From Armatimonadota bacterium (GTDB taxonomy: Bacteria > Sysuimicrobiota > Sysuimicrobiia > Sysuimicrobiales > Humicultoraceae), in the NCBI GenBank assembly GCA_031459855.1, contig JAVKHP010000001.1, positions 1,889,842 to 1,953,841 of the forward strand: a DNA stretch of 64,000 bases, in the 5' to 3' direction. Within the stretch, counting starts at the first letter, position 1; the number at the start of each line of letters is the position of its first letter. A program made the position numbers and the translations under genes. Below, in pieces: positions 1 to 64,000 of the stretch. The notes beneath the pieces are model-generated. The model saw only the letters and a program-made list of their open reading frames with translations, was not told the DNA's origin and did not search any database.

Positions 1-197
1 CACGCGAACGCCACCACGGGGTCCTGGCCCTGGGAGATCTGGGTGACCTCGCCCGTGGCCACGTCCACCACCCGCAGCGTGTAGTGGCCCCCGTCGTCGT
101 TGATGTAGCCCACGCAGGTACCGTCGGGTGCCCACGCGTGGGCCGCGGTGAACTGGATCGCCAGGACGTCGTCGAGCGTGATGGCCGGTCTGGACAT
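1..197 (-). CDS. S9-family peptidase-like beta-propeller protein, N-terminus (partial)
   Basis: Only the first 65 codons lie in the window; the gene continues past base 1. The start is an ATG at 197-195, preceded on the minus strand by GAGGAG at good spacing. The protein shows WD40/propeller-type phrases such as AHAWAPDGTCVGYINDDGG and LRVVDVATGEVTQIS. These are typical of the N-terminal propeller of prolyl-oligopeptidase (S9) enzymes and TolB-like proteins. The catalytic domain is outside the window, so the peptidase assignment is an inference. It is divergent from the cytochrome oxidase operon. Confidence 0.6.
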   Translation of the reverse strand, partial: MSRPAITLDDVLAIQFTAAHAWAPDGTCVGYINDDGGHYTLRVVDVATGEVTQISQGQDPVVAFA

Positions 198-200
198 GGT

Positions 201-278
201 CGGCAGTCTCCTCACGTATGGCGGGCGGCGTACCTCGTCGAGGCCGCGCGCGACGTCGACCGGCAGTCTTCCCACGTA
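201..278. repeat. Pair of 18-bp near-identical direct repeats in the divergent promoter region
   Basis: CGGCAGTCTCCTCACGTA at 201-218 recurs with two C/T changes at 261-278, exactly 60 bp downstream. The first copy overlaps the ribosome-binding region of the minus-strand gene. The repeats sit between two divergent genes, so they could be an operator, but no cognate regulator is evident. Confidence 0.35.
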
Positions 279-432
279 CAGTCGGACGTGCCGGGCGAGG
301 TGCAGGGTGGACGTGCGCCGCCGGGATCGCACGGGAAAGTTCCCCTCCCGGGGTGGGCTTCCTGCCGCCTCCGGCGGTGGACACCGATCCCTGACCAATG
401 TCAGTGGTCGGCGCCGCGCCCTCGCCCCTAGA

Positions 433-1188
433 ATGCTGCCCGATATGCCGCTCACCGACCGCTGGCTGGCCCTGGGCCTGTGGGTGGTGCTGTCGGCGGC
501 CGGGATCGCGGCCGCCCGCATCGACTTCTTCCCACCCGCCGGCGCCCGCGAGGCGCAGGTGGCCGATGCGGCGTTCCGCCTGCTGATGCGTCTGGCCGCG
601 CCCGTCTTCGCCCTGGTCGTGACCGTGCTGGTCGTGGCGCTCGCGCGCCGGCGCGGGCACGGCGATCCGCCGCCCGACGCCGTCGTCGGCCCCGAGCACC
701 CTGCCGTGCCACGGGCATGGTTCGGGCTGACCGCGGCCCTGGCGGCCTACGTCATCTACAACCCGGGCCTGGTCGGCATCCACGAGATGCGCGGCGACCC
801 GCAGGCCGACGTGGTGGTCCGGGTGGACGCCACGAGCTGGTACTGGGAGGTGACCTACCCCGAATCGGGCGTCCGCAGCCGCGAGGTGGTGCTGCCCGCA
901 GGCCGCCGGGTGCGCGTCGAGATCACCTCGCGTGACGTGCTCCACAGCTTCTGGATCCCGGCGTTTCGCACCAAGGTGGACGCGGTCCCGGGCCTCCGAA
1001 CGGTGTTGCTGGTCACACCCACCACCGTTGCGACCTCTGAGACGCACCACGCGTACCGCCTGCAGTGCGCCGAACTGTGCGGCACCGGCCACGATACGAT
1101 GCGCGCGACGGTCCGCGTCGTCGACGAGGCGACCTTCCGGCGCTGGCTGCAGGAGCAGCGGCGCACGGCGCGCCCCGGGAGGCCGTAG
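433..1188 (+). CDS. coxB: Cytochrome c oxidase subunit II
   Basis: This is the electron-entry subunit of a heme-copper oxidase; it takes electrons from cytochrome c at CuA and lies in the cytoplasmic membrane. The 251-residue product has hydrophobic segments at about 10-30, 50-71 and 95-113, then a cupredoxin domain. All CuA ligands are visible: H171 in LHSFWIP, then C212, E214, C216, H220 and M223 in CAELCGTGHDTM. There is no fused cytochrome c domain. No Shine-Dalgarno precedes ATG 433 or ATG 445. A TAGAAT box at 429-434 would place the transcript start near 441, so the second ATG (445) read almost leaderless is a real alternative. It is first of a four-gene cox operon. Confidence 0.93.
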   Translation: MLPDMPLTDRWLALGLWVVLSAAGIAAARIDFFPPAGAREAQVADAAFRLLMRLAAPVFALVVTVLVVALARRRGHGDPPPDAVVGPEHPAVPRAWFGLTAALAAYVIYNPGLVGIHEMRGDPQADVVVRVDATSWYWEVTYPESGVRSREVVLPAGRRVRVEITSRDVLHSFWIPAFRTKVDAVPGLRTVLLVTPTTVATSETHHAYRLQCAELCGTGHDTMRATVRVVDEATFRRWLQEQRRTARPGRP

Positions 1189-1190
1189 CG

Positions 1191-3011
1191 ATGCGGTTCG
1201 TGCTGCGGGGTCTGACATGGGGTGCGCTCGGCTACCTGGGTGGCGGGCCGGGGCTGGCGGCGCTGGTCCGGTGGCTGGGCGGGCCGGCCTGGCGCCTGGA
1301 GACCGTCCTCACCGTCGGCTACCCGTTCGCCCTGGCGGGCTGGCTGGCGGGGATCGGGCTGTGGGACGCGTGGGCCCGGGGGTGGTTTGGCCTGGCCGTG
1401 CGTCCGGTGCACGCGCCGGGGTGGCGCCGCTACTTCACCTTCTGCACCGACCACAAGGTGATCGGGCTCCAGTACCTGGTGACCTTCGTAGGCCTGTTCC
1501 TCCTGGCCGGAGCCATGGCCCTGCTGATGCGGGTGGAACTCGCCTGGCCGGGCCGCAGCGTCGTCGGCCCGGCGGCCTTCAACCAGATCATGAGCCTCCA
1601 CGGGATCGTGATGATCGCCGTGGCGGTGGCGGTGGTGCTGGGCGGGCTGGGCAACTACCTGGTGCCGCTCATGATCGGGGCGCCCGACATGGCCTTCCCC
1701 CGGGTGAACGCCCTGAGCTACTGGCTGGTCCCGCCGGTGGCGCTGCTGCTGCTGGGGGCGCAGCTGGTGGGCGGGTTCAACACCGGATGGACCGCCTACC
1801 CCCCGCTGTCGGAGATCAACCCGGCGGGCCAGGCGCTGTTCATCCTGGCGGTGGTCACCTTCGGGCTGTCGTCGATTCTGGGCGGCATCAACTTCGTCGT
1901 GACCATCGCGCGCCTGCGCGCGCCGGGCATGACGTGGGGGCGCCTGCCCATCTTCGTCTGGTCGGTCTTCGCGGCGTCCCTGCTCTCGTTCACGTTCACC
2001 CAGTACCTGGCGGCCGCGCTGCTCATGGTGCTGCTCGACCGCCAGGTCGGCATGGCCTTCTTCCACTTCGCACGGCAGGGCACGCCGCTGCTCTATCAGC
2101 ATGTGTTCTGGTTCTACTCGCACCCGGCGGTCTACATCATGATCCTGCCGGCGTTCGGCGTGGCGCTGGAGGTGATCGCGCACTCCGCGCGCACGCCGCT
2201 GTACGCGTACCGGTGGGCCGTGGGCGGGTTCCTGGGCATCGTGGGCCTGAGCCCGCTGGTGTGGGCGCACCACATGTTCACCAGCGGCATGCGCGAGGGG
2301 CTCCACGCGCCGTTCCTGGTCACCACCGAGGCGATCTCGGTACCCACGGGCCTGGTCTTCCTCTCGGCGCTGGGCACCCTGTGGCGCGGCCGGCTGTGGC
2401 TGCGCACGCCCATGCTGTTCGCCGGCGTGGGGTTCCTGTGGAACTTCCTCATCGGCGGGCTCACGGGCATCTTCAACGCCGACGTGGCCACCGACCTCCA
2501 CCTGCACGACACCTACTTCGTCGTCAGCCACTTCCACTACACCATCGTCGGCGGCGAGATCTTCGCGCTGTTCGCCGCGTTGTACTACTGGTTCCCGAAG
2601 CTGACCGGCCGCATGTACCACGAACGCCTGGGGCGGCTGCACTTCTGGTGGATCTTCCTGGCGTACAACGCGACGTTCCTGCCCATGTTCTGGCTGGGGT
2701 TGCACGGCATGAACCGCCGCATCGGTGACTACCCGCCCGCGCTGGCCGGGGTGAACCTGTTCGTGAGCGTGGCGGCCTTCCTGCTGGGCGCCGGGGTGCT
2801 GGCGGCCGTGGCCAGTCTGGGCCAGGCATGGGTACGCGGGCAACGTGCGGCGGCCAACCCCTGGCAGGCGACGACCCTGGAGTGGCAGGTGCCCTCGCCG
2901 CCGCCCGAGCACAACTTCCCGGCGCCGCCCCAGGTGGTCGGGCCACCCTATCCTTACGGGCAGCCTGGCCTGCGCCACGCCGTCATGCCGGCGGCCGGAG
3001 GGGATCGATGA
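1191..3011 (+). CDS. ctaD: Cytochrome c oxidase subunit I (A2-type)
   Basis: Catalytic subunit that reduces O2 and pumps protons, with a low-spin heme and a heme-CuB centre. Visible features are the low-spin heme His in IMSLHGIVMI, the CuB His with cross-linked Tyr in YSHPAVYIMILP, the CuB histidine pair in WAHHMF, and the heme ligands in HDTYFVVSHFHY. The YSHP signature, instead of the GHPEV glutamate, marks the A2 branch of A-type oxidases (as in Thermus and Rhodothermus caa3). The 606-residue protein has about 70 extra N-terminal residues with one or two hydrophobic segments before the conserved FCTDHKVIG. It starts 2 bp after coxB. Confidence 0.95.
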   Translation: MRFVLRGLTWGALGYLGGGPGLAALVRWLGGPAWRLETVLTVGYPFALAGWLAGIGLWDAWARGWFGLAVRPVHAPGWRRYFTFCTDHKVIGLQYLVTFVGLFLLAGAMALLMRVELAWPGRSVVGPAAFNQIMSLHGIVMIAVAVAVVLGGLGNYLVPLMIGAPDMAFPRVNALSYWLVPPVALLLLGAQLVGGFNTGWTAYPPLSEINPAGQALFILAVVTFGLSSILGGINFVVTIARLRAPGMTWGRLPIFVWSVFAASLLSFTFTQYLAAALLMVLLDRQVGMAFFHFARQGTPLLYQHVFWFYSHPAVYIMILPAFGVALEVIAHSARTPLYAYRWAVGGFLGIVGLSPLVWAHHMFTSGMREGLHAPFLVTTEAISVPTGLVFLSALGTLWRGRLWLRTPMLFAGVGFLWNFLIGGLTGIFNADVATDLHLHDTYFVVSHFHYTIVGGEIFALFAALYYWFPKLTGRMYHERLGRLHFWWIFLAYNATFLPMFWLGLHGMNRRIGDYPPALAGVNLFVSVAAFLLGAGVLAAVASLGQAWVRGQRAAANPWQATTLEWQVPSPPPEHNFPAPPQVVGPPYPYGQPGLRHAVMPAAGGDR

Positions 3012-3241
3012 CGGGCCCGCCGCAGGAGGCAGCCCTGGCCCGCGCGCTGCGCCGGGGGTGGGGCGTGTTCGTGGCCCTGGGCGTCTTGGCGGTCGTCGAG
3101 TGGTACGCGGCCGTCGCCCGCGTGCCGGGGCTGCTGTGGTACCTGATCGTGGTCCAGGTGGTGGAGGCAGGCTTGATCGCGCACTACTTCATGCACGTGG
3201 CCCAGTTGTGGCGCCGCCCGGAGGAGCCCGGCGGCCCCTGA
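3008..3241 (+). CDS. Cytochrome c oxidase small subunit (subunit IV-like)
   Basis: A 77-residue membrane protein with two predicted helices (about 19-36 and 45-64), overlapping ctaD by ATGA, so translation is coupled. Its size, topology and place between subunits I and III fit the prokaryotic subunit IV family, which stabilises the CuB region. Sequence conservation in this family is low, so the assignment rests mainly on context. The HYFMHVAQLW end resembles the usual loop of these subunits. Confidence 0.75.
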   Translation: MTGPPQEAALARALRRGWGVFVALGVLAVVEWYAAVARVPGLLWYLIVVQVVEAGLIAHYFMHVAQLWRRPEEPGGP

Positions 3242-3262
3242 CGGGACATCCCGGAGGAGACG

Positions 3263-3829
3263 ATGGCGAGCCTCGCGCCGCACGCACCCCCGCACACAGA
3301 CCTGGCCAGCGGGCGGCTGGGTCTGTGGCTGTTCATCGCCTCGGAGGCCCTGCTGTTCTCCGCCTTCATCGCCGCGCGCTTCGCCATGGTGGGGCTGACC
3401 CGTCCGGCGGAGCTCAACCAGGCGTTGGGGCTCGCCATCACCACCGTGCTGCTGGCCTCCAGCCTGACGGCATACCGCGCCGAGAGCGCCATCGCCCACG
3501 GCGACCGGGCCCGGTTCCTGCGCAACGTGCTGGCCACGCTGGGGCTGGCGGGCGCGTTCCTCGCGGGCGTGGTCGTCGAGTGGCGTGAGGGGTTCCACGC
3601 CTTCCCGCCGTCGACACGGTTTGGCACCGCGTTCTTCTCGCTCACCGGCCTCCACGCGCTGCACGTGCTGAGCGGCGCGGTGCTGCTGGCGTTCGTCTAC
3701 GCCCACGGTCGGCGCGGCCGCTACGGTCCGCAGGACTACTGGCCGGTGGAGGGCGTGGTGAAGTACTGGCACTTCGTGGACGTGGCCTGGGTCTTCATCT
3801 ACCCGACGCTCTACCTGGTGAGTCCCTGA
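3263..3829 (+). CDS. ctaE: Cytochrome c oxidase subunit III
   Basis: A 188-residue, five-helix subunit III that supports subunit I. Characteristic phrases are LGLWLFIASEALLFSAFIAAR, FHAFPPSTRFGTAFFSLTGLHALHV and YWHFVDVAWVFIYPTLYL. The length matches the short bacterial form lacking the first two helices. A GGAGGAGA ribosome-binding site lies just upstream. It is last of the cox operon and is followed by a candidate terminator. Confidence 0.93.
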   Translation: MASLAPHAPPHTDLASGRLGLWLFIASEALLFSAFIAARFAMVGLTRPAELNQALGLAITTVLLASSLTAYRAESAIAHGDRARFLRNVLATLGLAGAFLAGVVVEWREGFHAFPPSTRFGTAFFSLTGLHALHVLSGAVLLAFVYAHGRRGRYGPQDYWPVEGVVKYWHFVDVAWVFIYPTLYLVSP

Positions 3830-3881
3830 GGGGTGCTGGGCAGCCGCGGGTGTGGGCGACGCGGCTCTGAGCGTCCCGACG

Positions 3882-3910
3882 CGCCCCGCGCTCCCGGGGC
3901 GTTCGTCTTC
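3882..3910 (+). terminator. Candidate terminator after the cox operon
   Basis: CGCCCC (3882-3887) pairs perfectly with GGGGCG (3896-3901) across an 8-nt loop, followed by TTCGTCTTC. The T-tract is poor, so an intrinsic terminator is possible but not certain. Confidence 0.4.
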
Positions 3911-4031
3911 ACCATGTCGTGACCACGCTGGTGGTGCGCCGCGCCGTGCGCTCCCAGGGCGTGCCGCGGGACCGCTGAGGGCCGCGCGCGGTGCCGGGCG
4001 CCGCCAGGAGGAGCGCGCCTGCCCGGGGCGA

Positions 4032-4871
4032 ATGCCGCCCGCTGTGGACCCGTCCACTCAGCGGCCCCATGCATGGCGCCTGCTGCGCTTCCTGCTCGAG
4101 GAGGTCAGCGCGCTCGTCGGCCGTCCGGTGCTGGTGGTCGACCGCACCGGCCGGTTCGCGTGCACGTCTGGCGGGCACCCGTGCACCTGCCCGCTGGACG
4201 GGGCTGCCACGTGTCCGGTGGCGCGGAGGGTGAGCGCCCGCAGGTTGCAGGATGGGCCCTGCATCGTGCGCTACCGCGGGGTGCCCCACGTCGTGGTCGC
4301 CACAGGCACCGGCGACGTCCCGGGGCCCCTGGTCGTGGTCGACGGCTGGGCACCGTGCGGCCGGGCCGGCGTGCCGCGCGCGGTGCCGCTGCGCCGGATG
4401 CGGCGCGGGGCACGCCTGGCCGCCGCGTTGGTCGGCTGGGCGCACGGGAAGGGAACGTGGCGCGACGCGGTGGGGTGTGAGCCGCCGCCATCTCAGGGAC
4501 CGCCCTCTCGCCCGTGGACGGGAGACGGACCGCCGTCGGCGGTGCGCCGGTACGGCCGGCGCGGCGACGGCGGCAGCGCCCTTGTCCACCAGTGGCTCAC
4601 CCCGCAGGGGATCGCGCGGTTGCGCGACGCCTATCGGCTGACCTGGCGCGAGATCGACATCCTGCTGCGTTACTACCTGGTGCCTCCGTCCCCCGGCGAG
4701 GAGGCGTCCACGCGCCGCGCGCTGGCCCGGCAACTCGGTCTGACCGACGGGACCCTGCGCGCCTACGTCAACGGGATCCGCGCGAAGCTCGGGCTGCGCG
4801 CCCGCCGCGGGGCGCTCGCGTACTGGGCGTGGGCGCGGGCCGAGGGGATGCTCCGGGAACGGGATCTGTAG
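4032..4871 (+). CDS. Cysteine-rich sensor / LuxR-type HTH regulator
   Basis: A two-part protein of about 279 residues. The N-terminal half looks like a PAS/GAF-type or PocR-like sensor (LVGRPVLVVDRTGRFACTS) and carries a cysteine set: C44, C51, C53, C61, C77 and C109, spaced C-x6-C-x-C-x7-C at first. This suggests Fe-S, metal or redox sensing, which is inference. The C-terminal 90 residues resemble a LuxR/sigma-type HTH (ARQLGLTDGTLRAYVNGIRAKLGL). An AGGAGGAG lies 18 nt before the ATG, too far for ideal spacing, so the start is uncertain. It sits alone after the oxidase operon and may control it. No specific family name is claimed. Confidence 0.6.
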   Translation: MPPAVDPSTQRPHAWRLLRFLLEEVSALVGRPVLVVDRTGRFACTSGGHPCTCPLDGAATCPVARRVSARRLQDGPCIVRYRGVPHVVVATGTGDVPGPLVVVDGWAPCGRAGVPRAVPLRRMRRGARLAAALVGWAHGKGTWRDAVGCEPPPSQGPPSRPWTGDGPPSAVRRYGRRGDGGSALVHQWLTPQGIARLRDAYRLTWREIDILLRYYLVPPSPGEEASTRRALARQLGLTDGTLRAYVNGIRAKLGLRARRGALAYWAWARAEGMLRERDL

Positions 4872-4949
4872 GCGAGAACGCCCCATCGCACGTGGTGTGG
4901 CCGCTGGCCGTCGAAGCGCCCCCCCGCGAGCGCCGTTACCGCTCCGGCG

Positions 4950-5855
4950 TTACAGCCGTGGATCGAGGGCGTCGCGCAGCCCGTCGCCCAGGAAGTTGAA
5001 GCCCAGCACCGTGAGCATGATGGCCAAGCCGGGGAAGGTCGAGATGTGCGGGGCGGTCCGCAGGAACCCGCGGCCCTCGTTGAGCATCGTGCCCCACGAC
5101 GGCGTCGGCGGCTGCACGCCCAGCCCCAGGAACGACAGGGCCGCCTCGGCGATGATGGCCGTGGCCATCCCGACGGTGGCCAGCACGATGATCGGCGCCA
5201 GCGTGTTGGGCAGGATGTGCCGGATCAGGATGCGCCCGTCGCCCACGCCGACCGCCCGGGCGGCGTGCACGAAGTCCAGCTCGCGCAGCACCAGCACCTG
5301 CCCGCGCACCACCCGCGCGTAGGTCGTCCACGCCACCAGGCCCAGCGCGATCATCACGTTCACCAGGCTGGGTCCCAGCACGGCGATGATGCCGATGGCC
5401 AGGACGATCACCGGGAACGCCAGGAACACGTCGACCGTACGCATGAGCACGCTGTCGACCCACCCGCCGTAGTAGCCCGCCGCCAGGCCCACGAGGGTGC
5501 CCAGCGTGGCCGCGATGCCCACGGCCACCAGCCCCACCTGGAGCGAGATGCGCGTCCCGTAGATCAGGCGCGCCAGGATGTCACGGCCGACCGCGTCGGT
5601 GCCCAGCAGATGCCCGCCGACGCCCGGGGGCGCCGCCGGGTGGGCGTAGTCGATCGCCAGCGGGTCGGTCGGCGCGAGCAGGGGCGCGAAGATCGCCAGC
5701 AGGACGATGCCGGCGATGATGCCCATCCCCAGCATCGCCAGCCGGTGACGGCGCAGCCGACGCCAGGCCGCCGCCCAGGAACTCTCGTGGCGGGCGGCAC
5801 CGGCGGTGGCCCGTCCGGCCGCTTCGGCGCGCAACGGGGATGCGCTGTCACCCAT
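4950..5855 (-). CDS. Peptide/nickel ABC transporter permease (DppC-like)
   Basis: Inner-membrane permease of an oligopeptide-type ABC importer, 301 residues. It has the N-terminal OppC_N helix (LRRHRLAMLGMGIIAGIVLL), the LLGTDAVGRDILARLIYG signature and the EAALSFLGLG EAA-type loop that contacts the ATPase, ending LGDGLRDALDPRL as usual for DppC. It is third in a minus-strand operon: substrate-binding protein, DppB, DppC. No ATPase gene follows, so the importer probably uses ATPases encoded elsewhere. Confidence 0.92.
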   Translation of the reverse strand: MGDSASPLRAEAAGRATAGAARHESSWAAAWRRLRRHRLAMLGMGIIAGIVLLAIFAPLLAPTDPLAIDYAHPAAPPGVGGHLLGTDAVGRDILARLIYGTRISLQVGLVAVGIAATLGTLVGLAAGYYGGWVDSVLMRTVDVFLAFPVIVLAIGIIAVLGPSLVNVMIALGLVAWTTYARVVRGQVLVLRELDFVHAARAVGVGDGRILIRHILPNTLAPIIVLATVGMATAIIAEAALSFLGLGVQPPTPSWGTMLNEGRGFLRTAPHISTFPGLAIMLTVLGFNFLGDGLRDALDPRL

Positions 5856-5893
5856 GCCGCGACGTCGCGGCCGGCTCGCAGCGGCCGGCGCCC

Positions 5894-6880
5894 TCACTGA
5901 TAACGGATCCGCGGGTCGATGACCGCATAGAGCACGTCGACCGCCAGGTTGGCGCAGATGCGCACCACGGCGATCATGAGCACCACGCCCTGCACGACGG
6001 GAAAGTCCCGCTGGAAGATCGAGCGGATCGCCAGCCGCCCGATGCCCGGCCAGGCGAAGATCGTCTCGGTGATCACCGCCCCGCCGAGCAACGCGCCGAA
6101 CTCGAGGCCGACGACCGTCACCACGGGGATCAGCGCGTTGCGCAGGGCGTGGCGCAGCACCACCCGCGGGCCGGGGAGGCCCTTGGCCCGCGCCGTCCGG
6201 ATGTAGTCCTGGCCGATCACCTCGAGCATGGCGCTGCGGGTGAGCCGCGTGATCACCGCCGCCAGCGCCGAGCCCAGCGTGACTGCCGGTAGGACCAGGT
6301 GCGCGGCGGCCGTGGCCAGCGCCGACGGGTCGCCCGTGGTCACCAGGGTGACCAGGCCACCGACGAGCGACTCCGGGCGCCCCGACGCCGGCAACCACCC
6401 CAGCCGCAGCGCGAACAGGAAGATCAGCATGACGCCCAACCAGAAGTTGGGCATGGAGATGCCCAGCAGCGCCGCGACGGTGCCGGCCGTGTCGACCACG
6501 GTGTACTTGCGGATCGCCGAGACCACCCCGGCGGGGATCGCAATGGCCAGGGCGACCGCGATGGCCGCCAGCGTCAGCTCGATGGTGGCCGGGAGACGCT
6601 CGCGGATCAGGCGGCTCACCGGCTCGTCGGATGCGAGGGAGAGCCCCAGGTCGCCGGTGACCACGCGCCGCAGGAACTTCAGGTACTGCACCGGGATGGG
6701 CTGATCGAGCCCCAGCACCTGCCGCAGGCGGACGATCTCGTCGGGGGTGGCCTGCTCGACCCCGATCATGATGACGATCGGATCGCCGGGGACCAGCCGG
6801 ATGATCGTGAAGATCACGACCGAGATCCCAAACAGCAGCGGGACCATGGCCAAAAGGCGCCGCGCGATGTAGCGACCCAC
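5894..6880 (-). CDS. Peptide/nickel ABC transporter permease (DppB-like)
   Basis: A 328-residue permease with the typical DppB start (RYIARRLLAMVPLLFGISVVIF), RLVPGDP, the SMPNFWLGVMLI segment and the EAA-type loop region RTARAKGLPGPRVVLRHALRNALIPVVT. It ends in VDVLYAVIDPRIRYQ, the family hallmark. It lies between the binding-protein gene and dppC on the minus strand, forming the heterodimeric channel with DppC. Confidence 0.93.
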   Translation of the reverse strand: MGRYIARRLLAMVPLLFGISVVIFTIIRLVPGDPIVIMIGVEQATPDEIVRLRQVLGLDQPIPVQYLKFLRRVVTGDLGLSLASDEPVSRLIRERLPATIELTLAAIAVALAIAIPAGVVSAIRKYTVVDTAGTVAALLGISMPNFWLGVMLIFLFALRLGWLPASGRPESLVGGLVTLVTTGDPSALATAAAHLVLPAVTLGSALAAVITRLTRSAMLEVIGQDYIRTARAKGLPGPRVVLRHALRNALIPVVTVVGLEFGALLGGAVITETIFAWPGIGRLAIRSIFQRDFPVVQGVVLMIAVVRICANLAVDVLYAVIDPRIRYQ

Positions 6881-6960
6881 TAGCGTGTCCTTGCGGTCGC
6901 CGGCCGGAGCACGGCCCGCGTGGACGATCCAGACGACGTCACCGCGGTGGGTGGCGGACG

Positions 6961-6999
6961 GGCGGGCGCGGACGCTGTCGCAGTGCCCGCGCCCGCCCG
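6961..6999 (-). promoter_or_regulatory. Strong intercistronic hairpin between binding-protein and permease genes
   Basis: A 12-bp perfect GC stem: GGGCGGGCGCGG (6961-6972) against CCGCGCCCGCCC (6988-6999), with a 15-nt loop, just after the binding-protein stop codon. Such hairpins commonly protect the upstream message and lower downstream expression, giving excess binding protein over permease. No T-run follows. Confidence 0.55.
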
Positions 7000-7009
7000 G
7001 TCACGGATC

Positions 7010-8542
7010 CTACGGCCGCGCCGTCTTGACGTCGATCCCGTAGGGCGTCTTCAACACGATCCAGCCGCTCACGTGCGGCTTGAACCCCACGACCGCCTTC
7101 CGGGTGGCGTAGGTGCGCTTCTCGTGGAAGAGGAAGACCATGGGCGCGTCCTGGACGATCAGCCGCTGCGCCTCGCGGTAGATGCGCACCCGCTCGGCCT
7201 GGTTGGTGATCGTGCGGCCCCGGTCCAGCAGCTCGTCGACGCGGGGGTTGCGGTACTTGGTGAAGTTGAAACCGCCGATCGCCGACGTGTGGAAGGGGCT
7301 GTAGAGCAGCGAGTCGGGCTCGGGGTTGGTGGTCCAGCCCACGCGCAGCGTGTCGTACTCGGCGCGCAGCAGGCGCTGGAGCAGCGTCGGGAAGTCGACC
7401 ACGGTGACCTTCACGGTGATGTTGAGCGGCCGCAACATGTCGATCAGCAGCGGCGCCTCCCGGCGCAGCTCCTCGCTCTCGGAGATCAGGTAGTTCATCT
7501 CGAAGCCGCCGGCCAGGCCCGCCTCGGCCAGGAGCTGCCGGGCGCGGGTCGGGTTGTACGGGTGGCCGCGGAAGCGCTCGTCGTAGGCCCACGACGTCGG
7601 CGGGAGCGGGCCCTCGGCCAGGACCGCGCGCTCCTGCCAGACGACGTCGACGAGCTTCTTCTTGTCGATGGCCATGGCGATGGCCTGCCGGACGCGCACG
7701 TCGTCGTAGGGCTTGACCGACGTGTTGAAGGCGATCAGCCGGTAGTTGGTGCCGATCACCTCGTGCAGGTCGACCAGCAGGCTCACCCGCAGGCGCCGGA
7801 GGTCGGGCGCGGGGACGCCGGCGATCAGGTCGACCCCGCCCGCCTCCAGCTCGGCCAGGCGCACGCTGCCCTCGGGGATGAAGCGGAACTGCACCCGGTC
7901 CATCGCAGGCCGTCCGCCGTAGTAGTCGGGGTTGGCCTCCAGCACGATCCGCTCCTCGGGCACCCATTCCACCCACTTGAACGGCCCCGTGCCCACCGGC
8001 CGCCGGGCGAAGTCGCGGCCCAACCGCGTGTGCGCTGCCTTCGGCACGATGTAGGCCGACGTGGCGAGGTTGGTGAGGATTGGGACGAACGGCGCCCGGG
8101 TGGTGATGCGCACCGTGTGGCGGTCGACCACGTCGACGGCGGCGATCTGCGACAGGGCACCCCGCTGCGGCGACCGCGTGGCGGGATCAAGGATGCGATC
8201 GATGGCGTACTTCACGTCGTCGGCGGTGAACTCGCTCCCGTCGTGGAACTTCACCCCCTGGCGGAGCGCGAAGGTCCACGTGCGGCCGTCGGGCGAGGTG
8301 GTCCACGACACGGCCAGCGCAGGGCGCGGGACGCCCTGGGTGTCCAGCATCACCAGGCCCTCCAGCACGTGGGAGTACACCTGGTGGGAGTAGAGGTCGG
8401 TCGACAGGCCCGGGTCCATCGTCGTGGGCTGCGCTTCCATGCCCACCCGCAGCAGGCCCGCGGGCGCGGGCGCAGGGGTGGCCGGGGCCAGCAGCGCCAG
8501 GACCATGCCGGTCGCGACGAACAGGGCGGGCCATCGGTTCAT
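7010..8542 (-). CDS. ABC transporter substrate-binding protein, family 5 (peptide)
   Basis: Extracytoplasmic solute-binding protein of 510 residues with an N-terminal secretion signal (MNRWPALFVATGMVLALLA). SBP_bac_5 features are visible: LRVGMEAQPTTMDP, LEGLVMLD, W-FALRQGVKFHDGSEFTADDVKYAIDRI, and the GTGPFKWVEW phrase. There is no lipobox Cys, so it is secreted or signal-anchored. GGAGGTGAG precedes the ATG. It is first in the minus-strand importer operon; the ligand is probably an oligopeptide but cannot be specified. Confidence 0.92.
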   Translation of the reverse strand: MNRWPALFVATGMVLALLAPATPAPAPAGLLRVGMEAQPTTMDPGLSTDLYSHQVYSHVLEGLVMLDTQGVPRPALAVSWTTSPDGRTWTFALRQGVKFHDGSEFTADDVKYAIDRILDPATRSPQRGALSQIAAVDVVDRHTVRITTRAPFVPILTNLATSAYIVPKAAHTRLGRDFARRPVGTGPFKWVEWVPEERIVLEANPDYYGGRPAMDRVQFRFIPEGSVRLAELEAGGVDLIAGVPAPDLRRLRVSLLVDLHEVIGTNYRLIAFNTSVKPYDDVRVRQAIAMAIDKKKLVDVVWQERAVLAEGPLPPTSWAYDERFRGHPYNPTRARQLLAEAGLAGGFEMNYLISESEELRREAPLLIDMLRPLNITVKVTVVDFPTLLQRLLRAEYDTLRVGWTTNPEPDSLLYSPFHTSAIGGFNFTKYRNPRVDELLDRGRTITNQAERVRIYREAQRLIVQDAPMVFLFHEKRTYATRKAVVGFKPHVSGWIVLKTPYGIDVKTARP

Positions 8543-8702
8543 CGGTGCTCACCTCCGGGTTCGCAGGCCGTCCACTTGGCGACCATGCGGAGGTTCGCGT
8601 CGCAATCCGCCGGGTCCTGTCGGCGGGAGCGTGGCGCGGTGCGTCCCCGCGCAGCGGACGCTGTCGGGCGCGCGTCGTATGGGCATGGCGCCCCGCCGGC
8701 GC

Positions 8703-8708
8703 TATACT
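8703..8708 (+). promoter_or_regulatory. -10 box (TATACT) of the GNAT gene
   Basis: GCTATACT lies 22 bp before the GTG start, with AGGAG (8716-8720) between. No convincing -35 is seen. It falls in the 188-bp divergent region shared with the minus-strand importer. Confidence 0.5.
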
Positions 8709-8730
8709 GTCCGCCAGGAGTCGCCGCATC

Positions 8731-9369
8731 GTGCCCAGCGAGCCTGCGTCTGCTCGGCAGCCGTCCGTCCGTATCCGGCCCCTGCGCGCCGGTGACGTGG
8801 AGACGTGCGCGCGCATCGTCGCCGGCGACCCGCTGTGGCAGCGCTACGGCCTGACGCTGCGCCGCGCGCGCCGCGCCCTCCGTCGGGTGCTGACCGCGCG
8901 TCGTCGCGGGGGCGCCGCCACCCTGGCAGCAGGCGAGGTGGCGGTGGCCACCCTCGGCGGGGCGCCGGTGGGGTTCGTCTGGTTCCGGCGCGAGGGCACG
9001 TTCCACCACAGCGGCTACGTGCGCTGGCTGGCCGTGGCGTCTGCAGCCCGCGGGCGGGGCGTGGGGAGGGCGCTGCTGCGCCATGCCGAGGAGCGCATCT
9101 TCCGCCACGGGCCCAACGTCTTCCTCACGGTCTCGGCCTTCAACCGGCGCGCGCGGGCGTTCTACCGGCGGCTGGGCTACGTCCGGGTGGGCGCGCTGGT
9201 CGACTACGTGATGCCTGGCGTCACCGAGGTGCTGCTGCGCAAGACCCGCGGGCCGCTCCAGCCGTCGCGGCTGCACTCCCAGGCGCGCGCCATGCCGCGC
9301 CCGCGCCGCGGCCGGCGGTCGCGCGCGCGCAGTCCCGGTCCGGGCGCCGTGCCGGCCCGGGGCGGATGA
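8731..9369 (+). CDS. GNAT-family N-acetyltransferase
   Basis: Acetyl-CoA-dependent acyltransferase of 212 residues. The acetyl-CoA pyrophosphate-binding loop is clear (VASAARGRGVGRALLRHAEE), followed by VSAFNRRARAFYRRLGYVRVG, as in RimI-like enzymes. The GTG start is chosen because AGGAG sits 10 nt upstream and a TATACT box just before it. The last 40 residues are Arg/Pro-rich and probably disordered. The substrate is unknown. It precedes the second ABC importer but is separated by 201 bp. Confidence 0.82.
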   Translation: MPSEPASARQPSVRIRPLRAGDVETCARIVAGDPLWQRYGLTLRRARRALRRVLTARRRGGAATLAAGEVAVATLGGAPVGFVWFRREGTFHHSGYVRWLAVASAARGRGVGRALLRHAEERIFRHGPNVFLTVSAFNRRARAFYRRLGYVRVGALVDYVMPGVTEVLLRKTRGPLQPSRLHSQARAMPRPRRGRRSRARSPGPGAVPARGG

Positions 9370-9570
9370 AGGGCCGGGCAGGGGACGATCAGTCCGTGGT
9401 GGGTACTGCCGCCGTGCTGTGCCTGTACTGGAATAGCGGGGTACCCGGGACCGGGCGGGGTCGACCAGTCCGTGGCGGTTCCCCTCGGCCGGCATCCCGC
9501 GGATGCGGGCGCGGGGGCAGGCTCGACGACCGCGTACCAGATGACAGTGCACCCAAAGGAGGGACACGCT

Positions 9571-11085
9571 GTGCGCATGCGCTGGTGGGTGGGGCTCGTG
9601 GTGGTGGCGCTGGTCGCGCCGGCTCTGCCGGTGCGGGCAGCGCCGGGCGGGACGACGCTGACCATTGGCGTCGACCAGGAGGTGGTGGGGCTCGACCCCA
9701 ACCTGGTGACGGCGTTCTCGTCGTTCCGGCGCCTGGACTTCCTGTACAACAAGCTGGTGCGGTACAACGACCGGCTGGAGATCGAGCCCGACCTGGCCGA
9801 GTCGTGGGAGTTCCCCGACTCCCGGACGGCCGTCTTCCGGCTGCGGCGCGGAGTGCGGTTCCACAGCGGCGCCGAGATGACCGCCGAGGACGTGAAGTTC
9901 ACCCTGGAGCGGGTGCTGGATCCGGCCACGCGCTCGCCGGGCCGCTCGTTCATCGACGTGATCACCGACGTGGAGGCCGTCGACCGCTACACGGTGCGCA
10001 TCAAGATGCGCTTCCCGCTGGCCTCGCTGCTCTCGGGCCTGGCCTCGGGCAACCTGGCGATCGTCGAGAAGGCGGCGGTTCAGCGGGCCGGCAACCTCCA
10101 GCGCACGGTGGCCGGCACCGGCCCGTACATGCTGGCCGAGTGGGTGCCCGACAACTTCATGCGGCTGGTGCGCAACCCCCACTACTTCCGCCGCGGTCTG
10201 CCCCGGATCGACACCATCGTGATCCGCGTCATCCCCGACCAGGCCTCGCTGCTGGCCGGGGTGCGCACCCGGGCCCTGGACATGGCCACCATCAACCAGG
10301 GACCGGTGATCGTCCAGGCCCGACGGGAGCCCGGGCTGGTGGTGCTGCAGAAGCCCGGGATCAACCTGCGCATCTTCTCGTTCAACACCACCCGGCCGCC
10401 GTTCACCGACGCCCGGGTGCGCTACGCGCTGTCGTGGGCGATCGACCGCCAGGCCATCGTGAACACCGCCGAGTTCGGGTTCGCGCAGATCTCGGGCCCC
10501 ATCCCGGCCTCAACGCCGTGGGCGACGCCCGCCAGCCGGTTGCCCTCCTACCAGCGCGACGTGGAGCGCGCCCGGCGCCTGCTGGCCGAAGCCGGCGTGG
10601 GCGGGGGCTTCGCCACGCGCATCGTGACCTCGCCGACCTACGAAGGCGGCATCGCCGTGGCCCAGGTGATCCAGGAGCAGCTGCGCGCCGTGGGCGTCAC
10701 CGCCACGCTGGAGACCGTCGAGTGGGGCACCTACATCAACCGCTGGGTGCAGCGCGACTTCGACACCATGGTCGAGCTGCGCGGGGGCGATCCCGACCCC
10801 GACCGGTTCCTCTACCGCACGTTCCACAGCACCGGCGCCGTCAACAACTTCCTGTTCAAGGACGCGGCCATCGACCGGCTCCTGGAGCGCGGCCGCGTGA
10901 ACCTCGACCCCGACGCCCGCCGGCCGATCTACGCGCAGCTGGAGCGGGCGCTGGTGGAAGCGGCACCGGCGCTGTTCCTGTACACGCCCATGGAGACCCA
11001 GGTGCTGCAGGGCTACGTGAAGGGGTTCCGGATCGTCGGGAACGGGTCGCTCTACTACCTGGAGGGCGCGACGCTCGAGCGCTAG
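9571..11085 (+). CDS. ABC transporter substrate-binding protein, family 5 (candidate muropeptide/peptide)
   Basis: SBP_bac_5 protein of about 504 residues with a signal peptide (MRWWVGLVVVALVAPALPVRA). Family phrases include TLTIGVDQEVVGLDPN, VFRLRRGVRFHSGAEMTAEDVKFTLERVLDP and GTGPYMLAEWVPDN. GTG 9571 is chosen because AAGGAGG (9556-9562) has 8-nt spacing. It heads a plus-strand series of permeases followed directly by peptidoglycan-recycling genes, so a cell-wall-derived peptide or muropeptide ligand is a reasonable inference. Confidence 0.9.
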   Translation: MRMRWWVGLVVVALVAPALPVRAAPGGTTLTIGVDQEVVGLDPNLVTAFSSFRRLDFLYNKLVRYNDRLEIEPDLAESWEFPDSRTAVFRLRRGVRFHSGAEMTAEDVKFTLERVLDPATRSPGRSFIDVITDVEAVDRYTVRIKMRFPLASLLSGLASGNLAIVEKAAVQRAGNLQRTVAGTGPYMLAEWVPDNFMRLVRNPHYFRRGLPRIDTIVIRVIPDQASLLAGVRTRALDMATINQGPVIVQARREPGLVVLQKPGINLRIFSFNTTRPPFTDARVRYALSWAIDRQAIVNTAEFGFAQISGPIPASTPWATPASRLPSYQRDVERARRLLAEAGVGGGFATRIVTSPTYEGGIAVAQVIQEQLRAVGVTATLETVEWGTYINRWVQRDFDTMVELRGGDPDPDRFLYRTFHSTGAVNNFLFKDAAIDRLLERGRVNLDPDARRPIYAQLERALVEAAPALFLYTPMETQVLQGYVKGFRIVGNGSLYYLEGATLER

Positions 11086-11091
11086 CCCGCG

Positions 11092-11186
11092 CGGAGGGTG
11101 CACCGCCATGAGCCGACGTACATCTCCGCCACGGCCGTGAATGCGCGCAGCGCGTCCCCACCCGGAGGGTGCACCGCCATGAGCCG
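11092..11186 (+). repeat. 24-bp perfect direct repeat, each copy an SD-ATG start
   Basis: An identical 24-bp block occurs at 11092-11115 and 11163-11186. Each contains GGAGGG, then ATGAGCCG, so each looks like a complete translation start. The ORFs are only 10 codons (stop at about 11140) and 15 codons long. They lie between the binding-protein and permease genes and may be leader peptides or a duplicated start region. Confidence 0.5.
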
Positions 11187-11292
11187 GTCTCCATCGCACC
11201 ACCACGACGGCCCCCGAGGCTCGTAGCGCTGCGGAGACGGGCGGGGGCGGCCTGCAGGCCGCCCCCGCCCCGGACCGCCGCGTCCCCGGCCC

Positions 11293-12240
11293 GTGCAGCG
11301 GTACCTGGCCACCAGGCTGCTCGCCCTGATCCCCGTGCTGCTGGGGATCCTCGTCGTCGTCTTCCTGCTGATCCGCCTGATCCCCGGCGATGCCGTGCAG
11401 CTCTTCCTGGGCACCCAGGTCGAGATGACCCCCGAGCAGATGGCGGAGCTGCGGCGCTTCTTCGGCGTGGACAAGCCCCTGTGGGCGCAGTTCGTCGACT
11501 ACCTGGGCCGGGTGCTGCGGGGCGACTTCGGGGTGTCGCTGCGCACCGCGCGGCCGGTGCTGCCCGATGTCCTGGCGCGGCTGCCGCTGTCGTTCCAGCT
11601 GGCGACGCTGGCCCTGGTGGTGGCCGTGGCGCTGGCCGTGCCGCTGGGGATCGCCTCGGCGGTGATGCGCAACTCGGCCCTCGACGTCATGGTGCGCGTC
11701 GGCGGGCTGCTGGGGCTCTCGATGCCCAACTTCTGGCTGGGCGCCATGCTGATCCTCCTGTTCTCCCGCTACCTGCACGTCTCGCTGGGGCAGTACACGC
11801 CGATCACCGTCAACCCCCTGGCCACGCTGCAGAGCCTCTACCTGCCCGCGCTGGCGCTGGGGGCGGCGATCGCGGCGATCCTCATGCGCTACGTGCGCTC
11901 GTCGCTGCTGGAGGTGCTGGGGCAGGATTACGTGCGCACCGCGCGCGGCAAGGGCCTGCGCGAGCAGGTGGTGCTCCTGCGCCACGCGCTGCCCAACGCC
12001 CTGATCCCGGTGATCACCGTGGCGGGCTTCCAGATGGGCTACCTGCTGGGCGGCACGGTGGTCATTGAGGAGATCTTCGCCCTGCCCGGCATGGGGCGGC
12101 TCGTGCTGCAGGCCATCTTCCAGCGCGACTACCCGGTGGTGCAGGGTGTGGTGCTGGTGATCGCGTTCCTGTTCGTGCTCACCAACCTGGTCGTGGATCT
12201 CCTCTACGCGTGGATCGACCCGCGCATCCGCTACCAGTGA
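11293..12240 (+). CDS. Peptide ABC transporter permease (DppB-like)
   Basis: A 315-residue permease starting at GTG: QRYLATRLLALIPVLLGILVV, RLIPGDAVQLFLG, LSMPNFWLGAMLILLF, the EAA loop region RTARGKGLREQVVLLRHALPNAL, and the diagnostic end VVDLLYAWIDPRIRYQ. It overlaps the next permease gene by GTGA, showing translational coupling. Second gene of the importer/recycling operon. Confidence 0.93.
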   Translation: MQRYLATRLLALIPVLLGILVVVFLLIRLIPGDAVQLFLGTQVEMTPEQMAELRRFFGVDKPLWAQFVDYLGRVLRGDFGVSLRTARPVLPDVLARLPLSFQLATLALVVAVALAVPLGIASAVMRNSALDVMVRVGGLLGLSMPNFWLGAMLILLFSRYLHVSLGQYTPITVNPLATLQSLYLPALALGAAIAAILMRYVRSSLLEVLGQDYVRTARGKGLREQVVLLRHALPNALIPVITVAGFQMGYLLGGTVVIEEIFALPGMGRLVLQAIFQRDYPVVQGVVLVIAFLFVLTNLVVDLLYAWIDPRIRYQ

Positions 12241-13190
12241 AGCGTCCCGGCCCGGCAGCGGTACGGCACGCCGGCCCCGGGCAGCCGGGCAGCGCCCCGG
12301 CGCCGGGGGCCAGGCGCGTGCGGCCGCAGGCGCCGGCCGAAGAGCCGCGCCTGCAGGTCGGCTGGCGCTGGTGGGCGCGGCGCTTCTGGCGCACACGCGT
12401 GGCGCCGCTGGGCCTGGCCATCGTGCTGGCGGCCGTGGGCGTGGCGGTGGCAGCGCCCTGGCTTGCGCCCCACGACGTGCGCGCCATGCACCCCGAAGAC
12501 AGCCTCCAGCCGCCCGGGCCGCGCTACTGGTTTGGCACCGACGAGTTCGGCCGCGACGTCTTCAGCCGGGTGCTGGTGGGTTCGCGGATCTCGCTGGTGG
12601 TGGCGTTCCTCTCGGTGCTGACGGCGCTGGCCCTGGGCACGACGCTCGGCCTGGCCGCGGGCTACTACGGCGGGCGGTGGGACGTGATCGCCATGCGCGC
12701 CATGGACGTCCTGTTCGCGTTCCCGGCGATCCTGCTGGCCATCGCCATCATGGCCGTGCTGGGGGTGAGCGTGGTCAACCTGGTGCTGGCCATCGGCATC
12801 GTCTACACGCCCCAGTTCGCGCGGGTGGCCCGGGCGGCGGCGCTCACCGTGCGCGGCCTGGAGTTCGTGGATGCCGCGCGCGCGCTGGGCCTGCACCACC
12901 TGCGCATCCTCTGGCGCCACGTGCTGCCCAACGTGCTGCCGCCGGTGATCGTGCAGGTCTCGCTGAGCCTGTCGCTGGCGATCCTCTCGGAGTCGGCCCT
13001 GTCGTTCCTCGGCCTGGGCACGCAACCGCCGACGCCCTCGTGGGGGAACATGCTGAGCGAGGGCCGGCAGTTCCTGGAGCTCGCGCCGTGGAATGCGGTC
13101 TTCCCCGGGCTGGCGATCATGCTGGTCGTGCTGGGGTTCAACCTGCTCGGCGACGGGCTGCGCGACCTGCTCGACCCGAGGCTGCGATGA
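12237..13190 (+). CDS. Peptide ABC transporter permease (DppC-like)
   Basis: A 317-residue permease. The chosen GTG (12237) overlaps the dppB stop as GTGA. About 45 residues rich in Pro, Ala and Arg precede the first helix (RVAPLGLAIVLAAVGVAVAA). Family motifs are FGTDEFGRDVFSRVLVG, AGYYGGRWDVIAMRAMD, SESALSFLGLGTQPPTPSWG and LGDGLRDLLDPRLR. It overlaps the following hydrolase by ATGA. As in the first importer, no ATPase genes are adjacent. Confidence 0.92.
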   Translation: MKRPGPAAVRHAGPGQPGSAPAPGARRVRPQAPAEEPRLQVGWRWWARRFWRTRVAPLGLAIVLAAVGVAVAAPWLAPHDVRAMHPEDSLQPPGPRYWFGTDEFGRDVFSRVLVGSRISLVVAFLSVLTALALGTTLGLAAGYYGGRWDVIAMRAMDVLFAFPAILLAIAIMAVLGVSVVNLVLAIGIVYTPQFARVARAAALTVRGLEFVDAARALGLHHLRILWRHVLPNVLPPVIVQVSLSLSLAILSESALSFLGLGTQPPTPSWGNMLSEGRQFLELAPWNAVFPGLAIMLVVLGFNLLGDGLRDLLDPRLR

Positions 13191-14482
13191 CGGTGCCGTC
13201 TGGGGGACGGGCCGACCGCGGTGAGGCCGCCGGTGGCGGTGCGTCTGCTGCCGGACGCGGAGCCCCGATGACGCGCCCCCCGGCGCTGCGCGCCGCACGG
13301 GCCCGCCGGACGGAGGTCGCGGCGAGGGTGCGCGCGGCGGTGCGCGCGGCGATCACGGAGGGGCTGGCGCGCGGCGTCTTCCCGGGCGCGGTGGTGGCGG
13401 TACGGCAGGAGGGGCGCTGGCTCGTGCACGCGGCGTTCGGGTGGGCGCAGGTCGTCCCGCGGCCGCGGCCGATGACCGTCGACGCGGTCTTCGACCTGGC
13501 GAGCCTCACCAAACCCCTGGCCACGACGGCCGTGGCCCTGCACCTGTGGAGCCGCGGGCTGCTGGACCTCGACGCGCCGGTGGGCGCCTACCTGCCGGCA
13601 TTCGGGCACGGGCAGCACGCGGCGGTGCGGGTCCGCCACCTGCTCGCGCACACCGGTGGCCTGCCGGCCTGGGAGCCGCTGTACCTGCCCGCTGCCCGGC
13701 CGCCCGATGGGTCCCGTGCCCCAGGGGCCCGCGCGCGCGGGTGCCGGACCGTCGCGCAGGCGGTGCGCCGTATCGCCGCCACGCCGCGCATCGCGCCCCC
13801 GGGTACCCGCGTCGAGTACAGCGACCTCGGGTTCATCGTCCTCGGTTACCTGCTGGAGCAGCTGGCCGGCGCGCCGCTGCACGTGCTGGTCCGCCGCATC
13901 GTCGGCCGGCCCCTGGGGATGCGCACGCTCCGCTATCGTCCCCCAGTGTCGTGGCCGTGCGTGGCCACCGAGGCGGGCAACGCCTACGAGCGTCAGCGCG
14001 CCGCAGCGCAGGGGCTGGGCGCGCGGTTCTCCTGGCGAACCCACGTGCTGCGCGGGGAGGTCCACGACGGCAACGCCTGGTACGTCGGCCGCGGGATCGC
14101 GGGCCACGCCGGCCTGTTCGGCACCGCCGCCGACGTGGCCGCGCTGGGCCAAGCCTGGCTCGACGGTGGCGCTGCCAGGGGCGCACGGCTGCTGCCCACT
14201 GATGTCGTGCGCGAGGCCCTCTGCGATCAGACCGGGGGCCTGCAGCCCGGGCGGCGCGGGCTCGGGTGGGCCCTGGCCGGATGGCCGTTCGTGGGGCGGC
14301 GCGCCTCCCCCAGCGCGTTCGGGCATACGGGATTCACGGGCACCTCAGTGCTGGTCGATCCCGCGCGGGCGCTCGTCGTGGTCTTGCTGACCAACCGCGT
14401 GCACCCGTCGGCGGCACACGACGCGATCGTCGGGTTCCGCCCGGCGTTCCACGACGCGGTGCTCGAGGCGTGCGATGGCTGA
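13187..14482 (+). CDS. Beta-lactamase-fold serine hydrolase (AmiE/YbbE-like candidate)
   Basis: Class C beta-lactamase/esterase-fold enzyme of 431 residues. Catalytic motifs are SLTK (nucleophile Ser and Lys in DLASLTKPLATTA), YSD (the YxN equivalent, EYSDLGFIVLGYLLEQ) and HTG near the C-terminus (FGHTGFTG). There is no clear signal peptide, so it may be cytoplasmic. In Bacillus, YbbE/AmiE of this fold is an N-acetylmuramyl-L-alanine amidase encoded with murQ; here the gene also sits in a murQ operon, suggesting the same role (inference). ATG 13187 overlaps dppC by ATGA; ATG 13268 is an alternative. Confidence 0.8.
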   Translation: MTVPSGGRADRGEAAGGGASAAGRGAPMTRPPALRAARARRTEVAARVRAAVRAAITEGLARGVFPGAVVAVRQEGRWLVHAAFGWAQVVPRPRPMTVDAVFDLASLTKPLATTAVALHLWSRGLLDLDAPVGAYLPAFGHGQHAAVRVRHLLAHTGGLPAWEPLYLPAARPPDGSRAPGARARGCRTVAQAVRRIAATPRIAPPGTRVEYSDLGFIVLGYLLEQLAGAPLHVLVRRIVGRPLGMRTLRYRPPVSWPCVATEAGNAYERQRAAAQGLGARFSWRTHVLRGEVHDGNAWYVGRGIAGHAGLFGTAADVAALGQAWLDGGAARGARLLPTDVVREALCDQTGGLQPGRRGLGWALAGWPFVGRRASPSAFGHTGFTGTSVLVDPARALVVVLLTNRVHPSAAHDAIVGFRPAFHDAVLEACDG

Positions 14483-15434
14483 GACCGTCGTTGGCATCGA
14501 CGGGGGTGCCACCAAGACCCGCGCCGTGGTCCTGGTGGACGGCGCCATACGGGGCGCAGCGACCGTGCGGTCGGCCAGCGCCTACCACCGCGAGCCCGAC
14601 GAGGCGGCGGCGGTGGTGGCCGAGGCGGCGCGCGCTGCGCTGGCTGCGGCCGGGCTGTCGGCGCCCGCGGACGCGCTGGGCGCGGGCCTGGCTGGCGCCG
14701 ACGATGCGGAGGTGGCGCGGCGGCTGCAGGGTGCGCTGGCAGCTGCCGGCCTGGCACGCGTCGTCGCCATCGACCACGACGCGGCGGCGGCGCTGGCCGG
14801 CGGTCTGGCCCTCCAGCCGGGGATCGTCATCGTGGCCGGCACCGGCTCGATCGCGTTCGGGATCGACGCCACAGGCCGCCGGGTCCGTGCCGGGGGCTGG
14901 GGACCGCTGCTCGACGACGAGGGCAGCGGGTACGCGGTGGGCCGTGCGACGCTGCGGGCGGCCATGCGCGCATTCGACGGCCGCGGCCCGGCCACCGCGC
15001 TGGCCGAGGCGGTGCGTGCGCGCTTCCGCCTGACATCGCTCGCGTCGTTGAAGATCCCCGCCCGCACCCTGAGCGTGGACGAGGTCGCGGCCCTGGCACC
15101 GCTGGCCGTCGAGGCCGCGCGTGGGGGCGACGCGGTGGCGACCGCGATCCTGGCCGCCGCCGGGGAGGCGCTGGCGGCGATGGTGGCCGCTGTGGCCAGA
15201 CAGCTGGGATGGGAGCGGACGCCGTTCGCGCTGGTGGCGGTCGGCGGCATGTTCGAGGCCGGGGACCTGCTGCGCGCGCCGCTGCTGCGGGCGCTGGCGG
15301 GCGCAGGCTGTACACCGCGCCTGCAGCCGGCGCGGTTCCCGCCCGAGGTGGGCGCCGCGCTGCTGGCCGCGCGGACCGCGGGCCTGGAGGTCCAGCGCCT
15401 GCTGGCGGCGCTGGCCACGCACGTGCCGGAATGA
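14475..15434 (+). CDS. N-acetylglucosamine / N-acetylmuramic acid kinase (BadF/MurK family)
   Basis: ATPase of the ASKHA fold, 319 residues. It has phosphate 1 (VVGIDGGATKTRAVV), a Thr/Asp phosphate 2 region (IVAGTGSIAFG) and the GGWGPLLDDEGSGYAVGR motif, typical of N-acetylglucosamine kinase NagK and MurK of the BadF/BadG family. It would phosphorylate GlcNAc and/or MurNAc in the cytosol, supplying MurQ with MurNAc-6-P. It overlaps the hydrolase by 8 bp and murQ by ATGA. Confidence 0.85.
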   Translation: MAETVVGIDGGATKTRAVVLVDGAIRGAATVRSASAYHREPDEAAAVVAEAARAALAAAGLSAPADALGAGLAGADDAEVARRLQGALAAAGLARVVAIDHDAAAALAGGLALQPGIVIVAGTGSIAFGIDATGRRVRAGGWGPLLDDEGSGYAVGRATLRAAMRAFDGRGPATALAEAVRARFRLTSLASLKIPARTLSVDEVAALAPLAVEAARGGDAVATAILAAAGEALAAMVAAVARQLGWERTPFALVAVGGMFEAGDLLRAPLLRALAGAGCTPRLQPARFPPEVGAALLAARTAGLEVQRLLAALATHVPE

Positions 15435-16402
15435 ACGGCCGCTCACGCTTGCGACACCACCCGGGCGCGCGCCGCGCTGCAGCCGGGGCATCTGCCCATC
15501 GCCCGCCGACCGAGCAACGCCTGCCCGCCTCGCGGCACCTCGACCGCCTGACCGTGACCGAGATCCTGCGGCTGATCAACCGCGAGGATCGGCGCGTGCC
15601 CGTCGCGGTCGGGGCAGAGATCCCGCGCATCGCGCGCGCGGTGCGCGCGGTGGTGCGGGCGCTCGCTGCGGGGGGCCGGGTGGTCTATGTGGGCGCGGGC
15701 ACCAGCGGCCGCATCGGCCTGCTCGACGCGCTGGAGTGGCCGCCGACGTTCGGTGTGGCGCCAGACCGCATCCGTGCGGTGGTCGCGGGTGGGGCGCGGG
15801 CGACCATCGGTTCGGCGGCGCCCGCGGAGGACGACCGCGCCGGTGGTGCCGCGGCGATCCGGAGGCTCCGCGTGGGCCGTCGCGACGTGGTGGTGGGGCT
15901 CGCCGCCAGCGGCACCACGCCGTTCGTCCTGGGCGCGGTGGCGGAGGCCCGCCGCCGGGGGGCCGTGGTGGTGGGCGTTACCAGCGTGCCCGGCTCCCCG
16001 CTCGCCCGCGCGGCGCACATCGCCATTACCCCGCGCACCGGCCCCGAAGTGCTCACGGGCTCGACGCGCATGAAGGCGGGTACCGCGCAGAAACTCGTCC
16101 TGAACATGCTCAGCACCGCGGCCATGGTCCGCCTGGGCAAGGTCTACTCGAACCTCATGGTGGACCTGGTCCCGGCGAACCGGAAGCTGTGGGCGCGGGC
16201 CGTGCGCATCGTCGCCGAGGCCACCGGGCGCGACGCGCGCGCCGCCGCGCGGCTGCTGCGCGCGGCGGGCGGGCGGCCCAAGGTGGCGATCGTGATGGCG
16301 CTGGCGCAGTGCAGCCGGGCCGAGGCGCAGCGGCGGCTGGCGCGGGCCGGCGGGCACGTGCGGCGGGCGATCGCCCCCGCGCGGCGCGCGACGGTGCGCT
16401 GA
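15431..16402 (+). CDS. murQ: N-acetylmuramic acid 6-phosphate etherase
   Basis: SIS-fold lyase that cleaves the lactyl ether of MurNAc-6-P to GlcNAc-6-P and D-lactate. Diagnostic phrases are VGAGTSGRIGLLDALEWPPTFG, the catalytic Glu in PAEDD, LAASGTTPFVLGA and TRMKAGTAQKLVLNMLSTA. At 323 residues it is slightly longer than usual, with an Arg/Ala-rich N-terminal extension of about 35 residues. It overlaps the kinase by ATGA and is followed 9 bp later by anmK. Confidence 0.95.
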   Translation: MNGRSRLRHHPGARRAAAGASAHRPPTEQRLPASRHLDRLTVTEILRLINREDRRVPVAVGAEIPRIARAVRAVVRALAAGGRVVYVGAGTSGRIGLLDALEWPPTFGVAPDRIRAVVAGGARATIGSAAPAEDDRAGGAAAIRRLRVGRRDVVVGLAASGTTPFVLGAVAEARRRGAVVVGVTSVPGSPLARAAHIAITPRTGPEVLTGSTRMKAGTAQKLVLNMLSTAAMVRLGKVYSNLMVDLVPANRKLWARAVRIVAEATGRDARAAARLLRAAGGRPKVAIVMALAQCSRAEAQRRLARAGGHVRRAIAPARRATVR

Positions 16403-16411
16403 GGACACCGG

Positions 16412-17665
16412 ATGCGCGCGATCGCCGACCTGGCTGCGAAGGACCCCCGGGTGGTGGTCGGGCTGATCTCAGGGACCTCTGCCGATGGGATCGATGCGGC
16501 CCTGGTAGAGATCCACGGCAGCGGCCTGGAGGCGCGGCTGCGGCTGCTGGCGGGCCTGACGCACCCGCTACCTCCGGCCGACCGCGAGGAGCTGTTCCGC
16601 CTGTTCGAGCCGGCCACCGGCACCGTCGATCGGCTCTGCCGGTTCAACTTCCGGCTGGGCGAGCTGTTCGCCGAGGCGGCGCTGGCCGTGATCGCCGCCG
16701 CGGGGCGCCGCCCCGACCAGGTGGACCTGATCGGCTCCCACGGGCAGACCGTCTGGCACGTGCCCGCCCCAGACGGCGCCACGCTGCAGATCGGCGAGCC
16801 GGCCGTGATCGCCGAGCGGACCGGGCTCCCGGTGGTCGCCGACTTCCGCGTGGCGGACGTGGCCGCCGGCGGCCACGGCGCGCCGCTCGTCCCGTACTTC
16901 GACCTGGTCGTCTTCCGCCACCCCACGCGGACCCGGGCCGTGCAGAACATCGGCGGCATCGGCAACGTCACCTACCTGCCCGCCGGCGCCGATCCGACGG
17001 CCGGAGGAGTGCGCGGGGTGCTAGCGTTCGACACCGGCCCGGGCAACATGGTCATCGACGAGGTCGTGCGCGTGCTCACCGGTGGTGCGCAGACGTTCGA
17101 CCGTGACGGCGCCATGGCCGCCGCGGGCCGCGTCGACGAGGCGTGGCTGGCGGCCCTGCTCGACGATCCGTACCTGCGCCAGCCGCCGCCGAAGTCGACG
17201 GGGCGCGAGGTCTACGGCCGGCCGTTTGCGGCGCGCCTGCTCGCCGAGGCCCGGCGGCGGGGCCTGGAGCCCGCCGACGTCGTGGCCACGGTCTCGGCCT
17301 TCACCGCCGACAGCATCGTGCGTGCCTACCGCGACTTCCTGGTCCCGCGGGCGGGCCTGGACGAGGTGGTGCTCTGCGGTGGCGGCGCGTACAATGCGTT
17401 CCTGCGGCAGCGCATCGCGGCCGGCCTGGGCGTGCCGGTGCGGACCTGCGACGAGTTCGGGGTCGACGCCAAGCTCAAAGAAGCGATGGCCTTCGCCCTG
17501 CTCGCTGCCGAGGCGGTGGCGGGGCGACCGACGAACGTGCCCGCCGCGACCGGCGCCGCCGGCCCGCGCGTGCTGGGCAAGTTCGTGCCAGGACCGGCAG
17601 CAGGCCGGCCCGGGGTAGTATCGTGGGCAGAGGCAACCGATGTTTCGCGACGCGTTGAGACGTGA
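16412..17665 (+). CDS. anmK: Anhydro-N-acetylmuramic acid kinase
   Basis: Converts 1,6-anhydro-MurNAc to MurNAc-6-P, feeding MurQ. The signature GLISGTSADGIDAALVEI, IGSHGQTVWH, QNIGGIGNVTYLP, FDTGPGNMVID and VLCGGGAYN are all present; 417 residues is close to the family length plus a short C-terminal tail. AnmK normally accompanies lytic transglycosylase products. The gene overlaps argS by 26 bp in another frame. Confidence 0.95.
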   Translation: MRAIADLAAKDPRVVVGLISGTSADGIDAALVEIHGSGLEARLRLLAGLTHPLPPADREELFRLFEPATGTVDRLCRFNFRLGELFAEAALAVIAAAGRRPDQVDLIGSHGQTVWHVPAPDGATLQIGEPAVIAERTGLPVVADFRVADVAAGGHGAPLVPYFDLVVFRHPTRTRAVQNIGGIGNVTYLPAGADPTAGGVRGVLAFDTGPGNMVIDEVVRVLTGGAQTFDRDGAMAAAGRVDEAWLAALLDDPYLRQPPPKSTGREVYGRPFAARLLAEARRRGLEPADVVATVSAFTADSIVRAYRDFLVPRAGLDEVVLCGGGAYNAFLRQRIAAGLGVPVRTCDEFGVDAKLKEAMAFALLAAEAVAGRPTNVPAATGAAGPRVLGKFVPGPAAGRPGVVSWAEATDVSRRVET

Positions 17666-19331
17666 ACTGCGCGAGGCCGTGGCCCGCGCTGCGGCCACGG
17701 GCGCGCTGCCGGCCGTCGAGCCGCTTCCCGAGCTCGAGGTGGAGGTGCCGCGCGACCGCCGCCACGGCGACTACGCGACCAATGCCGCGCTGGTCCTGGC
17801 CAGGCACACCGGCCGGCCGCCCCGCGAGGTGGCCGAGCGCCTGCTGACGGCCTGGGCCCCACCGCCGGAGCGGATCGCGAAGGCGGAGGTGGCCGGGCCG
17901 GGCTTCATCAACCTCACCCTGGCCTGGCCATGGCGGCGCCAGCTCGTGGCCGCCATCCTGGCAGACGGCGAGGCGTACGGCGCGCAGCCCCTCGGGGTGC
18001 GTCCCGACGGGTCGCGGGTGCGCGTGAACGTCGAGTTCGTCAGCGCCAACCCCACGGGGCCGCTGCACGTCGGCACGGGCCGCAACGCGGTGGTGGGCGA
18101 CGTCGTGGCCAACCTGTTGACGGCGCTGGGCTTCGAGGTCACGCGCGAGTACTACATCAACGACGCGGGTCAGCAGGTCGTCAACCTGGCGCGTTCGGTC
18201 GAGGCGCACTACTTCGCGCAGTTTGGCCGCGCCAGACCGTTCCCCGAGGACGGCTACCGGGGCGCGTACGTGGTCGACCTCGCCCGGCAGATCGCCGAGG
18301 CCGACGGGCCGGTCTGGCTGGAGCGGCCCGAGTCCGAGCGCCTGGAGCACTTCCGGCAGGTGGCGGTGGAGGCGATCGTGGCCGAGATCCGCGACGTCCT
18401 GGCGCGGTTTGGGGTGCGCGTGGACGTGTGGTTCAGCGAGCGGACCCTGGTCGCGTCGGGCGCCGTCGACCGCGTGCTCGAACGGCTGCGCGCGGGCGGG
18501 TGGGTGTACGAGGCCGACGACAAGGTGTGGTTCCGCGCCACCAGTTTCGGCGACGAGAAGGACCGCGTGCTGTGGCGGCCCGACGGGGGCTGGACGTACT
18601 TCGCCACGGACCTGGCCTACCACCTGGACAAGCTCGCCCGGGGCTTCGACCTGCTCATCGACGTGTGGGGGATCGACCACATCGGCGACGTGGCGCGGGT
18701 GCGGGGCGGGTTGCAGGCGCTGGGCGTGCCCCCCGAGCGGCTGGAGGTGCTCATCCACCAGCACGTCCGGCTGAAGAACGAGGGCGAGGTGCTGCGCATG
18801 TCCAAGCGCAGCGGCGAGTTCGTCACGCTGCGCGACCTGATCGACGCCGTGGGCGCCGATGCGGCCCGCTACTTCTACGCCATGACGTCGTACACGGTAC
18901 CCATGGACTTCGACGTGGCGCTGGCCGTGCGCCACTCGCAGGACAACCCGGTCTACTACGTGCAGTACGCCCACGCGCGGATCGCCGGCATCCTCCGTGA
19001 GGCGGCCGCCCAGGCCCGGCAGCCGGCCGCGCTGGCCAACCCGCACGCCGCGCTGGCCCCCCTGGAGCACGAGCGCGAGGCCGCCCTGATCCATACCCTC
19101 GCCGAGTTCCCCGAGGTGGTGCGCGTCGCGGGCCTGCGGCGGGAACCGCACCGGCTGTGCGCGTACGCCCGCGAGGTGGCCGAGGCGTTCCACCTGTTCT
19201 ACACCCACTGCCGCGTGCTCGGCGAGCACGCGGAACTGACCGCAGCCCGCCTGGCTCTGGTGGAGGCCACACGCACGGTGCTGCGGCGGGTGCTGGGGTT
19301 ACTGGGCGTGACGGCCCCCGACCGGATGTAG
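17640..19331 (+). CDS. argS: Arginyl-tRNA synthetase
   Basis: Class I aminoacyl-tRNA synthetase, 563 residues. Seen: the N-terminal Add1 tRNA-binding domain (about 1-100), the HIGH-like motif in FVSANPTGPLHVGTGR, and the KMSKS-like LRMSKRSGEFV, followed by the anticodon-binding DALR domain ending VLGLLGVTAPDRM. The ATG start lies inside the end of anmK. It is the last gene of the recycling operon. Confidence 0.96.
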   Translation: MFRDALRRELREAVARAAATGALPAVEPLPELEVEVPRDRRHGDYATNAALVLARHTGRPPREVAERLLTAWAPPPERIAKAEVAGPGFINLTLAWPWRRQLVAAILADGEAYGAQPLGVRPDGSRVRVNVEFVSANPTGPLHVGTGRNAVVGDVVANLLTALGFEVTREYYINDAGQQVVNLARSVEAHYFAQFGRARPFPEDGYRGAYVVDLARQIAEADGPVWLERPESERLEHFRQVAVEAIVAEIRDVLARFGVRVDVWFSERTLVASGAVDRVLERLRAGGWVYEADDKVWFRATSFGDEKDRVLWRPDGGWTYFATDLAYHLDKLARGFDLLIDVWGIDHIGDVARVRGGLQALGVPPERLEVLIHQHVRLKNEGEVLRMSKRSGEFVTLRDLIDAVGADAARYFYAMTSYTVPMDFDVALAVRHSQDNPVYYVQYAHARIAGILREAAAQARQPAALANPHAALAPLEHEREAALIHTLAEFPEVVRVAGLRREPHRLCAYAREVAEAFHLFYTHCRVLGEHAELTAARLALVEATRTVLRRVLGLLGVTAPDRM

Positions 19332-19644
19332 GGCCAGGGGGCGCCCCAGGCCACCACCGGATGAAGGGCCGCGGCATGCCAGTCCCCGGCCGCATGGAAG
19401 GCCGAGGGACGTGCCAGCCCCAACCGCAGGGAGGGCTGCGGGGTTGCGCCGGGGTTCACGTCCATGTTACAAATAGCGTGTACGAGTACGTACGACACGG
19501 CTGGCGCATCCCGCCCGCTGGCGATCCTCCCGGCCCTGCGTGTCCGGGCCGTGTCCCAGGCGATGTGAGACCCATAGTGACTGCGAGGCCAGCGCATAAC
19601 CGAGCCACAGGCTGCCAGCGCAGATCGAGGAGGCGTGCGTTCCC
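19332..19644 (+). promoter_or_regulatory. 313-bp intergenic region with promoter-like elements and an inverted repeat
   Basis: No gene is supported here. TTGCGC (19444-19449) and TACAAA (19468-19473) form a weak sigma70-like pair with an 18-bp spacer. Immediately downstream CGTGT (19477-19481) and ACACG (19495-19499) form an inverted repeat around a GTACGTAC core, a plausible operator. GAGGAGG before 19645 is the ribosome-binding site of the SLH gene. Confidence 0.4.
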
Positions 19645-21135
19645 ATGACCACGACAACGCGGGTGCTCGCGGCGCTGGCAGTGCTGGCGCTGCTGGCCGC
19701 GCCGGCCGGCGCCCAGATCTTCACCGACATGCGCGACCACCCGGCCCGCCGGGCAGCAGAGCGGCTGGCCGCCAAGGGCATCGTGACGCGCCTGCCCGAC
19801 GGTCGGCTGGCGCCCGACGAGCCGCTGACGCGGCTGGACGTGGCGGTACTGTTGGCCCGGACGATCGGCCTGCCCGCCAGCGGGGTACGGGTACCCGACT
19901 TCCGCGACCTCGACCAGATTCCGCCCGCCGATCGGCAGGCGGTGGCCGCGGCCGTCAGCCTGGGGACGGTGTCGGCCCGGCGCGTGGAGCTGCGCAAGGG
20001 CAGCGTCACCTACACGTTCACCGTGAACAAGGTCTCCTACGCGCCCGATGAACCGGTCGAGATGACCTTCACCATCGCCAACGACGGTCCCGGCCGCGAG
20101 ACCGTGATCACCGCGCTCGACCGCGGCCGCCTGCGCGTCCGGCTGAGCGAGGGCCTGCGGGCGGGCTACGAGGGCCAGCTGTACGTCGAGACGCGGACCC
20201 CGCAGGGGACCGCGCGCGAGGTGGTGGGCCGCGTGCGCGTGGTCGAGGTGCGGGGCGACGGTGCGGTGCTCGAGGTGGTGGAACCCGGGAAGGTCGAGCC
20301 CAAAGCCGGCCTGCGGGTCTTCTTCGTGCAGGACGTGTGGTTCGAGTACGCCACGTCGCAGTTCCACGACTTCATCGTGCGGGACGTCGAGGGCAACGAG
20401 ATCGCCCGCTGGTCCCTCAACCGGCCCTTCCAGCCCGTCGACCGGCCGTGGCCGCTGGCGGCCGGGGCCCGGTACGTGGAGGTCACCCGCTGGCGCCAGC
20501 TCGACCAGAACGACCAGCCGGTGCGGCCCGGGCGCTACGAGCTGGTGGCGGTGCACACCACCAAGGAGAACCCAACGCAGCTGGTCATCGGCTTCCAGCG
20601 CGGGGTGATCACGGCGTTCCCCGACGACACCTTCCGCCCGCGCCAGCCCGTCACCCGCGCCGAGCTCGCCACCTACGTGGTGCGGGCCATGGGCCTGGCA
20701 GGCGAGGCGGTGCGGCGGGCCAGCGATCCCTTGCGTGTACCCGACGCGGGCGACGTGCCGGCCGAACACCGTGGCAGCGTCGTGGTGGCCCTGGAGCGCC
20801 GGCTGCTGGCCCCGGCCAGCGACGGCGCGTTCCGGCCCGGGCGTCCCGCGACCCGCGGCGATGCCGTGCTGGCCCTGAACGCCCTCATGGAGGCGCTGGG
20901 GCGCTACGACTACACCACCGCCACCCTGCGCGAGATCCGCGGCGGCCCGCCGCCCATCGTGGTGGTCGAGGACGCCAACAAGCAGATCCGCTCGCACCGC
21001 GTGGCGGTACTGAGCGCCATCTACCGCAACGACCAGCCCGTGGTGCTGCTCCAGTTGCGGCCTGGCGACCAGGTGAAGATGCTCAAGCCGACCGACGCCG
21101 GCGAGGTGATGTACATCGAGGCCACGGGACGGTGA
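19645..21135 (+). CDS. S-layer homology (SLH) protein with internal BsuPI-like domain
   Basis: Exported protein of 496 residues with a signal peptide (about 1-23). One SLH repeat follows (about 24-95: [20 protein letters not shown]). A beta-rich BsuPI/intracellular-proteinase-inhibitor-like domain occupies about 110-310. Two more SLH repeats start near residue 318 ([23 protein letters not shown]). SLH repeats attach proteins to secondary cell-wall polymers. The C-terminal 70 residues are unassigned. It is read toward the aldolase gene, 5 bp away. Confidence 0.82.
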
Positions 21136-21140
21136 GGGCG

Positions 21141-21812
21141 ATGCTCTTCTTCCTCGACACGGCCAACCTGGACGAGATCCGCACCGCCGCCGGGTGGGGC
21201 ATCCTCGACGGCGTGACCACCAACCCGACCCTGGTGGCCCGGGAGGGGCGCGAGCATCGGGCGCAGATCGAGGAGATCTGTCGGATTGTGAGCGGGCCCG
21301 TGAGCGTCGAGACCACGGTCGCCGACGCCGAGGGGATGATCCGCGAGGGCGAGGAGTTCGCCACGTGGGCGCCCAACGTGGTCGTCAAGGTGCCGGTCAC
21401 GCCGGCCGGCCTGGTGGCGCTGCGTGCGCTGCGCGCCCGCGGCATCCCGGTCAACGTGACGCTGGTCTTCTCCGTGAACCAGGCGCTGCTGGCGGCCAAG
21501 GCCGGCGCCACCTACGTGAGCCCCTTCGTGGGCCGCCTGGACGACATCGGGCACGACGGCATGCAGGTCGTGCGCGACGCCGTGGCGATCTTCCGCACGT
21601 ACCGGTTCGAGACCAAGGTGCTGGCTGCCAGCCTGCGCCATCCCATGCACGTGGTGGAGGCCGCCCGCGCGGGTGCCGATGTGGCCACCATGCCCTTCAA
21701 GGTCATGGAGCAGCTGTTCCGGCACGCCCTGACCGACGCGGGGCTGGAGCGGTTCCTGGCGGACGCCCGCCGCCTGCGCGCGGAGCTGGAGGCCCGCCGC
21801 ACCCCAGTCTGA
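21141..21812 (+). CDS. Transaldolase-like / fructose-6-phosphate aldolase
   Basis: Small (223-residue) transaldolase-family TIM barrel. Visible: [24 protein letters not shown], the Schiff-base lysine in [16 protein letters not shown] and [14 protein letters not shown]. These short forms (TalC/MipB type) act either as transaldolases in the pentose phosphate pathway or as fructose-6-phosphate aldolases; sequence reading alone cannot decide. It lies just upstream of rho, as in many Gram-positive genomes. Confidence 0.93.
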
Positions 21813-21904
21813 CGGGCGGGGAGGGGGCCGGTGTCGGGGCCGTGCCGGCAGATGTGGCCGCCGGCCGGGGAGGGAAACGTGGAATACCCGCCCCGGTCGT
21901 CGGG

Positions 21905-21910
21905 TATAGA
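21905..21910 (+). promoter_or_regulatory. -10 box (TATAGA) upstream of rho
   Basis: TATAGA occurs in a locally AT-richer stretch 27 bp before the rho GTG; no consensus -35 is evident. A GGGAGCG ribosome-binding site follows. Confidence 0.4.
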
Positions 21911-21936
21911 ACAAACGACGGGAGCGTGACATCCCC

Positions 21937-23199
21937 GTGGCCATTGCAGAGCTTGAGGCCAAGACCCTGGCGGAACTCCAGGACCTGGCCAAGGAACTGA
22001 ACATCCCCAACTACCGGCGTTTCCGGAAGCAGGAGCTGATCATGCGCGTGCTGCAGGCACAGACCGCCGCCCAGGGCCTGGAGATTCGGGCCGGCATCCT
22101 GGAGATCATGCCCGAAGGGTACGGGTTCCTGCGCACGAGCGGCTACCTGCCGGGCAGCGAGGACATCTACGTCTCGCCGTCGCAGATCAAGCGCTTCGGG
22201 CTCCGGGTGGGCGACGAGGTGCTGGGGCAGGTCCGGCCGCCCAAGGACAACGAGAAGTACTACGCGCTGCTGCGGGTGGAGGCGGTCAACGGCCTCGACC
22301 CCGAGCAGGCCCGCACGCGTCCGTCCTTCGAGCAGCTGACCCCGGTCTTCCCCCACGAGCGCATCCGGCTGGAGACCCCCGATGGCGACCTGACGGTGCG
22401 CGTGGTCGACCTCTTCGCGCCCATCGGGAAGGGGCAGCGCGGCATGATCGTCTCGCCCCCGAAGGCCGGCAAGACCACGCTCCTCAAGAAGATCGGGCAG
22501 GCCATCGTCCAGAACCACCCCGAGATCTACCTGATCGTGCTGCTGCTCGACGAGCGGCCCGAGGAGGTCACCGACATGCGGCGCTCGGTCGAGGCCGAGG
22601 TGATCGCCTCGACGTTCGACAAGGCGCCCGAGGAGCACATCCAGGTGGCCGACCTGGTGCTGGACCGGGCCAAGCGCCTGGTGGAGGGCGGCCGCGACGT
22701 CGTGATCCTGCTCGACAGCCTGACCCGGTTCTCGCGAGCCAACAACCTGGTCATCCCGCCGTCGGGACGCACCCTGTCGGGCGGACTGGACCCTGCGGCC
22801 CTGCACCGGCCCAAGCGCTTCTTCGGCGCCGCCCGCAAGATCGAGGAGGGTGGCTCGCTCACCATCATCGCCACGGCGCTGGTCGACACGGGCAGCCGCA
22901 TGGACGACGTGATCTACGAGGAGTTCAAGGGCACGGGGAACATGGAGCTCCACCTGAACCGCAAGCTGCAGGAGCGGCGCACCTTCCCGGCCATCGACAT
23001 CAAGATGTCGGGCACCCGGCGAGAGGAGTTGCTCCTGACCGAGGAGGAGCTGCGGAAGGTGTGGGTGCTGCGCAAGAGCCTCGAGCAGCTCGACACCGTG
23101 GCGATGACCGAGCTGATCCTCGACCGCCTGCGCAAGACGCCCAACAACGCGGCGTTCCTGCGGTCGATCGTCAAGAGCAGTGAGGAGAACACCAATTGA
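21937..23199 (+). CDS. rho: Transcription termination factor Rho
   Basis: Hexameric RNA-dependent ATPase/translocase. The GTG-initiated 420-residue protein has the Rho_N helical domain ([20 protein letters not shown]), the RNA-binding cold-shock domain (GYGFLRT to about residue 120), the Walker A loop [13 protein letters not shown] near 174-185, and the Walker B/lid region [14 protein letters not shown]. No large acidic or Asn-rich insertion is present, unlike actinobacterial Rho. It heads the housekeeping run. Confidence 0.97.
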
Positions 23200-23207
23200 C
23201 CATATCC

Positions 23208-23224
23208 CCTCCCCCTGGGGGAGG
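23208..23224. repeat. Inverted repeat after rho
   Basis: CCTCCCCC and GGGGGAGG are perfect inverted copies around a single T. As RNA it would fold with a smaller stem. No T-run follows, so terminator function is doubtful. Confidence 0.35.
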
Positions 23225-23445
23225 AGTAGGGCTGCTCCGGTCCCCAGCAGGAGATCTGGCCGCTGCGGCGAATACGTCCGCGTCGCCTGCAGCCACTGAC
23301 GATGCGCCGACGTAATCGCGATCGCGCACTTCCGGAGTAACGTGCGGACAGGCGCGCAGCCCGCGCGCGCCACGTAGGCAGCACAGCAACTCAGGCACGT
23401 TTCGGCCGGCGCCGGACCGGCACTTCTCGGCGTAGGGGAGCGGTG

Positions 23446-24585
23446 GTGCGACACGCACTGGCACCGTTCGTGGCAGCTTCCATACTGCTCCTGGTGGCGC
23501 CGGCCATCGGGCCGGGCGCATCGGCATCGCGCGAGACACCCACGGCCAGGACGCGCTCGACTCCGGGCGCGGACCGTGGGGGAGTGCCCCAGGCCGAGCG
23601 CGCGCTCGTACAGGTCCTGCGCGCGGCACCGGGCGTAGACGCGGTCCGCCGCCTGCGCGCACAGGCCGCGCAGCCGACTGCCCCGATGAGGACAGCGGCC
23701 GCGGGGGGCGTGCCCGCGGGCGGGGCTGCGCCCGGCGCAGCACCGGTCCGCCGGCCTGTGCGCACCGTGGCCGCGCGCGGCGACGTCCCCGTGCGCGCGC
23801 ATCGGCTGCGCAGCGGCGAGAGCCTGTGGACGGTTGCCAGACGGTATGGCGTGACGGTTGAGGCGCTGGCCGCTGCCAACGGCCTGCGGGTGGATGCCGT
23901 GCTCCAGGTGGGGCAGACGCTGGTCGTCCCCGGCGGTGCCGGGGCGACCGCTGCGCCGGCGCGCGCCCGGGGGGGCGCGCGATCTCCTGCGGCGCGGGGA
24001 CAGGGCTTCACCTACGTGGTCCAGCCCGGTGACACGCTCTGGAACATCGCCTTCCGCTACGGGACCACTGTGGAAACCCTCCTGAACCTGAACGGGCTGG
24101 ACGACCCTGACCGCCTGCAGCCGGGACAGCGGCTGACGATCAGCGGTCGGCCGCCCCAGGGTGCGCGGGGCGGGTCCGCCTCGCGCGTGGCAGACGTGCC
24201 CGCGGTACGCATTGGGCTACGGCTGCTCTGGCCGGCCCGGGGGGTCATCACCTCGCGCTTTGGCTGGCGCCGGTACCGCTACCACCACAACGGCATCGAC
24301 CTGGCTGCGCCCGCCGGCACGCCGATCTACGCGGCCAGCGACGGCGTGGTGGAGTTTGCCGGCTGGAAGGGCGGCTACGGGCGCGTGGTCTATCTGCGGC
24401 ATCCCAACGGGGTCACCACGGTGTACGCCCACGCCAGCGCCCTGCTGGTGCGGACGGGTCAGCGGGTGGCGCGGGGGCAGGTCATCGCCCGCGTGGGGTG
24501 CACCGGCGCCTGCACCGGTCCCCACCTCCACTTCGAAGTGCACGTGGGCGGCCAGCCCGTGAACCCGGTGCGCTACCTCCAGTAG
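23446..24585 (+). CDS. LysM-domain M23 metallopeptidase (murein hydrolase)
   Basis: Exported protein of about 379 residues: signal peptide, an Ala/Arg/Pro-rich linker, LysM 1 (HRLRSGESLWTVARRYGVTV, about 120-165), LysM 2 (YVVQPGDTLWNIAFRYG, about 185-230) and a C-terminal LytM/M23 domain. Zinc ligands are in HHNGIDLAAP and HLHFEV (preceded by TGACTGP). It likely cuts peptide cross-bridges or regulates amidases. GTG codons occur at 23443 and 23446; the second gives better spacing from GGGGAG. It lies between rho and rpmE, a common Gram-positive arrangement. Confidence 0.9.
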   Translation: MRHALAPFVAASILLLVAPAIGPGASASRETPTARTRSTPGADRGGVPQAERALVQVLRAAPGVDAVRRLRAQAAQPTAPMRTAAAGGVPAGGAAPGAAPVRRPVRTVAARGDVPVRAHRLRSGESLWTVARRYGVTVEALAAANGLRVDAVLQVGQTLVVPGGAGATAAPARARGGARSPAARGQGFTYVVQPGDTLWNIAFRYGTTVETLLNLNGLDDPDRLQPGQRLTISGRPPQGARGGSASRVADVPAVRIGLRLLWPARGVITSRFGWRRYRYHHNGIDLAAPAGTPIYAASDGVVEFAGWKGGYGRVVYLRHPNGVTTVYAHASALLVRTGQRVARGQVIARVGCTGACTGPHLHFEVHVGGQPVNPVRYLQ

Positions 24586-24912
24586 GCGGGCCGGGACAGT
24601 CGCCCGGGAGGCGGGGCTCGGCCAGCAGTCGCCCGCGTAACCGACGTTACGTGTTGCGGCCGCACCGGGGCGACTGCAGGCCGTCCCAGGTACGCGTCAC
24701 GTAGCGGAGTCGGCGCACGCCTGCCGGTCGAGGCATGACCCGCCTGCGGGCGATCCGCGGCCGGCTCGTTGGGAGCGTCCGCAGCGGGCGGCCCGCAGCT
24801 GCCGAGGACGGCCACGGGTCGAGCACGTGGCAGCACGCTGGGCGTCGGGCGGCGGGATCTGGTATACTCCCAGCGTTGCACCTGTCCGGTCGGACGACGA
24901 GGAGACCTTACC
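24586..24912 (+). promoter_or_regulatory. 327-bp intergenic region with the rpmE promoter
   Basis: TGGTATACT (24860-24868) is an extended -10 element about 45 bp before the rpmE ATG. Further upstream CGTAAC-CGAC-GTTACG (24636-24651) is a perfect 6-bp inverted repeat. No ORF in this stretch looks coding. Confidence 0.5.
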
Positions 24913-25116
24913 ATGAAGCAAGGGATCCACCCCGAGTACTACCAGGCCCAGGTCGTCTGCGCGTGCGGCGAGACGTTCGTCACCGGCTCGACCCGCAAGC
25001 AGATCCGCGTCGACATCTGCTCGAAGTGCCATCCCTACTACACGGGGCAGCGGCGGCTCGTCGACACCGAAGGCCGCGTCCAGAAGTTTGCCCGCAAGTA
25101 CGGCCTGAAGGTCTGA
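24913..25116 (+). CDS. rpmE: 50S ribosomal protein L31 (zinc-binding type)
   Basis: A 67-residue large-subunit protein, [18 protein letters not shown] onward. The four cysteines (CAC near residue 16 and CSKC near residue 38) make the zinc-containing C+ form, which is replaced by a C- paralogue under zinc starvation in some bacteria. The ATG is preceded by GAGGAGACC. It lies between M23 and prfA, a conserved context. Confidence 0.96.
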
Positions 25117-25182
25117 TCGCCCGGCGCGCGCGCCTGGTATTCCCGAGCCCTGCCGCCGCTGTCCGGACGCGGCGACGCCCGG

Positions 25183-25191
25183 TGCTATAAT
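25183..25191 (+). promoter_or_regulatory. Extended -10 promoter (TGCTATAAT) of prfA
   Basis: A perfect TATAAT (25186-25191) with an upstream TGC. The expected transcript start is within a base or two of the GTG at 25199, so the message is probably leaderless. The -35 region shows no consensus. Confidence 0.7.
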
Positions 25192-25198
25192 CGGGGCG

Positions 25199-26287
25199 GT
25201 GACAGCCGTGGATGCCAGGATGCGCGAGCGACTGGAGGCGATGGCGGCGCGCCATCAGGCGCTGGAGGCCGCCCTGGCGGATCCATTGCTGCTCGCCGAC
25301 CAGCCACGCTACCAGCAGGCGGTGCGGGAGCACGCCGAGCTGGCCGAGCCCGTCGCCCGCTTCCGCGCCTACCTGGACCTGGAACGTCAGGTCGCCGAGG
25401 CCGAGGCGATGGCCCGCGACGACGCCGACCCCGAGCTGCGGGCGCTGGCGCGGGCCGAAGTCCAGCGGCTGCGCGAGCGGCTCGAGGCGCTGGAGGCGCA
25501 GCTGCGGGAACAGCTGCTGCCCCGCGACCCCTATGCCGACCGCAACATCATCGTCGAGATCCGCGCGGGCGCGGGCGGGGAGGAAGCCGCGCTGTTCGCC
25601 GGCGACCTGTTCCGCATGTACACCCGGTACGCGGAGCGCCGGCGGTGGAAGACGGAGGTGCTGGAGGCCCACCCCACGGGCATCGGCGGCTTCAAGGAGA
25701 TCGTGTTCAGCATCTCGGGTCAGGGGGCCTACAGCCGGCTGAAGTACGAGAGCGGCGTGCACCGCGTGCAGCGGGTGCCGGTCACCGAGTCCGCAGGGCG
25801 CATCCACACCTCGACGGCCACGGTGGCGGTGCTGCCCGAGGCCGAAGAGGTCGACGTGGTGCTCAAGCCCGACGAGCTGGAGATCGAGACGTACCGCGCG
25901 GGTGGCGCCGGCGGGCAGAACGTCAACAAGGTCGAGACCGCCGTGCGCGTCCGGCACCTGCCCACGGGCATCGTGGTCGCCTGCCAGGACGAACGCTCGC
26001 AGTTCCAGAACCGCGAGAAGGCCCTGCGCATCCTGCGCGCGCACCTGCTGGAGCGCCGGCAGCGCGAGCAGCAGGAGGCGATCGCGCGCCAGCGCCGTCA
26101 GCAGGTGGGCACGGCCGAGCGCAGCGAGAAGATCCGCACCTACAACTTCCCGCAAAACCGCGTGACCGACCACCGCATCGGCCTCAGCGTGCACCAGCTG
26201 GACCGCGTGCTCGACGGCGACCTGGACGAGATCATCGACGCGCTGGCCGCCGCCGACCAGGCCGCGCAGCTGGCCGCCGTCGACTGA
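25199..26287 (+). CDS. prfA: Peptide chain release factor 1
   Basis: Recognises UAA/UAG and triggers peptide release. The GGQ loop is seen in [19 protein letters not shown] and the anticodon-like PxT as PVT in [15 protein letters not shown], which marks RF1 rather than RF2. About 362 residues. The GTG at 25199 fits a leaderless transcript; ATG 25220 ([16 protein letters not shown]) matches the usual RF1 N-terminus and is a strong alternative. RF1 does not read UGA, which matters for the UGA-containing arsC in this window. It is followed 17 bp later by prmC. Confidence 0.97.
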
Positions 26288-26304
26288 GGGGTGCAGGCCG
26301 GGGC

Positions 26305-27192
26305 GTGACGGTGGGCGAGGCCTGGCAGGCGGGGCGTGAGCACCTGACCGCGCTGGGGGTGCCCGAGGCGGCCATCACCGCCGAGGTGTTGCTGCGCCAC
26401 GCCCTGCGCTGGTCACGCACCGAGCTGTACCTCTCCTGGCACCGCCCCCTGGATCCCGACGCCTGGGCGCGCTACGAGGCGCTGCTCGCCGAGCGGGCCC
26501 GCGGCCGCCCGGTCGCCTACATCGTGGGGCGCCGCGAGTTCATGGGGTTGGAGTTCCTGGTGGACGAGCGCGTGCTGATCCCGAGGCCGGAGACCGAGCT
26601 GCTGGTGGAGGTAACGCTGGCGGCCCTGGCCGGGCAGCCCAGGCCCGTGATCGCCGACGTCGGTACCGGCAGCGGCGCTGTGGCCGTGAGCCTGGCCGTG
26701 ACCCGTCCCGACGCGCTGGTGTTCGCCACCGACATCTCCCCGCCGGCCCTGGAGGTCGCGCGCGCCAACGCCCGGCGCCACGGCGTGGACGGACGCGTGC
26801 GCGTGCTGTGCGGCGACCTGGTGGCGCCGCTCGTTGCGGCCGGCGCGCGGCTGGACGCGCTGGTGTGCAATCCGCCGTACGTCGACCCCTTGACTGCCGC
26901 GGCGCTGCCCCGGGAGATCCGCGACTTCGAGCCGCGGGAGGCCGTGGTCGCGCCCGAAGGGATCGGCCTGCACCGCCGGCTGGTGGCCGAGGCCCCGCGC
27001 GTGCTGGCCCCGGGCGGGCTGCTGGCCGTGGAGGTGGCAGCAGGCCAGGCCCCGGCGGTGGTCGAACTCTTCCGGCGCGAGGCCCGCTACGAGGAGATCG
27101 CGACGCACCGCGACCTGGGGGGGTGGGAGCGGGTCGTCAGCGCCCGCCTGCAGCGCACGGCATCGGATGCTGCGGGACCAGCGTTGGGGTGA
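26305..27192 (+). CDS. prmC: Release factor glutamine methyltransferase
   Basis: SAM-dependent enzyme that N5-methylates the Gln of the GGQ motif in RF1/RF2. The N-terminal helical domain is followed by ARGRPVAYIVGRREFMGLEF, the SAM motif IADVGTGSGAVAVSLAV and the catalytic NPPY in VCNPPYVDPL. 295 residues from GTG 26305. Adjacent to its substrate gene prfA as in most bacteria. Confidence 0.95.
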   Translation: MTVGEAWQAGREHLTALGVPEAAITAEVLLRHALRWSRTELYLSWHRPLDPDAWARYEALLAERARGRPVAYIVGRREFMGLEFLVDERVLIPRPETELLVEVTLAALAGQPRPVIADVGTGSGAVAVSLAVTRPDALVFATDISPPALEVARANARRHGVDGRVRVLCGDLVAPLVAAGARLDALVCNPPYVDPLTAAALPREIRDFEPREAVVAPEGIGLHRRLVAEAPRVLAPGGLLAVEVAAGQAPAVVELFRREARYEEIATHRDLGGWERVVSARLQRTASDAAGPALG

Positions 27193-27200
27193 GTGCGCCG

Positions 27201-27656
27201 ATGAGCTACTACCAGCTGACGTTCCAGCCGGCAGTGACCCGCCAGCCGCGCCACGTACCGATCCTGCGCGTCGATCCCGACGAGGAGGCGGCGCCACGCC
27301 GCGCCGTGGAGGTGCTGCGCGCAGGTGGCGTGATCGTGTTCCCCGCAGACGACGGCTACTACGTCGGGTGCCTCGCGGCCGATGCGGCCGCAGTGGAGCG
27401 GCTCTGCCAGGTGACTGGTGCCACCCCCGACCAGCTGGTGCGCTACGCGGTCTCCGGGGAGGAGGGTACGCGCACCCCGGCGCACCCGGTGGCCCGGGCC
27501 CTGCTGCGCGAGGTCGGCGGCCCGCTCGTCGCCGCCACCGCGCCCGCGGGCCGGCGACCGGCGCCCACGGCGCAGCAGGTGGTTTTCGTGGTGGGCGATG
27601 GCGTGGACCTCGTGCTGGATGCCGGGCGGATCCTGGCGTTGCCGGCGGCGGCCTGA
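27201..27656 (+). CDS. Short YciO/YrdC-like (Sua5 superfamily) protein
   Basis: A 151-residue protein in the slot where sua5/tsaC (t6A synthesis) normally sits between prmC and rpiB. LRAGGVIVFPADDGYYVGC aligns with the YciO form PTDSGYALGC rather than the PTDTVYGLG of TsaC. The family is usually about 200 residues; this protein is shorter, and the conserved basic R/K nucleotide-binding elements are not obvious. It may therefore not make t6A. A true TsaC would be needed elsewhere in the genome. 15 bp separate it from rpiB. Confidence 0.65.
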   Translation: MSYYQLTFQPAVTRQPRHVPILRVDPDEEAAPRRAVEVLRAGGVIVFPADDGYYVGCLAADAAAVERLCQVTGATPDQLVRYAVSGEEGTRTPAHPVARALLREVGGPLVAATAPAGRRPAPTAQQVVFVVGDGVDLVLDAGRILALPAAA

Positions 27657-27671
27657 CGACAGGAGGCAGCC

Positions 27672-28127
27672 ATGCGCATCGCAATCGGCGGCGACCACGC
27701 AGGGGTCCTCCTCAAGGCCGAGATCGCGCGCCTGCTGCTGGAGCTGGGACACGAGGTGCGCGACCTCGGCACGCACAGCGCCGAGCCGGTCGACTACCCG
27801 GACTTCTGCATTCCCGTGGCCGAGGCCGTGGCCCGGGGCGAGGCCGACCGCGGCATCATCTTCGGCGGCACGGGCAACGGCGAGGCCATGGCGGCCAACA
27901 AGGTGCCGGGCATCCGCTGCGCCGTCGTGCACGACGTGACCACGGCGCGCCTGGCACGGTACCACAACGACGCCAACATGATCGCGCTGGGCGCGCGCAT
28001 CGTCGGCTCCGAGGTGGCCAAGGAGATCGTGCGGACGTTCCTGACGACGCCCTTCGAGGGCGGCCGTCACGTCCCGCGGCTGGAGAAGATCCACCGCTAC
28101 GAGCGGACCCGCGGCTGCACCCGCTGA
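27672..28127 (+). CDS. rpiB: Ribose-5-phosphate isomerase B
   Basis: Interconverts ribose-5-P and ribulose-5-P. The 151-residue protein starts [11 protein letters not shown] and has the anion-hole loop [13 protein letters not shown] and [15 protein letters not shown]. The catalytic Cys of the E. coli type is replaced by the GGxGNGE pattern of mycobacterial RpiB, in which Glu acts as the base. An AGGAGG ribosome-binding site precedes the ATG. Confidence 0.93.
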
Positions 28128-28157
28128 CGCAGGGCCGGTGGGCCTCGCGCGGGGCGC

Positions 28158-28179
28158 GCCGCGGCGCTCCCTCCGCGGC
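28158..28179. terminator. Hairpin between convergent rpiB and glyA
   Basis: GCCGCGG (28158-28164) and CCGCGGC (28173-28179) form a perfect 7-bp stem with an 8-nt loop in the 75-bp convergent gap. Neither strand has a clear T-run. Confidence 0.35.
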
Positions 28180-28202
28180 ACGCCGCTGTACCCGCCGAGG
28201 TC

Positions 28203-29531
28203 TCAGCCCAGACCCGGCACGGGGAACTGGCGGCAGAACGCGCGCACGTCCTCGCGGATCGCTCGCAGCGCCGGATGGGCGGCGACCATGGCCCGGAACT
28301 CCCGCACCGCCCCGGCCCGCGCCTTGGGGTCGGCCGGCAGCTGCGCCCCCTCGATGAGCGTGTGGACCCGCGCGATCCACTCCGCCAGCCGGACCATCTC
28401 CGGCTCCCGCATCCCGCGGGTCGTGGCCGCCGGCGTGCCCAGGCGGATGCCTGAGGGGTAGAAGGGCGACGACGGCTCGCCGGGGATGGTGTTCTTGTTG
28501 ACGGTGATCCCTACGGCGTCCAGCGCCTCCTGCAGGAAGACGCCGCGCCCGATCCCGCCCGGCGTGAGGTCGACCAGCAGCATGTGGTTGTCGGTGCCGC
28601 CGGTCACCAGCCGGAACCCCCGCTCGAGCAGGGCAGCGGCCAGCGCCTTGGCGTTGGCCACGACCTGCGCGGCGTAGGCCCGGAACTCGGGCCGCAGCGC
28701 TTCCCCAAGCGCCACGGCGATCGCCGCGGTGATGTGGTCGTGGGGCCCGCCCTGCAGGCCGGGGAAGACCGCCCGGTCGATCTTCTCGGCCAGCTCCGGG
28801 TCCCGGGCCAGGCCGCGCTCGGTCACCATGATCATGGCGCCGCGCGGGCCCCGCAGGGTCTTGTGGGTGGTGGTCGTCACGATGTGGGCGTGGGGCACCG
28901 GGCTCGGATGCACCCCGCCGGCGACCAGGCCGGCGACGTGGGCGATGTCGGCGGCGAAGTAGGCGTCCACCTCGTCGGCCACGTCGGCCAGGGCGGCGAA
29001 GGGGAACTCCCGCACGTAGGCCGTGGCCCCGCACCAGATCAGCCGCGGCCGGTGCTCCCGCGCCAGCCGGCGCACCTCGTCCAGGTCGATGTAGCCGTCG
29101 GGCCGCACGTGGTAGGGCACGCTGCGGTAGAAGATCCCCGTGGCGCTCACCTTCCAGCCGTGGGTCAGGTGGCCGCCGTCGGGCAGGTTCTGGCCCATGA
29201 TGACGTCGCCCGGCTGGCAGGTGGCCAGGTAGACCGCCAGGTTGGCCGGGCTGCCGGAGTAGGGCTGGACGTTGACGTGGGGCACGCCGAAGAGCTGCTG
29301 GGCCCGGCGCTGCGCCAGCCGCTCGATCTCGTCGACGACCTCGTTGCCGCCGTAGTAGCGCCGTCCGGGGTAGCCTTCCGAGTACTTGTTGGTGAGGATC
29401 GAGCCCATCGCCTCCAGCACCGCGGGCGACGCGTAGTTCTCCGACGGGATGAGCTCGATGCCGTCGCGCTGGCGCTGGCGCTCGCGCTCCAGCAGGGCGT
29501 GGAGCTCGGGGTCCTGGACGGCGACCACCAT
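28203..29531 (-). CDS. glyA: Serine hydroxymethyltransferase
   Basis: PLP enzyme making glycine and 5,10-methylene-THF from serine. 442 residues with [40 protein letters not shown] and the PLP lysine in [21 protein letters not shown] ribosome-binding site lies before the ATG at 29531. It is transcribed opposite to its neighbours, convergent with rpiB and divergent from upp, whereas it is normally co-directional in this cluster. The very long antisense-frame extension upstream is not real. Confidence 0.96.
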
Positions 29532-29633
29532 GGCGGCCCTCCCGGGAGGCCGTGCGGGTATGTTATCGTGAATGTTCGGTGAGCCGTAGCGGCCCGCCTG
29601 CCGGGCCGGCCGCTCGACGAGAGGAGGAGGACC
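29532..29633. promoter_or_regulatory. Divergent glyA/upp promoter region
   Basis: About 100 bp with the only AT-rich patch around GTATGTTATCGTGAATG (29558-29574), which offers TATGTT on the plus strand and TAACAT on the minus strand as overlapping -10 candidates. AGGAGGAGG precedes the upp GTG. Confidence 0.35.
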
Positions 29634-30263
29634 GTGCGCGACCTGCACGTCTTCGACCACCCGCTCATCCGCCACAAGCTGACCATCCTGCGCGATCGCC
29701 GCACCGGGCACAAGGAGTTCCGCGAGCTCACCGAGGAGCTGGCCATGCTCATGGCCTACGAGGCCACGCGGTCGCATCCGGTCCGCGAGGTCGAGGTGGA
29801 GACGCCGCTGGCGAAGACCACGGGGTGGTCGATCGCGGGCCGGGAGATCGCCGTGGTGCCGATCCTGCGGGCGGGGCTCGTCATGGAGGCCGGCATCATG
29901 CGGCTGATCCCCACGGCCCGGGTGGGGCACATCGGCATCTACCGCGAGCACGACACCCTGCAGCCGGTGAGCTACTTCGTGAAGCTGCCCTCCGACATCG
30001 CCGAGCGGCAGGCGATGATCCTCGATCCCATGCTGGCGACCGGCGGGTCGACCGTGACCGCCATCGACACCCTCAAGCGCGCCGGCTGCCGCAGCATGAC
30101 CGTCATGGCCATCATCGCCGCGCCCGAAGGCATCGCGCGGGTGCACGGCGCGCACCCGGACGTCGCCATCTACACGGCCGCAGTGGACAGCCACCTCAAC
30201 GAGCACGGGTACATCGTGCCCGGCCTGGGCGACGCCGGCGACCGCCTGTTCGGGACGAAGTAA
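29634..30263 (+). CDS. upp: Uracil phosphoribosyltransferase
   Basis: Salvage enzyme making UMP from uracil and PRPP. 209 residues from [18 protein letters not shown], the PRPP motif [17 protein letters not shown] and [20 protein letters not shown]-like C-terminus ([19 protein letters not shown]) are diagnostic. A strong AGGAGGAGG precedes the start. Confidence 0.96.
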
Positions 30264-30305
30264 GGGGCACGGTGCGAGACGGCACGGCATGAGGGGGCGC
30301 GCGTG

Positions 30306-32069
30306 ATGGCGTCCGGGATCGGCGCGACGCTGCTGGCGCTTGTGGTCGCCGCCGTCCTGGGCGCCGTGCCCACCGGGTACCTGGCGGCCCGGTGGTTGCG
30401 GACCGAGGACGTGCGGCGCTACTCGCCGCACAACCTGGGCCTCGCGGCGGTGGTGGCGGCCGCGGGATGGCGCACGGTCGCCCTGGCCGTGGGTCTGGAT
30501 CTCGCCAAGGGCGCCCTGGCCGTGGGCGTGGCCGCGCGCCTGGGGGTCGAGGGATGGGGACTCGTGCTCGCCACCGCGGTCCTGCTGGTCAGCCACGCGT
30601 GGTCGCCGCAGGTCCTCCTGGCGCCCGTCGCAGGAGTGCGGGTCAAGGGCGTGGTGGTCGCAGCGGGAGCCGCCGGCGCGCTGGCCGCCGTCGGCGAGGT
30701 GAGCTGGGCGGCAGTCGTCGTGCCGGCGGTGGTGGCAGCGGCCACACTCCTCCTGCCACGGCTCGTGCGGGGCCGGTGGGGGTTCCTCTCGCTGGCGACG
30801 GTGCTGGCGGCCGTGGCCGCGCCGGTGGTCCTGACGCTCACCGGGGCGCCGGCGCCCTACGCTGTGGGCGCCACACTCTACGCGCTCGTGATCCTGTGGA
30901 ACTACAAGGAGCACCTGGCGCGGATCGCCGACGGGACCGAGCCGCGGGTGGACGAGCGGCTGCCGCTCCCGGGCCGTCCGGGCGAGGACGCGGTGTGTGC
31001 CTTCCTGATCCACCCGATGACGGTCGAGGACTTCTGGCAGGCACGGCGCTTCCGGTGGCTCGAGCCGCTCTACCGGCGCGGCGTGGTGACCGCCCGGGTG
31101 CTGCGGCGGCTCGCGCGGTACGCGCGGCCGATGAAGGTCGACGACGTGCACCCGATCGTCACCGCCGACGGCCGGCGGGTGCGTGTCTATCTCATCGGCG
31201 TCCCGCTGTTCCCCGACCAGATCCAGGCGGACCCCCGGCTGGCCGTGCGGCGCGCGGTGGAGGCAGCGCAGCTCGCGGCCAACCTCGGCGCCACGGTGCT
31301 GGGGCTGGGCGCCTACTGGTCGGTGGTCGGCAACAAGGGCGCCGACGTGCAGGCCCGCGCGCCCATCGCGATCACCAACGGGGGAGCCTACACGGCCGGG
31401 ACGGTGAAGATGGTGGTGCCGTTCGTGCTGGAGCGGCTGCGCCGGCGTGGCGTGGACCCCGCCGAGGTGACCGCGGCCGTGGTCGGCGCCAACGGCGTGG
31501 TCGGCTTCGGCATCTGCCGCGCCGTGGCCGGCCACGTGCGACGCCTGATCATGCTGGGCCGGCACCAGGAGCGACTGGAGCGGTCGCGCGACCTGTTGGC
31601 GCGGCGGCACCCGCGGCTGGCGATCGTCGCGACCACCGACTACGCCGTGCTGCGCGAGGCCGACGTGATCTTCTCGGCGACCTCCGAGCCGGCGCCTGTC
31701 GTCTACCCCGAGCACGTGAAGCCCGGCGCGCTGCTCGTGGACCTCGGGCGCCCCCCCGACGTCCACCCCGCCGTGGCCCGCGTGGACGGGGTGGAGCTCG
31801 TGGCCGGCGGGGTCGTGCGCCTGCCCGGCGCGCCCCGGGGGCAGCTCGACTTCGGCTACGGTCCGGGCAACGTGCCGGCGTGCCTCGCCGAGACGGTGAT
31901 CATCGGGCTCGAGGGGGCCTACGACCGCGTGAGCCTGGGGGATCGCACACGCAGCGAGGACATCGAGTACTTCGTCGCTCGCGGTGCGGCGCTGGGGTTC
32001 GAGGTGCTGGCTGGCCCGCCGGTGCCGGAGACCGCGGACCTGCGCCAGGCCACGGCCGGGCGCGCGTGA
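30306..32069 (+). CDS. Fusion: PlsY-like membrane domain + acyl-ACP-reductase-like domain
   Basis: A 587-residue two-domain protein. Residues 1-215 form a multi-helix membrane domain like the glycerol-3-phosphate acyltransferase PlsY: LGAVPTGYLAARWL, LDLAKGALAVGVA, and the closing NYKEHLARIADGTEPR. The PlsY loops SGNPGATN and FKGGKG are degenerate. Residues 235-575 resemble cyanobacterial acyl-ACP reductase (AAR): a Rossmann core AVVGANGVVGFGICRAVAG (about 392-410) and VPACLAETVIIGLEGAYDR, where C526 corresponds to the catalytic Cys of AAR. It would reduce an acyl thioester or acyl phosphate to an aldehyde at the membrane (inference). Overlaps the next ORF region; GAGGGGG is 8 nt before ATG. 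Confidence 0.72.
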   Translation: MASGIGATLLALVVAAVLGAVPTGYLAARWLRTEDVRRYSPHNLGLAAVVAAAGWRTVALAVGLDLAKGALAVGVAARLGVEGWGLVLATAVLLVSHAWSPQVLLAPVAGVRVKGVVVAAGAAGALAAVGEVSWAAVVVPAVVAAATLLLPRLVRGRWGFLSLATVLAAVAAPVVLTLTGAPAPYAVGATLYALVILWNYKEHLARIADGTEPRVDERLPLPGRPGEDAVCAFLIHPMTVEDFWQARRFRWLEPLYRRGVVTARVLRRLARYARPMKVDDVHPIVTADGRRVRVYLIGVPLFPDQIQADPRLAVRRAVEAAQLAANLGATVLGLGAYWSVVGNKGADVQARAPIAITNGGAYTAGTVKMVVPFVLERLRRRGVDPAEVTAAVVGANGVVGFGICRAVAGHVRRLIMLGRHQERLERSRDLLARRHPRLAIVATTDYAVLREADVIFSATSEPAPVVYPEHVKPGALLVDLGRPPDVHPAVARVDGVELVAGGVVRLPGAPRGQLDFGYGPGNVPACLAETVIIGLEGAYDRVSLGDRTRSEDIEYFVARGAALGFEVLAGPPVPETADLRQATAGRA

Positions 32070-32098
32070 GCACCCCCTGGAGGAACAGGCCCCACGTC

Positions 32099-32614
32099 AT
32101 GACCCGCCCGTCCTGGGACGAGTACTTCATGCGGATCGCTCATCTCGCGTCGAGCCGCTCGACGTGCCGCCGCCGGCGGGTTGGGGCCGTCATCGTCAAG
32201 GATCGCATGGTGTTGTCCACCGGGTACAACGATACGCCGCGGGGAGTTCCCAACTGCGGCGAGGGCGGTTGCGCCCGCTGTGCCAGCGCCGTCCCCTCGG
32301 GCACCGGGCACGACACGTGCCTGTGCATCCACGCCGAGATGAACTGTGTGATCCAGGCGGCCTACCATGGCGTGAGCATCAACGGCGCCGACATCTACGT
32401 GACGCACCAGCCGTGCCTGACGTGCGCCAAGATGCTGCTCAACGCGGGGATCCGCCGCGTGGTGTTCGCCGGTGACTACCCCGATCCGCTGGCGCGGGCG
32501 CTGCTGGAGGCGGCGGGGGTGGCGCTGGAGCGGGTGGAGGTGCCCAGGGCGGGCGATCCCGCGCCCGATGGCCCTGATGCGCCCGATGCCTCTGAACGCG
32601 CCCGATGGCCCTGA
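32099..32614 (+). CDS. dCMP deaminase (ComEB-like)
   Basis: Zinc-dependent deoxycytidylate deaminase that makes dUMP for thymidylate synthesis. 171 residues: MTRPSWDEYFMRIAHLAS, the zinc/catalytic HAE in CLCIHAEMN and PCLTCAKM, plus the Cys-rich insert NCGEGGCARC typical of ComEB. GGAGGA is 14 nt upstream. GTG 32066, overlapping the previous stop as GTGA, is an alternative start adding 11 residues. The C-terminus (DGPDAPDASERARWP) is encoded by a repeat and is probably variable. Confidence 0.92.
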   Translation: MTRPSWDEYFMRIAHLASSRSTCRRRRVGAVIVKDRMVLSTGYNDTPRGVPNCGEGGCARCASAVPSGTGHDTCLCIHAEMNCVIQAAYHGVSINGADIYVTHQPCLTCAKMLLNAGIRRVVFAGDYPDPLARALLEAAGVALERVEVPRAGDPAPDGPDAPDASERARWP

Positions 32615-32620
32615 TGCGCC
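32561..32620. repeat. 23-bp perfect direct repeat across the dCMP deaminase stop
   Basis: The same 23 bp (GATGGCCCTGATGCGCC plus the preceding GCGCCC) occurs at 32561-32583 and 32598-32620, offset 37 bp, in a stretch of CGATGCGCC-like short repeats. The stop codon falls in the second copy. Confidence 0.55.
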
Positions 32621-32780
32621 AGATGCGCCCGACACGTCGGATGCGATTGGCGTGCCGGACGCACCTGCCGTGGAGCGGCGTTCATAGGACCGCTCGTACA
32701 GACGTGCATCGTTGCGGCCGCGCTGCAGCGGTCGGGTCGCAACGGCCGCATCGCAGGGGTCGCGTCGCAGCGGCAGAGCA

Positions 32781-33224
32781 TCAGCGCCCGTCATGCGCCG
32801 GAAGCCTGTACCGTTCTGTGGTGGCCCACAGGAGCTCGTCGCGGATCTCCTGCACCATCGTGCGGGCCCGGTCGATCAGCGTGCGCGCTGCCGCATCCGA
32901 CAGGCGGGAATCGATGGCCAGCTCGGCCTGGATGCACGCGTCGTGTGCGTCGAGGAGCCATTGGAGCCACCGTTGCCGACGTGCGTCGCCACCGGTGCGC
33001 CGGCCCGCGCTGCCGCTGGCCAGCCAGCGCGCAAACTGCTCGCGGACGTCGTCGGAGGAGCTCCAGGAGATCTGGTGCTGGACCAGCAGCGCTCTGGCCG
33101 CCGTCTCCATGGCCAGGAAGGCCAGCACCGCAACCAGGTCTGCGTTGCCCGGGCGAGCCACCATGCGCGCCCCCAGGAACGCGCGCCAGGCCCGCTCCAG
33201 GAGGCGCCGGGCGTCGCGCTTCAC
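32781..33224 (-). CDS. HEPN-domain-like protein
   Basis: A 147-residue all-helical protein starting at GTG, overlapping its upstream partner by GTGA. Its pattern (RRLLERAWRAFLGARM, METAARALLVQHQISW, AARTLIDRARTMVQEIRDELL) matches HEPN proteins encoded beside minimal nucleotidyltransferases. No canonical central Rx4-6H is seen; RYRLPAH near the C-terminus is the only Rx5H. It is paired with an AbrB-MNT-like gene, so a toxin-antitoxin origin is likely, but current ribonuclease activity is doubtful. Confidence 0.5.
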   Translation of the reverse strand: MKRDARRLLERAWRAFLGARMVARPGNADLVAVLAFLAMETAARALLVQHQISWSSSDDVREQFARWLASGSAGRRTGGDARRQRWLQWLLDAHDACIQAELAIDSRLSDAAARTLIDRARTMVQEIRDELLWATTERYRLPAHDGR

Positions 33225-33883
33225 GGGCAGTCACCGGTCGTGTGGTGGTCGTTTGCTGGCGCTCCGGTGCGCGCTGGCGCGGCGCTCCCCTTGAGGGAAC
33301 CGCAGGTGTCGAGAGTGCCCAGGGTGTCACGGACGCCGGGCGCCTCAGGAGGCTCAGGCGTCTCGAGCGTGTCGGACGTGCCGAGGGCCTCGGGGACCTG
33401 GCCCTGCGAACCCCTCGTCTGGGGGCGCTCGAACCACCGCTTCCAGCGGTGCCACTCCCGGAGCGGCACGAAGACGCGGCCCACCGTCAGGCCGTACATG
33501 ACGGACCACGTCGTCACCAGTTCACCCGTGCGCTCCAGCTCGGCGGCGTAGTCGTCCACCCGGTCAAGCACGATCCATAGCCGCACAGCCCGCCCGCTGA
33601 CATGCTCGTGGTGAATCGATCGCAGCCGCGGACCGTACAGTGCCGCCAGCGACGTGCGGGCTTCCCTGGCAAGTGCTGCGGCGCTACGTGCGCCACCACG
33701 GGCGGCGCTGGTGATCGCCGGCAGGGCCCAGAGGCCGACCGGTCGGACGAGCAGGCCACCAGGTGTTTCACGAATCTCCACCAGCGCCCCGCGGTCCAGC
33801 CCCAAAAGTGCCAGGTGCTGCGGGGGGAGCGTGACAGCGGTGCTGTGGCCGATTCGCATGAGCTGGCGAACCGTGCGTTCCAT
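33221..33883 (-). CDS. AbrB-like DNA-binding domain fused to degenerate MNT nucleotidyltransferase
   Basis: Residues 1-50 (MRIGHSTAVTLPPQHLALLG, ALVEIRETPGGLLVRPV) form a SpoVT/AbrB swapped-hairpin domain. Residues 85-155 follow the minimal nucleotidyltransferase pattern (LYGPRLRSI, VLDRVDDYAAELERTGELV, YGLTVGRVFVPLREW), but the catalytic GSxARG and DxD are missing (HEHVSGRA in their place). The last 65 residues are low-complexity. Paired with a HEPN-like gene, this looks like a decayed or repurposed type VII-like antitoxin that represses its own promoter. A 19-bp palindrome lies 43 bp upstream. Confidence 0.55.
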   Translation of the reverse strand: MERTVRQLMRIGHSTAVTLPPQHLALLGLDRGALVEIRETPGGLLVRPVGLWALPAITSAARGGARSAAALAREARTSLAALYGPRLRSIHHEHVSGRAVRLWIVLDRVDDYAAELERTGELVTTWSVMYGLTVGRVFVPLREWHRWKRWFERPQTRGSQGQVPEALGTSDTLETPEPPEAPGVRDTLGTLDTCGSLKGSAAPARTGAPANDHHTTGDCP

Positions 33884-33925
33884 ACCACCCTTGTCATCGG
33901 CCGAAACGTAGTAGCGTACAGGGGG

Positions 33926-33944
33926 TGTACGTACGGTACGTACA
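33926..33944. promoter_or_regulatory. 19-bp perfect palindrome, candidate operator
   Basis: TGTACGTAC-G-GTACGTACA: two 9-bp arms are exact inverted copies around one base. It sits 43 bp upstream of the AbrB-MNT start and upstream of the helicase leader. TACAAT (33941-33946) overlaps its right edge as a possible -10. Confidence 0.6.
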
Positions 33945-34027
33945 ATGCCGGAAATTTCCTAGGGACTGTGCCACCCATCTTCCTGCCCCTGCTGGGTGCC
34001 CGGGGTGGGCCACAGGCGTGCCGCAGG

Positions 34028-34082
34028 TGCTATGGTATGCTCCAAAATTTGGGTTGCTTTTACGGCCGTGCCCTGCTACACT
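34028..34082 (+). promoter_or_regulatory. Promoters of the DEAD-box helicase
   Basis: TTGCTT (34054-34059) and TACACT (34077-34082) are separated by 17 bp, a good sigma70 pair, giving a 5' leader of about 165 nt. An extended -10 TGCTATGGT (34028-34036) lies just upstream as a possible second promoter. The stretch 34028-34105 is clearly more AT-rich than its surroundings. Confidence 0.6.
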
Positions 34083-34114
34083 ATGTTTAGTCGTCATCGT
34101 TGCGTCTTTGGAGC

Positions 34115-34140
34115 GGGCGGTGCGCATGGCGGCACCGCCC
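34115..34140 (+). promoter_or_regulatory. Leader hairpin upstream of the helicase
   Basis: GGGCGGTGC (34115-34123) pairs perfectly with GCACCGCCC (34132-34140), loop of 8 nt, followed by GTTTCGTGT. It resembles a weak terminator or attenuator within the 5' leader, as expected for autoregulated or cold-responsive helicase genes. Confidence 0.5.
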
Positions 34141-34256
34141 GTTTCGTGTGTCCGCGGTCGAACCTCCCACCAGGGCCGGGAAGAACCGGAGGGCACGCGC
34201 AGCTGCCGGCTCAATCCCGGCCCGGTGTCCCCGGGCCAGCAACAGGAGGCACGACC

Positions 34257-35390
34257 ATTTCTACCGCGACACGCGAGGCCGCGTTCGGCGGACTCGTATC
34301 CCGTCCGGAGATGCTCCGGACGCTCGCTCACCTGGGGTGGACCGAACCCACCCCGATTCAGGCCCGGGTGATTCCGCACCTGCGCGCGGGCCACGACGTC
34401 GCCGGCCAGGCGCAGACCGGCTCGGGCAAGACGGGCGCCTTCGGCATCCCGCTCGTGGAACACCTCATGCGCGGCCAGCGTACGCTGCGGGCGCTCGTCC
34501 TGGCGCCGACGCGGGAGCTCGCGCTGCAGACCACCGACGTCCTCCGCGCGCTCGGCGGGCCGCAGAGGCGCATCGTCGCCCTGTACGGCGGCCAGCCCAT
34601 CGCCCGGCAGATCGAGGCGTTGCGCGGTGGCGCACACGCGGTGGTGGCCACGCCGGGTCGCCTGCTCGACCATCTTGCCCGGCGCACCGTCTGCCTCGCC
34701 GACGTCGGCTTCCTGGTCCTGGACGAGGCCGACCGCATGCTGGACATGGGCTTCCTGCCCGACGTGGAGCGGATCATCCGGCACACCCCCGCCGCCCGGC
34801 AGACGGCGCTCTTCTCGGCCACGCTGCCGCCCACCGTGACGGAGATCGCGGTGCGGCACATGCGCGACCCGGTGTGGGTCCGGGTGGAGGCGCCCCAGCC
34901 GACCGTGGACACCGTCACCCAGTACTATCTGGAGGTGGCGGAGCAGGACAAAGTCCGCGCGCTGCGGCTGCTCCTCACGAGCGGCGAGGTTCCGTCGGCC
35001 CTGGTGTTCCGCCGCACCCGGCGCGGCGTGGAGCGCCTAGCCCGGGCACTGCGCGACCGCGGGCAGCGCGTCGAGGTGCTCCACGGCGACATGACCCAGG
35101 GCGCGCGCCTGCGCGCGCTGCAGGCCTTCGCCCGCGGCCAGGTCCGGGTGCTGATCGCCACCAACGTGGCGGCCCGCGGCCTCGACCTCCCCGAGATCTC
35201 CCACGTCGTCAACTTCGATCTCCCCGAGGACGTCGAGACGTACGTGCACCGTATCGGCCGCACCGCCCGCGCCGGGCGCCGCGGCGAGGCGATCACGTTC
35301 GTGGGACAGTACGACGTCGCGGCGTTCGACCTGCTGCAGCGGCGGTTGCCCGGCCTGCTGCGGCCTCATCCGCTGCCGTTGTACCGCTAG
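34257..35390 (+). CDS. DEAD-box RNA helicase with probable ATT start codon
   Basis: ATP-dependent RNA helicase, about 377 residues. Motifs in order: Q motif (PTPIQARVIP), I (AQTGSGKTGAF), Ia (PTRELALQ), Ib (ATPGRLLD), II (DEAD in LVLDEADRMLDMGF), III (SAT), then V and VI (TNVAARGLDLP, HRIGRTARAGR). It is close to the minimal core, without a long C-terminal tail. No ATG, GTG or TTG is in frame near the conserved start. ATT at 34257 has a perfect GGAGG (34245-34249) with 7-nt spacing. An in-frame ATG at 34083 has no ribosome-binding site. Confidence 0.9.
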   Translation: MSTATREAAFGGLVSRPEMLRTLAHLGWTEPTPIQARVIPHLRAGHDVAGQAQTGSGKTGAFGIPLVEHLMRGQRTLRALVLAPTRELALQTTDVLRALGGPQRRIVALYGGQPIARQIEALRGGAHAVVATPGRLLDHLARRTVCLADVGFLVLDEADRMLDMGFLPDVERIIRHTPAARQTALFSATLPPTVTEIAVRHMRDPVWVRVEAPQPTVDTVTQYYLEVAEQDKVRALRLLLTSGEVPSALVFRRTRRGVERLARALRDRGQRVEVLHGDMTQGARLRALQAFARGQVRVLIATNVAARGLDLPEISHVVNFDLPEDVETYVHRIGRTARAGRRGEAITFVGQYDVAAFDLLQRRLPGLLRPHPLPLYR

Positions 35391-35449
35391 GTTCCGCCGC
35401 CAGGCGCCCGGCGGCGCCGTGCAGCGGTGATACACGGGTCACCCTGACA

Positions 35450-35471
35450 GCGGCGCGGGCTGCCGCGCCGC
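35450..35471. terminator. Hairpin in the convergent gap between helicase and pit
   Basis: GCGGCGCG (35450-35457) and CGCGCCGC (35464-35471) form a perfect 8-bp stem with a 6-nt loop. It is between two converging genes, so it may end transcription from both sides, although no T-run is seen. Confidence 0.4.
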
Positions 35472-35517
35472 CCTCGCGGGGCCGCGGGGGGCCCACGGGC
35501 ATGCGCCTACCCGGCGC

Positions 35518-36513
35518 TCAGAGCAGCGCCCGCAGCACCCACGTGATCGCGGCGGCCACCAGCGCGCACACGGGGAACGTGAGGATCCAGGCCGTGACGA
35601 TCTCCAGCCCCACCCCCCAGCGCACGGCCGACAGACGCCGGATCGCCCCGACGCCCATGATGGCGGTGTTGATGGTGTGCGTGGTGCTCAACGGAATGCC
35701 CAACCGGCTGGCCACTTCGATGGCGGTGGCCGCGGCGGTCTCGGCGGCAAACCCCTGGTAGGGCTCCAGCTTCGTCAAGCGCATGCCCATCGTGTGCACG
35801 ATCCGCCAGCCGCCTAAGGCCGTGCCCACCCCCATGGTCAGGGCACAGAGGACGATCACCCACAGGGGGATGTGGAACTCCGGCAACACCCCGCCGAGCA
35901 CCAGGGTCAGGGTGAAGACGCCCATGAACTTCTGCCCGTCGTTGCTGCCGTGGCTGAAGGCCATGAACGCCGCCGACAGCACCTGCAACCTCCCGAACAG
36001 CCGGCGCACCGTCCCCAGGGGCGTGCGATGGCACAGCCACCCGATGGCCAGCATCAGCAGGAAGCCACCAGCGAACCCCAACACGGTGGAGAAGCCCAGA
36101 CCGATCAGGACTTTCCGCCAGCCCTCCCACAACAGCGCCTGTGGCCCGGCCGTGGCCAGGCCGGCGCCTGCCAGCGAGGCGACCAGCGCGTGGCTCTCGC
36201 TGGTAGGGAGCCCGTGCAGCCACGCCAGCGTGCTCCAGACGACGATGGCGACCATGGCGGCTGCGATGGTGACCGGATCGATCACCTGCGCCCGCACGAT
36301 GCCCGTGCCGATGGTGGCGGCCACGGCCGTGCCCGACATCACGCCGAGCACGTTGAGGACGGTGGCGAGGACGATGGCCGCCGACGGCGTCAGCACCCGT
36401 GTGGACACCACGGTGGCGATGGCGTTGGGCGCGTCGGTCCAGCCGTTCACGAACTCGGCGGCCAGGACCAGCGCCAGGACGGGAAGCAGCCCCAGAGGGA
36501 GGACGACCGGCAT
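35518..36513 (-). CDS. pit: Low-affinity inorganic phosphate transporter (PiT family)
   Basis: Membrane symporter of phosphate with H+ or Na+, 331 residues and about ten helices. Both PiT signatures are visible: EFVNGWTDAPNAIATVVSTR in the N-terminal half and FSHGSNDGQKFMGV in the C-terminal half, with STTHTINTAIMGVGAIRR. It lies 72 bp downstream of a DUF47 gene, its usual regulatory partner. Confidence 0.94.
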   Translation of the reverse strand: MPVVLPLGLLPVLALVLAAEFVNGWTDAPNAIATVVSTRVLTPSAAIVLATVLNVLGVMSGTAVAATIGTGIVRAQVIDPVTIAAAMVAIVVWSTLAWLHGLPTSESHALVASLAGAGLATAGPQALLWEGWRKVLIGLGFSTVLGFAGGFLLMLAIGWLCHRTPLGTVRRLFGRLQVLSAAFMAFSHGSNDGQKFMGVFTLTLVLGGVLPEFHIPLWVIVLCALTMGVGTALGGWRIVHTMGMRLTKLEPYQGFAAETAAATAIEVASRLGIPLSTTHTINTAIMGVGAIRRLSAVRWGVGLEIVTAWILTFPVCALVAAAITWVLRALL

Positions 36514-36585
36514 CAGCGGATGGCGCTGGGGCGGTCGGGCGGATCGACCACGCCGTGGGGCAATGGCCCGAGGCGACGGCGCATC

Positions 36586-37203
36586 CTACAGGTGCTTGGC
36601 CTGCATGCCCTCGAGCACGTGCGCCACGTGCTCGGCCTGATCGGTGGCTTCCTCCAGCGTCTCGTACAGTTCTTTCCACTTGATGATCTCGATGGGGTCG
36701 CCGCCGCTGGCGAACAGCTTGGCGATGGCCTCCCGCTGGACGTGGTCGGCCAGGTTCTCCAGCCGGTTGATCTCGCGCAGCGTGGCGGTCACCCGCTCCA
36801 GCCTGCGCAGGTCGCGGATCGCCTCGACGATCGCCTGACAGGCGCTGGCGATGATGTGGCCCAGCTCACGCGCCTCGGGCGTCGAGCGGTCGATGCGGTA
36901 GGTGGCCATCCGGGCCGACGAGGCCTCGATCCAGTCCAGCACGTCGTCCAGCTGCTTGGCCAGGGCGAAGATGTCCTCGCGGTCCAGGGGCACCACGAAG
37001 GTCCGGTTGAGCCGGTCGATGATGGCATGGGTGAGCTCGTCGCCGCGGTCCTCCAGGGCCTTGATCGCGGTCGCCCGGGCTTCCACGTCCCGGTAGTCGT
37101 CGAGCAACTCCTGCAGCGTGCGCGCGGCCTTCAACACGTTGTCTGCCGCCTGGTTGAAGAGGTCGAAGAAGATCTCCTCCCGCGGGAGCAGGCGCAGTAC
37201 CAT
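36586..37203 (-). CDS. DUF47/PhoU-like phosphate transport regulator
   Basis: A 205-residue helical protein of the DUF47 family (Pit accessory/TIGR00153-like): FFDLFNQAADNVLKAARTL, KALEDRGDELTHAIIDRLNR, FVVPLDREDIFALAKQLDDV and ENLADHVQREAIAKLF. Such proteins are encoded directly upstream of pit and are thought to control its activity; PhoU-like helices may bind metal clusters. AGGAGGG precedes the ATG. Confidence 0.92.
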   Translation of the reverse strand: MVLRLLPREEIFFDLFNQAADNVLKAARTLQELLDDYRDVEARATAIKALEDRGDELTHAIIDRLNRTFVVPLDREDIFALAKQLDDVLDWIEASSARMATYRIDRSTPEARELGHIIASACQAIVEAIRDLRRLERVTATLREINRLENLADHVQREAIAKLFASGGDPIEIIKWKELYETLEEATDQAEHVAHVLEGMQAKHL

Positions 37204-37256
37204 GTCCGAACCCTCCTCTGTCTCGTCGACCGGCGAGCGCCAACCCCAGGCGCCGG

Positions 37257-38588
37257 CTACGAGGGCATTCCCCCACCGCGGGCGGGTCCCTGCTCGTGGT
37301 CCGGTGGCTGCTCGTGGTCCGGTCCCTGCTCAGGGCGGGGCGCCCGCTCACGGCCGGGTCCCTGCTCCTGGCCGGAGCGGCCGCGCCCCAGCATGGCCCG
37401 CACGCGGTCCAGCAGGAGCCAGGCCGCCTCGAACTTGGGCAGCGTGGGCAGCTCTTCGACGGTGCCATCGCGGCCAACGAGCACCAGGCGATTGGTGTCG
37501 GCGCCGAACCCGCTGCCGCGCTCCGCGACGTCGTTGGCGGCGATCAGGTCGAGGCCCTTGCGGAGGAGCTTGGCGCGGGCGGCGGCCACCACGTCGGTGG
37601 TCTCGGCCGCGAAGCCGACCCTGACCAGCGCTGGCGCGGCTGCGCCGACCTCGGTGAGGATGTCGGGGGTCTGGACCAGGTCGACGGTCCAGGTCGGCGC
37701 GCCCTTCTTCACCTTGTGCGGCGCCGGCGCCGCGGGACGGTAGTCGGCCACCGCAGCGGCCATCACCAGGGCGTCCGCCTCCCGGCACGCTGCCAGCACG
37801 GCCTCCCGCATCTCCAGGGCGGTCTCCACCCGCTGCACCTCCACACCCGGGGGGTCGGGCAGCGCTGTCGGCGCGGTGATCAGGATCGTGCGCGCGCCGC
37901 GGTCCCTGGCCGCTTCGGCCACCGCGTAGCCCATCTTGCCCGACGACCGGTTGGTCAGCACGCGCACGGGATCCAGCGGCTCCCGGGTGCCGCCTGCCGT
38001 CACCACGATCGTCACGCCCCGCAGATCGCCGGTGGCCGCGCCCAGGGCCGCGCGCACGTGGCCCACCACCTCGGCCACGTCGACCATGCGGCCACGGCCC
38101 ACCAGCCCGGAGGCCAGCCGGCCCTCCGTCGGGCCGACGATGCGGGCGCCCCGCGCGCGCAGGCGCGCCACGTGCTCCTGCACCGCGGGGTGCTCGAACA
38201 TCTGCGCGTCCATGGCCGGCACCAGCACGAGCGGCGCGCGCGAGGCCAGCACCGTGGCCGCCAGCGCGTCGTCGGCCAGGCCGAGCGCCAGCCGGGCCAG
38301 CGTGTGCGCCGTGGCCGGGCAGACGACGATGACGTCGGCCCGCGCCGCGAGGGCCACGTGGTCCATGGCGATCTCGGCCCGGGGGTCGAAGAGGTCCGTG
38401 GTGACCGGGCGGTGGGTGAGGGCCTGGAAGGTCAGCGGCGTGACGAACCGGGCGGCCTCCGGGGTGAGCACCACGTCCACCACCGCCCCGTGCTGCACGA
38501 GCTTGCTGGCCAGGTCCGCGGCCTTGAAGGCCGCAATGCTGCCCGTGACCCCCAGGACCACGCGCGCGCCGTGGAGCACCGTGGGCAT
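37257..38588 (-). CDS. coaBC: Bifunctional phosphopantothenoylcysteine decarboxylase / phosphopantothenate-cysteine ligase
   Basis: Coenzyme A synthesis. CoaC part (about 1-180): GVTGSIAAFKAADLASKL, PAMDAQMFEHPA with the conserved substrate-binding PAMxxxM, and the flavin-binding segment. CoaB part (about 185-400): TAGGTREPLDPVRVLTNRSSGKMGYA and VGFAAET. The last 40 residues are a repetitive Gln/Pro/Glu/His tail (DHEQPPDHEQGP), encoded by 18-bp imperfect repeats and not seen in usual CoaBC. Downstream of coaX, 37 bp apart. Confidence 0.94.
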   Translation of the reverse strand: MPTVLHGARVVLGVTGSIAAFKAADLASKLVQHGAVVDVVLTPEAARFVTPLTFQALTHRPVTTDLFDPRAEIAMDHVALAARADVIVVCPATAHTLARLALGLADDALAATVLASRAPLVLVPAMDAQMFEHPAVQEHVARLRARGARIVGPTEGRLASGLVGRGRMVDVAEVVGHVRAALGAATGDLRGVTIVVTAGGTREPLDPVRVLTNRSSGKMGYAVAEAARDRGARTILITAPTALPDPPGVEVQRVETALEMREAVLAACREADALVMAAAVADYRPAAPAPHKVKKGAPTWTVDLVQTPDILTEVGAAAPALVRVGFAAETTDVVAAARAKLLRKGLDLIAANDVAERGSGFGADTNRLVLVGRDGTVEELPTLPKFEAAWLLLDRVRAMLGRGRSGQEQGPGRERAPRPEQGPDHEQPPDHEQGPARGGGMPS

Positions 38589-38625
38589 GCCATCACCTCC
38601 CTACGCCGTGCACCGCACAAGCCTC

Positions 38626-39387
38626 TCATCCAGTCCCGGAGAGCAGCCGCAGACCGTGCAGGATCAGATCCTCGTCCACGGACGCGAACACCGCCGTCTC
38701 CGCGGCGATCAGGCGCGCCAGCCCGCCCGTCGCGACCGCAGGGGCGCCCTCGCCCATCTCGCGGCGGAAGCGCGCGATCATCCCCTCGACCATCCCCACG
38801 TGCCCCAGCACCACCCCTGACTGGATCGCGCCGATCGTCGTGCGGCCGATAGCTGCTGCGGGACGGCGCAGCTCGATGCGCCGCAGCTGGGAGGTACCCG
38901 TGAACAGCGCCTCGGCGGCGAGCTGGAGGCCGGGGTGGATGGCCCCGCCGAGGTACTCGCCGGCGGCAGAGACGGCGTCGAACACCGTGGCCGTCCCGAA
39001 CTCCACGACGATCACCGGGCCGCCCAGGCGCCGGTAGGCCGCGGCCGAGGCCACCAGCCGGTCGGCCCCGACGTCGGCGGGCGGCTCGTAGAGCACCCGG
39101 AGGCCCGTCTCGAGGTTCTCGCCCACGACCAGCGGGCTCGTGCCGAACACGTCGCGGGCGACCTCGCGGAACACCGCGGTCAGCGGGGGCACGACGCTGC
39201 ACAGCGCCACACGCTCGACCTGCGTCGGGGCGATCCCGCGCATGGCCAGCAGCGCCACCACCAGGGCCGCGTACTCGTCGGGTGTCCGTCGCGGGTCGGT
39301 TGCGATGCGCCAGGTGGCCAGCAGGTCCGGGCCCTGGAACGCGCCCAGCTTGACGTTGGTGTTGCCGATGTCCACCGCCAGCAGCAT
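38626..39387 (-). CDS. coaX: Type III pantothenate kinase
   Basis: First step of CoA synthesis; CoaX-type ASKHA kinase not feedback-inhibited by CoA. 253 residues: LLAVDIGNTNVKLGAFQG (phosphate 1), VGADRLVASAAAYRR, IVVEFGTATVFDAVSAAGEYLGGAIHPGL and TGGLARLI. The ATG at 39387 has GGAGGCGG upstream. It forms an operon with coaBC. Confidence 0.95.
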   Translation of the reverse strand: MLLAVDIGNTNVKLGAFQGPDLLATWRIATDPRRTPDEYAALVVALLAMRGIAPTQVERVALCSVVPPLTAVFREVARDVFGTSPLVVGENLETGLRVLYEPPADVGADRLVASAAAYRRLGGPVIVVEFGTATVFDAVSAAGEYLGGAIHPGLQLAAEALFTGTSQLRRIELRRPAAAIGRTTIGAIQSGVVLGHVGMVEGMIARFRREMGEGAPAVATGGLARLIAAETAVFASVDEDLILHGLRLLSGTG

Positions 39388-39598
39388 CGTCCGCCTCCGC
39401 GTCGATCCGCCCCTCACGGCCGGGACCTGGGCGCCCCGGCGACGGCCACGGGTCGGCTGTCGACCACGCGGCACTCCGGCTCCGCGTTGGCGGGCGCCGC
39501 GGCAACCACGGGTCGACCCCCTTCCACTCGATGCTAGGCGCTCCAGGTGCCCCTGTCACCTCTGCGGGGGCGCAGGGCGGCAGACGGCTGCCGGCCTG

Positions 39599-39607
39599 TG
39601 GTATCCT
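39599..39607 (+). promoter_or_regulatory. Extended -10 promoter (TGGTATCCT) of the arsC-like gene
   Basis: TATCCT (39602-39607) with TGG just upstream. The expected transcript start coincides with ATG 39614, so the message is probably leaderless. The rpmE promoter has the similar TGGTATACT. Confidence 0.5.
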
Positions 39608-39613
39608 GAGGCC

Positions 39614-40015
39614 ATGCCACGCGTGCTGTTCGTCTGACACCACAACACCGCCCGCTCGCCGATGGCGGCCGCGCTCTTCAACGCGGTGGCCCCGGCGGGC
39701 TGGGAGGCGGGCTCCGCGGGCACGGAGCCCGGCGAGCGTGTGCGTCCCGAGGCGGTCGTGGCCATGCGCGAGGTCGGCCTGGACATCAGCGGGCACCGTC
39801 CCACCGCGCTGGCGGCGGCCCTGGGGCCCGAGGTGGCGCTGATCGTGGGCCTGTGCGCGGAGGAGGCCTGTCCGACGGTGCCCGGGGTCCCCAGCGAGCA
39901 CTGGCCGCTGCCCAACCCCGCCGGCGGAGGGCTGGACCGCTACCGCGCGGTGCGCGACGACCTCACCAGCCGGGTGCGCGCGCTGGCCAGCCGGCTGGCG
40001 ACGGAGGGACCCTGA
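39614..40015 (+). CDS. arsC: Thioredoxin-type arsenate reductase / LMW-PTP-fold protein with in-frame UGA at the catalytic Cys (probable selenoprotein)
   Basis: Read through one TGA (39635-39637), the frame encodes a complete 133-residue ArsC of the pI258/YwlE fold: MPRVLFV-U-HHNTARSPMA. The UGA stands exactly at the nucleophilic Cys of the C-x5-R-S phosphate loop (U8, R14, S15). Downstream are SAGTEPGERVRPEAV, LDISGHRPT and the redox Cys pair C81-x4-C86 (VGLCAEEACPTVP) before EHWPLPNPAG, as in thioredoxin-coupled arsenate reductases; the Asp before PAG is Asn here. A candidate SECIS hairpin follows the UGA. A nonsense mutation of Cys (TGC/TGT) is the alternative. ppa starts right after its stop. 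Confidence 0.75.
39646..39688 (+). promoter_or_regulatory. Candidate bacterial SECIS element
   Basis: Downstream of the UGA, CGCC (39657-39660) pairs with GGCG (39664-39667) around the loop GAT, whose G is 23 nt after the UGA, within the bacterial range. The stem extends by U-G and CG pairs with C-C mismatches. An outer CACCGC/GCGGTG helix (39646-39651 with 39683-39688) can close it. Bacterial SECIS elements have little sequence conservation, so this is only suggestive. Confidence 0.4.
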
Positions 40016-40501
40016 GTGGCCGGAGCCACGGTGTGGGCGTGCGTGGAGATCGCGCGCGGCAGCCGCAACAAGTACGAGTGGGACCCCGCCACGGGCCGCC
40101 TGCGCCTGGACCGCGTCCTGTACTCGCCGCTGCACTACCCCGCCGACTACGGCTTCATTCTGGACACCGTGGCCGAGGACGGCGACCACCTGGACGTCCT
40201 GATCTTCACCTACGAGCCGACGTTCCCGGGCTGCCTCGTCGAAGTGCGCCCCATCGGGGTGCTCAACATGCGCGACGAGAAGGGCATAGACCAGAAGATC
40301 CTGGCAGTCCCCGTCGGCGATCCACGCTTTGCCGGCGTGGAGGACCTGGGCGGCGTGCCGCCCCACTTCCTGAAAGAGGTCGAGCACTTCTTCACGGTCT
40401 ACAAGACCCTGGAAGAGAAGGCCGTGGAGATCTACGGGTGGGAGCCGGCGGCCGCGGCGTGGCGGCTGGTGGAGGAGGGGCGGGCGCGGTTCGGGCGATA
40501 G
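40016..40501 (+). CDS. ppa: Inorganic pyrophosphatase (family I)
   Basis: Mg-dependent hydrolysis of PPi, 161 residues from GTG adjacent to the arsC stop. Active-site phrases: RNKYEWDPATGRLRLDRVL, YPADYGFILDT, the metal-binding DGDHLDVL and DEKGIDQKILAVP, with HFFTVYKTLEEKAVEI near the end. The length is typical of bacterial homohexamers. Confidence 0.95.
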   Translation: MAGATVWACVEIARGSRNKYEWDPATGRLRLDRVLYSPLHYPADYGFILDTVAEDGDHLDVLIFTYEPTFPGCLVEVRPIGVLNMRDEKGIDQKILAVPVGDPRFAGVEDLGGVPPHFLKEVEHFFTVYKTLEEKAVEIYGWEPAAAAWRLVEEGRARFGR

Positions 40502-40577
40502 GGGTGCGACAGGCGGGGCTGAAGACCGCCGCAGAGGACGTCCCGGCGTGCTGGCCACGGCGCCGAGCGGCGAAAGC

Positions 40578-40682
40578 GCAACGCCAGGCGGGGCCACCAC
40601 AACGCCGGGCGGCGCGGCCAAGACACCGGGCGGGGCGACCGCAACGCCGGGCGGCGCGGACGCAACGCCGCCCGGCGTGCGC
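40578..40682. repeat. Five tandem 21-bp GC-rich repeats
   Basis: Units of 21 bp begin at 40578, 40599, 40620, 40641 and 40662, each containing ACGCCRGGCGG or a close variant. They fill the gap between the convergent ppa and pseudopilin genes. A plus-strand frame reads them as TPGGATA-like heptads, but that frame continues antisense to a real gene, so they are taken as non-coding. Confidence 0.65.
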
Positions 40683-40703
40683 GCCGGAGCCCCATCTCAG
40701 CGC

Positions 40704-42119
40704 CTACTGGTCCTTCCACGCCCGGAGCCGCCGGAAGTTGCCGTAGACCTGGTCGCCGATCACCGACCGGGGATCCCAGGTGAAGGTGGTGCCCTGATCG
40801 AAGTCCACCGCTTTCGCGAGGATCGCGCCGTTGGTGATCTGCGCCTGGTCGAGATGGAAGCCGCCGTTGGGCACGATGAACGTGCCGGCGATCAGGCCCG
40901 ACTGGTTGAAGTCTACCGCGGTCCCGCTCGTGGAGACCACCTTGACCGTGAACCGGTGTCCTTCCACGGGCTCCTCAGCCGTCAACACCTGCGACTTCGT
41001 GCCAAGCACAGAGCGCTGGACCGTTCGCAGAGCGGTGCCGGAAGGCTCCAGGAGCCGGAGCTCGACCTTGCCCTGGCCTCGAATCTCCACCCGCGCGCAC
41101 TTGCCCACCTGGAGCGTCCTCATCTGGAACGTCACGGTCGCGTTGGGATCGCTGCCGGCGTCCAGCACCAGCGTGGCGCGCTGCGCCGGATCCGACGGGC
41201 ACGAGGAAGGGTTGCCCGGTGTGTCCTCCAGCGTCACCGCGCCGTAGTTCATGGCCGGGTTGGCGATGACCGTGCTCCCGCGGGGCACGGACAGCGGCGT
41301 GGCGCCGGGTTCGCCCCAACTTGGGAGCGCGACCGTGGGGCACACCGACCCGGCCGGCTGATTCGGTTTCGCGTGGCCCTCCACCTGGTTGGGGCACCCG
41401 CCGCCGTTGCACGTAATGGCGCCAACGGCCGTAGCGTCGCTGGTGAACTCGTTCACGGGAGTCGGGTTGGGGGTGCCACATCTGCCCCCGAGCCCGGGCC
41501 CGTCCGGGGCGGAGTCACAGATCGCCGCGCGATTGCTGGTGCTGGGACCGCTGAGCGTGATGGTACCGTTGCTGCCCACCGCGCCGTAGATCGTCACCTG
41601 CTGGTCGAGCGTCAGGCCATCGTACGCGCAGACGGCGTAGGTCCGCGTCACCGACGTCGTGCCCTCGACGACCACCGTGACCACGCGCCGGGGCTCCGGG
41701 ACCGTCAGGGTGCCGGTGGAGATGATCCGACGGTAGGCCGGTTCGACCGCGGCGCATGCGTTGGCACCCGGACGGCTCCCGTCCAGGCAGCGGACCTCCA
41801 CGGTGGCGGTGCCGATCGTGATGTTGCCGTCAGTAATGGGGACCGTCTCGCCCTCGTACCGGTCGGCCCCTTCGGTCTGCAGCCGCGCGATGGCGTAGTG
41901 CACGCCTGCTTCGGCCACGTTGAACACCTGGACGGCCTGCTGCTGGCGGATGCCAGCGGCCAGGTCGCTGCGGACGACGGCCATGACGCCCACGGTGACC
42001 ATCAGGATCAGCAGCAGGAACACCACCACCGAGAGGAGGGCCGCGCCGGGGGCGCCGCCGCGCATCGCGCGGCGGCGCCCCGCCACAATCGCCCCACGGA
42101 CCACACGCACCTGCGTCAT
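40704..42119 (-). CDS. PilX-like large pilus-assembly protein (quartet 3)
   Basis: 471 residues: a basic leader, then GAALLSVVVFLLLILMVTVGVMAVVRS and a helix QQQAVQVFNVAEAGVHYAIARL, the arrangement of PilX/GspK-like minor pilus proteins. The large C-terminal extracellular part is Cys-containing and beta-rich, unlike known PilX. It starts with ATGA overlap with the PilW-like gene and ends the riboswitch-controlled quartet 3. It differs from the other two PilX-like proteins of the locus in size and C-terminal sequence. Confidence 0.7.
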   Translation of the reverse strand: MTQVRVVRGAIVAGRRRAMRGGAPGAALLSVVVFLLLILMVTVGVMAVVRSDLAAGIRQQQAVQVFNVAEAGVHYAIARLQTEGADRYEGETVPITDGNITIGTATVEVRCLDGSRPGANACAAVEPAYRRIISTGTLTVPEPRRVVTVVVEGTTSVTRTYAVCAYDGLTLDQQVTIYGAVGSNGTITLSGPSTSNRAAICDSAPDGPGLGGRCGTPNPTPVNEFTSDATAVGAITCNGGGCPNQVEGHAKPNQPAGSVCPTVALPSWGEPGATPLSVPRGSTVIANPAMNYGAVTLEDTPGNPSSCPSDPAQRATLVLDAGSDPNATVTFQMRTLQVGKCARVEIRGQGKVELRLLEPSGTALRTVQRSVLGTKSQVLTAEEPVEGHRFTVKVVSTSGTAVDFNQSGLIAGTFIVPNGGFHLDQAQITNGAILAKAVDFDQGTTFTWDPRSVIGDQVYGNFRRLRAWKDQ

Positions 42120-42853
42120 GGGTTCGACTCCGTGTCCGATGGTGGCAACCACTCCGTGCCCGATGGTGGCAACCACCCGCTGCGGTCCGGGCGCGGGTTG
42201 CGCAGCATCACCTGCCGGGTGAATCGCTGGATCTGCGCGCCCGAGCGCCCCTGCTCGGCCCGCACCGTCAGGCTGATCTGCACCATGCGGATGCTCCGGA
42301 TCGCCTCCTCGTCCGCGGTGGGCACGGCGATCTCTCCGCCGCTGGGGCCGAAGTACCGGAAGAGCAGGCTCGTCACGACGACGGCGGGATTCGACACGTC
42401 CGCCGTCGTGGGTGCCCAGGCGGCGCACGCGCTGCGATCCTCGACGATGCGCCCGCCGTCGAGGCGGTAGCCCAGCACGATCACCTCGTCGCCCGCCGTG
42501 GTGTTGGTGTTGAAGATCTCGCCGGCCACGTAGAGCTGCGTCGCCGTCGGCCGCAGGGCCGGGTCCTTGGCCACCACCATGTCGTCGCAGCGGTCGGGCT
42601 GGGCGGCGGGATCGATGTACAGTCCCGCGTTGCGCAGCCGCTCGGACATCATCTCCAGCGCCTGGCGCGCGGTTTCGGTGTCCGACGATCGGCTGGCCAC
42701 GATCATCTTGCTGCGGACCGCCGCACCCACCAGGGTGGCAATCGTGCCGATCACGACGGTCATGATGACCATGGCCACCACGACCTCGACCAGCGAGATT
42801 CCCGCCTGTGCGCGGCACCTCGGTTGCGTCGGGTTCATCCTCGTGCTCCTCAT
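42116..42853 (-). CDS. PilW-like type IV pseudopilin (quartet 3)
   Basis: 245 residues with a type III prepilin signal: AG before ISLVEVVVAMVIMTVVIGTI, with the conserved Glu at +5. After the helix comes ARQALEMMSERLRNAGLYIDP, the PilW-type signature, and a beta-rich C-terminal part. Overlaps both neighbours by ATGA. It would be a minor pilin of the initiation complex at the pilus tip. Confidence 0.78.
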   Translation of the reverse strand: MRSTRMNPTQPRCRAQAGISLVEVVVAMVIMTVVIGTIATLVGAAVRSKMIVASRSSDTETARQALEMMSERLRNAGLYIDPAAQPDRCDDMVVAKDPALRPTATQLYVAGEIFNTNTTAGDEVIVLGYRLDGGRIVEDRSACAAWAPTTADVSNPAVVVTSLLFRYFGPSGGEIAVPTADEEAIRSIRMVQISLTVRAEQGRSGAQIQRFTRQVMLRNPRPDRSGWLPPSGTEWLPPSDTESNP

Positions 42854-43305
42854 GGGTAGTCGAAGCTCGCCACGTACGTGACGAGGATCGTGTAGGGTGG
42901 CGAGGTGGGTGTCTGGTAGAGGCGCACCGTCATGGACTTCAGGGGGATGCCGCGGGTCGCGGTCAGGTCCTCGACGACGACCTCGGCCCGGTCGAACCCG
43001 TCGGGGATCCGTGGCTCCTGCAGGTCGCCGTTGGTCAGGTAGCCGTCGGTGGGCACGGTGCGGGTGCCGGGTACCAAGCCGTACCCCATGGTCCGCAGGA
43101 AGTCGAGCTCGGCCTGGACCCAGGCGGCGGCCTGCGCGCGGTCGAAGCCCCGGCGGGTCTGGGTCATGGTGAACAGCAAGCCGCCCAGCGCGGTCGTGGC
43201 CACCAGGGACAGCACCGCCATGGCCACGACGACCTCGATGAGCGTGAACCCGCCCGGTCGCCGCTCGTACCGGCCGGGCCGTCGCGCGCGCCAGCGCTCA
43301 CTCAT
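42850..43305 (-). CDS. PilV-like type IV pseudopilin (quartet 3)
   Basis: 151 residues. Prepilin peptidase site RRPGG|FTLIEVVVAMAVLSLVATTA, Glu at +5. The segment AWVQAELDFLRTMGYG is shared in character with the two other PilV-like proteins here (VQAEMEYLQ, AQAEMEYLRG). It overlaps the PilW-like gene by ATGA and the FimT-like gene by 8 bp. Confidence 0.78.
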   Translation of the reverse strand: MSERWRARRPGRYERRPGGFTLIEVVVAMAVLSLVATTALGGLLFTMTQTRRGFDRAQAAAWVQAELDFLRTMGYGLVPGTRTVPTDGYLTNGDLQEPRIPDGFDRAEVVVEDLTATRGIPLKSMTVRLYQTPTSPPYTILVTYVASFDYP

Positions 43306-43825
43306 TGACGGTCACCCGGCCCGTGCTGGCCTGGATCCTGATCGTGTAGGTCTTGCCCGCCCGTGCACTCGTCAGCGTCACCGTGGCGGCGCCGTCGGGC
43401 ACGCCCCGTCGGTCGAACCTCACCGCCTGCAGCGTCGAGCCGAAGCTGATGTGGGCCGGCAGGTCCTGGGTTCGCAGGGTGCCGGCGCGGACGGCAACCA
43501 CGGTCAACGTCTGGTTTTGGAAGGAGACCGTCACGGTGGTGCGCCGTGTCATCGCCTGCTGCTGGGCAGCAGTCAGCTCAGCAGCCACCGCCTTGGCCCA
43601 CCCGTCCAGCTCCTCGCGGGCCATGGCCCGGCTGATGCCGCCCACGCTAAGTGACAGCACCAGCAGGCCGATCGCCGCGACGATCATCAGTTCCAGGACA
43701 GTGTAGCCTGGCTCGCCGGACCTGCCGGGGAGCCAACTCCGGCCTGACCACTGTTGGATGCCGTGCGGGAAGGACGTACTCGCCCCCGCGCCTGGCTGCG
43801 CGGGGTCACAGGAGGTACCACGCAC
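43298..43825 (-). CDS. FimT/GspH-like type IV pseudopilin (quartet 3)
   Basis: 175 residues. Prepilin site PG|YTVLELMIVAAIGLLVLSLS, followed by ELTAAQQQAMTRRTTVTVSF and ending TIRIQASTGRVTVNE, typical of GspH/FimT pseudopilins. The long leader (about 39 residues) follows from GTG 43825, the only start with a ribosome-binding site (GAGGGG, 6 nt away). It is first gene after a c-di-GMP-I riboswitch. Confidence 0.78.
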   Translation of the reverse strand: MRGTSCDPAQPGAGASTSFPHGIQQWSGRSWLPGRSGEPGYTVLELMIVAAIGLLVLSLSVGGISRAMAREELDGWAKAVAAELTAAQQQAMTRRTTVTVSFQNQTLTVVAVRAGTLRTQDLPAHISFGSTLQAVRFDRRGVPDGAATVTLTSARAGKTYTIRIQASTGRVTVNE

Positions 43826-43834
43826 TGTTTTCCC

Positions 43835-43930
43835 CTCTTCGGCAGCTCAGCCGACCCGGGATGCCGGGTCCTGGTGCTTTGCGCCCGCCGGATCGCTCCG
43901 GGGTGGCCTTTGTCGGAGGAGCCCTGAGAA
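43835..43930 (-). ncRNA. c-di-GMP-I (GEMM) riboswitch upstream of quartet 3
   Basis: On the minus strand: CTCCGACAAAGGCC, then P2 stem CCGGA-GCGA-TCCGG capped by a GNRA tetraloop, the conserved GGCGCAAAGC core, P3 with CCCGG/CCGGG arms, and GGCTGAGCTGCCGAAG at the 3' end. This order and the tetraloop are hallmarks of the c-di-GMP-I class. It lies directly before the RBS of the first pseudopilin, so it probably controls translation or readthrough from the upstream quartet. Confidence 0.85.
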
Positions 43931-43961
43931 CGTTGTGCCCGTTCGGCCGCGGTTCTAGACC

Positions 43962-45821
43962 TCAGAACACCTCGCGCCAGCGCGCGATCACGATCCCGAA
44001 GCCGGGCTCGACCAGCGCAGCGACGCCCGGCGGGAGGTTGGCCTTCAGGCTGGCGACGGGATAAATGGACGGGTTGTTGTCCCAGTCCAGCAGGCCCGCA
44101 ATGAACATGCCGTACCAGGCCTGCGGGTTGTCGTTCTTGATCGTACCGTGGGCCAGCACCACCAGGTTGAGCTCGATGCCCGACCCCTTGATGTAGGCAC
44201 CCCCGCCGGTCGGCGTGCAGATCAAGGATCCCGAAGGCGGGGCGCTGGTGCACTTGGGCCCGACCGCAAAGGCGTAGGTGTCGCCGCTGGGCCGGCCGAA
44301 GGTCTGGGTGCATGTGCTATCGCTCGCCCGACACAGCGGCGTGACCGACCCCCGGATCTCCAGGGCGGGGGTCGGCGCGGTGGCGTCGTCGGCGTTCTCG
44401 ATGAGGAAGGTCGTGCGGCCAGCATAGCGCACGTCGCCGTCGATCCGCACGTGCGACTGGATGTGGATGTACGCGTCGTCGCCCGACTGTGTCCACAGGT
44501 TGACCTGGGTCGCGGGCGCAAACCCGTTGTAGACGAGCGAGAAGTCGTCGGTGTCCTTGACGTCGTCGGTGCCCGCAGCGGCGTCGCAGATCGCGGGCGT
44601 CGCCGTGCAGTTGATCACGGGCGACCCGTCTGGGTTACGGTCGGGAATCACCACACGGGTACGCGTCGGGGTGCTGGCCGACAGCCGCAGCAGCGACGCC
44701 GCACCGGGCCCCCAGATACGCACCGCCGTCCAGTCGCTGGCGGAGGTACAGGTGGCCTTGGTACACACGTAGGCCGTGTGGGCGTTGATGGGCGTGATGC
44801 GGCCGCTGCCAGACCAGTCGAGCCGGTTCAGCAGACACCGCGGCGGGTCGCCGGGCGCTCCCGGCTCGCACAGTTTCGAGGGGTCGGGGAACGGGACGAA
44901 GGGCACCGTGGCGCCCTTGTCGAGCGCGTCGATCTGGGCGTCGTAAGCGCTGGCCCAGCCCCGCGTAGCGTAAACGCCCTGCATCGGTTGGGCGTCGAGG
45001 CCGATCTGCCACGAGTTGCCCTCTCCCTTGACCTGCCCGACCACGTAGACCCGGTTGTTGTAGGGTGGCGTGGTATCCGGATCGCCCGGCGTGGGGTAGG
45101 GCACGTCGTTGAGGATGGCGCCGTTGCCCTGCATCTTCAGGCCGACGCACGGGTCGCCGCCGTCCGCACTGCACGACGCGATGTACAGCGGGCCGTGTAA
45201 CTGGAACGTGCCGTTGCCGCCACCGCCGGCACCGACGTTGATGGGACTGGCCGAGTAGTTCGCCAGGTCGTAGCCCGGCGAGATCTGCCCCAGCAGGAAC
45301 TCGATCTGCCGTGAAGCGAGGCCGGCGATGCGGCCCGTGGCCCGGACCCAGATGCACACGCTGGGCGTGCACCCGGGGACGGCGGGCGAGGGCACGCCGG
45401 GGCATCCGGTACCGTCGCTGAAGTTGTCGTCCCGACACAGCTCCACGGTGACCGTGCCGATCGAGGTCCCTGGAGGAAACGGGACGGCGACCAGGTCGGC
45501 ACTCCCGTCCCACAGCGCCGCCCACTGCCGGGCCGCGGCCAGGTTCTTCGTCGCGCCCGCCGTCGCGCCGGCGTCGGTCCAGTCGAGGTCGCGCTTGAGC
45601 TCGTAGATGGCCTTCTCCAGGCCGGCTTCGGCCAGCTGGAACGCCTGACGGGACCGCTCGCCGCCGGCCGCCGCCTGGTACTCGTTGAGCGCGATCGCCA
45701 CCAGCGTCGCGGTCACGATCAGGATGACGTTGATGGTCAGGAGCACGACGGCCAGCGCCAGCCCGGCCTCGCCCCGACGCCCCTGCCTTGCCCGCATGCT
45801 CTCTGCGTGTGCCTGGCTCAT
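43962..45821 (-). CDS. PilX-like large pilus-assembly protein (quartet 2)
   Basis: 619 residues. N-terminus GEAGLALAVVLLTINVILIVTATLVAIALNE (hydrophobic helix without a +5 Glu, as in PilX), then RQAFQLAEAGLEKAIYELKRD. The extracellular part is Gly-, Cys- and beta-rich (GAGGGGNGTFQLHGPLYIASC) and closely parallels the PilX-like protein of quartet 1 (GAGGGGNGTFRLHGSLYVASC), showing duplication. Such Cys pairs suggest disulfides in an exported adhesin-like tip protein. Confidence 0.72.
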   Translation of the reverse strand: MSQAHAESMRARQGRRGEAGLALAVVLLTINVILIVTATLVAIALNEYQAAAGGERSRQAFQLAEAGLEKAIYELKRDLDWTDAGATAGATKNLAAARQWAALWDGSADLVAVPFPPGTSIGTVTVELCRDDNFSDGTGCPGVPSPAVPGCTPSVCIWVRATGRIAGLASRQIEFLLGQISPGYDLANYSASPINVGAGGGGNGTFQLHGPLYIASCSADGGDPCVGLKMQGNGAILNDVPYPTPGDPDTTPPYNNRVYVVGQVKGEGNSWQIGLDAQPMQGVYATRGWASAYDAQIDALDKGATVPFVPFPDPSKLCEPGAPGDPPRCLLNRLDWSGSGRITPINAHTAYVCTKATCTSASDWTAVRIWGPGAASLLRLSASTPTRTRVVIPDRNPDGSPVINCTATPAICDAAAGTDDVKDTDDFSLVYNGFAPATQVNLWTQSGDDAYIHIQSHVRIDGDVRYAGRTTFLIENADDATAPTPALEIRGSVTPLCRASDSTCTQTFGRPSGDTYAFAVGPKCTSAPPSGSLICTPTGGGAYIKGSGIELNLVVLAHGTIKNDNPQAWYGMFIAGLLDWDNNPSIYPVASLKANLPPGVAALVEPGFGIVIARWREVF

Positions 45822-45858
45822 GGCGACCTGCCCTCCGACGGCAGCACGGGGATGTGCG

Positions 45859-46488
45859 CTACTGGACCCGGTTCCGGAGCACGGCGTCCATGGTGAACGT
45901 GACGTCCGCAGCGGCCTCGAAGGCGCCCGAGCGGTTGGAGTCCAGCCCCAGCACGATCCGGACCCGCCGGATCTGCGAGAGGGCGCTGGTCGAGGCCTCC
46001 TGCCCGTTGAAGTACGCGAACTGGAGGTAGGAGACGCGCAGCGCGTGCAGGCCCTGCGAGGTGATGGGAGCGCCGGTACAGGCACCGCCGGCGGACAGCG
46101 GCAACGCCGCGGGCTCCTGCAGGTCCTCGCGCACCACGCCCGCGGCGCTGTCGTGGCAGTAGCGGCGCCACTCGACGACGCCGTCGCCATTGGTGTCGCC
46201 GAGGAACGCCAGCGCCGAGGAACCGGCCTCGGTGAAGAACGCGGTGGTGCCGGCGGGCACACCGATGCCGGCGAGGCGGATGCGCCGTGTCATCCACTCG
46301 AGCACCAGGCGGGCGTTCTGGTGTTCGTCGGCCATCTCCTTGCCGGCCACCAGGCCGCGGTAGCTGGCGTTGAACGCCGCGAAGCCCGTGAGCAGGACCA
46401 CGCCGAAGAGGCTCAGCGCGACCAGCAGCTCCAGCAGGGTGAACGCCCGCTCTCCCTGGCGCCGCGGCGGTCTCAGACGTCGCTCCAT
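45859..46488 (-). CDS. PilW-like type IV pseudopilin (quartet 2)
   Basis: 209 residues with prepilin segment A|FTLLELLVALSLFGVVLLTG and the downstream motif HQNARLVLEWMTRRIRLAGIG, nearly identical to NQNARLVLEWMVRRIRMAGFG in quartet 1. The residue before the helix is Ala, not Gly, which is tolerated by some prepilin peptidases. Transcribed between the PilV-like and PilX-like genes. Confidence 0.78.
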   Translation of the reverse strand: MERRLRPPRRQGERAFTLLELLVALSLFGVVLLTGFAAFNASYRGLVAGKEMADEHQNARLVLEWMTRRIRLAGIGVPAGTTAFFTEAGSSALAFLGDTNGDGVVEWRRYCHDSAAGVVREDLQEPAALPLSAGGACTGAPITSQGLHALRVSYLQFAYFNGQEASTSALSQIRRVRIVLGLDSNRSGAFEAAADVTFTMDAVLRNRVQ

Positions 46489-46516
46489 GTCGGGTCCCTC
46501 CGCGCCCTGCGCCCCG

Positions 46517-47044
46517 CTATCGCCACGACCGGGCGGTCGCGCTGCGGACGAAGGGTATCCCGCCGGCCCCGCCGGGCGTGGCGGGCATGTCGCCTGCGGC
46601 CAGGTAGACGGTCACGGTGACGATGCGGGGACGGCAGTCCAGCGGGGCCGCAGCCGGCGCCGTGATCGTCGGGTCGGTCGTGATCACGATGTCCGCCCCC
46701 GCGAACGACGCCGGCAGGCGGGGTTCGTTGGCGTCCAGGTAGCTGCCCGGCACGCGGCGGGCTGCGGCGATCGGCGTGGGCGCGCCGGGCGGGTTGCAGG
46801 CCGCGGGGTCGCGCAGGACGTAGTAGTCGCGGTTCTGGAGGTACTCCATCTCGGCCTGGACGTACTCCATCGCCAGGGTGCGCAGCCGCGCCGGCCGCTC
46901 GTGCCGGCCGGTGGAGACCTGCGAGCGGCCCAGCAGGCCCAGCGACCGCACGACACCGCCGCTGCCCAGCGCGACGATGCCAAGCAGCAGCATGGCGATG
47001 ATCACCTCGATGAGGGTGAACCCACGGGCGCCGCGCGTCGTCAT
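46517..47044 (-). CDS. PilV-like type IV pseudopilin (quartet 2)
   Basis: 175 residues. RG|FTLIEVIIAMLLLGIVALGS prepilin site with Glu at +5, then RHERPARLRTLAMEYVQAEMEYL, paralogous to RYERPARARTLAIEYAQAEMEYL in quartet 1. It overlaps the GspH-like gene by ATGA. Confidence 0.8.
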   Translation of the reverse strand: MTTRGARGFTLIEVIIAMLLLGIVALGSGGVVRSLGLLGRSQVSTGRHERPARLRTLAMEYVQAEMEYLQNRDYYVLRDPAACNPPGAPTPIAAARRVPGSYLDANEPRLPASFAGADIVITTDPTITAPAAAPLDCRPRIVTVTVYLAAGDMPATPGGAGGIPFVRSATARSWR

Positions 47045-47544
47045 CGCGTGATCTCCACCCTGCCGGTGCGCTCGTGCACCGACACCGTGCGCGTACGACC
47101 GCCCGCGACGATGCCGACCGCGGTCGCACTGCCGGGTGCCGGCGAGCCTGCGTTCGAGAAGGCGAACGTCTCTGCGGCCACCGTGACCCCGCGGGGATAG
47201 GGCTCGCCAACACGGACCGTGACCGGGTCGGCGCAGCCGCCGTTTGCCTCGCGCGGGACCCGCCGGACTTCGGCCCGGGTGCCGCCGGTGACCACCTCGA
47301 CGCGACAGACGTCCACGGACTCGGCCACCGCCCGCTGCTGGGCGAAGCGCAGCAACCCGGCGAGGTCCTCGGCGACCCGGGCGGCCCGGCGCTCGTTGAC
47401 GAAGCCGAAGTACAGCGGCATGGCCAGGGCCAGCAGCAGCGCGCCCAGGCCCAGGGCGACGCCCAGTTCCAGGACCGTGACGCCGCCAGGTACCCTTGGG
47501 TGCCTTCGACCGGGTGTCGATCCACCAGGACGATCGCCCACCAT
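47041..47544 (-). CDS. FimT/GspH-like type IV pseudopilin (quartet 2)
   Basis: 167 residues. Prepilin site PGG|VTVLELGVALGLGALLLALA, then RRAARVAEDLAGLLRFAQQRAVAES, paralogous to the quartet 1 protein (RVAEDLAGLLRFAQQKAVAES), and the end VSVHERTGRVEITR. A GGGGGAGG ribosome-binding site precedes ATG 47544. The 199-bp gap upstream shows no convincing riboswitch core, unlike quartets 1 and 3. Confidence 0.8.
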   Translation of the reverse strand: MVGDRPGGSTPGRRHPRVPGGVTVLELGVALGLGALLLALAMPLYFGFVNERRAARVAEDLAGLLRFAQQRAVAESVDVCRVEVVTGGTRAEVRRVPREANGGCADPVTVRVGEPYPRGVTVAAETFAFSNAGSPAPGSATAVGIVAGGRTRTVSVHERTGRVEITR

Positions 47545-47743
47545 CGTGCCTCCCCCCGGACCGGCACTCGGCGGTCAGCCGGCGAGGTCGGTGTCGGGAC
47601 GACCCGGGCGGGTTATGCCCAGAACGACGGCGATTCAGTCGCGCTGACCTTCCCGGGGAGCGGGGAACGGGTTACGCGAGGGGTCCTGTGTACTCCATGG
47701 GGTAAGGGCGCAGGGTTGAGATCGTACGGGCACCACCTTTCGC

Positions 47744-49645
47744 CTACTCGAACACGCCGGGTTCCCACCACCGGTACACCGCGACTCCGGACGATCCCTG
47801 GAAGAACGATTGGAAGCCCGGTGGCATGCGGCCGGGATACCGCAACTCGGGAACAGGGAAGATCTCAGGGTTGTTGTCCCAGTCGAGGAGGTGTGCGATG
47901 AACAGCCCGTACCATCGTTGCCCGGCGGCGTCGTTCTTGACCGTGCCGTGGGCGACGACGACCAGGTTGACCTCGTTGCCGGCGCCGGGAATGTAGACGC
48001 TCCCTTCGTTGATGGTACCGGCACAGTTCGGCGTGAACACTGCTTGCGGGCATCCGGGTCCTACGGCAAAGGCGAGGGTGTTGCCGCCTTGGGTGGGATC
48101 CGCACCGAAGGCCGTGTTGGGACACCGGGTGGGATCGGCGAGCGACTGGCTGGCCGGACACAGGGGCGTGAACGACCCCCGAATCTCGATGGCCGGATTT
48201 GGAAGATTGCCGGCGTGCTCCACGAGCACGGTCGCAAACCCGGCGTAACGCACGTTCCCGTCGAACACAAGCCGCGTCTTCGTGTGAATGAAGGCGTTGC
48301 GCTGGACGGACAGGTTTGTCCCGGTGCTTGCGAACCCGTTGAAGACGACGCTGAAGTCAGTGGTCGCTGCCGAGGCGTTGTTGCAGGCATCAGCACCAGC
48401 AGCGCTCCTGCAGTTGACCACCGGACTCCCGTTGGTGTTGCGAGCAGGAATGACGATCCGGGTCCGCGTGTTCTGATTGGGAGTGCGCCGCCATGCCCAA
48501 CCCGGCGTCGCGCACCCCGAGGAGCAGAAGTAGAGGGTTTCGTTGGAACGGTCCAGGTCTATCTCCTGCCACTCGCTGCTGGAGCACCCTGACGCGTCCA
48601 GACACACGTAGGCCTTGAGGGCATTGGCCGGCACGAGGCGGCCCGGGTCTCCGGTTGGCAGGTAGAGCCGGTTGATCAGACAGCGTTGCTGGTCGGCTGG
48701 GGTGTTTTCCTGGCAGGCACGCGACGGATCGGGGTACTCGAGCAAAGGTACGCTCGTGCCCGTGCTGAAGCCGTGGACCTGATTGCTGTACTGCGGCGAC
48801 CACCCGCCCGTGGCGTGGACCGCCATCATCGGCTGGTTGGCGAGCCCGATCGTCCAAGAGTTGCCCTGACCGGTGATGGCGCCGTTGACGTACACCCGGT
48901 TGTTGTAGGGAGGGACGTCGCAGGGCACGCTTGGAGGACTGCAGGCCTCGTCGACCGTCGGGTGCGGACGGTCGTTCAGGATCTGCCCGTCGCCCTGCAT
49001 CTGCAGCCCCACGCATACCCCGTCCTCCACGGTGCAGCTGGCCACGTAGAGGGAGCCGTGGAGACGGAACGTGCCGTTGCCACCGCCGCCCGCCCCCAGG
49101 TTGATGGCGGTGTTGGAGAAGTTGATCAGGTCGGTGCCGGGGTTGAACTGCCCCAGCAGCGCCTCGATCCGGCGGGATGCTCCCGGCACCCTGCCCGTGG
49201 CGCGAATCCAGATGCAGGACCTGTCGTCGCAGCCGGCGGCGGTCGGGTTGGGCACGCCGCAGGCCTGTCCGTCGGAGTACCGGCAGAGCTCCACCGTGAT
49301 CGTCGACGACGTGCTGCCGGGAGGAAACCCGCGACCCTCGACGTCTCCGTTGTCCTGGAGGAAGAACCAGGGAGCCGTCGATGGGCTGCCGCCCGTGGCG
49401 CCACTGGCGTCGCTCCAGTCGGCGTCCTGGCGCAGCCTGGCGATCCCGATCTCGATCCCGCTCTCGGCCAGCCGGAACGCCTGCGCCGACGCCTCGGAGG
49501 CTCCGGCCACCTGGTACTCGTTCATGGCGATGGCGACCAGCGTGCCCGAGATGATGAGGACCAGGACGATCGTCACCAGCACCATCGCCAGGGCCACCCC
49601 GCGCTGGCCGGATCGCCGTGGGTCGGCACCGCGTGGAACAGGCAT
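47744..49645 (-). CDS. PilX-like large pilus-assembly protein (quartet 1)
   Basis: 633 residues from ATG 49645 with AAGGAGG upstream. N-terminal helix RGVALAMVLVTIVLVLIISG, then AQAFRLAESGIEIGIARLRQD. The extracellular region has many Cys and Asn/Gly-rich stretches and ends PGVFE. It aligns through most of its length with the quartet 2 protein (for example VNLVVVAHGTVKND against LNLVVLAHGTIKND, and LLDWDNNPEI against LLDWDNNPSI). Likely a tip or adhesin-like component. Confidence 0.72.
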   Translation of the reverse strand: MPVPRGADPRRSGQRGVALAMVLVTIVLVLIISGTLVAIAMNEYQVAGASEASAQAFRLAESGIEIGIARLRQDADWSDASGATGGSPSTAPWFFLQDNGDVEGRGFPPGSTSSTITVELCRYSDGQACGVPNPTAAGCDDRSCIWIRATGRVPGASRRIEALLGQFNPGTDLINFSNTAINLGAGGGGNGTFRLHGSLYVASCTVEDGVCVGLQMQGDGQILNDRPHPTVDEACSPPSVPCDVPPYNNRVYVNGAITGQGNSWTIGLANQPMMAVHATGGWSPQYSNQVHGFSTGTSVPLLEYPDPSRACQENTPADQQRCLINRLYLPTGDPGRLVPANALKAYVCLDASGCSSSEWQEIDLDRSNETLYFCSSGCATPGWAWRRTPNQNTRTRIVIPARNTNGSPVVNCRSAAGADACNNASAATTDFSVVFNGFASTGTNLSVQRNAFIHTKTRLVFDGNVRYAGFATVLVEHAGNLPNPAIEIRGSFTPLCPASQSLADPTRCPNTAFGADPTQGGNTLAFAVGPGCPQAVFTPNCAGTINEGSVYIPGAGNEVNLVVVAHGTVKNDAAGQRWYGLFIAHLLDWDNNPEIFPVPELRYPGRMPPGFQSFFQGSSGVAVYRWWEPGVFE

Positions 49646-49671
49646 GGGAGGACCTCCTTGCGCGTCTACCG

Positions 49672-50310
49672 TCAGAATCTGTACTTGCGGACGACCGCGT
49701 CCATGGTGAACCGGAGCGGTGTACCGGGTGCGTCGGGCCCGCGGGCCACGTCGAGCACGATGCGCACGCGACGGATCTTGGCGCGGTCCGTCGGCGAGGC
49801 ACTCAACGCCTCGTACGGGAGCTCGGTGTTGCCGGCGTCGAAGTACCTGAAGGTCAAGCCGGTGACGGTGATCGCCCGCAGCCCGCGGGACGAGAGCGGA
49901 TCGCCCGCGCAGGCGCCGGTGGGCTGGACGCTGGCCCCGTCCACGACGAGCACCGTCCCATCTGCGCGGCAAAACCGGTTGTACTCCGGCATGTCGTCGT
50001 CGCTGGTCCGGTCCGTGCGGAACGTCACGGCGTCGGGGGCGGCTTCGACGAACAGCTCGGTCTCGTTGGCGCTCAGGCCAAATCCCGCCATCCGAATGCG
50101 CCGGACCATCCACTCCAGGACCAGCCGGGCGTTCTGATTCGTGTCCTGGATGTCCTTGCCCGCGAGCATACCCTGGAACGCGGTGTTGAACAGCGAGAAC
50201 GACGCCAGGAGCAACACGCCCAGCAACGAGAGGGCGATCAGCACCTCGAGGATGGTGTAGCCGGCGCAGCGCCGCGACGCTGGTGGCACGTGGGCCCGTG
50301 GGACGGTCAC
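49672..50310 (-). CDS. PilW-like type IV pseudopilin (quartet 1)
   Basis: 212 residues from a GTG overlapping the PilV-like stop by GTGA. Prepilin site AG|YTILEVLIALSLLGVLLLAS with +5 Glu; NQNARLVLEWMVRRIRMAGFG follows. The C-terminus VRIVLDVARGPDAPGTPLRF shares the terminal RVRIVL pattern with quartet 2. Confidence 0.8.
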   Translation of the reverse strand: MTVPRAHVPPASRRCAGYTILEVLIALSLLGVLLLASFSLFNTAFQGMLAGKDIQDTNQNARLVLEWMVRRIRMAGFGLSANETELFVEAAPDAVTFRTDRTSDDDMPEYNRFCRADGTVLVVDGASVQPTGACAGDPLSSRGLRAITVTGLTFRYFDAGNTELPYEALSASPTDRAKIRRVRIVLDVARGPDAPGTPLRFTMDAVVRKYRF

Positions 50311-50816
50311 TCTGGACTCCTCGCGACGTCGGCCCGGAGGAAGAACGCTCCGGGCGGTTCGCCCGGGGTTGCGGGCGCGTCGGCGGGCCTTCGGTACACG
50401 TAGATGGTGATCCTCCGCACGCCGCAGCCCGATGCGGCCTCGTAGTCCCGGATGACGATGTCCGCCGCCGCGAACAGGCCCGGCAAAGGCGGTTCGTCCG
50501 GTTCGCCCCCGCCCGCGGGGGTAATGCGCCGGGTGGCGGGCAGCGGCGGGGGCGCTCCCGGCACCGTGCAGGTCGCTGCGTCGCGCAGCCGATGGTAGGG
50601 AAGACCGCGGAGGTACTCCATCTCGGCCTGCGCGTACTCGATGGCGAGGGTGCGCGCCCGGGCAGGGCGCTCGTATCGCCCTGGGGCGAACTGGGTGATG
50701 CCCAGGACACCCAGCGCCTTCGTCAGGCCGCCGATGATCAGTGCCACGACCGTGACCAGCAACATCGCGACCAGCAGCTCCACGAGGCTGAGTCCGCGCT
50801 CCGTGTGGGTCGTCAT
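50307..50816 (-). CDS. PilV-like type IV pseudopilin (quartet 1)
   Basis: 169 residues. RG|LSLVELLVAMLLVTVVALII prepilin segment with Glu at +5, then RYERPARARTLAIEYAQAEMEYL. It ends with YVYRRPADAPATPGEPPG, similar to VYLAAGDMPATPGGAGG of quartet 2. Overlaps both neighbours by 4 bp. Confidence 0.8.
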   Translation of the reverse strand: MTTHTERGLSLVELLVAMLLVTVVALIIGGLTKALGVLGITQFAPGRYERPARARTLAIEYAQAEMEYLRGLPYHRLRDAATCTVPGAPPPLPATRRITPAGGGEPDEPPLPGLFAAADIVIRDYEAASGCGVRRITIYVYRRPADAPATPGEPPGAFFLRADVARSPE

Positions 50817-51322
50817 GGCGACACGATCTGCACCCGTCCGGTGACCGGGTGGACCTCCACCCTGCGCGTCCGGTCCGCCGACGTCACGAGAATGCTGGTA
50901 GGGCTGCCTTGTTGCAGCCTGCCGGCGCCGGTGAACACCACCGTCTGTTGCTCCACGGCAACGTCCGGCGGGAACGGATCGCTGACTCGCACGAGCGTCT
51001 CCCCCACGCCGGTGCACTGGGGGATGAGACGCACTTCTGCCCGGGAGGGCGTGGTGATGAGCTGGACACAGCTGCCGCTGCCCGACTCGGCCACCGCCTT
51101 CTGTTGCGCGAAGCGGAGCAGGCCCGCCAGGTCCTCTGCCACGCGCACCACCCTGCGGTCACGCACCGCCCTGGTGTAGAGTGGGAACGCCAGGGCCAGC
51201 ACCAGCCCCACGATGGCCAGGGCGATCGTCGCCTCGAGCACGGTCATGCCCGCGACGCCCCGTGGGATCGCACGGGGGGCGCGCAGGGTGGATTCGGTAC
51301 CGCCACTGCCACATCGTCTCAT
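50813..51322 (-). CDS. FimT/GspH-like type IV pseudopilin (quartet 1)
   Basis: 169 residues. Prepilin site AG|MTVLEATIALAIVGLVLALA, then RVVRVAEDLAGLLRFAQQKAVAES and the end VEVHPVTGRVQIVSP. First gene of the locus, about 55 bp after a c-di-GMP-I riboswitch. ATG 51322 is used; GTG 51331 is possible and neither has a good ribosome-binding site. Confidence 0.78.
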   Translation of the reverse strand: MRRCGSGGTESTLRAPRAIPRGVAGMTVLEATIALAIVGLVLALAFPLYTRAVRDRRVVRVAEDLAGLLRFAQQKAVAESGSGSCVQLITTPSRAEVRLIPQCTGVGETLVRVSDPFPPDVAVEQQTVVFTGAGRLQQGSPTSILVTSADRTRRVEVHPVTGRVQIVSP

Positions 51323-51376
51323 CGGCCACACGCTGCGGGTACGGCAACGCCAGGAGTACTGCCGACACGCCCGGAA

Positions 51377-51466
51377 ACCCTCTTCGGCGATCCAGCCGGC
51401 CCGGGTGCGGGCCCTGAGACTTTGCGCCCCCGAATTGCTTCGGGTTAGCCGTTGTCGGAGGGACGA
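51377..51466 (-). ncRNA. c-di-GMP-I (GEMM) riboswitch upstream of quartet 1
   Basis: Minus strand: CCTCCGACAACGGCTAACC, a P2 stem CCGAA-GCAA-TTCGG with a GNRA tetraloop, the GGGCGCAAAGTC core, a P3 with GGGCCCG/CGGGCC arms, and GGCTGGATCGCCGAAG. The architecture is the same as at 43835-43930 and fits the c-di-GMP-I class closely. It precedes the first gene of the pseudopilin locus. Confidence 0.87.
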
Positions 51467-51707
51467 CTATGATGCCACCGTATGGAATAATGCCCGCCGC
51501 GTCCGCCCGTCAGTCGGCTTTCATGCCTGCCTCCTCTCCCGGCATTCCTGTCTGTACCTTCCGGGTCCCGCGGAAGAGGTCCGCGTACGGCCAGTCTGCT
51601 CTCGGGTGCCACACCTGGTAGACTGGATGGCGTGCTGCCACGCAGCGCGCCGTGACGCCCCGACGGTTGTGGCGAGGGTTTGGAGAAGTTTTCGGGAGGT
51701 GATGGTC

Positions 51708-51788
51708 ATGGCGAACAGAGCCGCCGGCGGTGCCAAGCGCCAGCGCCGTGAGGCTGCCCGCGAGGCGCGACGCCGGGCCCACTCATAG
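51708..51788 (+). CDS. Tiny basic peptide ORF (26 aa)
   Basis: An ATG at 51708 with GGGAGGT seven bases upstream opens a 26-codon ORF rich in Arg, Ala and Lys (MANRAAGGAKRQRREAAREA onward). TAGACT near 51617 could be a -10. The peptide is not a ribosomal protein I can recognise; its composition suggests nucleic-acid binding. It is the only plausible gene in the 540-bp gap between the pilin locus and the MBL gene. Confidence 0.35.
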   Translation: MANRAAGGAKRQRREAAREARRRAHS

Positions 51789-51859
51789 GCGCCTACCGAA
51801 ACAAGGGGCCCGAGAAGGTGCCCGACTGACCTCCGTCCGGAGACCAAGCGCCCCTCGGC

Positions 51860-52861
51860 CTACCCTCCCCGCCGTGTGCGCGCATACCGCAGCAGCCCCT
51901 GGGCGCTCTGCTGCGAGGCCATGATGAGCTCCAGGCGGTCGGCGTCGCTGTCCGCCCGCGTCAGCGCGCCGGTGGCCGACAGCGTCCGCGCGCCGCCAGC
52001 CCCTGCCGCCGCCCCATCGGCACCCTCCGCGGGCGGTGCCTCGCGGCCGCCGGCCGCCACGGCCTGCGCGAGCCGGGCCAGGATGGTCGCATCGTCCAGC
52101 CCGGCGTCCACGGCGTCGAGGGCCAGGCGCTCGAGCGTCTGCAGTTGCGCGGCCAGCGCGGCCAGCAGGTCGTCGGCCCAGTCGTGGGGGCCGAAGTGGG
52201 TGAGCAGCAGGCGCCCGGGCCGCAGGCCGCGGAGCCGGGCGATGGTCGTAAGCCACGCGGGGATGTCGAGTTCCGGGGGCGGGGTGGGCGCGCGCACGCT
52301 GCGTGCCCCGGGCAGGGCCACGCCTGCCGCATCGCCGGTGAACATCTCGCCCCGAGCCCGGTCGTGGTAGACGAGGTGGTGGCGCGCGTGTCCGGGCGAC
52401 TCGATCGCGACCAGCTGGCGCGTGCCCAGCATCACCGTCGCGCCGTCGCGCAAAGGACGGATGCGGTCGGCGGGCACGGGCACGACCTCGCCGAAGAGGG
52501 GGCCGAGCAGCGCGCCGTACAGCCTGCCGGCGCTCGCCAGCAGCCGCGAGGGCTCGGCGAGGTGCGGGGCGCCCACGGGATGAACGTAGACCTCGAGGTG
52601 CGGGTAGCGCTGCACCAGTGCCCCGACCGCGCCCGCGTGGTCGAGGTGGATGTGCGTGACGGCCACCGCCTGCAGGGCTGCCGGGTCGAGGCCGGCCGCC
52701 CGCACGCCGGCCAGCAACGTCTCGAGACGCGAGGCGGGCCCGGTTTCGATGAGCGCGGGGCGCGGGCCCAGCAGCAGGTAGGACCCGACGGCCTGGGCCG
52801 TGTCCTGGTACAGCGTGTCGATGAGGACGAGGTCGTCGGCGAGCCACTGCACCGGTGTCAT
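51860..52861 (-). CDS. Metallo-beta-lactamase-fold hydrolase
   Basis: 333 residues. The zinc motif THIHLDHAG (HxHxDH) and the later ligands in ESPGHARHHLVY, FTGDAAGV and LLTHFGPHDW mark a glyoxalase II-like MBL hydrolase. The last 90 residues are helical and Ala-rich. ATG 52861 follows TGCTATGGT (52868-52876) so closely that the mRNA is probably leaderless. Substrate unknown. Confidence 0.88.
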   Translation of the reverse strand: MTPVQWLADDLVLIDTLYQDTAQAVGSYLLLGPRPALIETGPASRLETLLAGVRAAGLDPAALQAVAVTHIHLDHAGAVGALVQRYPHLEVYVHPVGAPHLAEPSRLLASAGRLYGALLGPLFGEVVPVPADRIRPLRDGATVMLGTRQLVAIESPGHARHHLVYHDRARGEMFTGDAAGVALPGARSVRAPTPPPELDIPAWLTTIARLRGLRPGRLLLTHFGPHDWADDLLAALAAQLQTLERLALDAVDAGLDDATILARLAQAVAAGGREAPPAEGADGAAAGAGGARTLSATGALTRADSDADRLELIMASQQSAQGLLRYARTRRGG

Positions 52862-52867
52862 GATTTC

Positions 52868-52876
52868 ACCATAGCA
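52868..52876 (-). promoter_or_regulatory. Extended -10 promoter (TGCTATGGT) of the MBL gene
   Basis: TATGGT with upstream TGC on the minus strand, 7 bp before the ATG. This matches the pattern at prfA and the arsC-like gene, where transcription and translation starts appear to coincide. Confidence 0.55.
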
Positions 52877-52958
52877 CATCAGCACGTCGCGTTGGCAGGA
52901 ACGTCGCGTCGCATGCGCGACCCGGGCCATGGGTGCACCACCGCCCGTCAGCACCTCC

Positions 52959-52974
52959 CGTGAGCCAGCTCACA
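52959..52974. promoter_or_regulatory. CRP/FNR-like palindrome
   Basis: CGTGA-GCCAGC-TCACA matches the CRP consensus TGTGA-N6-TCACA at nine of ten positions and is a longer palindrome (GTGAGC-CA-GCTCAC). It lies in the 298-bp divergent region between the MBL gene and rplY. Confidence 0.4.
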
Positions 52975-53074
52975 TGCGTCGGCGTCCCCGGGGATCGCCG
53001 CACGGTCCATGTGCACCAGCGCACGGCGGCAGCTCCCGTGAGCCCGGGGCCGCAGCGGCGCCGCGCTATTTCCG

Positions 53075-53135
53075 TTGCGGGCAGAATTCCCCATGCTATA
53101 ATGGCCTGGAGTGTGGGCCCCGGTGGTCGGGGCCC
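53075..53135 (+). promoter_or_regulatory. rplY promoter and leader hairpin
   Basis: TTGCGG (53075-53080) and TATAAT (53097-53102, with TGC before it) have a 16-bp spacer. In the transcribed leader GGGCCCC (53115-53121) and GGGGCCC (53129-53135) form a perfect 7-bp stem with a 7-nt loop, upstream of GGAGGGAG. The stem could be a site for L25 autoregulation. Confidence 0.65.
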
Positions 53136-53159
53136 GTTGCGTGTTGGAGGGAGCCGGGC

Positions 53160-53828
53160 ATGGAACGGGTTGCGCTGAAGGCGCAGGTGCGGGACGGCGT
53201 GGGCAAAGGGGCCGCCCGCGCGCTCCGTCGCCAGGGCATGGTGCCGGGTGTGCTCTACGGGCAGGGCCGCGCCCCCCGGCCCGTGGCGGTCGACGCCAGG
53301 GCGCTGGAGGCTGTGTTGCACACCCACGCGGGGCGGAACGTGCTGATCGACCTGGAGCTGGTCGGCAACGGCGGCGAGCCCACCACCGTCATGGTGAAGG
53401 AAGTGCAGCGCGGCCTGTTCCGGCACGAGCCGATCCACGTCGACTTCCACGCGGTGTCGCTCACCGAGACCCTCCAGACACACGTGCCGGTGGTGCTGAA
53501 GGGCACGCCGAAGGGCGTGGCCGAGGGAGGGACCATCGAGCACCACCTGCGCGAGGTGCTCGTTGAGTGCCTCCCGACCCAGATCCCGGACAGCATCGAG
53601 GTGGACGTCAGCGCGCTGGGCGTCGGACGGTCCCTGCACGTGCGCGATCTCACCCCGCCCGAGGGCGTCAGGCTGCTGACCCCGGCCGACGAAGTGGTGA
53701 TCACCGTCGTCGCGCCGCGCGTGCACGAAGAGGCGCCGGCGGCTGCCGAGGCAGCTGCGGCGCCCGGAGGGCCGGCGCCGACCCCAGCGGAGGCCCCTGC
53801 GGAGAAGGGACCCGAGGCGGGGCGGTAG
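53160..53828 (+). CDS. rplY: 50S ribosomal protein L25 / general stress protein Ctc
   Basis: Binds 5S rRNA. The 222-residue protein has the N-terminal L25 domain (about 1-95: LKAQVRDGVGKGAARALRRQGMVPGVLYG) and the C-terminal TL5/CTC beta domain (HVPVVLKGTPKGVAEGG onward), and ends with an Ala/Pro/Glu tail. It is directly upstream of pth, the classic ctc-pth pairing. Confidence 0.95.
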   Translation: MERVALKAQVRDGVGKGAARALRRQGMVPGVLYGQGRAPRPVAVDARALEAVLHTHAGRNVLIDLELVGNGGEPTTVMVKEVQRGLFRHEPIHVDFHAVSLTETLQTHVPVVLKGTPKGVAEGGTIEHHLREVLVECLPTQIPDSIEVDVSALGVGRSLHVRDLTPPEGVRLLTPADEVVITVVAPRVHEEAPAAAEAAAAPGGPAPTPAEAPAEKGPEAGR

Positions 53829-53969
53829 CCGTTCTCACGCGGCCTGCAGCGGCCCGGGCCGGGCGCGCACCCGGTGCCCGGACCAACGGGGCCCACGGCG
53901 GGCCGCGGTGGCGCGACGCCATCTTGCGGTGCCTCGCCAGCGTCGCCGTCGCGGTGCGGTCCTGAACGC

Positions 53970-54575
53970 ATGCGGCTCATCGTTGGGCTGGGGAACCCTG
54001 GACGCCGCTACCGCGGCACGCGGCACAACATGGGCCGCGAGGTCGTCGAGCGTCTGGCCGCGACGTGCGCGATCCGCGTGGACATGGAGGAGGGCTGGGC
54101 GACGACCGGTCGGGGGACGATCGACGGCCAGCGCGTACTCCTGGCGTGGCCGGAGACGTACATGAACGTCAGCGGGCAGGCCGTCGCCGACCTGCGCCGC
54201 CGCCACCGGATCCCCGTGGACCACCTGCTGATCGTCTGCGACGACCTCGACCTGCCGCCTGGCACCATCCGCTTACGCGAGCGGGGGAGTGCAGGTGGGC
54301 ACAACGGGCTGCAATCGGTGATCGACGCGCTGGGGACTGCGGCCTTCCCGCGCTTGCGCGTGGGTATCGGCCGGCCGCCGGCGGAGGTGGATCCTGCCGA
54401 CTACGTCCTCCAGCGGCCGACGCCGCAGGAGCGCGCGCTGCTCGACGATGCGGTGGCGCGCGCCGTGCAGGGCATCGTGCTGTGGGTGCGCGACGGCCCA
54501 CAGGCCGCCATGCGGTTTTGCAACGTGCGCCGCAGCGCGGTGCCGTCGCCGGGTGCGGGCGGACGAGCGGGATAG
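53970..54575 (+). CDS. pth: Peptidyl-tRNA hydrolase
   Basis: Recycles peptidyl-tRNAs. 201 residues: LIVGLGNPGRRYRGTRHNMG with catalytic H19, ETYMNVSG, CDDLDLPPGTIRLRERGSAGGHNGLQS. The ATG at 53970 follows rplY by 141 bp. Confidence 0.95.
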   Translation: MRLIVGLGNPGRRYRGTRHNMGREVVERLAATCAIRVDMEEGWATTGRGTIDGQRVLLAWPETYMNVSGQAVADLRRRHRIPVDHLLIVCDDLDLPPGTIRLRERGSAGGHNGLQSVIDALGTAAFPRLRVGIGRPPAEVDPADYVLQRPTPQERALLDDAVARAVQGIVLWVRDGPQAAMRFCNVRRSAVPSPGAGGRAG

Positions 54576-54746
54576 TGGCGCGAACGTTGTGGCGGCGAAC
54601 TGCGACCGTCCCCGGTGCGCGGGGATCAGCGGGGCACGGCCTCGGGGCTGGAACCTGGCGGCGTCCCCGTCCCGGGTACCCGGGGTAAGCGGCGGGTGCG
54701 TGCGCGGCCGGGATCGTGGCGCGCACGGTAACGAGGAGGTCTGCTG

Positions 54747-55322
54747 ATGCGCCAGCACGCCGGGCGTCTCCCGCCCGGACAGTACGTGACCGAGAAGTGG
54801 CCGGTGCTGCACTACGGCAGCGTGCCGCGTGTCGATCTGGCCCGGTGGGACTTCCGGATCTTCGGCCTCGTGGAGCGGCCGGTCACCCTGTCCTACGAGG
54901 AGTTCCGGGCGTTGCCGACCACCGCGGTGACGTGCGACATCCACTGCGTGACCGCGTGGAGCCGGCTGGGCGTGACCTTCGAGGGCGTGGCCGCCAGGAC
55001 GGTGCTCGGGCTGGCCACGGTGCGGCCCGAGGCCCGCTTCGTGATGGTGCACGCCGAACAGGGCTACGAGACCAACCTGCCCCTGGAGTACCTGCTGGCC
55101 GACGACGCCCTGTTCGCGTGGCGGGCCGATGGGCAGGATCTGACCCCCGAGCACGGGTGGCCGCTGCGCCTGGTGGTGCCGCGGCTGTACTTCTGGAAGA
55201 GCGCCAAGTGGGTGCGCGGGCTGGAACTGCTGGCCACCGACCGCGCGGGCTTCTGGGAGCGCAACGGGTACCACATGCGGGGTGATCCGTGGCAGGAAGA
55301 GCGCTACGGGTCGCCCTGGTAG
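54747..55322 (+). CDS. Sulfite-oxidase-like molybdopterin oxidoreductase
   Basis: 191 residues of the oxidored_molyb (SUOX/MsrP) fold: TLSYEEFRALP, the Mo-ligand Cys67 in CDIHCVTAWSRLGVTFEGV, HAEQGYETNLPLEYLLAD, and the end KWVRGLELLATDRAGFWERNGYH. There is no Tat signal, so it is predicted cytoplasmic, and it lacks the C-terminal Mo-co dimer domain. It belongs to the small cytoplasmic group of unknown substrate. GAGGAGG precedes the ATG. Confidence 0.9.
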   Translation: MRQHAGRLPPGQYVTEKWPVLHYGSVPRVDLARWDFRIFGLVERPVTLSYEEFRALPTTAVTCDIHCVTAWSRLGVTFEGVAARTVLGLATVRPEARFVMVHAEQGYETNLPLEYLLADDALFAWRADGQDLTPEHGWPLRLVVPRLYFWKSAKWVRGLELLATDRAGFWERNGYHMRGDPWQEERYGSPW

Positions 55323-55441
55323 ACGCGCGCCCCGGCAGCTCCCCGCGCCGATCGCGCACCGGTCCGTAGGACAGCCCGGCCGCGCCACGTGGGCCTCGTG
55401 CCCGTGGGCGCGGTCGGCGCCGCAGGCGGGTGCGCGTATCG

Positions 55442-55458
55442 AGGCTGGGTTCCAGCCT
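55442..55458. repeat. Inverted repeat before the MFS gene
   Basis: AGGCTGG-GTT-CCAGCCT, a perfect 7-bp inverted repeat 33 bp upstream of the ATG. It may be an operator or RNA hairpin; no T-run follows. Confidence 0.35.
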
Positions 55459-55490
55459 GTGGATACCACGGATGTGGGCACCGCCGTGCG

Positions 55491-56780
55491 ATGACTGACA
55501 GCGACCTGGCACCCGCCGTCGCGTCTGCCCCGCCGGGTGCGGCTGCACCGGCAGACGCCCCGCCCAGGGGTCGGCGCGACCCTCGCGCGGCGTTTGCGGT
55601 GCTGCGGCTGCGCGACTTCCGGCTGCTGTGGAGCGGCCTGTTCATCTCCCACGTGGGCTCGTGGATGCAGTTCACGGCCCTGGGGTACCTGATCGACGAC
55701 CTCACGCGTGCGCCGGTCTACCTGGGGCTGCTGGGGCTCGTGCAGGCCGTGCCCCGGCTCCTGTTCGCCTTCCTGGGCGGGGTGGTCGCCGACCGCCTCG
55801 ACCGGCGCGCGGTGCTCCTGGTCACCAACGCCGCCCTGATGCTCTCGGCCGCGTTGCTGGGCGTGCTGGCCGTGACGGACCGCATCCAGGTCTGGCACGT
55901 GCTGGTGATCGGCGCGTTCAACTCCTTCGCCAACTCGTTCGACATGCCCGCGCGACAGTCGATGGTGCCCAGCCTGGTCGGCGAGCGCGACCTCATGGCC
56001 GCGGTGAGCCTCAACTCCATGGCGTTCAACGGCTCGGGCATCGTCGGGCCGTCCATCGCGGGGGTGGTCATCGCCGCCGTGGGCGTGGCCGGGTGCTTCT
56101 TCGCCAACGCGCTCTCGTACGTTGCGGTGCTGGTGGCGTTGCTGCGCATGCGGGTGCCCCCACAGCGCAGCCAGGCGCGTGCGTCGGTCGGCCGCGACAT
56201 CCGCGAAGGCCTGGCCCTGCTGGTGCGTCACCGCCACGTGCTGACGGTGCTGGGCCTGGTGGCGGCGGTGAGTTTCTTCGGCCGGCCCTACATTCGGCTG
56301 ATGCCCGCGCTGGCCCGCGAGGTGCTGGGCGTGGGCCCCCAGGGGCTCGGGGTGCTGCAGGCTGCGCCGGGCCTGGGGACCGTGCTGGCGGTGCTCGTGA
56401 TCGGCGCGCTGGGCGATGCGCCGCGGGGCCGGCTGCTCCTGCGCGCCGGCGCGGCCATGGGCGCGCTCGTGGTGCTGTTTGGCCTCTCGCGATGGTTCCT
56501 GCTGTCGGTCGTCCTGCTGGTGGCCGTGGGCACCGCCCAGGCGGTGGCCCTGGCCGCCGCCAACACCGTGCTGCAGACCACGGTACGGCCCGAACAGCGG
56601 GGCCGCATCATGGGCCTCTACGGCATGGTCACCTTCGGGATGTTCGCGCTGGGCACGCTGCCGGTGGGCGCGCTGGCAGGCGCGGTCGGGGTCGGCGCGG
56701 CGCTGGCGCTGGGCGGGCTCGTGGTCGTGGGGGTGGTGGGGCTCGTGGCCCTCCTCACGCCGCAGGTGGCGCGGCTGTAG
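55491..56780 (+). CDS. MFS transporter (EntS/MFS_3-like exporter)
   Basis: 429 residues, twelve predicted helices. LRDFRLLWSGLFISHVGSWMQFTALGYLI is the usual start of MFS_3 proteins; GGVVADRLDRRAVLLVTN is the loop 2-3 motif, and FANSFDMPARQSMVPSLVG and RGRIMGLYGMVTFGMFALG are also family-typical. Substrates are often siderophores or drugs; none can be assigned here. Its last codons are duplicated just downstream. Confidence 0.9.
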   Translation: MTDSDLAPAVASAPPGAAAPADAPPRGRRDPRAAFAVLRLRDFRLLWSGLFISHVGSWMQFTALGYLIDDLTRAPVYLGLLGLVQAVPRLLFAFLGGVVADRLDRRAVLLVTNAALMLSAALLGVLAVTDRIQVWHVLVIGAFNSFANSFDMPARQSMVPSLVGERDLMAAVSLNSMAFNGSGIVGPSIAGVVIAAVGVAGCFFANALSYVAVLVALLRMRVPPQRSQARASVGRDIREGLALLVRHRHVLTVLGLVAAVSFFGRPYIRLMPALAREVLGVGPQGLGVLQAAPGLGTVLAVLVIGALGDAPRGRLLLRAGAAMGALVVLFGLSRWFLLSVVLLVAVGTAQAVALAAANTVLQTTVRPEQRGRIMGLYGMVTFGMFALGTLPVGALAGAVGVGAALALGGLVVVGVVGLVALLTPQVARL

Positions 56781-56863
56781 CCGTCGGGGGCGTGGATCGC
56801 GGAGGTCATTGTGAGGCGGTCCTCCTCACGCCTCACGTGGTGCAGCTGTAGCGGTCGGGGGCG
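56751..56863 (+). repeat. 42-bp imperfect duplication of the MFS gene end
   Basis: 56751-56792 (the end of the MFS gene, encoding LLTPQVARL and stop) recurs at 56822-56863 with five mismatches, where the same frame would read LLTPHVVQL and stop. The second copy lies inside the C-terminal codons of the convergent DUF488 gene. Confidence 0.65.
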
Positions 56864-57383
56864 CCGCGCGGTCGTCGGCGGCGTGCTCGTCGCTGGCCTG
56901 CGCGGGCGTCCACACCCGGTTTGGCTCGATGATGTGCACCACCCGCCATCCGCGCGCCTCCAGGGCCCGGGCGATGAAGCGCCGGTGGCACCGCCAGGGC
57001 AGCCGCTCGCTGCAGACGACCGCGGTGGGCGCCGCGCGGGCCAGGCGTTCGAGGTCGGCCAGGCCTGCGGCAAATGCCGGGGTGGCCGCGTAGGCCTCGT
57101 ACCCGCCGGGCCGGTAGCCGCCGAGCGCGGGGCCCAGGTGGACGTAGGCGATGCCCGCCTCCCGCAGGAAGGCGGCAAACGCCTCGCGCACGAACTGCGG
57201 GAACCTCCGGCTGGTGGGGAACCGCCGCACGTCGGCGATGCAGCGCACACCGAACGCGCGGCAGCATGCGACGAACTCCTCGGGCGTGCGGGTGCTGGTG
57301 CCGAGGGTGAAGATCACGGGGGCGCGGCCGGGGCCCGCGCACCGGTCAGCGCGCTGCCGAGGCGCCTGCAACTGTGATGCCAT
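56826..57383 (-). CDS. DUF488 family protein
   Basis: 185 residues: IFTLGTSTRTPEEFVACC, ADVRRFPTSRRFPQF, YVHLGPALGGYRPGGYEAY, VVCSERLPWRCHRRFIAR. These are conserved DUF488 phrases; the VVCSERLPWRCHR Cys/Glu pair is the typical motif, function unknown. ATG 57383 has GAGGTG seven bases away. The C-terminal 20 residues (AAPPTATAAPREA) are encoded by duplicated DNA. Confidence 0.85.
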   Translation of the reverse strand: MASQLQAPRQRADRCAGPGRAPVIFTLGTSTRTPEEFVACCRAFGVRCIADVRRFPTSRRFPQFVREAFAAFLREAGIAYVHLGPALGGYRPGGYEAYAATPAFAAGLADLERLARAAPTAVVCSERLPWRCHRRFIARALEARGWRVVHIIEPNRVWTPAQASDEHAADDRAAPPTATAAPREA

Positions 57384-57437
57384 GCGTGTCACCTCACCGT
57401 GCCTGACGGCACCGGCAGACGCCGCGGTGTCACCGCC

Positions 57438-57474
57438 TTGATCCCACGGATCGATGAGTTATACTAAGTTATAC
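57438..57474 (+). promoter_or_regulatory. Toxin-antitoxin promoter with operator repeats
   Basis: TTGATC (57438-57443) and TATACT (57460-57465), 16-bp spacer. GTTATAC occurs twice (57458-57464, 57468-57474), one helical turn apart and overlapping the -10, as expected for an RHH autorepressor site. This stretch is locally AT-rich. The transcript would begin about 4 nt before the ATG. Confidence 0.6.
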
Positions 57475-57475
57475 C

Positions 57476-57727
57476 ATGGCACAGCGGGTCACGAAAATCC
57501 TCGGGGTGTCCCTCTCGCCCAGGCTGTACGCGGAAGTTGTGCGGACAGCGCGCAGGCTCCAGAAGACGAGGAGTGAGTTGTTCCGGGAGGCGTGGGAGGC
57601 GTACAAGCGTTCCCTGCTGGAGCAAGAGTTCCGCAGGCTCCAACGGGTGGCCCGGCGTCGGGCTCGGGCACTCGGCTACGAGATCCGCACCGAGGACGAC
57701 GTCGACCGCATCCTGCATGGCGGGTAG
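57476..57727 (+). CDS. Ribbon-helix-helix (CopG-like) antitoxin
   Basis: 83 residues: TKILGVSLSPRLYAEVVRTARRLQKTRSELFREAWEAY is a ribbon-helix-helix DNA-binding fold, followed by a charged helix and a C-terminal tail for toxin binding. Overlaps the PIN gene by 11 bp. Confidence 0.85.
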   Translation: MAQRVTKILGVSLSPRLYAEVVRTARRLQKTRSELFREAWEAYKRSLLEQEFRRLQRVARRRARALGYEIRTEDDVDRILHGG

Positions 57728-58175
57728 ACCGAGCCGGGCGGTCCTCGACACCAACGTCTACATCTCCGCGCTCTTTGGCGGCAATCCCGAGGATGTCTAC
57801 CTGGCGGCCCTCCGGGGGCAGTTTCGCTTGGTCACGTCGCCGGCGATCCTCGTCGAACTCGCGCGGAAGCTGCGGGAAAAGTTCAGGCTCCCCGAGTCGG
57901 ACATCCGCAGCTACATTACGCAGATCGGGCGCCACGCGGACGTGGTGCGACCCAGGGAACGTCTGCGGATCCTCGACGATGGACCGGACAACCGTGTCCT
58001 GGAATGCGCCCTCGAAGGGAAGGCGGACGTGATCGTCTCCGGTGATCGACATCTCCTGTCCTTGGGAACCTATCGCGGCATCCGCATCCTCCGCCCGGCA
58101 GAGTTCCTCCGCCGCCTGGAGAGCCACGCCGCAGACGTTTCACCTGGGGACACCCCGGAGCAGGGGACGCGTTAG
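57717..58175 (+). CDS. PIN-domain toxin (VapC-like, PIN_3)
   Basis: 152 residues. Acidic active-site residues: VLDTNVYISALFG, PAILVELARKL, DGPDNRVLECALEGKADVIVSGDRHLL. These match the putative toxin family of PIN endoribonucleases (TIGR00305-like). It overlaps its antitoxin and also overlaps the stop of the convergent KAS gene by 4 bp. Confidence 0.88.
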   Translation: MAGRPSRAVLDTNVYISALFGGNPEDVYLAALRGQFRLVTSPAILVELARKLREKFRLPESDIRSYITQIGRHADVVRPRERLRILDDGPDNRVLECALEGKADVIVSGDRHLLSLGTYRGIRILRPAEFLRRLESHAADVSPGDTPEQGTR

Positions 58176-59413
58176 GCCTCCACCCGTCCGCATACCAGCA
58201 CCGCGTTGATGCCGCCGAAGCCGAAGGAGGTGCTCATGACGTAGCGCACGCGCTGCCAGCGGCCGTGGTGGGGGACGTAGTCGAGGTCGCACGCGGGGTC
58301 GGGGTCGTCCAGGTTGATCGTGGGCGGCAGGTAGTCGCGGGCGAGGGTCAGCATGCAGATGGCCGCCTCGATGGCGCCGGCAGCGCCCAGGGCGTGGCCG
58401 TGCATGGACTTGGTGCCGCTGATGGGCAGGCGGGTGGCGTGCGGGCCGAAGACCGCCTTGATGGCCCGGGTCTCGGTGGGGTCGTTGAGCGGCGTCGAGG
58501 ACGCGTGGGCGTTGATGTGCTCGATCTGCGCGGGGGCCAGCCCGGCGTCCTGCAGCGCCAGGCGCATGGCGCGGATCGCCTGGACGCCGTCGGGCAGCGG
58601 CGCGGTCATGTGGTAGGCGTCGTTGGTCGAGGCGTAGCCCAGCACCTCGCCGTAGATGCGGGCGCCCCGGGCCAGGGCGTGCTCCAGACGCTCGAGCACC
58701 AGCACGGCGGCGCCCTCGCCCATCACGAAGCCGTCGCGGCCTCGGTCGAACGGCCGGCAGGCCGCCGCCGGCGCATCGTTGCGGGTGGACATGGCGCGGA
58801 TCAGGTCGAAGGCGCCGAAGATCATCGGGGTGAGGGGGACTTCCACGCCGCCGGCCAGCATCACGTCCACCTCGCCGCTGCGCACGAGCCGCGCCGCCTC
58901 GCCGATGGCGATGGTCCCCGAGGCGCACGAGTCGCTGTTGGCGCTGCTGGGGCCACACAGGCCGAGGTCGATGGCGATGTTGCACGACGCTGCCCCGCCA
59001 AACACCGACAGCGCCAGGGTGGGCCGCACCCGCCGGATGCCTTCCCGCAGGTAGACGTGGTGCTGCTCCTCGGCGAAGGCCGCCCCGCCCAGCGCCGTGC
59101 CGATGAAGACGCCGGCGCGGTCGCGGTCCAGGCACGCTAGGTCCAGGCCGGCGTCGGCGACGGCCTGCCGGCCGCAGACCACCGCGAACTGCGCGAAGCG
59201 ATCCAGGCGGCGCGCCTGGCGGGCATCCAGGTGCTGGAGCGGGTCGAAGTCGACGACCTCGGCGGCCACGCGGCAGTGGAAGGGCGAGGCGTCGAAGCGC
59301 TCGATCAGGCGCACGCCCGACCGGCCTGCCACGATGCCGTCGAACAGCCCGTCGGCCCCGTGTCCGATCGGGGTGATGGCGCCGATGCCGGTGACGGCCA
59401 CGCGGTGGGGCAT
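58172..59413 (-). CDS. Beta-ketoacyl synthase (FabF/KAS II-like)
   Basis: 413 residues of thiolase fold: RVAVTGIGAITPIG, catalytic Cys in NSDSCASGTIAIGEA, His in NAHASSTPLNDPTETRAI and KSMHGHALGAAGAIEA, and FGFGGINAVLVC. A Cys-His-His triad identifies an elongating condensing enzyme acting on acyl-ACP and malonyl-ACP. Last in a four-gene minus-strand operon with cyclase-like, FAD and methyltransferase genes, so a specialised lipid or polyketide role is possible rather than primary FabF. Confidence 0.9.
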   Translation of the reverse strand: MPHRVAVTGIGAITPIGHGADGLFDGIVAGRSGVRLIERFDASPFHCRVAAEVVDFDPLQHLDARQARRLDRFAQFAVVCGRQAVADAGLDLACLDRDRAGVFIGTALGGAAFAEEQHHVYLREGIRRVRPTLALSVFGGAASCNIAIDLGLCGPSSANSDSCASGTIAIGEAARLVRSGEVDVMLAGGVEVPLTPMIFGAFDLIRAMSTRNDAPAAACRPFDRGRDGFVMGEGAAVLVLERLEHALARGARIYGEVLGYASTNDAYHMTAPLPDGVQAIRAMRLALQDAGLAPAQIEHINAHASSTPLNDPTETRAIKAVFGPHATRLPISGTKSMHGHALGAAGAIEAAICMLTLARDYLPPTINLDDPDPACDLDYVPHHGRWQRVRYVMSTSFGFGGINAVLVCGRVEA

Positions 59414-59417
59414 GGCC

Positions 59418-59942
59418 CTACTCCCCCGTCGAGCCCACCACCCCGGGCGGTGGCGAGGGCGGCCCGTCGGCTGCCGCGGACGGGTTGTGGCCTGCGTGAG
59501 CAGCCATGGCTTCCGCCCGTGCCTTGACGGCAGCCAGCGTCTTGCGCGCGATGTGGTCGATGAAGATGGGGCCGACGATCAGGTCGCTGACCCAGCGGCC
59601 GATCACCGGCCACCGCAGCACGAGGTCGTGGACGATCTCGACCTCGACCGTGCTGCCGACGCGCGCCAGCCGCCAGACGACGTGCATGCCGGTGGTGAGC
59701 CCGCCGATGTGGCGGAAGGTGATGCGTCCGTGCGCGGGGTCGGCGTCCTGCACGGCCACCCAGCGTGCCGGCCAGCCACGGATCCGTCCGCCCATGGCGA
59801 AGACCAGCCGTCCCGGCGTGCGCTCCAGCACACGGCACCACCGGTAGTCGGACAGCAGGCGGGGCCACCCCTCCACGTCGCGGGCCAGCGCGAAGACGGT
59901 CTCGACCGGGGCGGCGATCACGGCGCGGTGCACGGTGTGCAT
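59418..59942 (-). CDS. SRPBCC-family polyketide cyclase/dehydrase-like protein
   Basis: 174 residues. HTVHRAVIAAPVETVFALARDVEGWPRLLSDYRWCRVLE and VGPIFIDHIARKTLAAVKARAE are typical of the START/Bet v1-like ligand-binding fold (Polyketide_cyc2). It overlaps the FAD-enzyme gene by ATGA and lies 4 bp before the KAS gene, so it may hold or cyclise the product. Confidence 0.82.
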   Translation of the reverse strand: MHTVHRAVIAAPVETVFALARDVEGWPRLLSDYRWCRVLERTPGRLVFAMGGRIRGWPARWVAVQDADPAHGRITFRHIGGLTTGMHVVWRLARVGSTVEVEIVHDLVLRWPVIGRWVSDLIVGPIFIDHIARKTLAAVKARAEAMAAHAGHNPSAAADGPPSPPPGVVGSTGE

Positions 59943-61114
59943 CAGGGCCGCACCGCCTCCAGCAGCCAGCGCGGGGACAGCAGATCGGCGGGCGGCCGCA
60001 GTTCGCTCACGACCGCCAGCACCCGGGCGGCCAGCGGCGGGCGCGCGGCCAGCCGGCGGACGAGCCCGGGGAGCAGGCGCGGGCGGCGCACCACCCACTG
60101 GAGCAGGCGGCTCGTGCGCCAGACGTCGCCGAAGGCGCGCAGGCGCGCCTGGTCGTAGGGCGCCAGCGCCTGACGTGTCGCGGGACCGACGCTCAGGGCC
60201 TGTACCGCCGCGGCAGCCGCCAGCTCCGCGCCCCGCAGGGCCAGCGCGATGCCTTCTCCGGTCATCGGATCGATGGTGCCGGCGGCGTCGCCCACCAGCA
60301 GCAGCCCGTCGGCGACCGCATCCCGATGTGCAAAGCCCAGAGGACCGACGGCCACGAACGGCGAGACCCTGCGGGCACCCACCACCAGGGGCGCCAGCGC
60401 GGGCAGCCTGGCCACGGCGGCGGCGAAGGCCGCCTCGGCTGTGCGGTGCGCGCGTAACCAGCCGGCCGGCACTGCGGCGACGACGTTGGCCGTTCCGCCG
60501 CCGTAGATCGCAGCGCCAGCGTACCAGGTGGCCCCGAGGTGGAGGTCACCCCGCGGCCCGTCGACGCCCACCCTCTCGAAGTATGCGCCCACCGTGTACC
60601 GCGCGCCCGCAGGCGGCGTGAGCGGGCCTGCCCACCGGGCGGCAACCGACCGGAGGCCGTCGGCGCCGACCACCAGGCGGGCCGCAAGCCGCACGCGACG
60701 GCCGCGGTAGCGGCCGCATGCCGTTGGTGTCGGACCCGGGTGCACCGCGTCGATCCGGCATCCCTCCATTACGTGGGCGCCCGCCCGCGCGGCCGCTGCC
60801 AGCAGCAGCGCATCGAGCCGCGCCCGTGGCACCAGCAACCCGCGCCCTGCAGCGAACGGTGCCCAAAACGCCGTCCCGTCCGGGCCGGCGACGAACATCC
60901 CCGAGAGCGTCACGCCAGCAGCCGCGACGTCTGCGGCCAGGCCCAGCCGGTCGAGCGCGGCCACGGCCGCCGGGTTGAGGTATTCGCCGCAGGGCTTGAA
61001 CCGCGGGAAGACCGCGCGGTCCACGAGGGTGACGCGCAGCCCCGCCCGCGCGAGCTGCAGCGCGGTGGCGCTGCCCGCAGGCCCGGCGCCGACGACGACC
61101 ACGTCGGTGTCCAC
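59942..61114 (-). CDS. Geranylgeranyl-reductase-like FAD-dependent oxidoreductase
   Basis: 390 residues. Rossmann FAD site VVVGAGPAGSATALQLARAG, FPRFKPCGEYLNP, the middle DG motif VVGADGLRSVAAR and GDAAGTIDPMTGEGIALALRGAELAA. Typical of FAD oxidoreductases in type III PKS and isoprenoid clusters. It is 3 bp after the methyltransferase. Confidence 0.9.
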   Translation of the reverse strand: MDTDVVVVGAGPAGSATALQLARAGLRVTLVDRAVFPRFKPCGEYLNPAAVAALDRLGLAADVAAAGVTLSGMFVAGPDGTAFWAPFAAGRGLLVPRARLDALLLAAAARAGAHVMEGCRIDAVHPGPTPTACGRYRGRRVRLAARLVVGADGLRSVAARWAGPLTPPAGARYTVGAYFERVGVDGPRGDLHLGATWYAGAAIYGGGTANVVAAVPAGWLRAHRTAEAAFAAAVARLPALAPLVVGARRVSPFVAVGPLGFAHRDAVADGLLLVGDAAGTIDPMTGEGIALALRGAELAAAAAVQALSVGPATRQALAPYDQARLRAFGDVWRTSRLLQWVVRRPRLLPGLVRRLAARPPLAARVLAVVSELRPPADLLSPRWLLEAVRP

Positions 61115-61117
61115 GGC

Positions 61118-61858
61118 TCAGCCCCCGTCCTGTCCGCCCGCGGCGGCATGCGCCGCAGCAGGCCACCGCACCAGCACCGCCCGCTGCAGGCGGTGCCGGC
61201 GGATCTCGACGCCGCGCACCCCGGCGGCCGCCACCAGCGCGTGGAGTTCCGGCCAGGTGAACGCCCGCAGCACCGACAGCGGGCCGTCGTGCCGGGCCAG
61301 CCGGTTGCGCGACAGCAGCCAGACGTCGGCCAGGGCGCCCAGGTACGCGGGCCACGAGCGCAGCACGTCGTTGACCACGAAGCCGCCCCGCGCGACGCGC
61401 GCGATCTCGCGCAGCACGCGTACCGCCTCCTCGAACGTGAAGTGGTGGAGGGCCAGGGCACACGTCACGATGTCGACGCTGCGGTCGGCGCACGGCAGGG
61501 CCAGGGCATCGCCGCGCACCAGCGCGACCTCGGGCCAGGCGCGCACGAGCTGGCGCGCGACGGCCAGGACCGCCGGGCTGCGGTCGAGGGCGACCACACG
61601 CAGCGCCACCTGTCGCCGGCGGGCCCACGCGGCCATCACGGCCGGCACGTCGGCGGAGCAGGTGGCCACGTCGAGGACTGTCAGGGGGCGCCGGGGCAGC
61701 AGCGCCACGAACCGGTCCAGGTAGCGGGCGATCAGGGCGTAGCCACCGTACCAGCGGTTGGTGCGCCGCACGGCCGCCAGCAGCCCCGCGAACTCGTGCG
61801 GGTCCTGTCCGGGGGTATCCAGGAACTCTGGGGTCTCGCGCTTGGGCGGATAACGCAC
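61118..61858 (-). CDS. Class I SAM-dependent methyltransferase
   Basis: 246 residues from GTG. The SAM loop is unusual (VLDVATCSADVP), with motif II RVVALDRSP, GDALALPCADRSVDIVTCALALHHF and the post-motif LREIARVARGGFVVNDVLRS. It is first of the KAS/cyclase/FAD operon. The family pairs often with geranylgeranyl-reductase-like enzymes in polyketide clusters. Confidence 0.86.
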   Translation of the reverse strand: MRYPPKRETPEFLDTPGQDPHEFAGLLAAVRRTNRWYGGYALIARYLDRFVALLPRRPLTVLDVATCSADVPAVMAAWARRRQVALRVVALDRSPAVLAVARQLVRAWPEVALVRGDALALPCADRSVDIVTCALALHHFTFEEAVRVLREIARVARGGFVVNDVLRSWPAYLGALADVWLLSRNRLARHDGPLSVLRAFTWPELHALVAAAGVRGVEIRRHRLQRAVLVRWPAAAHAAAGGQDGG

Positions 61859-61954
61859 GCGCTCGGTGGCCCTCCGGCACGACGACCGTGCAGCCGTCAG
61901 TGCGCCGCGCGGGCCCGCGGGGGCACGGTGCGCGAACCCGCGCGCTGGCTCCTA

Positions 61955-62047
61955 CACTAGCAGGCGTGTTGCAACGGTTGCGTAACGTGCTCGTCTTCGG
62001 CGACGGGCAGCCACGCAGGGTGCCTCCACTAGCAGCCGTTGCGTAAC
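61955..62047. repeat. Repeated palindromic elements in the methyltransferase upstream region
   Basis: CACTAGCAG followed by GTTGCGTAACG occurs twice: 61955-61963 with 61977-61987, and 62027-62035 with 62037-62047. CGTT-GCGT-AACG is itself an inverted repeat. They lie upstream of the operon and just after the phosphodiester-glycosidase gene, and look like repeated operator sites. Confidence 0.45.
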
Positions 62048-62082
62048 GGGGCCTCGGTGCGCGCGGGCGACGCGGGAGGCGG

Positions 62083-63480
62083 TCAGGGTTCGTCCGGCCG
62101 CAGCGCCACCAGCACCGACGAGACCGTGCGCTCGCCGCCGCGGGGCAGCGCGCTCACCACGCGCCCGCCCACGACCAGCGTCGCAGAGCCGCCGCCGTCC
62201 AGGTTCATGGCGTCGCGCGCTCCCAGGCGCACCAGGAGCGTCGCCAGTCCCGGCAGGTCCATGCCGGCGCTGTCGCGTCCGGGGCGGTCGACCGTCACGA
62301 ACAGGACCTTGCCGGTGCCCGTGATCGCCACCGCCGAGCGCGCGGTGCGGACGCGGACGAAGGCCGCCGAGAAGCGCTCCCAGGCGTAGGGGATGTGCAC
62401 GCGGCCGTCGCGCACCAAGCGCGGCCCGCCCTGCAGCCCGTGCACGATCCCTTCGGGACTGAGGCGGAGGTCGAGGGTGAGGGGTTGTCCGATGCGGATG
62501 TCCTGGAGCACCGTCTGCTGTGATTCCGCGGCGGCCAGGGCGTAGCCGTCCGGTGGGATGACCGGGCGCCCGCGTGTGAACGTGACGACCCGTCCCTCCC
62601 GGACGATGGCCAGCAGGGCCTGCGGGGGGGTCAGCGGCCCGAACTCCGGTGTGTAGAGCGCCGGACCCCACCAGCGGGGCGGTCGGTTGATGGCGGAGAT
62701 GGGCACGGCCAGCCCGGTGTCGGTCACCACGCGGCCGCTGAACGCCACCTCGCCGATCCAGGGCCGGCCCGCGCGGTCAACGGCGAAGACCGACCGGCGG
62801 TCCAGCGGCGCCGACAGGATGCGACCATCGATGACGATCAGCCCCAGGGGCAGGCCCGCAGACGAGTAGAACGACCCGTTGATCGCGGCCACGGCGGCCA
62901 GGCGCGTGGCCGCGAGGCTGGTCGGCTCGGTGGCCTTGATGGCCGCCCCGCCCAGCGCCGGGCGGATCTCCAGGGCCTGCGGGTCCAACGTCACGACATG
63001 CACGGTGGCGTGGCGCCGGCCCGCGGGGACGCGGAGGCGCGCGTACGCCGCGCTCTGGGGCACCGGCACGCTGCTCCAGGCTGGCGGAAAGACCGCGACG
63101 GTCAGCCGGTCGGTGCCGGTGTAGACCCTGTAGCGGGCAGGCTGGCGCAGCCCGATCTCGAGTCGGACGACCTCGGGCGTGAGGCGGCGTACCAGCACCC
63201 GGTCCACGGCGCCGTGGCCGACGGTCACGAGGCGTTCGGCGTCGCCCTCCACGGCCCAGAGGTCGACTGCCACCATGTCGGCGGTGGCCGCCGTGCGGTA
63301 GCGTACGGCACCAGAAAGCCGGGTGACGACGTAGACCGCCTGCCCGTTCGACGACCACGCCACGTCGAGCAGGCGCGCGAGGCTTGCGGCGTGGACGGGG
63401 CGCGGGCAGAGGAGGACCGCCAGACCGACCAGCGGCCCCAGGACAGCCAGAGCGCGTCGCGCGGTGCGACGAATCGCCAC
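62083..63480 (-). CDS. AMIN-like domain plus phosphodiester glycosidase (NAGPA family) protein
   Basis: Exported protein of 465 residues from GTG 63480: signal peptide (RALAVLGPLVGLAVLLCPRPVHA), an AMIN-like beta domain (about 32-130: LARLLDVAWSSNGQAVYVVT), then the NAGPA domain from about 140 with AAINGSFYSS, GLQGGPRLVRDG and RDAMNLDGGGSATLVVGG. It probably acts at the envelope on phosphodiester-linked sugars. An upstream in-frame region lacks supporting features. Confidence 0.88.
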   Translation of the reverse strand: MAIRRTARRALAVLGPLVGLAVLLCPRPVHAASLARLLDVAWSSNGQAVYVVTRLSGAVRYRTAATADMVAVDLWAVEGDAERLVTVGHGAVDRVLVRRLTPEVVRLEIGLRQPARYRVYTGTDRLTVAVFPPAWSSVPVPQSAAYARLRVPAGRRHATVHVVTLDPQALEIRPALGGAAIKATEPTSLAATRLAAVAAINGSFYSSAGLPLGLIVIDGRILSAPLDRRSVFAVDRAGRPWIGEVAFSGRVVTDTGLAVPISAINRPPRWWGPALYTPEFGPLTPPQALLAIVREGRVVTFTRGRPVIPPDGYALAAAESQQTVLQDIRIGQPLTLDLRLSPEGIVHGLQGGPRLVRDGRVHIPYAWERFSAAFVRVRTARSAVAITGTGKVLFVTVDRPGRDSAGMDLPGLATLLVRLGARDAMNLDGGGSATLVVGGRVVSALPRGGERTVSSVLVALRPDEP

Positions 63481-64000
63481 GGTCAGGTATGCGGCGCTGT
63501 CGGGCCCACGGCCATGACGGCCCGTGTGCGCCGTGATACGCGGTGCGGCGTCCAGACTCCTGCCGGCAGCCTGCACGTCCTCGCGCCGGCGTGGCGTGCG
63601 GCGGCCCGCGCCCCGGATCGGGGCTTGCGGCGGCAGCAGGCCAGCGCAGCAGGCCAAAAGAAAAGCGCCCCGGCCCACCGAGCCAGGACGCTTCCCGCGC
63701 ATCGCGCGGTGTGTTACCGGGACATCCTCCACGGGTGGGCCGGGGACATCGGTTGCATCGTCGGCCTCACCTCCTTTCTGGTCAGCCACCTGGACACGGT
63801 GGATGATGGGTGGAGCATAGCACGGGCGCTCCAGCATGGCAACACCGGCGGTAGCCCGGCAGCCGCGAGTGCCGTCGTCTGGCAGGCGGGGTCACAGGGT
63901 GCACCCGTGGCACCCGCCCGGGAGCGTTCGAAGGGTGTCGCCCACCGTCGCCCTACCGGTGTGTAGCGGATCGCGCGGCACGCGTCGCTGAAGACGTAGG
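63481..64000 (-). promoter_or_regulatory. Attenuator-like leader: promoter, short leader ORF, terminator
   Basis: 520 bp without a clear gene. TGCTATGCT (63814-63822) is an extended -10. AAAGGAGG (63770-63777) precedes a 14-codon ORF (63714-63758, MQPMSPAHPWRMSR). Then comes a GC-rich hairpin with TTTTCTTTT. The glycosidase GTG is about 175 bp further. 63823-64000 has an open minus-strand frame into the edge (YVFSDACRAIRYTPVG), possibly the end of another gene; unproven. Confidence 0.45.
63655..63691 (-). terminator. Intrinsic terminator/attenuator in the glycosidase leader
   Basis: On the minus strand GCGTCC pairs with GGGCGC, with inner GGC/GCC pairs, followed by TTTTCTTTT. This is the best Rho-independent terminator in the window. 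Its location before the glycosidase suggests attenuation. Confidence 0.65.

Follow-up and report, generated by a model that had tools for sequence, protein, structure and literature searches.

The frame at 39614–40015 of the window (the whole 64,000-nucleotide stretch of DNA analysed here) very likely encodes a selenocysteine (Sec) form of the thioredoxin-type arsenate reductase (ArsC), which would detoxify arsenate brought in by phosphate transporters. This reading builds on a UGA codon conserved among relatives, a complete Sec machinery, the predicted fold, three catalytic positions and linkage to phosphate-transport genes, all of which are read from the genomes themselves. Sec at codon 8 is close to certain on this evidence, and an arsenate reductase that employs it is highly probable. 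It is also likely that the gene represents an unlisted selenoprotein family, i.e., an arsenate reductase of the LMW-phosphatase fold with a selenolate nucleophile, which goes back to one ancient replacement of Cys by Sec in a single bacterial lineage, is genetically linked to phosphate uptake, and carries an unusually long, conserved mRNA structure extending to about 90 nt past the UGA. The features are collected in Table 1.

Table 1. Coordinates of the putative selenoprotein gene, its mRNA elements and its neighbours (window numbering)
Feature	Position	Strand	Remarks
arsC-like gene, putative selenoprotein	39614..40015	+	133 aa via UGA; ATG 39614, stop TGA 40013-40015
In-frame TGA, codon 8	39635..39637	+	proposed Sec at nucleophilic Cys of C-x5-R loop
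Candidate minimal SECIS	39650..39668	+	stem 39652-39656 with 39664-39668; loop G 39661, 24 nt past UGA
Alternative longer stem, RNAalifold consensus	39650..39708	+	39650-39656 with 39702-39708 and inner pairs
Second conserved mRNA hairpin	39711..39728	+	39711-39716 with 39723-39728; 98.9% of cells paired
C81, counterpart of first resolving Cys (C82, pI258 ArsC)	39854..39856	+	15/15 invariant; aligned
C86, counterpart of second resolving Cys (C89, pI258 ArsC)	39869..39871	+	15/15 invariant; aligned
Inorganic pyrophosphatase gene, directly downstream	40016..40501	+	PF00719, 180 bits
PhoU_div (DUF47) gene, Pit transporter partner	36586..37203	-	PF01865
Pit-type phosphate transporter gene	35518..36513	-	PF01384 PHO4, 295 bits

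Translation with TGA read as Sec (U) gave the protein MPRVLFVUHHNTARSPMAAALFNAVAPAGWEAGSAGTEPGERVRPEAVVAMREVGLDISGHRPTALAAALGPEVALIVGLCAEEACPTVPGVPSEHWPLPNPAGGGLDRYRAVRDDLTSRVRALASRLATEGP, in which the codon 8 TGA is the sole internal one; as the initial annotation had described, it stands in place of the loop Cys with the frame intact on both sides, and the remaining ArsC elements, including the redox pair C81/C86 and HWPLPNPAG, follow in the read-through translation. Standard ORF calling returned only 39662–40015 (117 aa), the truncation that had been anticipated; if the Sec reading is right, such annotation would cut the gene short in all of the genomes. The read-through protein was searched against the 43 genomes of the order (a phylum-wide search gave the same 43), and orthologues with 57–71% identity were found in 14 further genomes, each with exactly one internal TGA. 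This TGA is located at the identical codon in 15 of 15 sequences, within the motif [LV]F[VL]-U-xxN-x-ARS, and the sequences span three families and ten genera of one order. The codons of other invariant residues vary silently (Gly79, GGC/GGA/GGG; Leu80, five codons); codon 8 is TGA throughout. On the 5′ side of the UGA, too, residues are kept while their codons change silently (Phe6, TTC/TTT; Val4, three codons), and therefore the upstream part is translated. Judging from this alignment, the conserved UGA frame is neither chance nor decay, and close relatives, in which signs of decay would have pointed to a pseudogene, retain both the UGA and an intact frame. It is hardly credible that the gene is a pseudogene or reflects a sequencing error, or that a shortened protein is made from Met17 onward with the preceding codons untranslated. 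An in-frame ATG at 39662 would indeed give a product of 117 aa, but that product would be missing the first strand and one half of the P-loop, and with them the core of the fold, while a start codon is situated seven codons ahead of the UGA in nearly all sequences, the residues flanking the UGA on both sides are conserved although their codons differ silently, and the TGA is common to 15 separately assembled genomes.

A genome-wide search for selA, selB, selC (tRNA-Sec) and selD, as suggested with the initial annotation, recovered the complete set in the window's genome: tRNA-Sec (66 bits; assigned as SeC with the anticodon TCA by ARAGORN), SelB (349 bits), SelA (549 bits) and SelD (388 bits), with selA adjoining selB and tRNA-Sec about 2 kb off. 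The selenophosphate synthetase SelD of this genome is itself predicted to be a selenoprotein, as its frame contains a TGA, in CAGUASK, where Sec usually stands (G000:C1:1149867-1150790, minus strand). Two marks of a bacterial selenoprotein are thus present, a UGA at a Cys position conserved across species and a host with tRNA-Sec, SelA, SelB and SelD. Among the 43 genomes of the order, SelB was found in 31 and SelA in 34. At least one of SelA, SelB and tRNA-Sec is present in 14 of the 15 genomes with the UGA-type arsC, and SelB in 12 of them; of those without SelB, G021 has SelA, G019 has a tRNA-Sec match of 70.6 bits that ARAGORN confirmed, and G005, the sole one without a match to SelA, SelB or tRNA-Sec, is an assembly that is 69% complete. 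Two SelB and two SelA matches per assembly were observed in G028 and G029, which may reflect duplication or contamination.

Decoding of the UGA by a near-cognate tRNA, or its reassignment to another amino acid, is very improbable. A UGA alone does not specify the residue, nor does covariation prove a SECIS; against this, the complete Sec machinery and the Sec-type SelD are present, the UGA falls exactly on the nucleophilic Cys, a position at which Trp, Arg or Gly would give an inactive protein, and the silent sites downstream of it are fixed as described in the following paragraph. Furthermore, the arsC-like gene itself terminates at UGA, which argues against a general reassignment. Pseudogene formation, code reassignment and truncation were all rejected in view of the shared TGA, the conserved flanks, the UGA stop and the Sec machinery.

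In the UGA-type genes, silent sites on the 3′ side of the UGA are all but frozen: Ala13 is GCC in 15 of 15, Arg14 CGC, Ala18 GCG and Pro27 CCG in 14 of 15 each, and Ser34 (TCC), Ala35 (GCG) and Thr37 (ACG) are each uniform in 15 of 15. These codons show 0–1 changes on the tree, against an average of 3.2 for the full set of codons of invariant residues, whereas the Cys-type homologues of the same order have mixed codons at these sites (Ala13, GCG/GCC; Arg14, CGC/CGG/CGA; Ser34, five; Ala35, four). It is well supported by these codon comparisons that the mRNA downstream of the UGA is constrained beyond the protein that it would encode. The candidate SECIS put forward in the initial annotation is plausible as a minimal hairpin, although its loop G lies 24 nt past the UGA (alignment column 27) rather than the 23 nt given there. 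Over the 15 sequences, 94.7% of the cells of this hairpin (columns 18–22 with 30–34) are paired, as compared with 31–77% when the pairing is slid; there is no covariation, its columns hardly varying, but the frozen codons of Ala13, Arg14 and Ala18 are in its favour. RNAalifold applied to 105 nt gave a different arrangement that brings the frozen sites together in a long stem (columns 16–22 with 68–74) and a second hairpin (columns 77–82 with 89–94), in which 95.9% of the cells pair versus 30–50% when slid. The covariation score exceeded those of all 500 shuffles, which ignore relatedness, and double changes are few; in the second hairpin, one C–G to G–C double change (pair 78–93) occurs in three sequences. 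The frozen codons of Ser34, Ala35 and Thr37 are accounted for by this second hairpin. Single-sequence folding of segments of 56–61 nt gave weak z-scores. Altogether, the putative SECIS region has conserved stems and frozen silent sites with little covariation and two alternative stems, and the silent-site data agree better with an RNA structure that extends to about 90 nt past the UGA than with the minimal hairpin. The second frozen hairpin, about 75–95 nt past the UGA, is beyond the range of usual bacterial SECIS models.

The predicted protein belongs to the Pfam family LMWPc (PF01451; 73 bits; cut-off, 23.2), and its matches are confined to models of LMWPc and of LMW-type ArsC, with none for glutaredoxin-like ArsC or Spx. 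The ArsC models PRK13530, TIGR02691 and TIGR02689 all match below their cut-offs (TIGR02691, 62.8 of 174.3 bits; PRK13530, 70.5 of 215 bits), and the protein is, from its sequence, probably a relative working like ArsC outside the curated TIGR02691 and PRK13530 families. In the AlphaFold model (pLDDT, 95), the best PDB matches by Foldseek were the ArsC structures of S. aureus pI258, A. fulgidus, B. subtilis and C. glutamicum (TM-score, about 0.8), with YwlE and tyrosine phosphatases ranking behind them. The nucleophile U8 and the two resolving residues Cys81 and Cys86 are invariant in the UGA clade (15 of 15) and align with Cys10, Cys82 and Cys89 of pI258 ArsC. Such a redox pair is a mark of ArsC rather than of phosphatases. 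Several UGA-type members have another residue in place of the general-acid Asp. Asn101 of the window protein occupies the site that is Asp in most ArsC, a deviation to which the initial annotation had drawn attention; the substitution is real, but it is not unique, being found in other UGA-type proteins and in A. fulgidus ArsC (ENPAG; PDB ID, 1y1l).

In comparison with the thioredoxin-coupled ArsC of S. aureus pI258 and B. subtilis (PDB IDs, 2cd7, 1lju and 1jl3; TIGR02691, PRK13530), the window protein has the same LMWPc fold (TM-score, about 0.84), an x-x5-R-S loop with Asn, two resolving Cys, and the D/N-P-A-G motif, whereas it differs in the predicted Sec nucleophile, in the Asp that is often Asn in the UGA type, in the overall identity (30–33%), and in the spacing of the resolving Cys, which are 5 apart (CAEEAC) instead of 7. 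The solved structure of highest identity (41%) is that of A. fulgidus ArsC, in which CEESSC resembles the CAEEAC spacing; this protein and archaeal homologues (e.g., L060 and L105) have a Cys nucleophile, and the function of 1y1l is a structural-genomics annotation. LMW protein tyrosine and arginine phosphatases (Wzb, YwlE) share the Pfam LMWPc superfamily and the P-loop with the window protein, but match it more weakly in structure and sequence, have no resolving Cys pair, and have no listed Sec form. The glutaredoxin-fold Sec-ArsC (COG1393, TIGR00014, NF041106) are likewise predicted selenoproteins of the same named reaction (PMC2398784, PMC13188914), although with an unrelated fold, the motif UxxS or UxxC, and an independent origin of Sec. 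UGA-containing ArsC had been said to be predicted before, which is correct for the glutaredoxin fold (PMC2398784, PMC9312934, PMC13188914) but not for the LMWPc fold. An inventory from 2022 contains Sec-ArsC of the glutaredoxin fold only (PMC9312934), as does that from 2026, which comprises 119 prokaryotic selenoprotein families and has no PF01451 entry (PMC13188914). Text searches of the literature found no selenoprotein of the LMW-phosphatase fold, though supplementary lists could still contain one. Selenoproteins and ArsC are both known; their combination in the LMWPc fold is absent from the two inventories, against which the earlier suggestion that a selenol would be new chemistry for this fold stands.

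A tree of 105 proteins places the UGA-type sequences in a single clade (support, 99/87), with one origin in 98% of the bootstrap trees, and beside this clade stand Cys-type proteins from the same order along with archaeal Cys-type sequences. Alignment to homologues demonstrated that Cys forms exist at the UGA position: outside the UGA clade, Cys is the nucleophile in the homologues read, and a contig scan with the ARSQMAE pattern gave only Cys among the matches listed. Within the 43 genomes, the UGA type occurs in 15 and a strong Cys type (E about 1e-16 or better) in 17, with no genome having both, for which P is about 5e-5 if the two are independent, a figure inflated by the kinship of the genomes. 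The two types look like alternatives for one job.

Arsenate enters cells through phosphate transporters, and phosphate transport genes are located near the UGA-type arsC in 13 of the 15 genomes. Pit and PhoU_div genes lie upstream on the opposite strand in five of them, including the window's (35518–37203), where coaBC and coaX lie between these genes and arsC, and Pst and/or PhoU genes are found within about 2.5 kb in eight genomes. Phosphate genes were absent from the stretch read in two genomes of family f4 only, one of them at a contig end. The pyrophosphatase gene also follows the UGA-type arsC in three other genomes (G007, G009 and G010). In the sister family f5, the Cys-type arsC is placed directly after pstB-phoU, with the PhoU match ending within about 15 nt of the arsC match at several loci. 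The Cys-type gene is apparently the last of a pst-phoU-arsC cluster there (L048, L051, L052, L054 and L055). An earlier study has described syntenic ars and phosphate genes (PMC3834237).

The same neighbourhood would also suit a real selenoprotein of the LMWPc fold other than an arsenate reductase, e.g., a phosphatase or a selenol oxidoreductase of phosphate metabolism, since the superfamily includes tyrosine and arginine phosphatases and the linkage to phosphate and pyrophosphatase genes is also compatible with a phosphate-related phosphatase; the unconserved general-acid Asp and the missed ArsC equivalog cut-offs point in this direction as well. We nevertheless regard such a function as unlikely, because the Cys81/Cys86 redox pair is invariant, ArsC proteins provide all of the best matches in structure and in sequence, the UGA type is never in one genome with a strong Cys-type ArsC, and the Cys type occupies the same pst-phoU slot in the sister family.

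For the preferred Sec-dependent arsenate reductase, we infer arsenate as the substrate, the redox partner, Sec insertion and the SECIS boundaries from the comparisons above, and the following cycle may be proposed. Sec would be inserted at the UGA of codon 8 by SelA, SelB and tRNA-Sec, aided by the mRNA structure just downstream. If the reaction runs as in pI258 ArsC, the selenolate of U8, held in the P-loop with Arg14, would attack arsenate to form an enzyme–Se–As adduct; Cys81 would then attack U8, releasing arsenite and leaving a Se–S bond, and Cys86 would form the Cys81–Cys86 disulfide, to be reduced by thioredoxin. This is the known mechanism of pI258 ArsC with Se replacing S at the nucleophile. 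Arsenate entering via the neighbouring phosphate transporters would thereby be detoxified, and the arsenite could be methylated by ArsM or exported. If true, both a new fold and a new chemistry, selenolate attack on arsenate, would be added to the selenoproteome, Sec use would be tied to arsenic and phosphate, and the UGA and Cys types would provide naturally occurring Sec/Cys pairs with which to study the benefit of selenium to an enzyme.

As to the fate of arsenite, no ars efflux gene was seen beside the UGA-type arsC. For Acr3, the window's genome gave no match above the cut-off, and four genomes of the order have Acr3; with only a weak match in the window's genome, Acr3 as the arsenite exit was considered unsupported. 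ArsM-type genes are present in 40 of the 43 genomes, some of them with one TGA, including the window's genome. In the latter, a gene resembling arsM whose frame holds one TGA is located outside the window (G000:C1:1733278-1733880, minus strand), and similar genes occur in about ten relatives; it probably encodes the Sec-type arsenite methyltransferase already known. Sec-type ArsM is among the listed selenoprotein families (PMC13188914). In family f3 (L170, L171, L173 and L174), ModA/ModB-like or MFS_MOT1 molybdate transport genes lie upstream of the UGA-type arsC. In the window itself, the pyrophosphatase gene is followed by a run of type IV pilin/PilX-like genes on the minus strand (40704–46262), as seen from ORF translations only.
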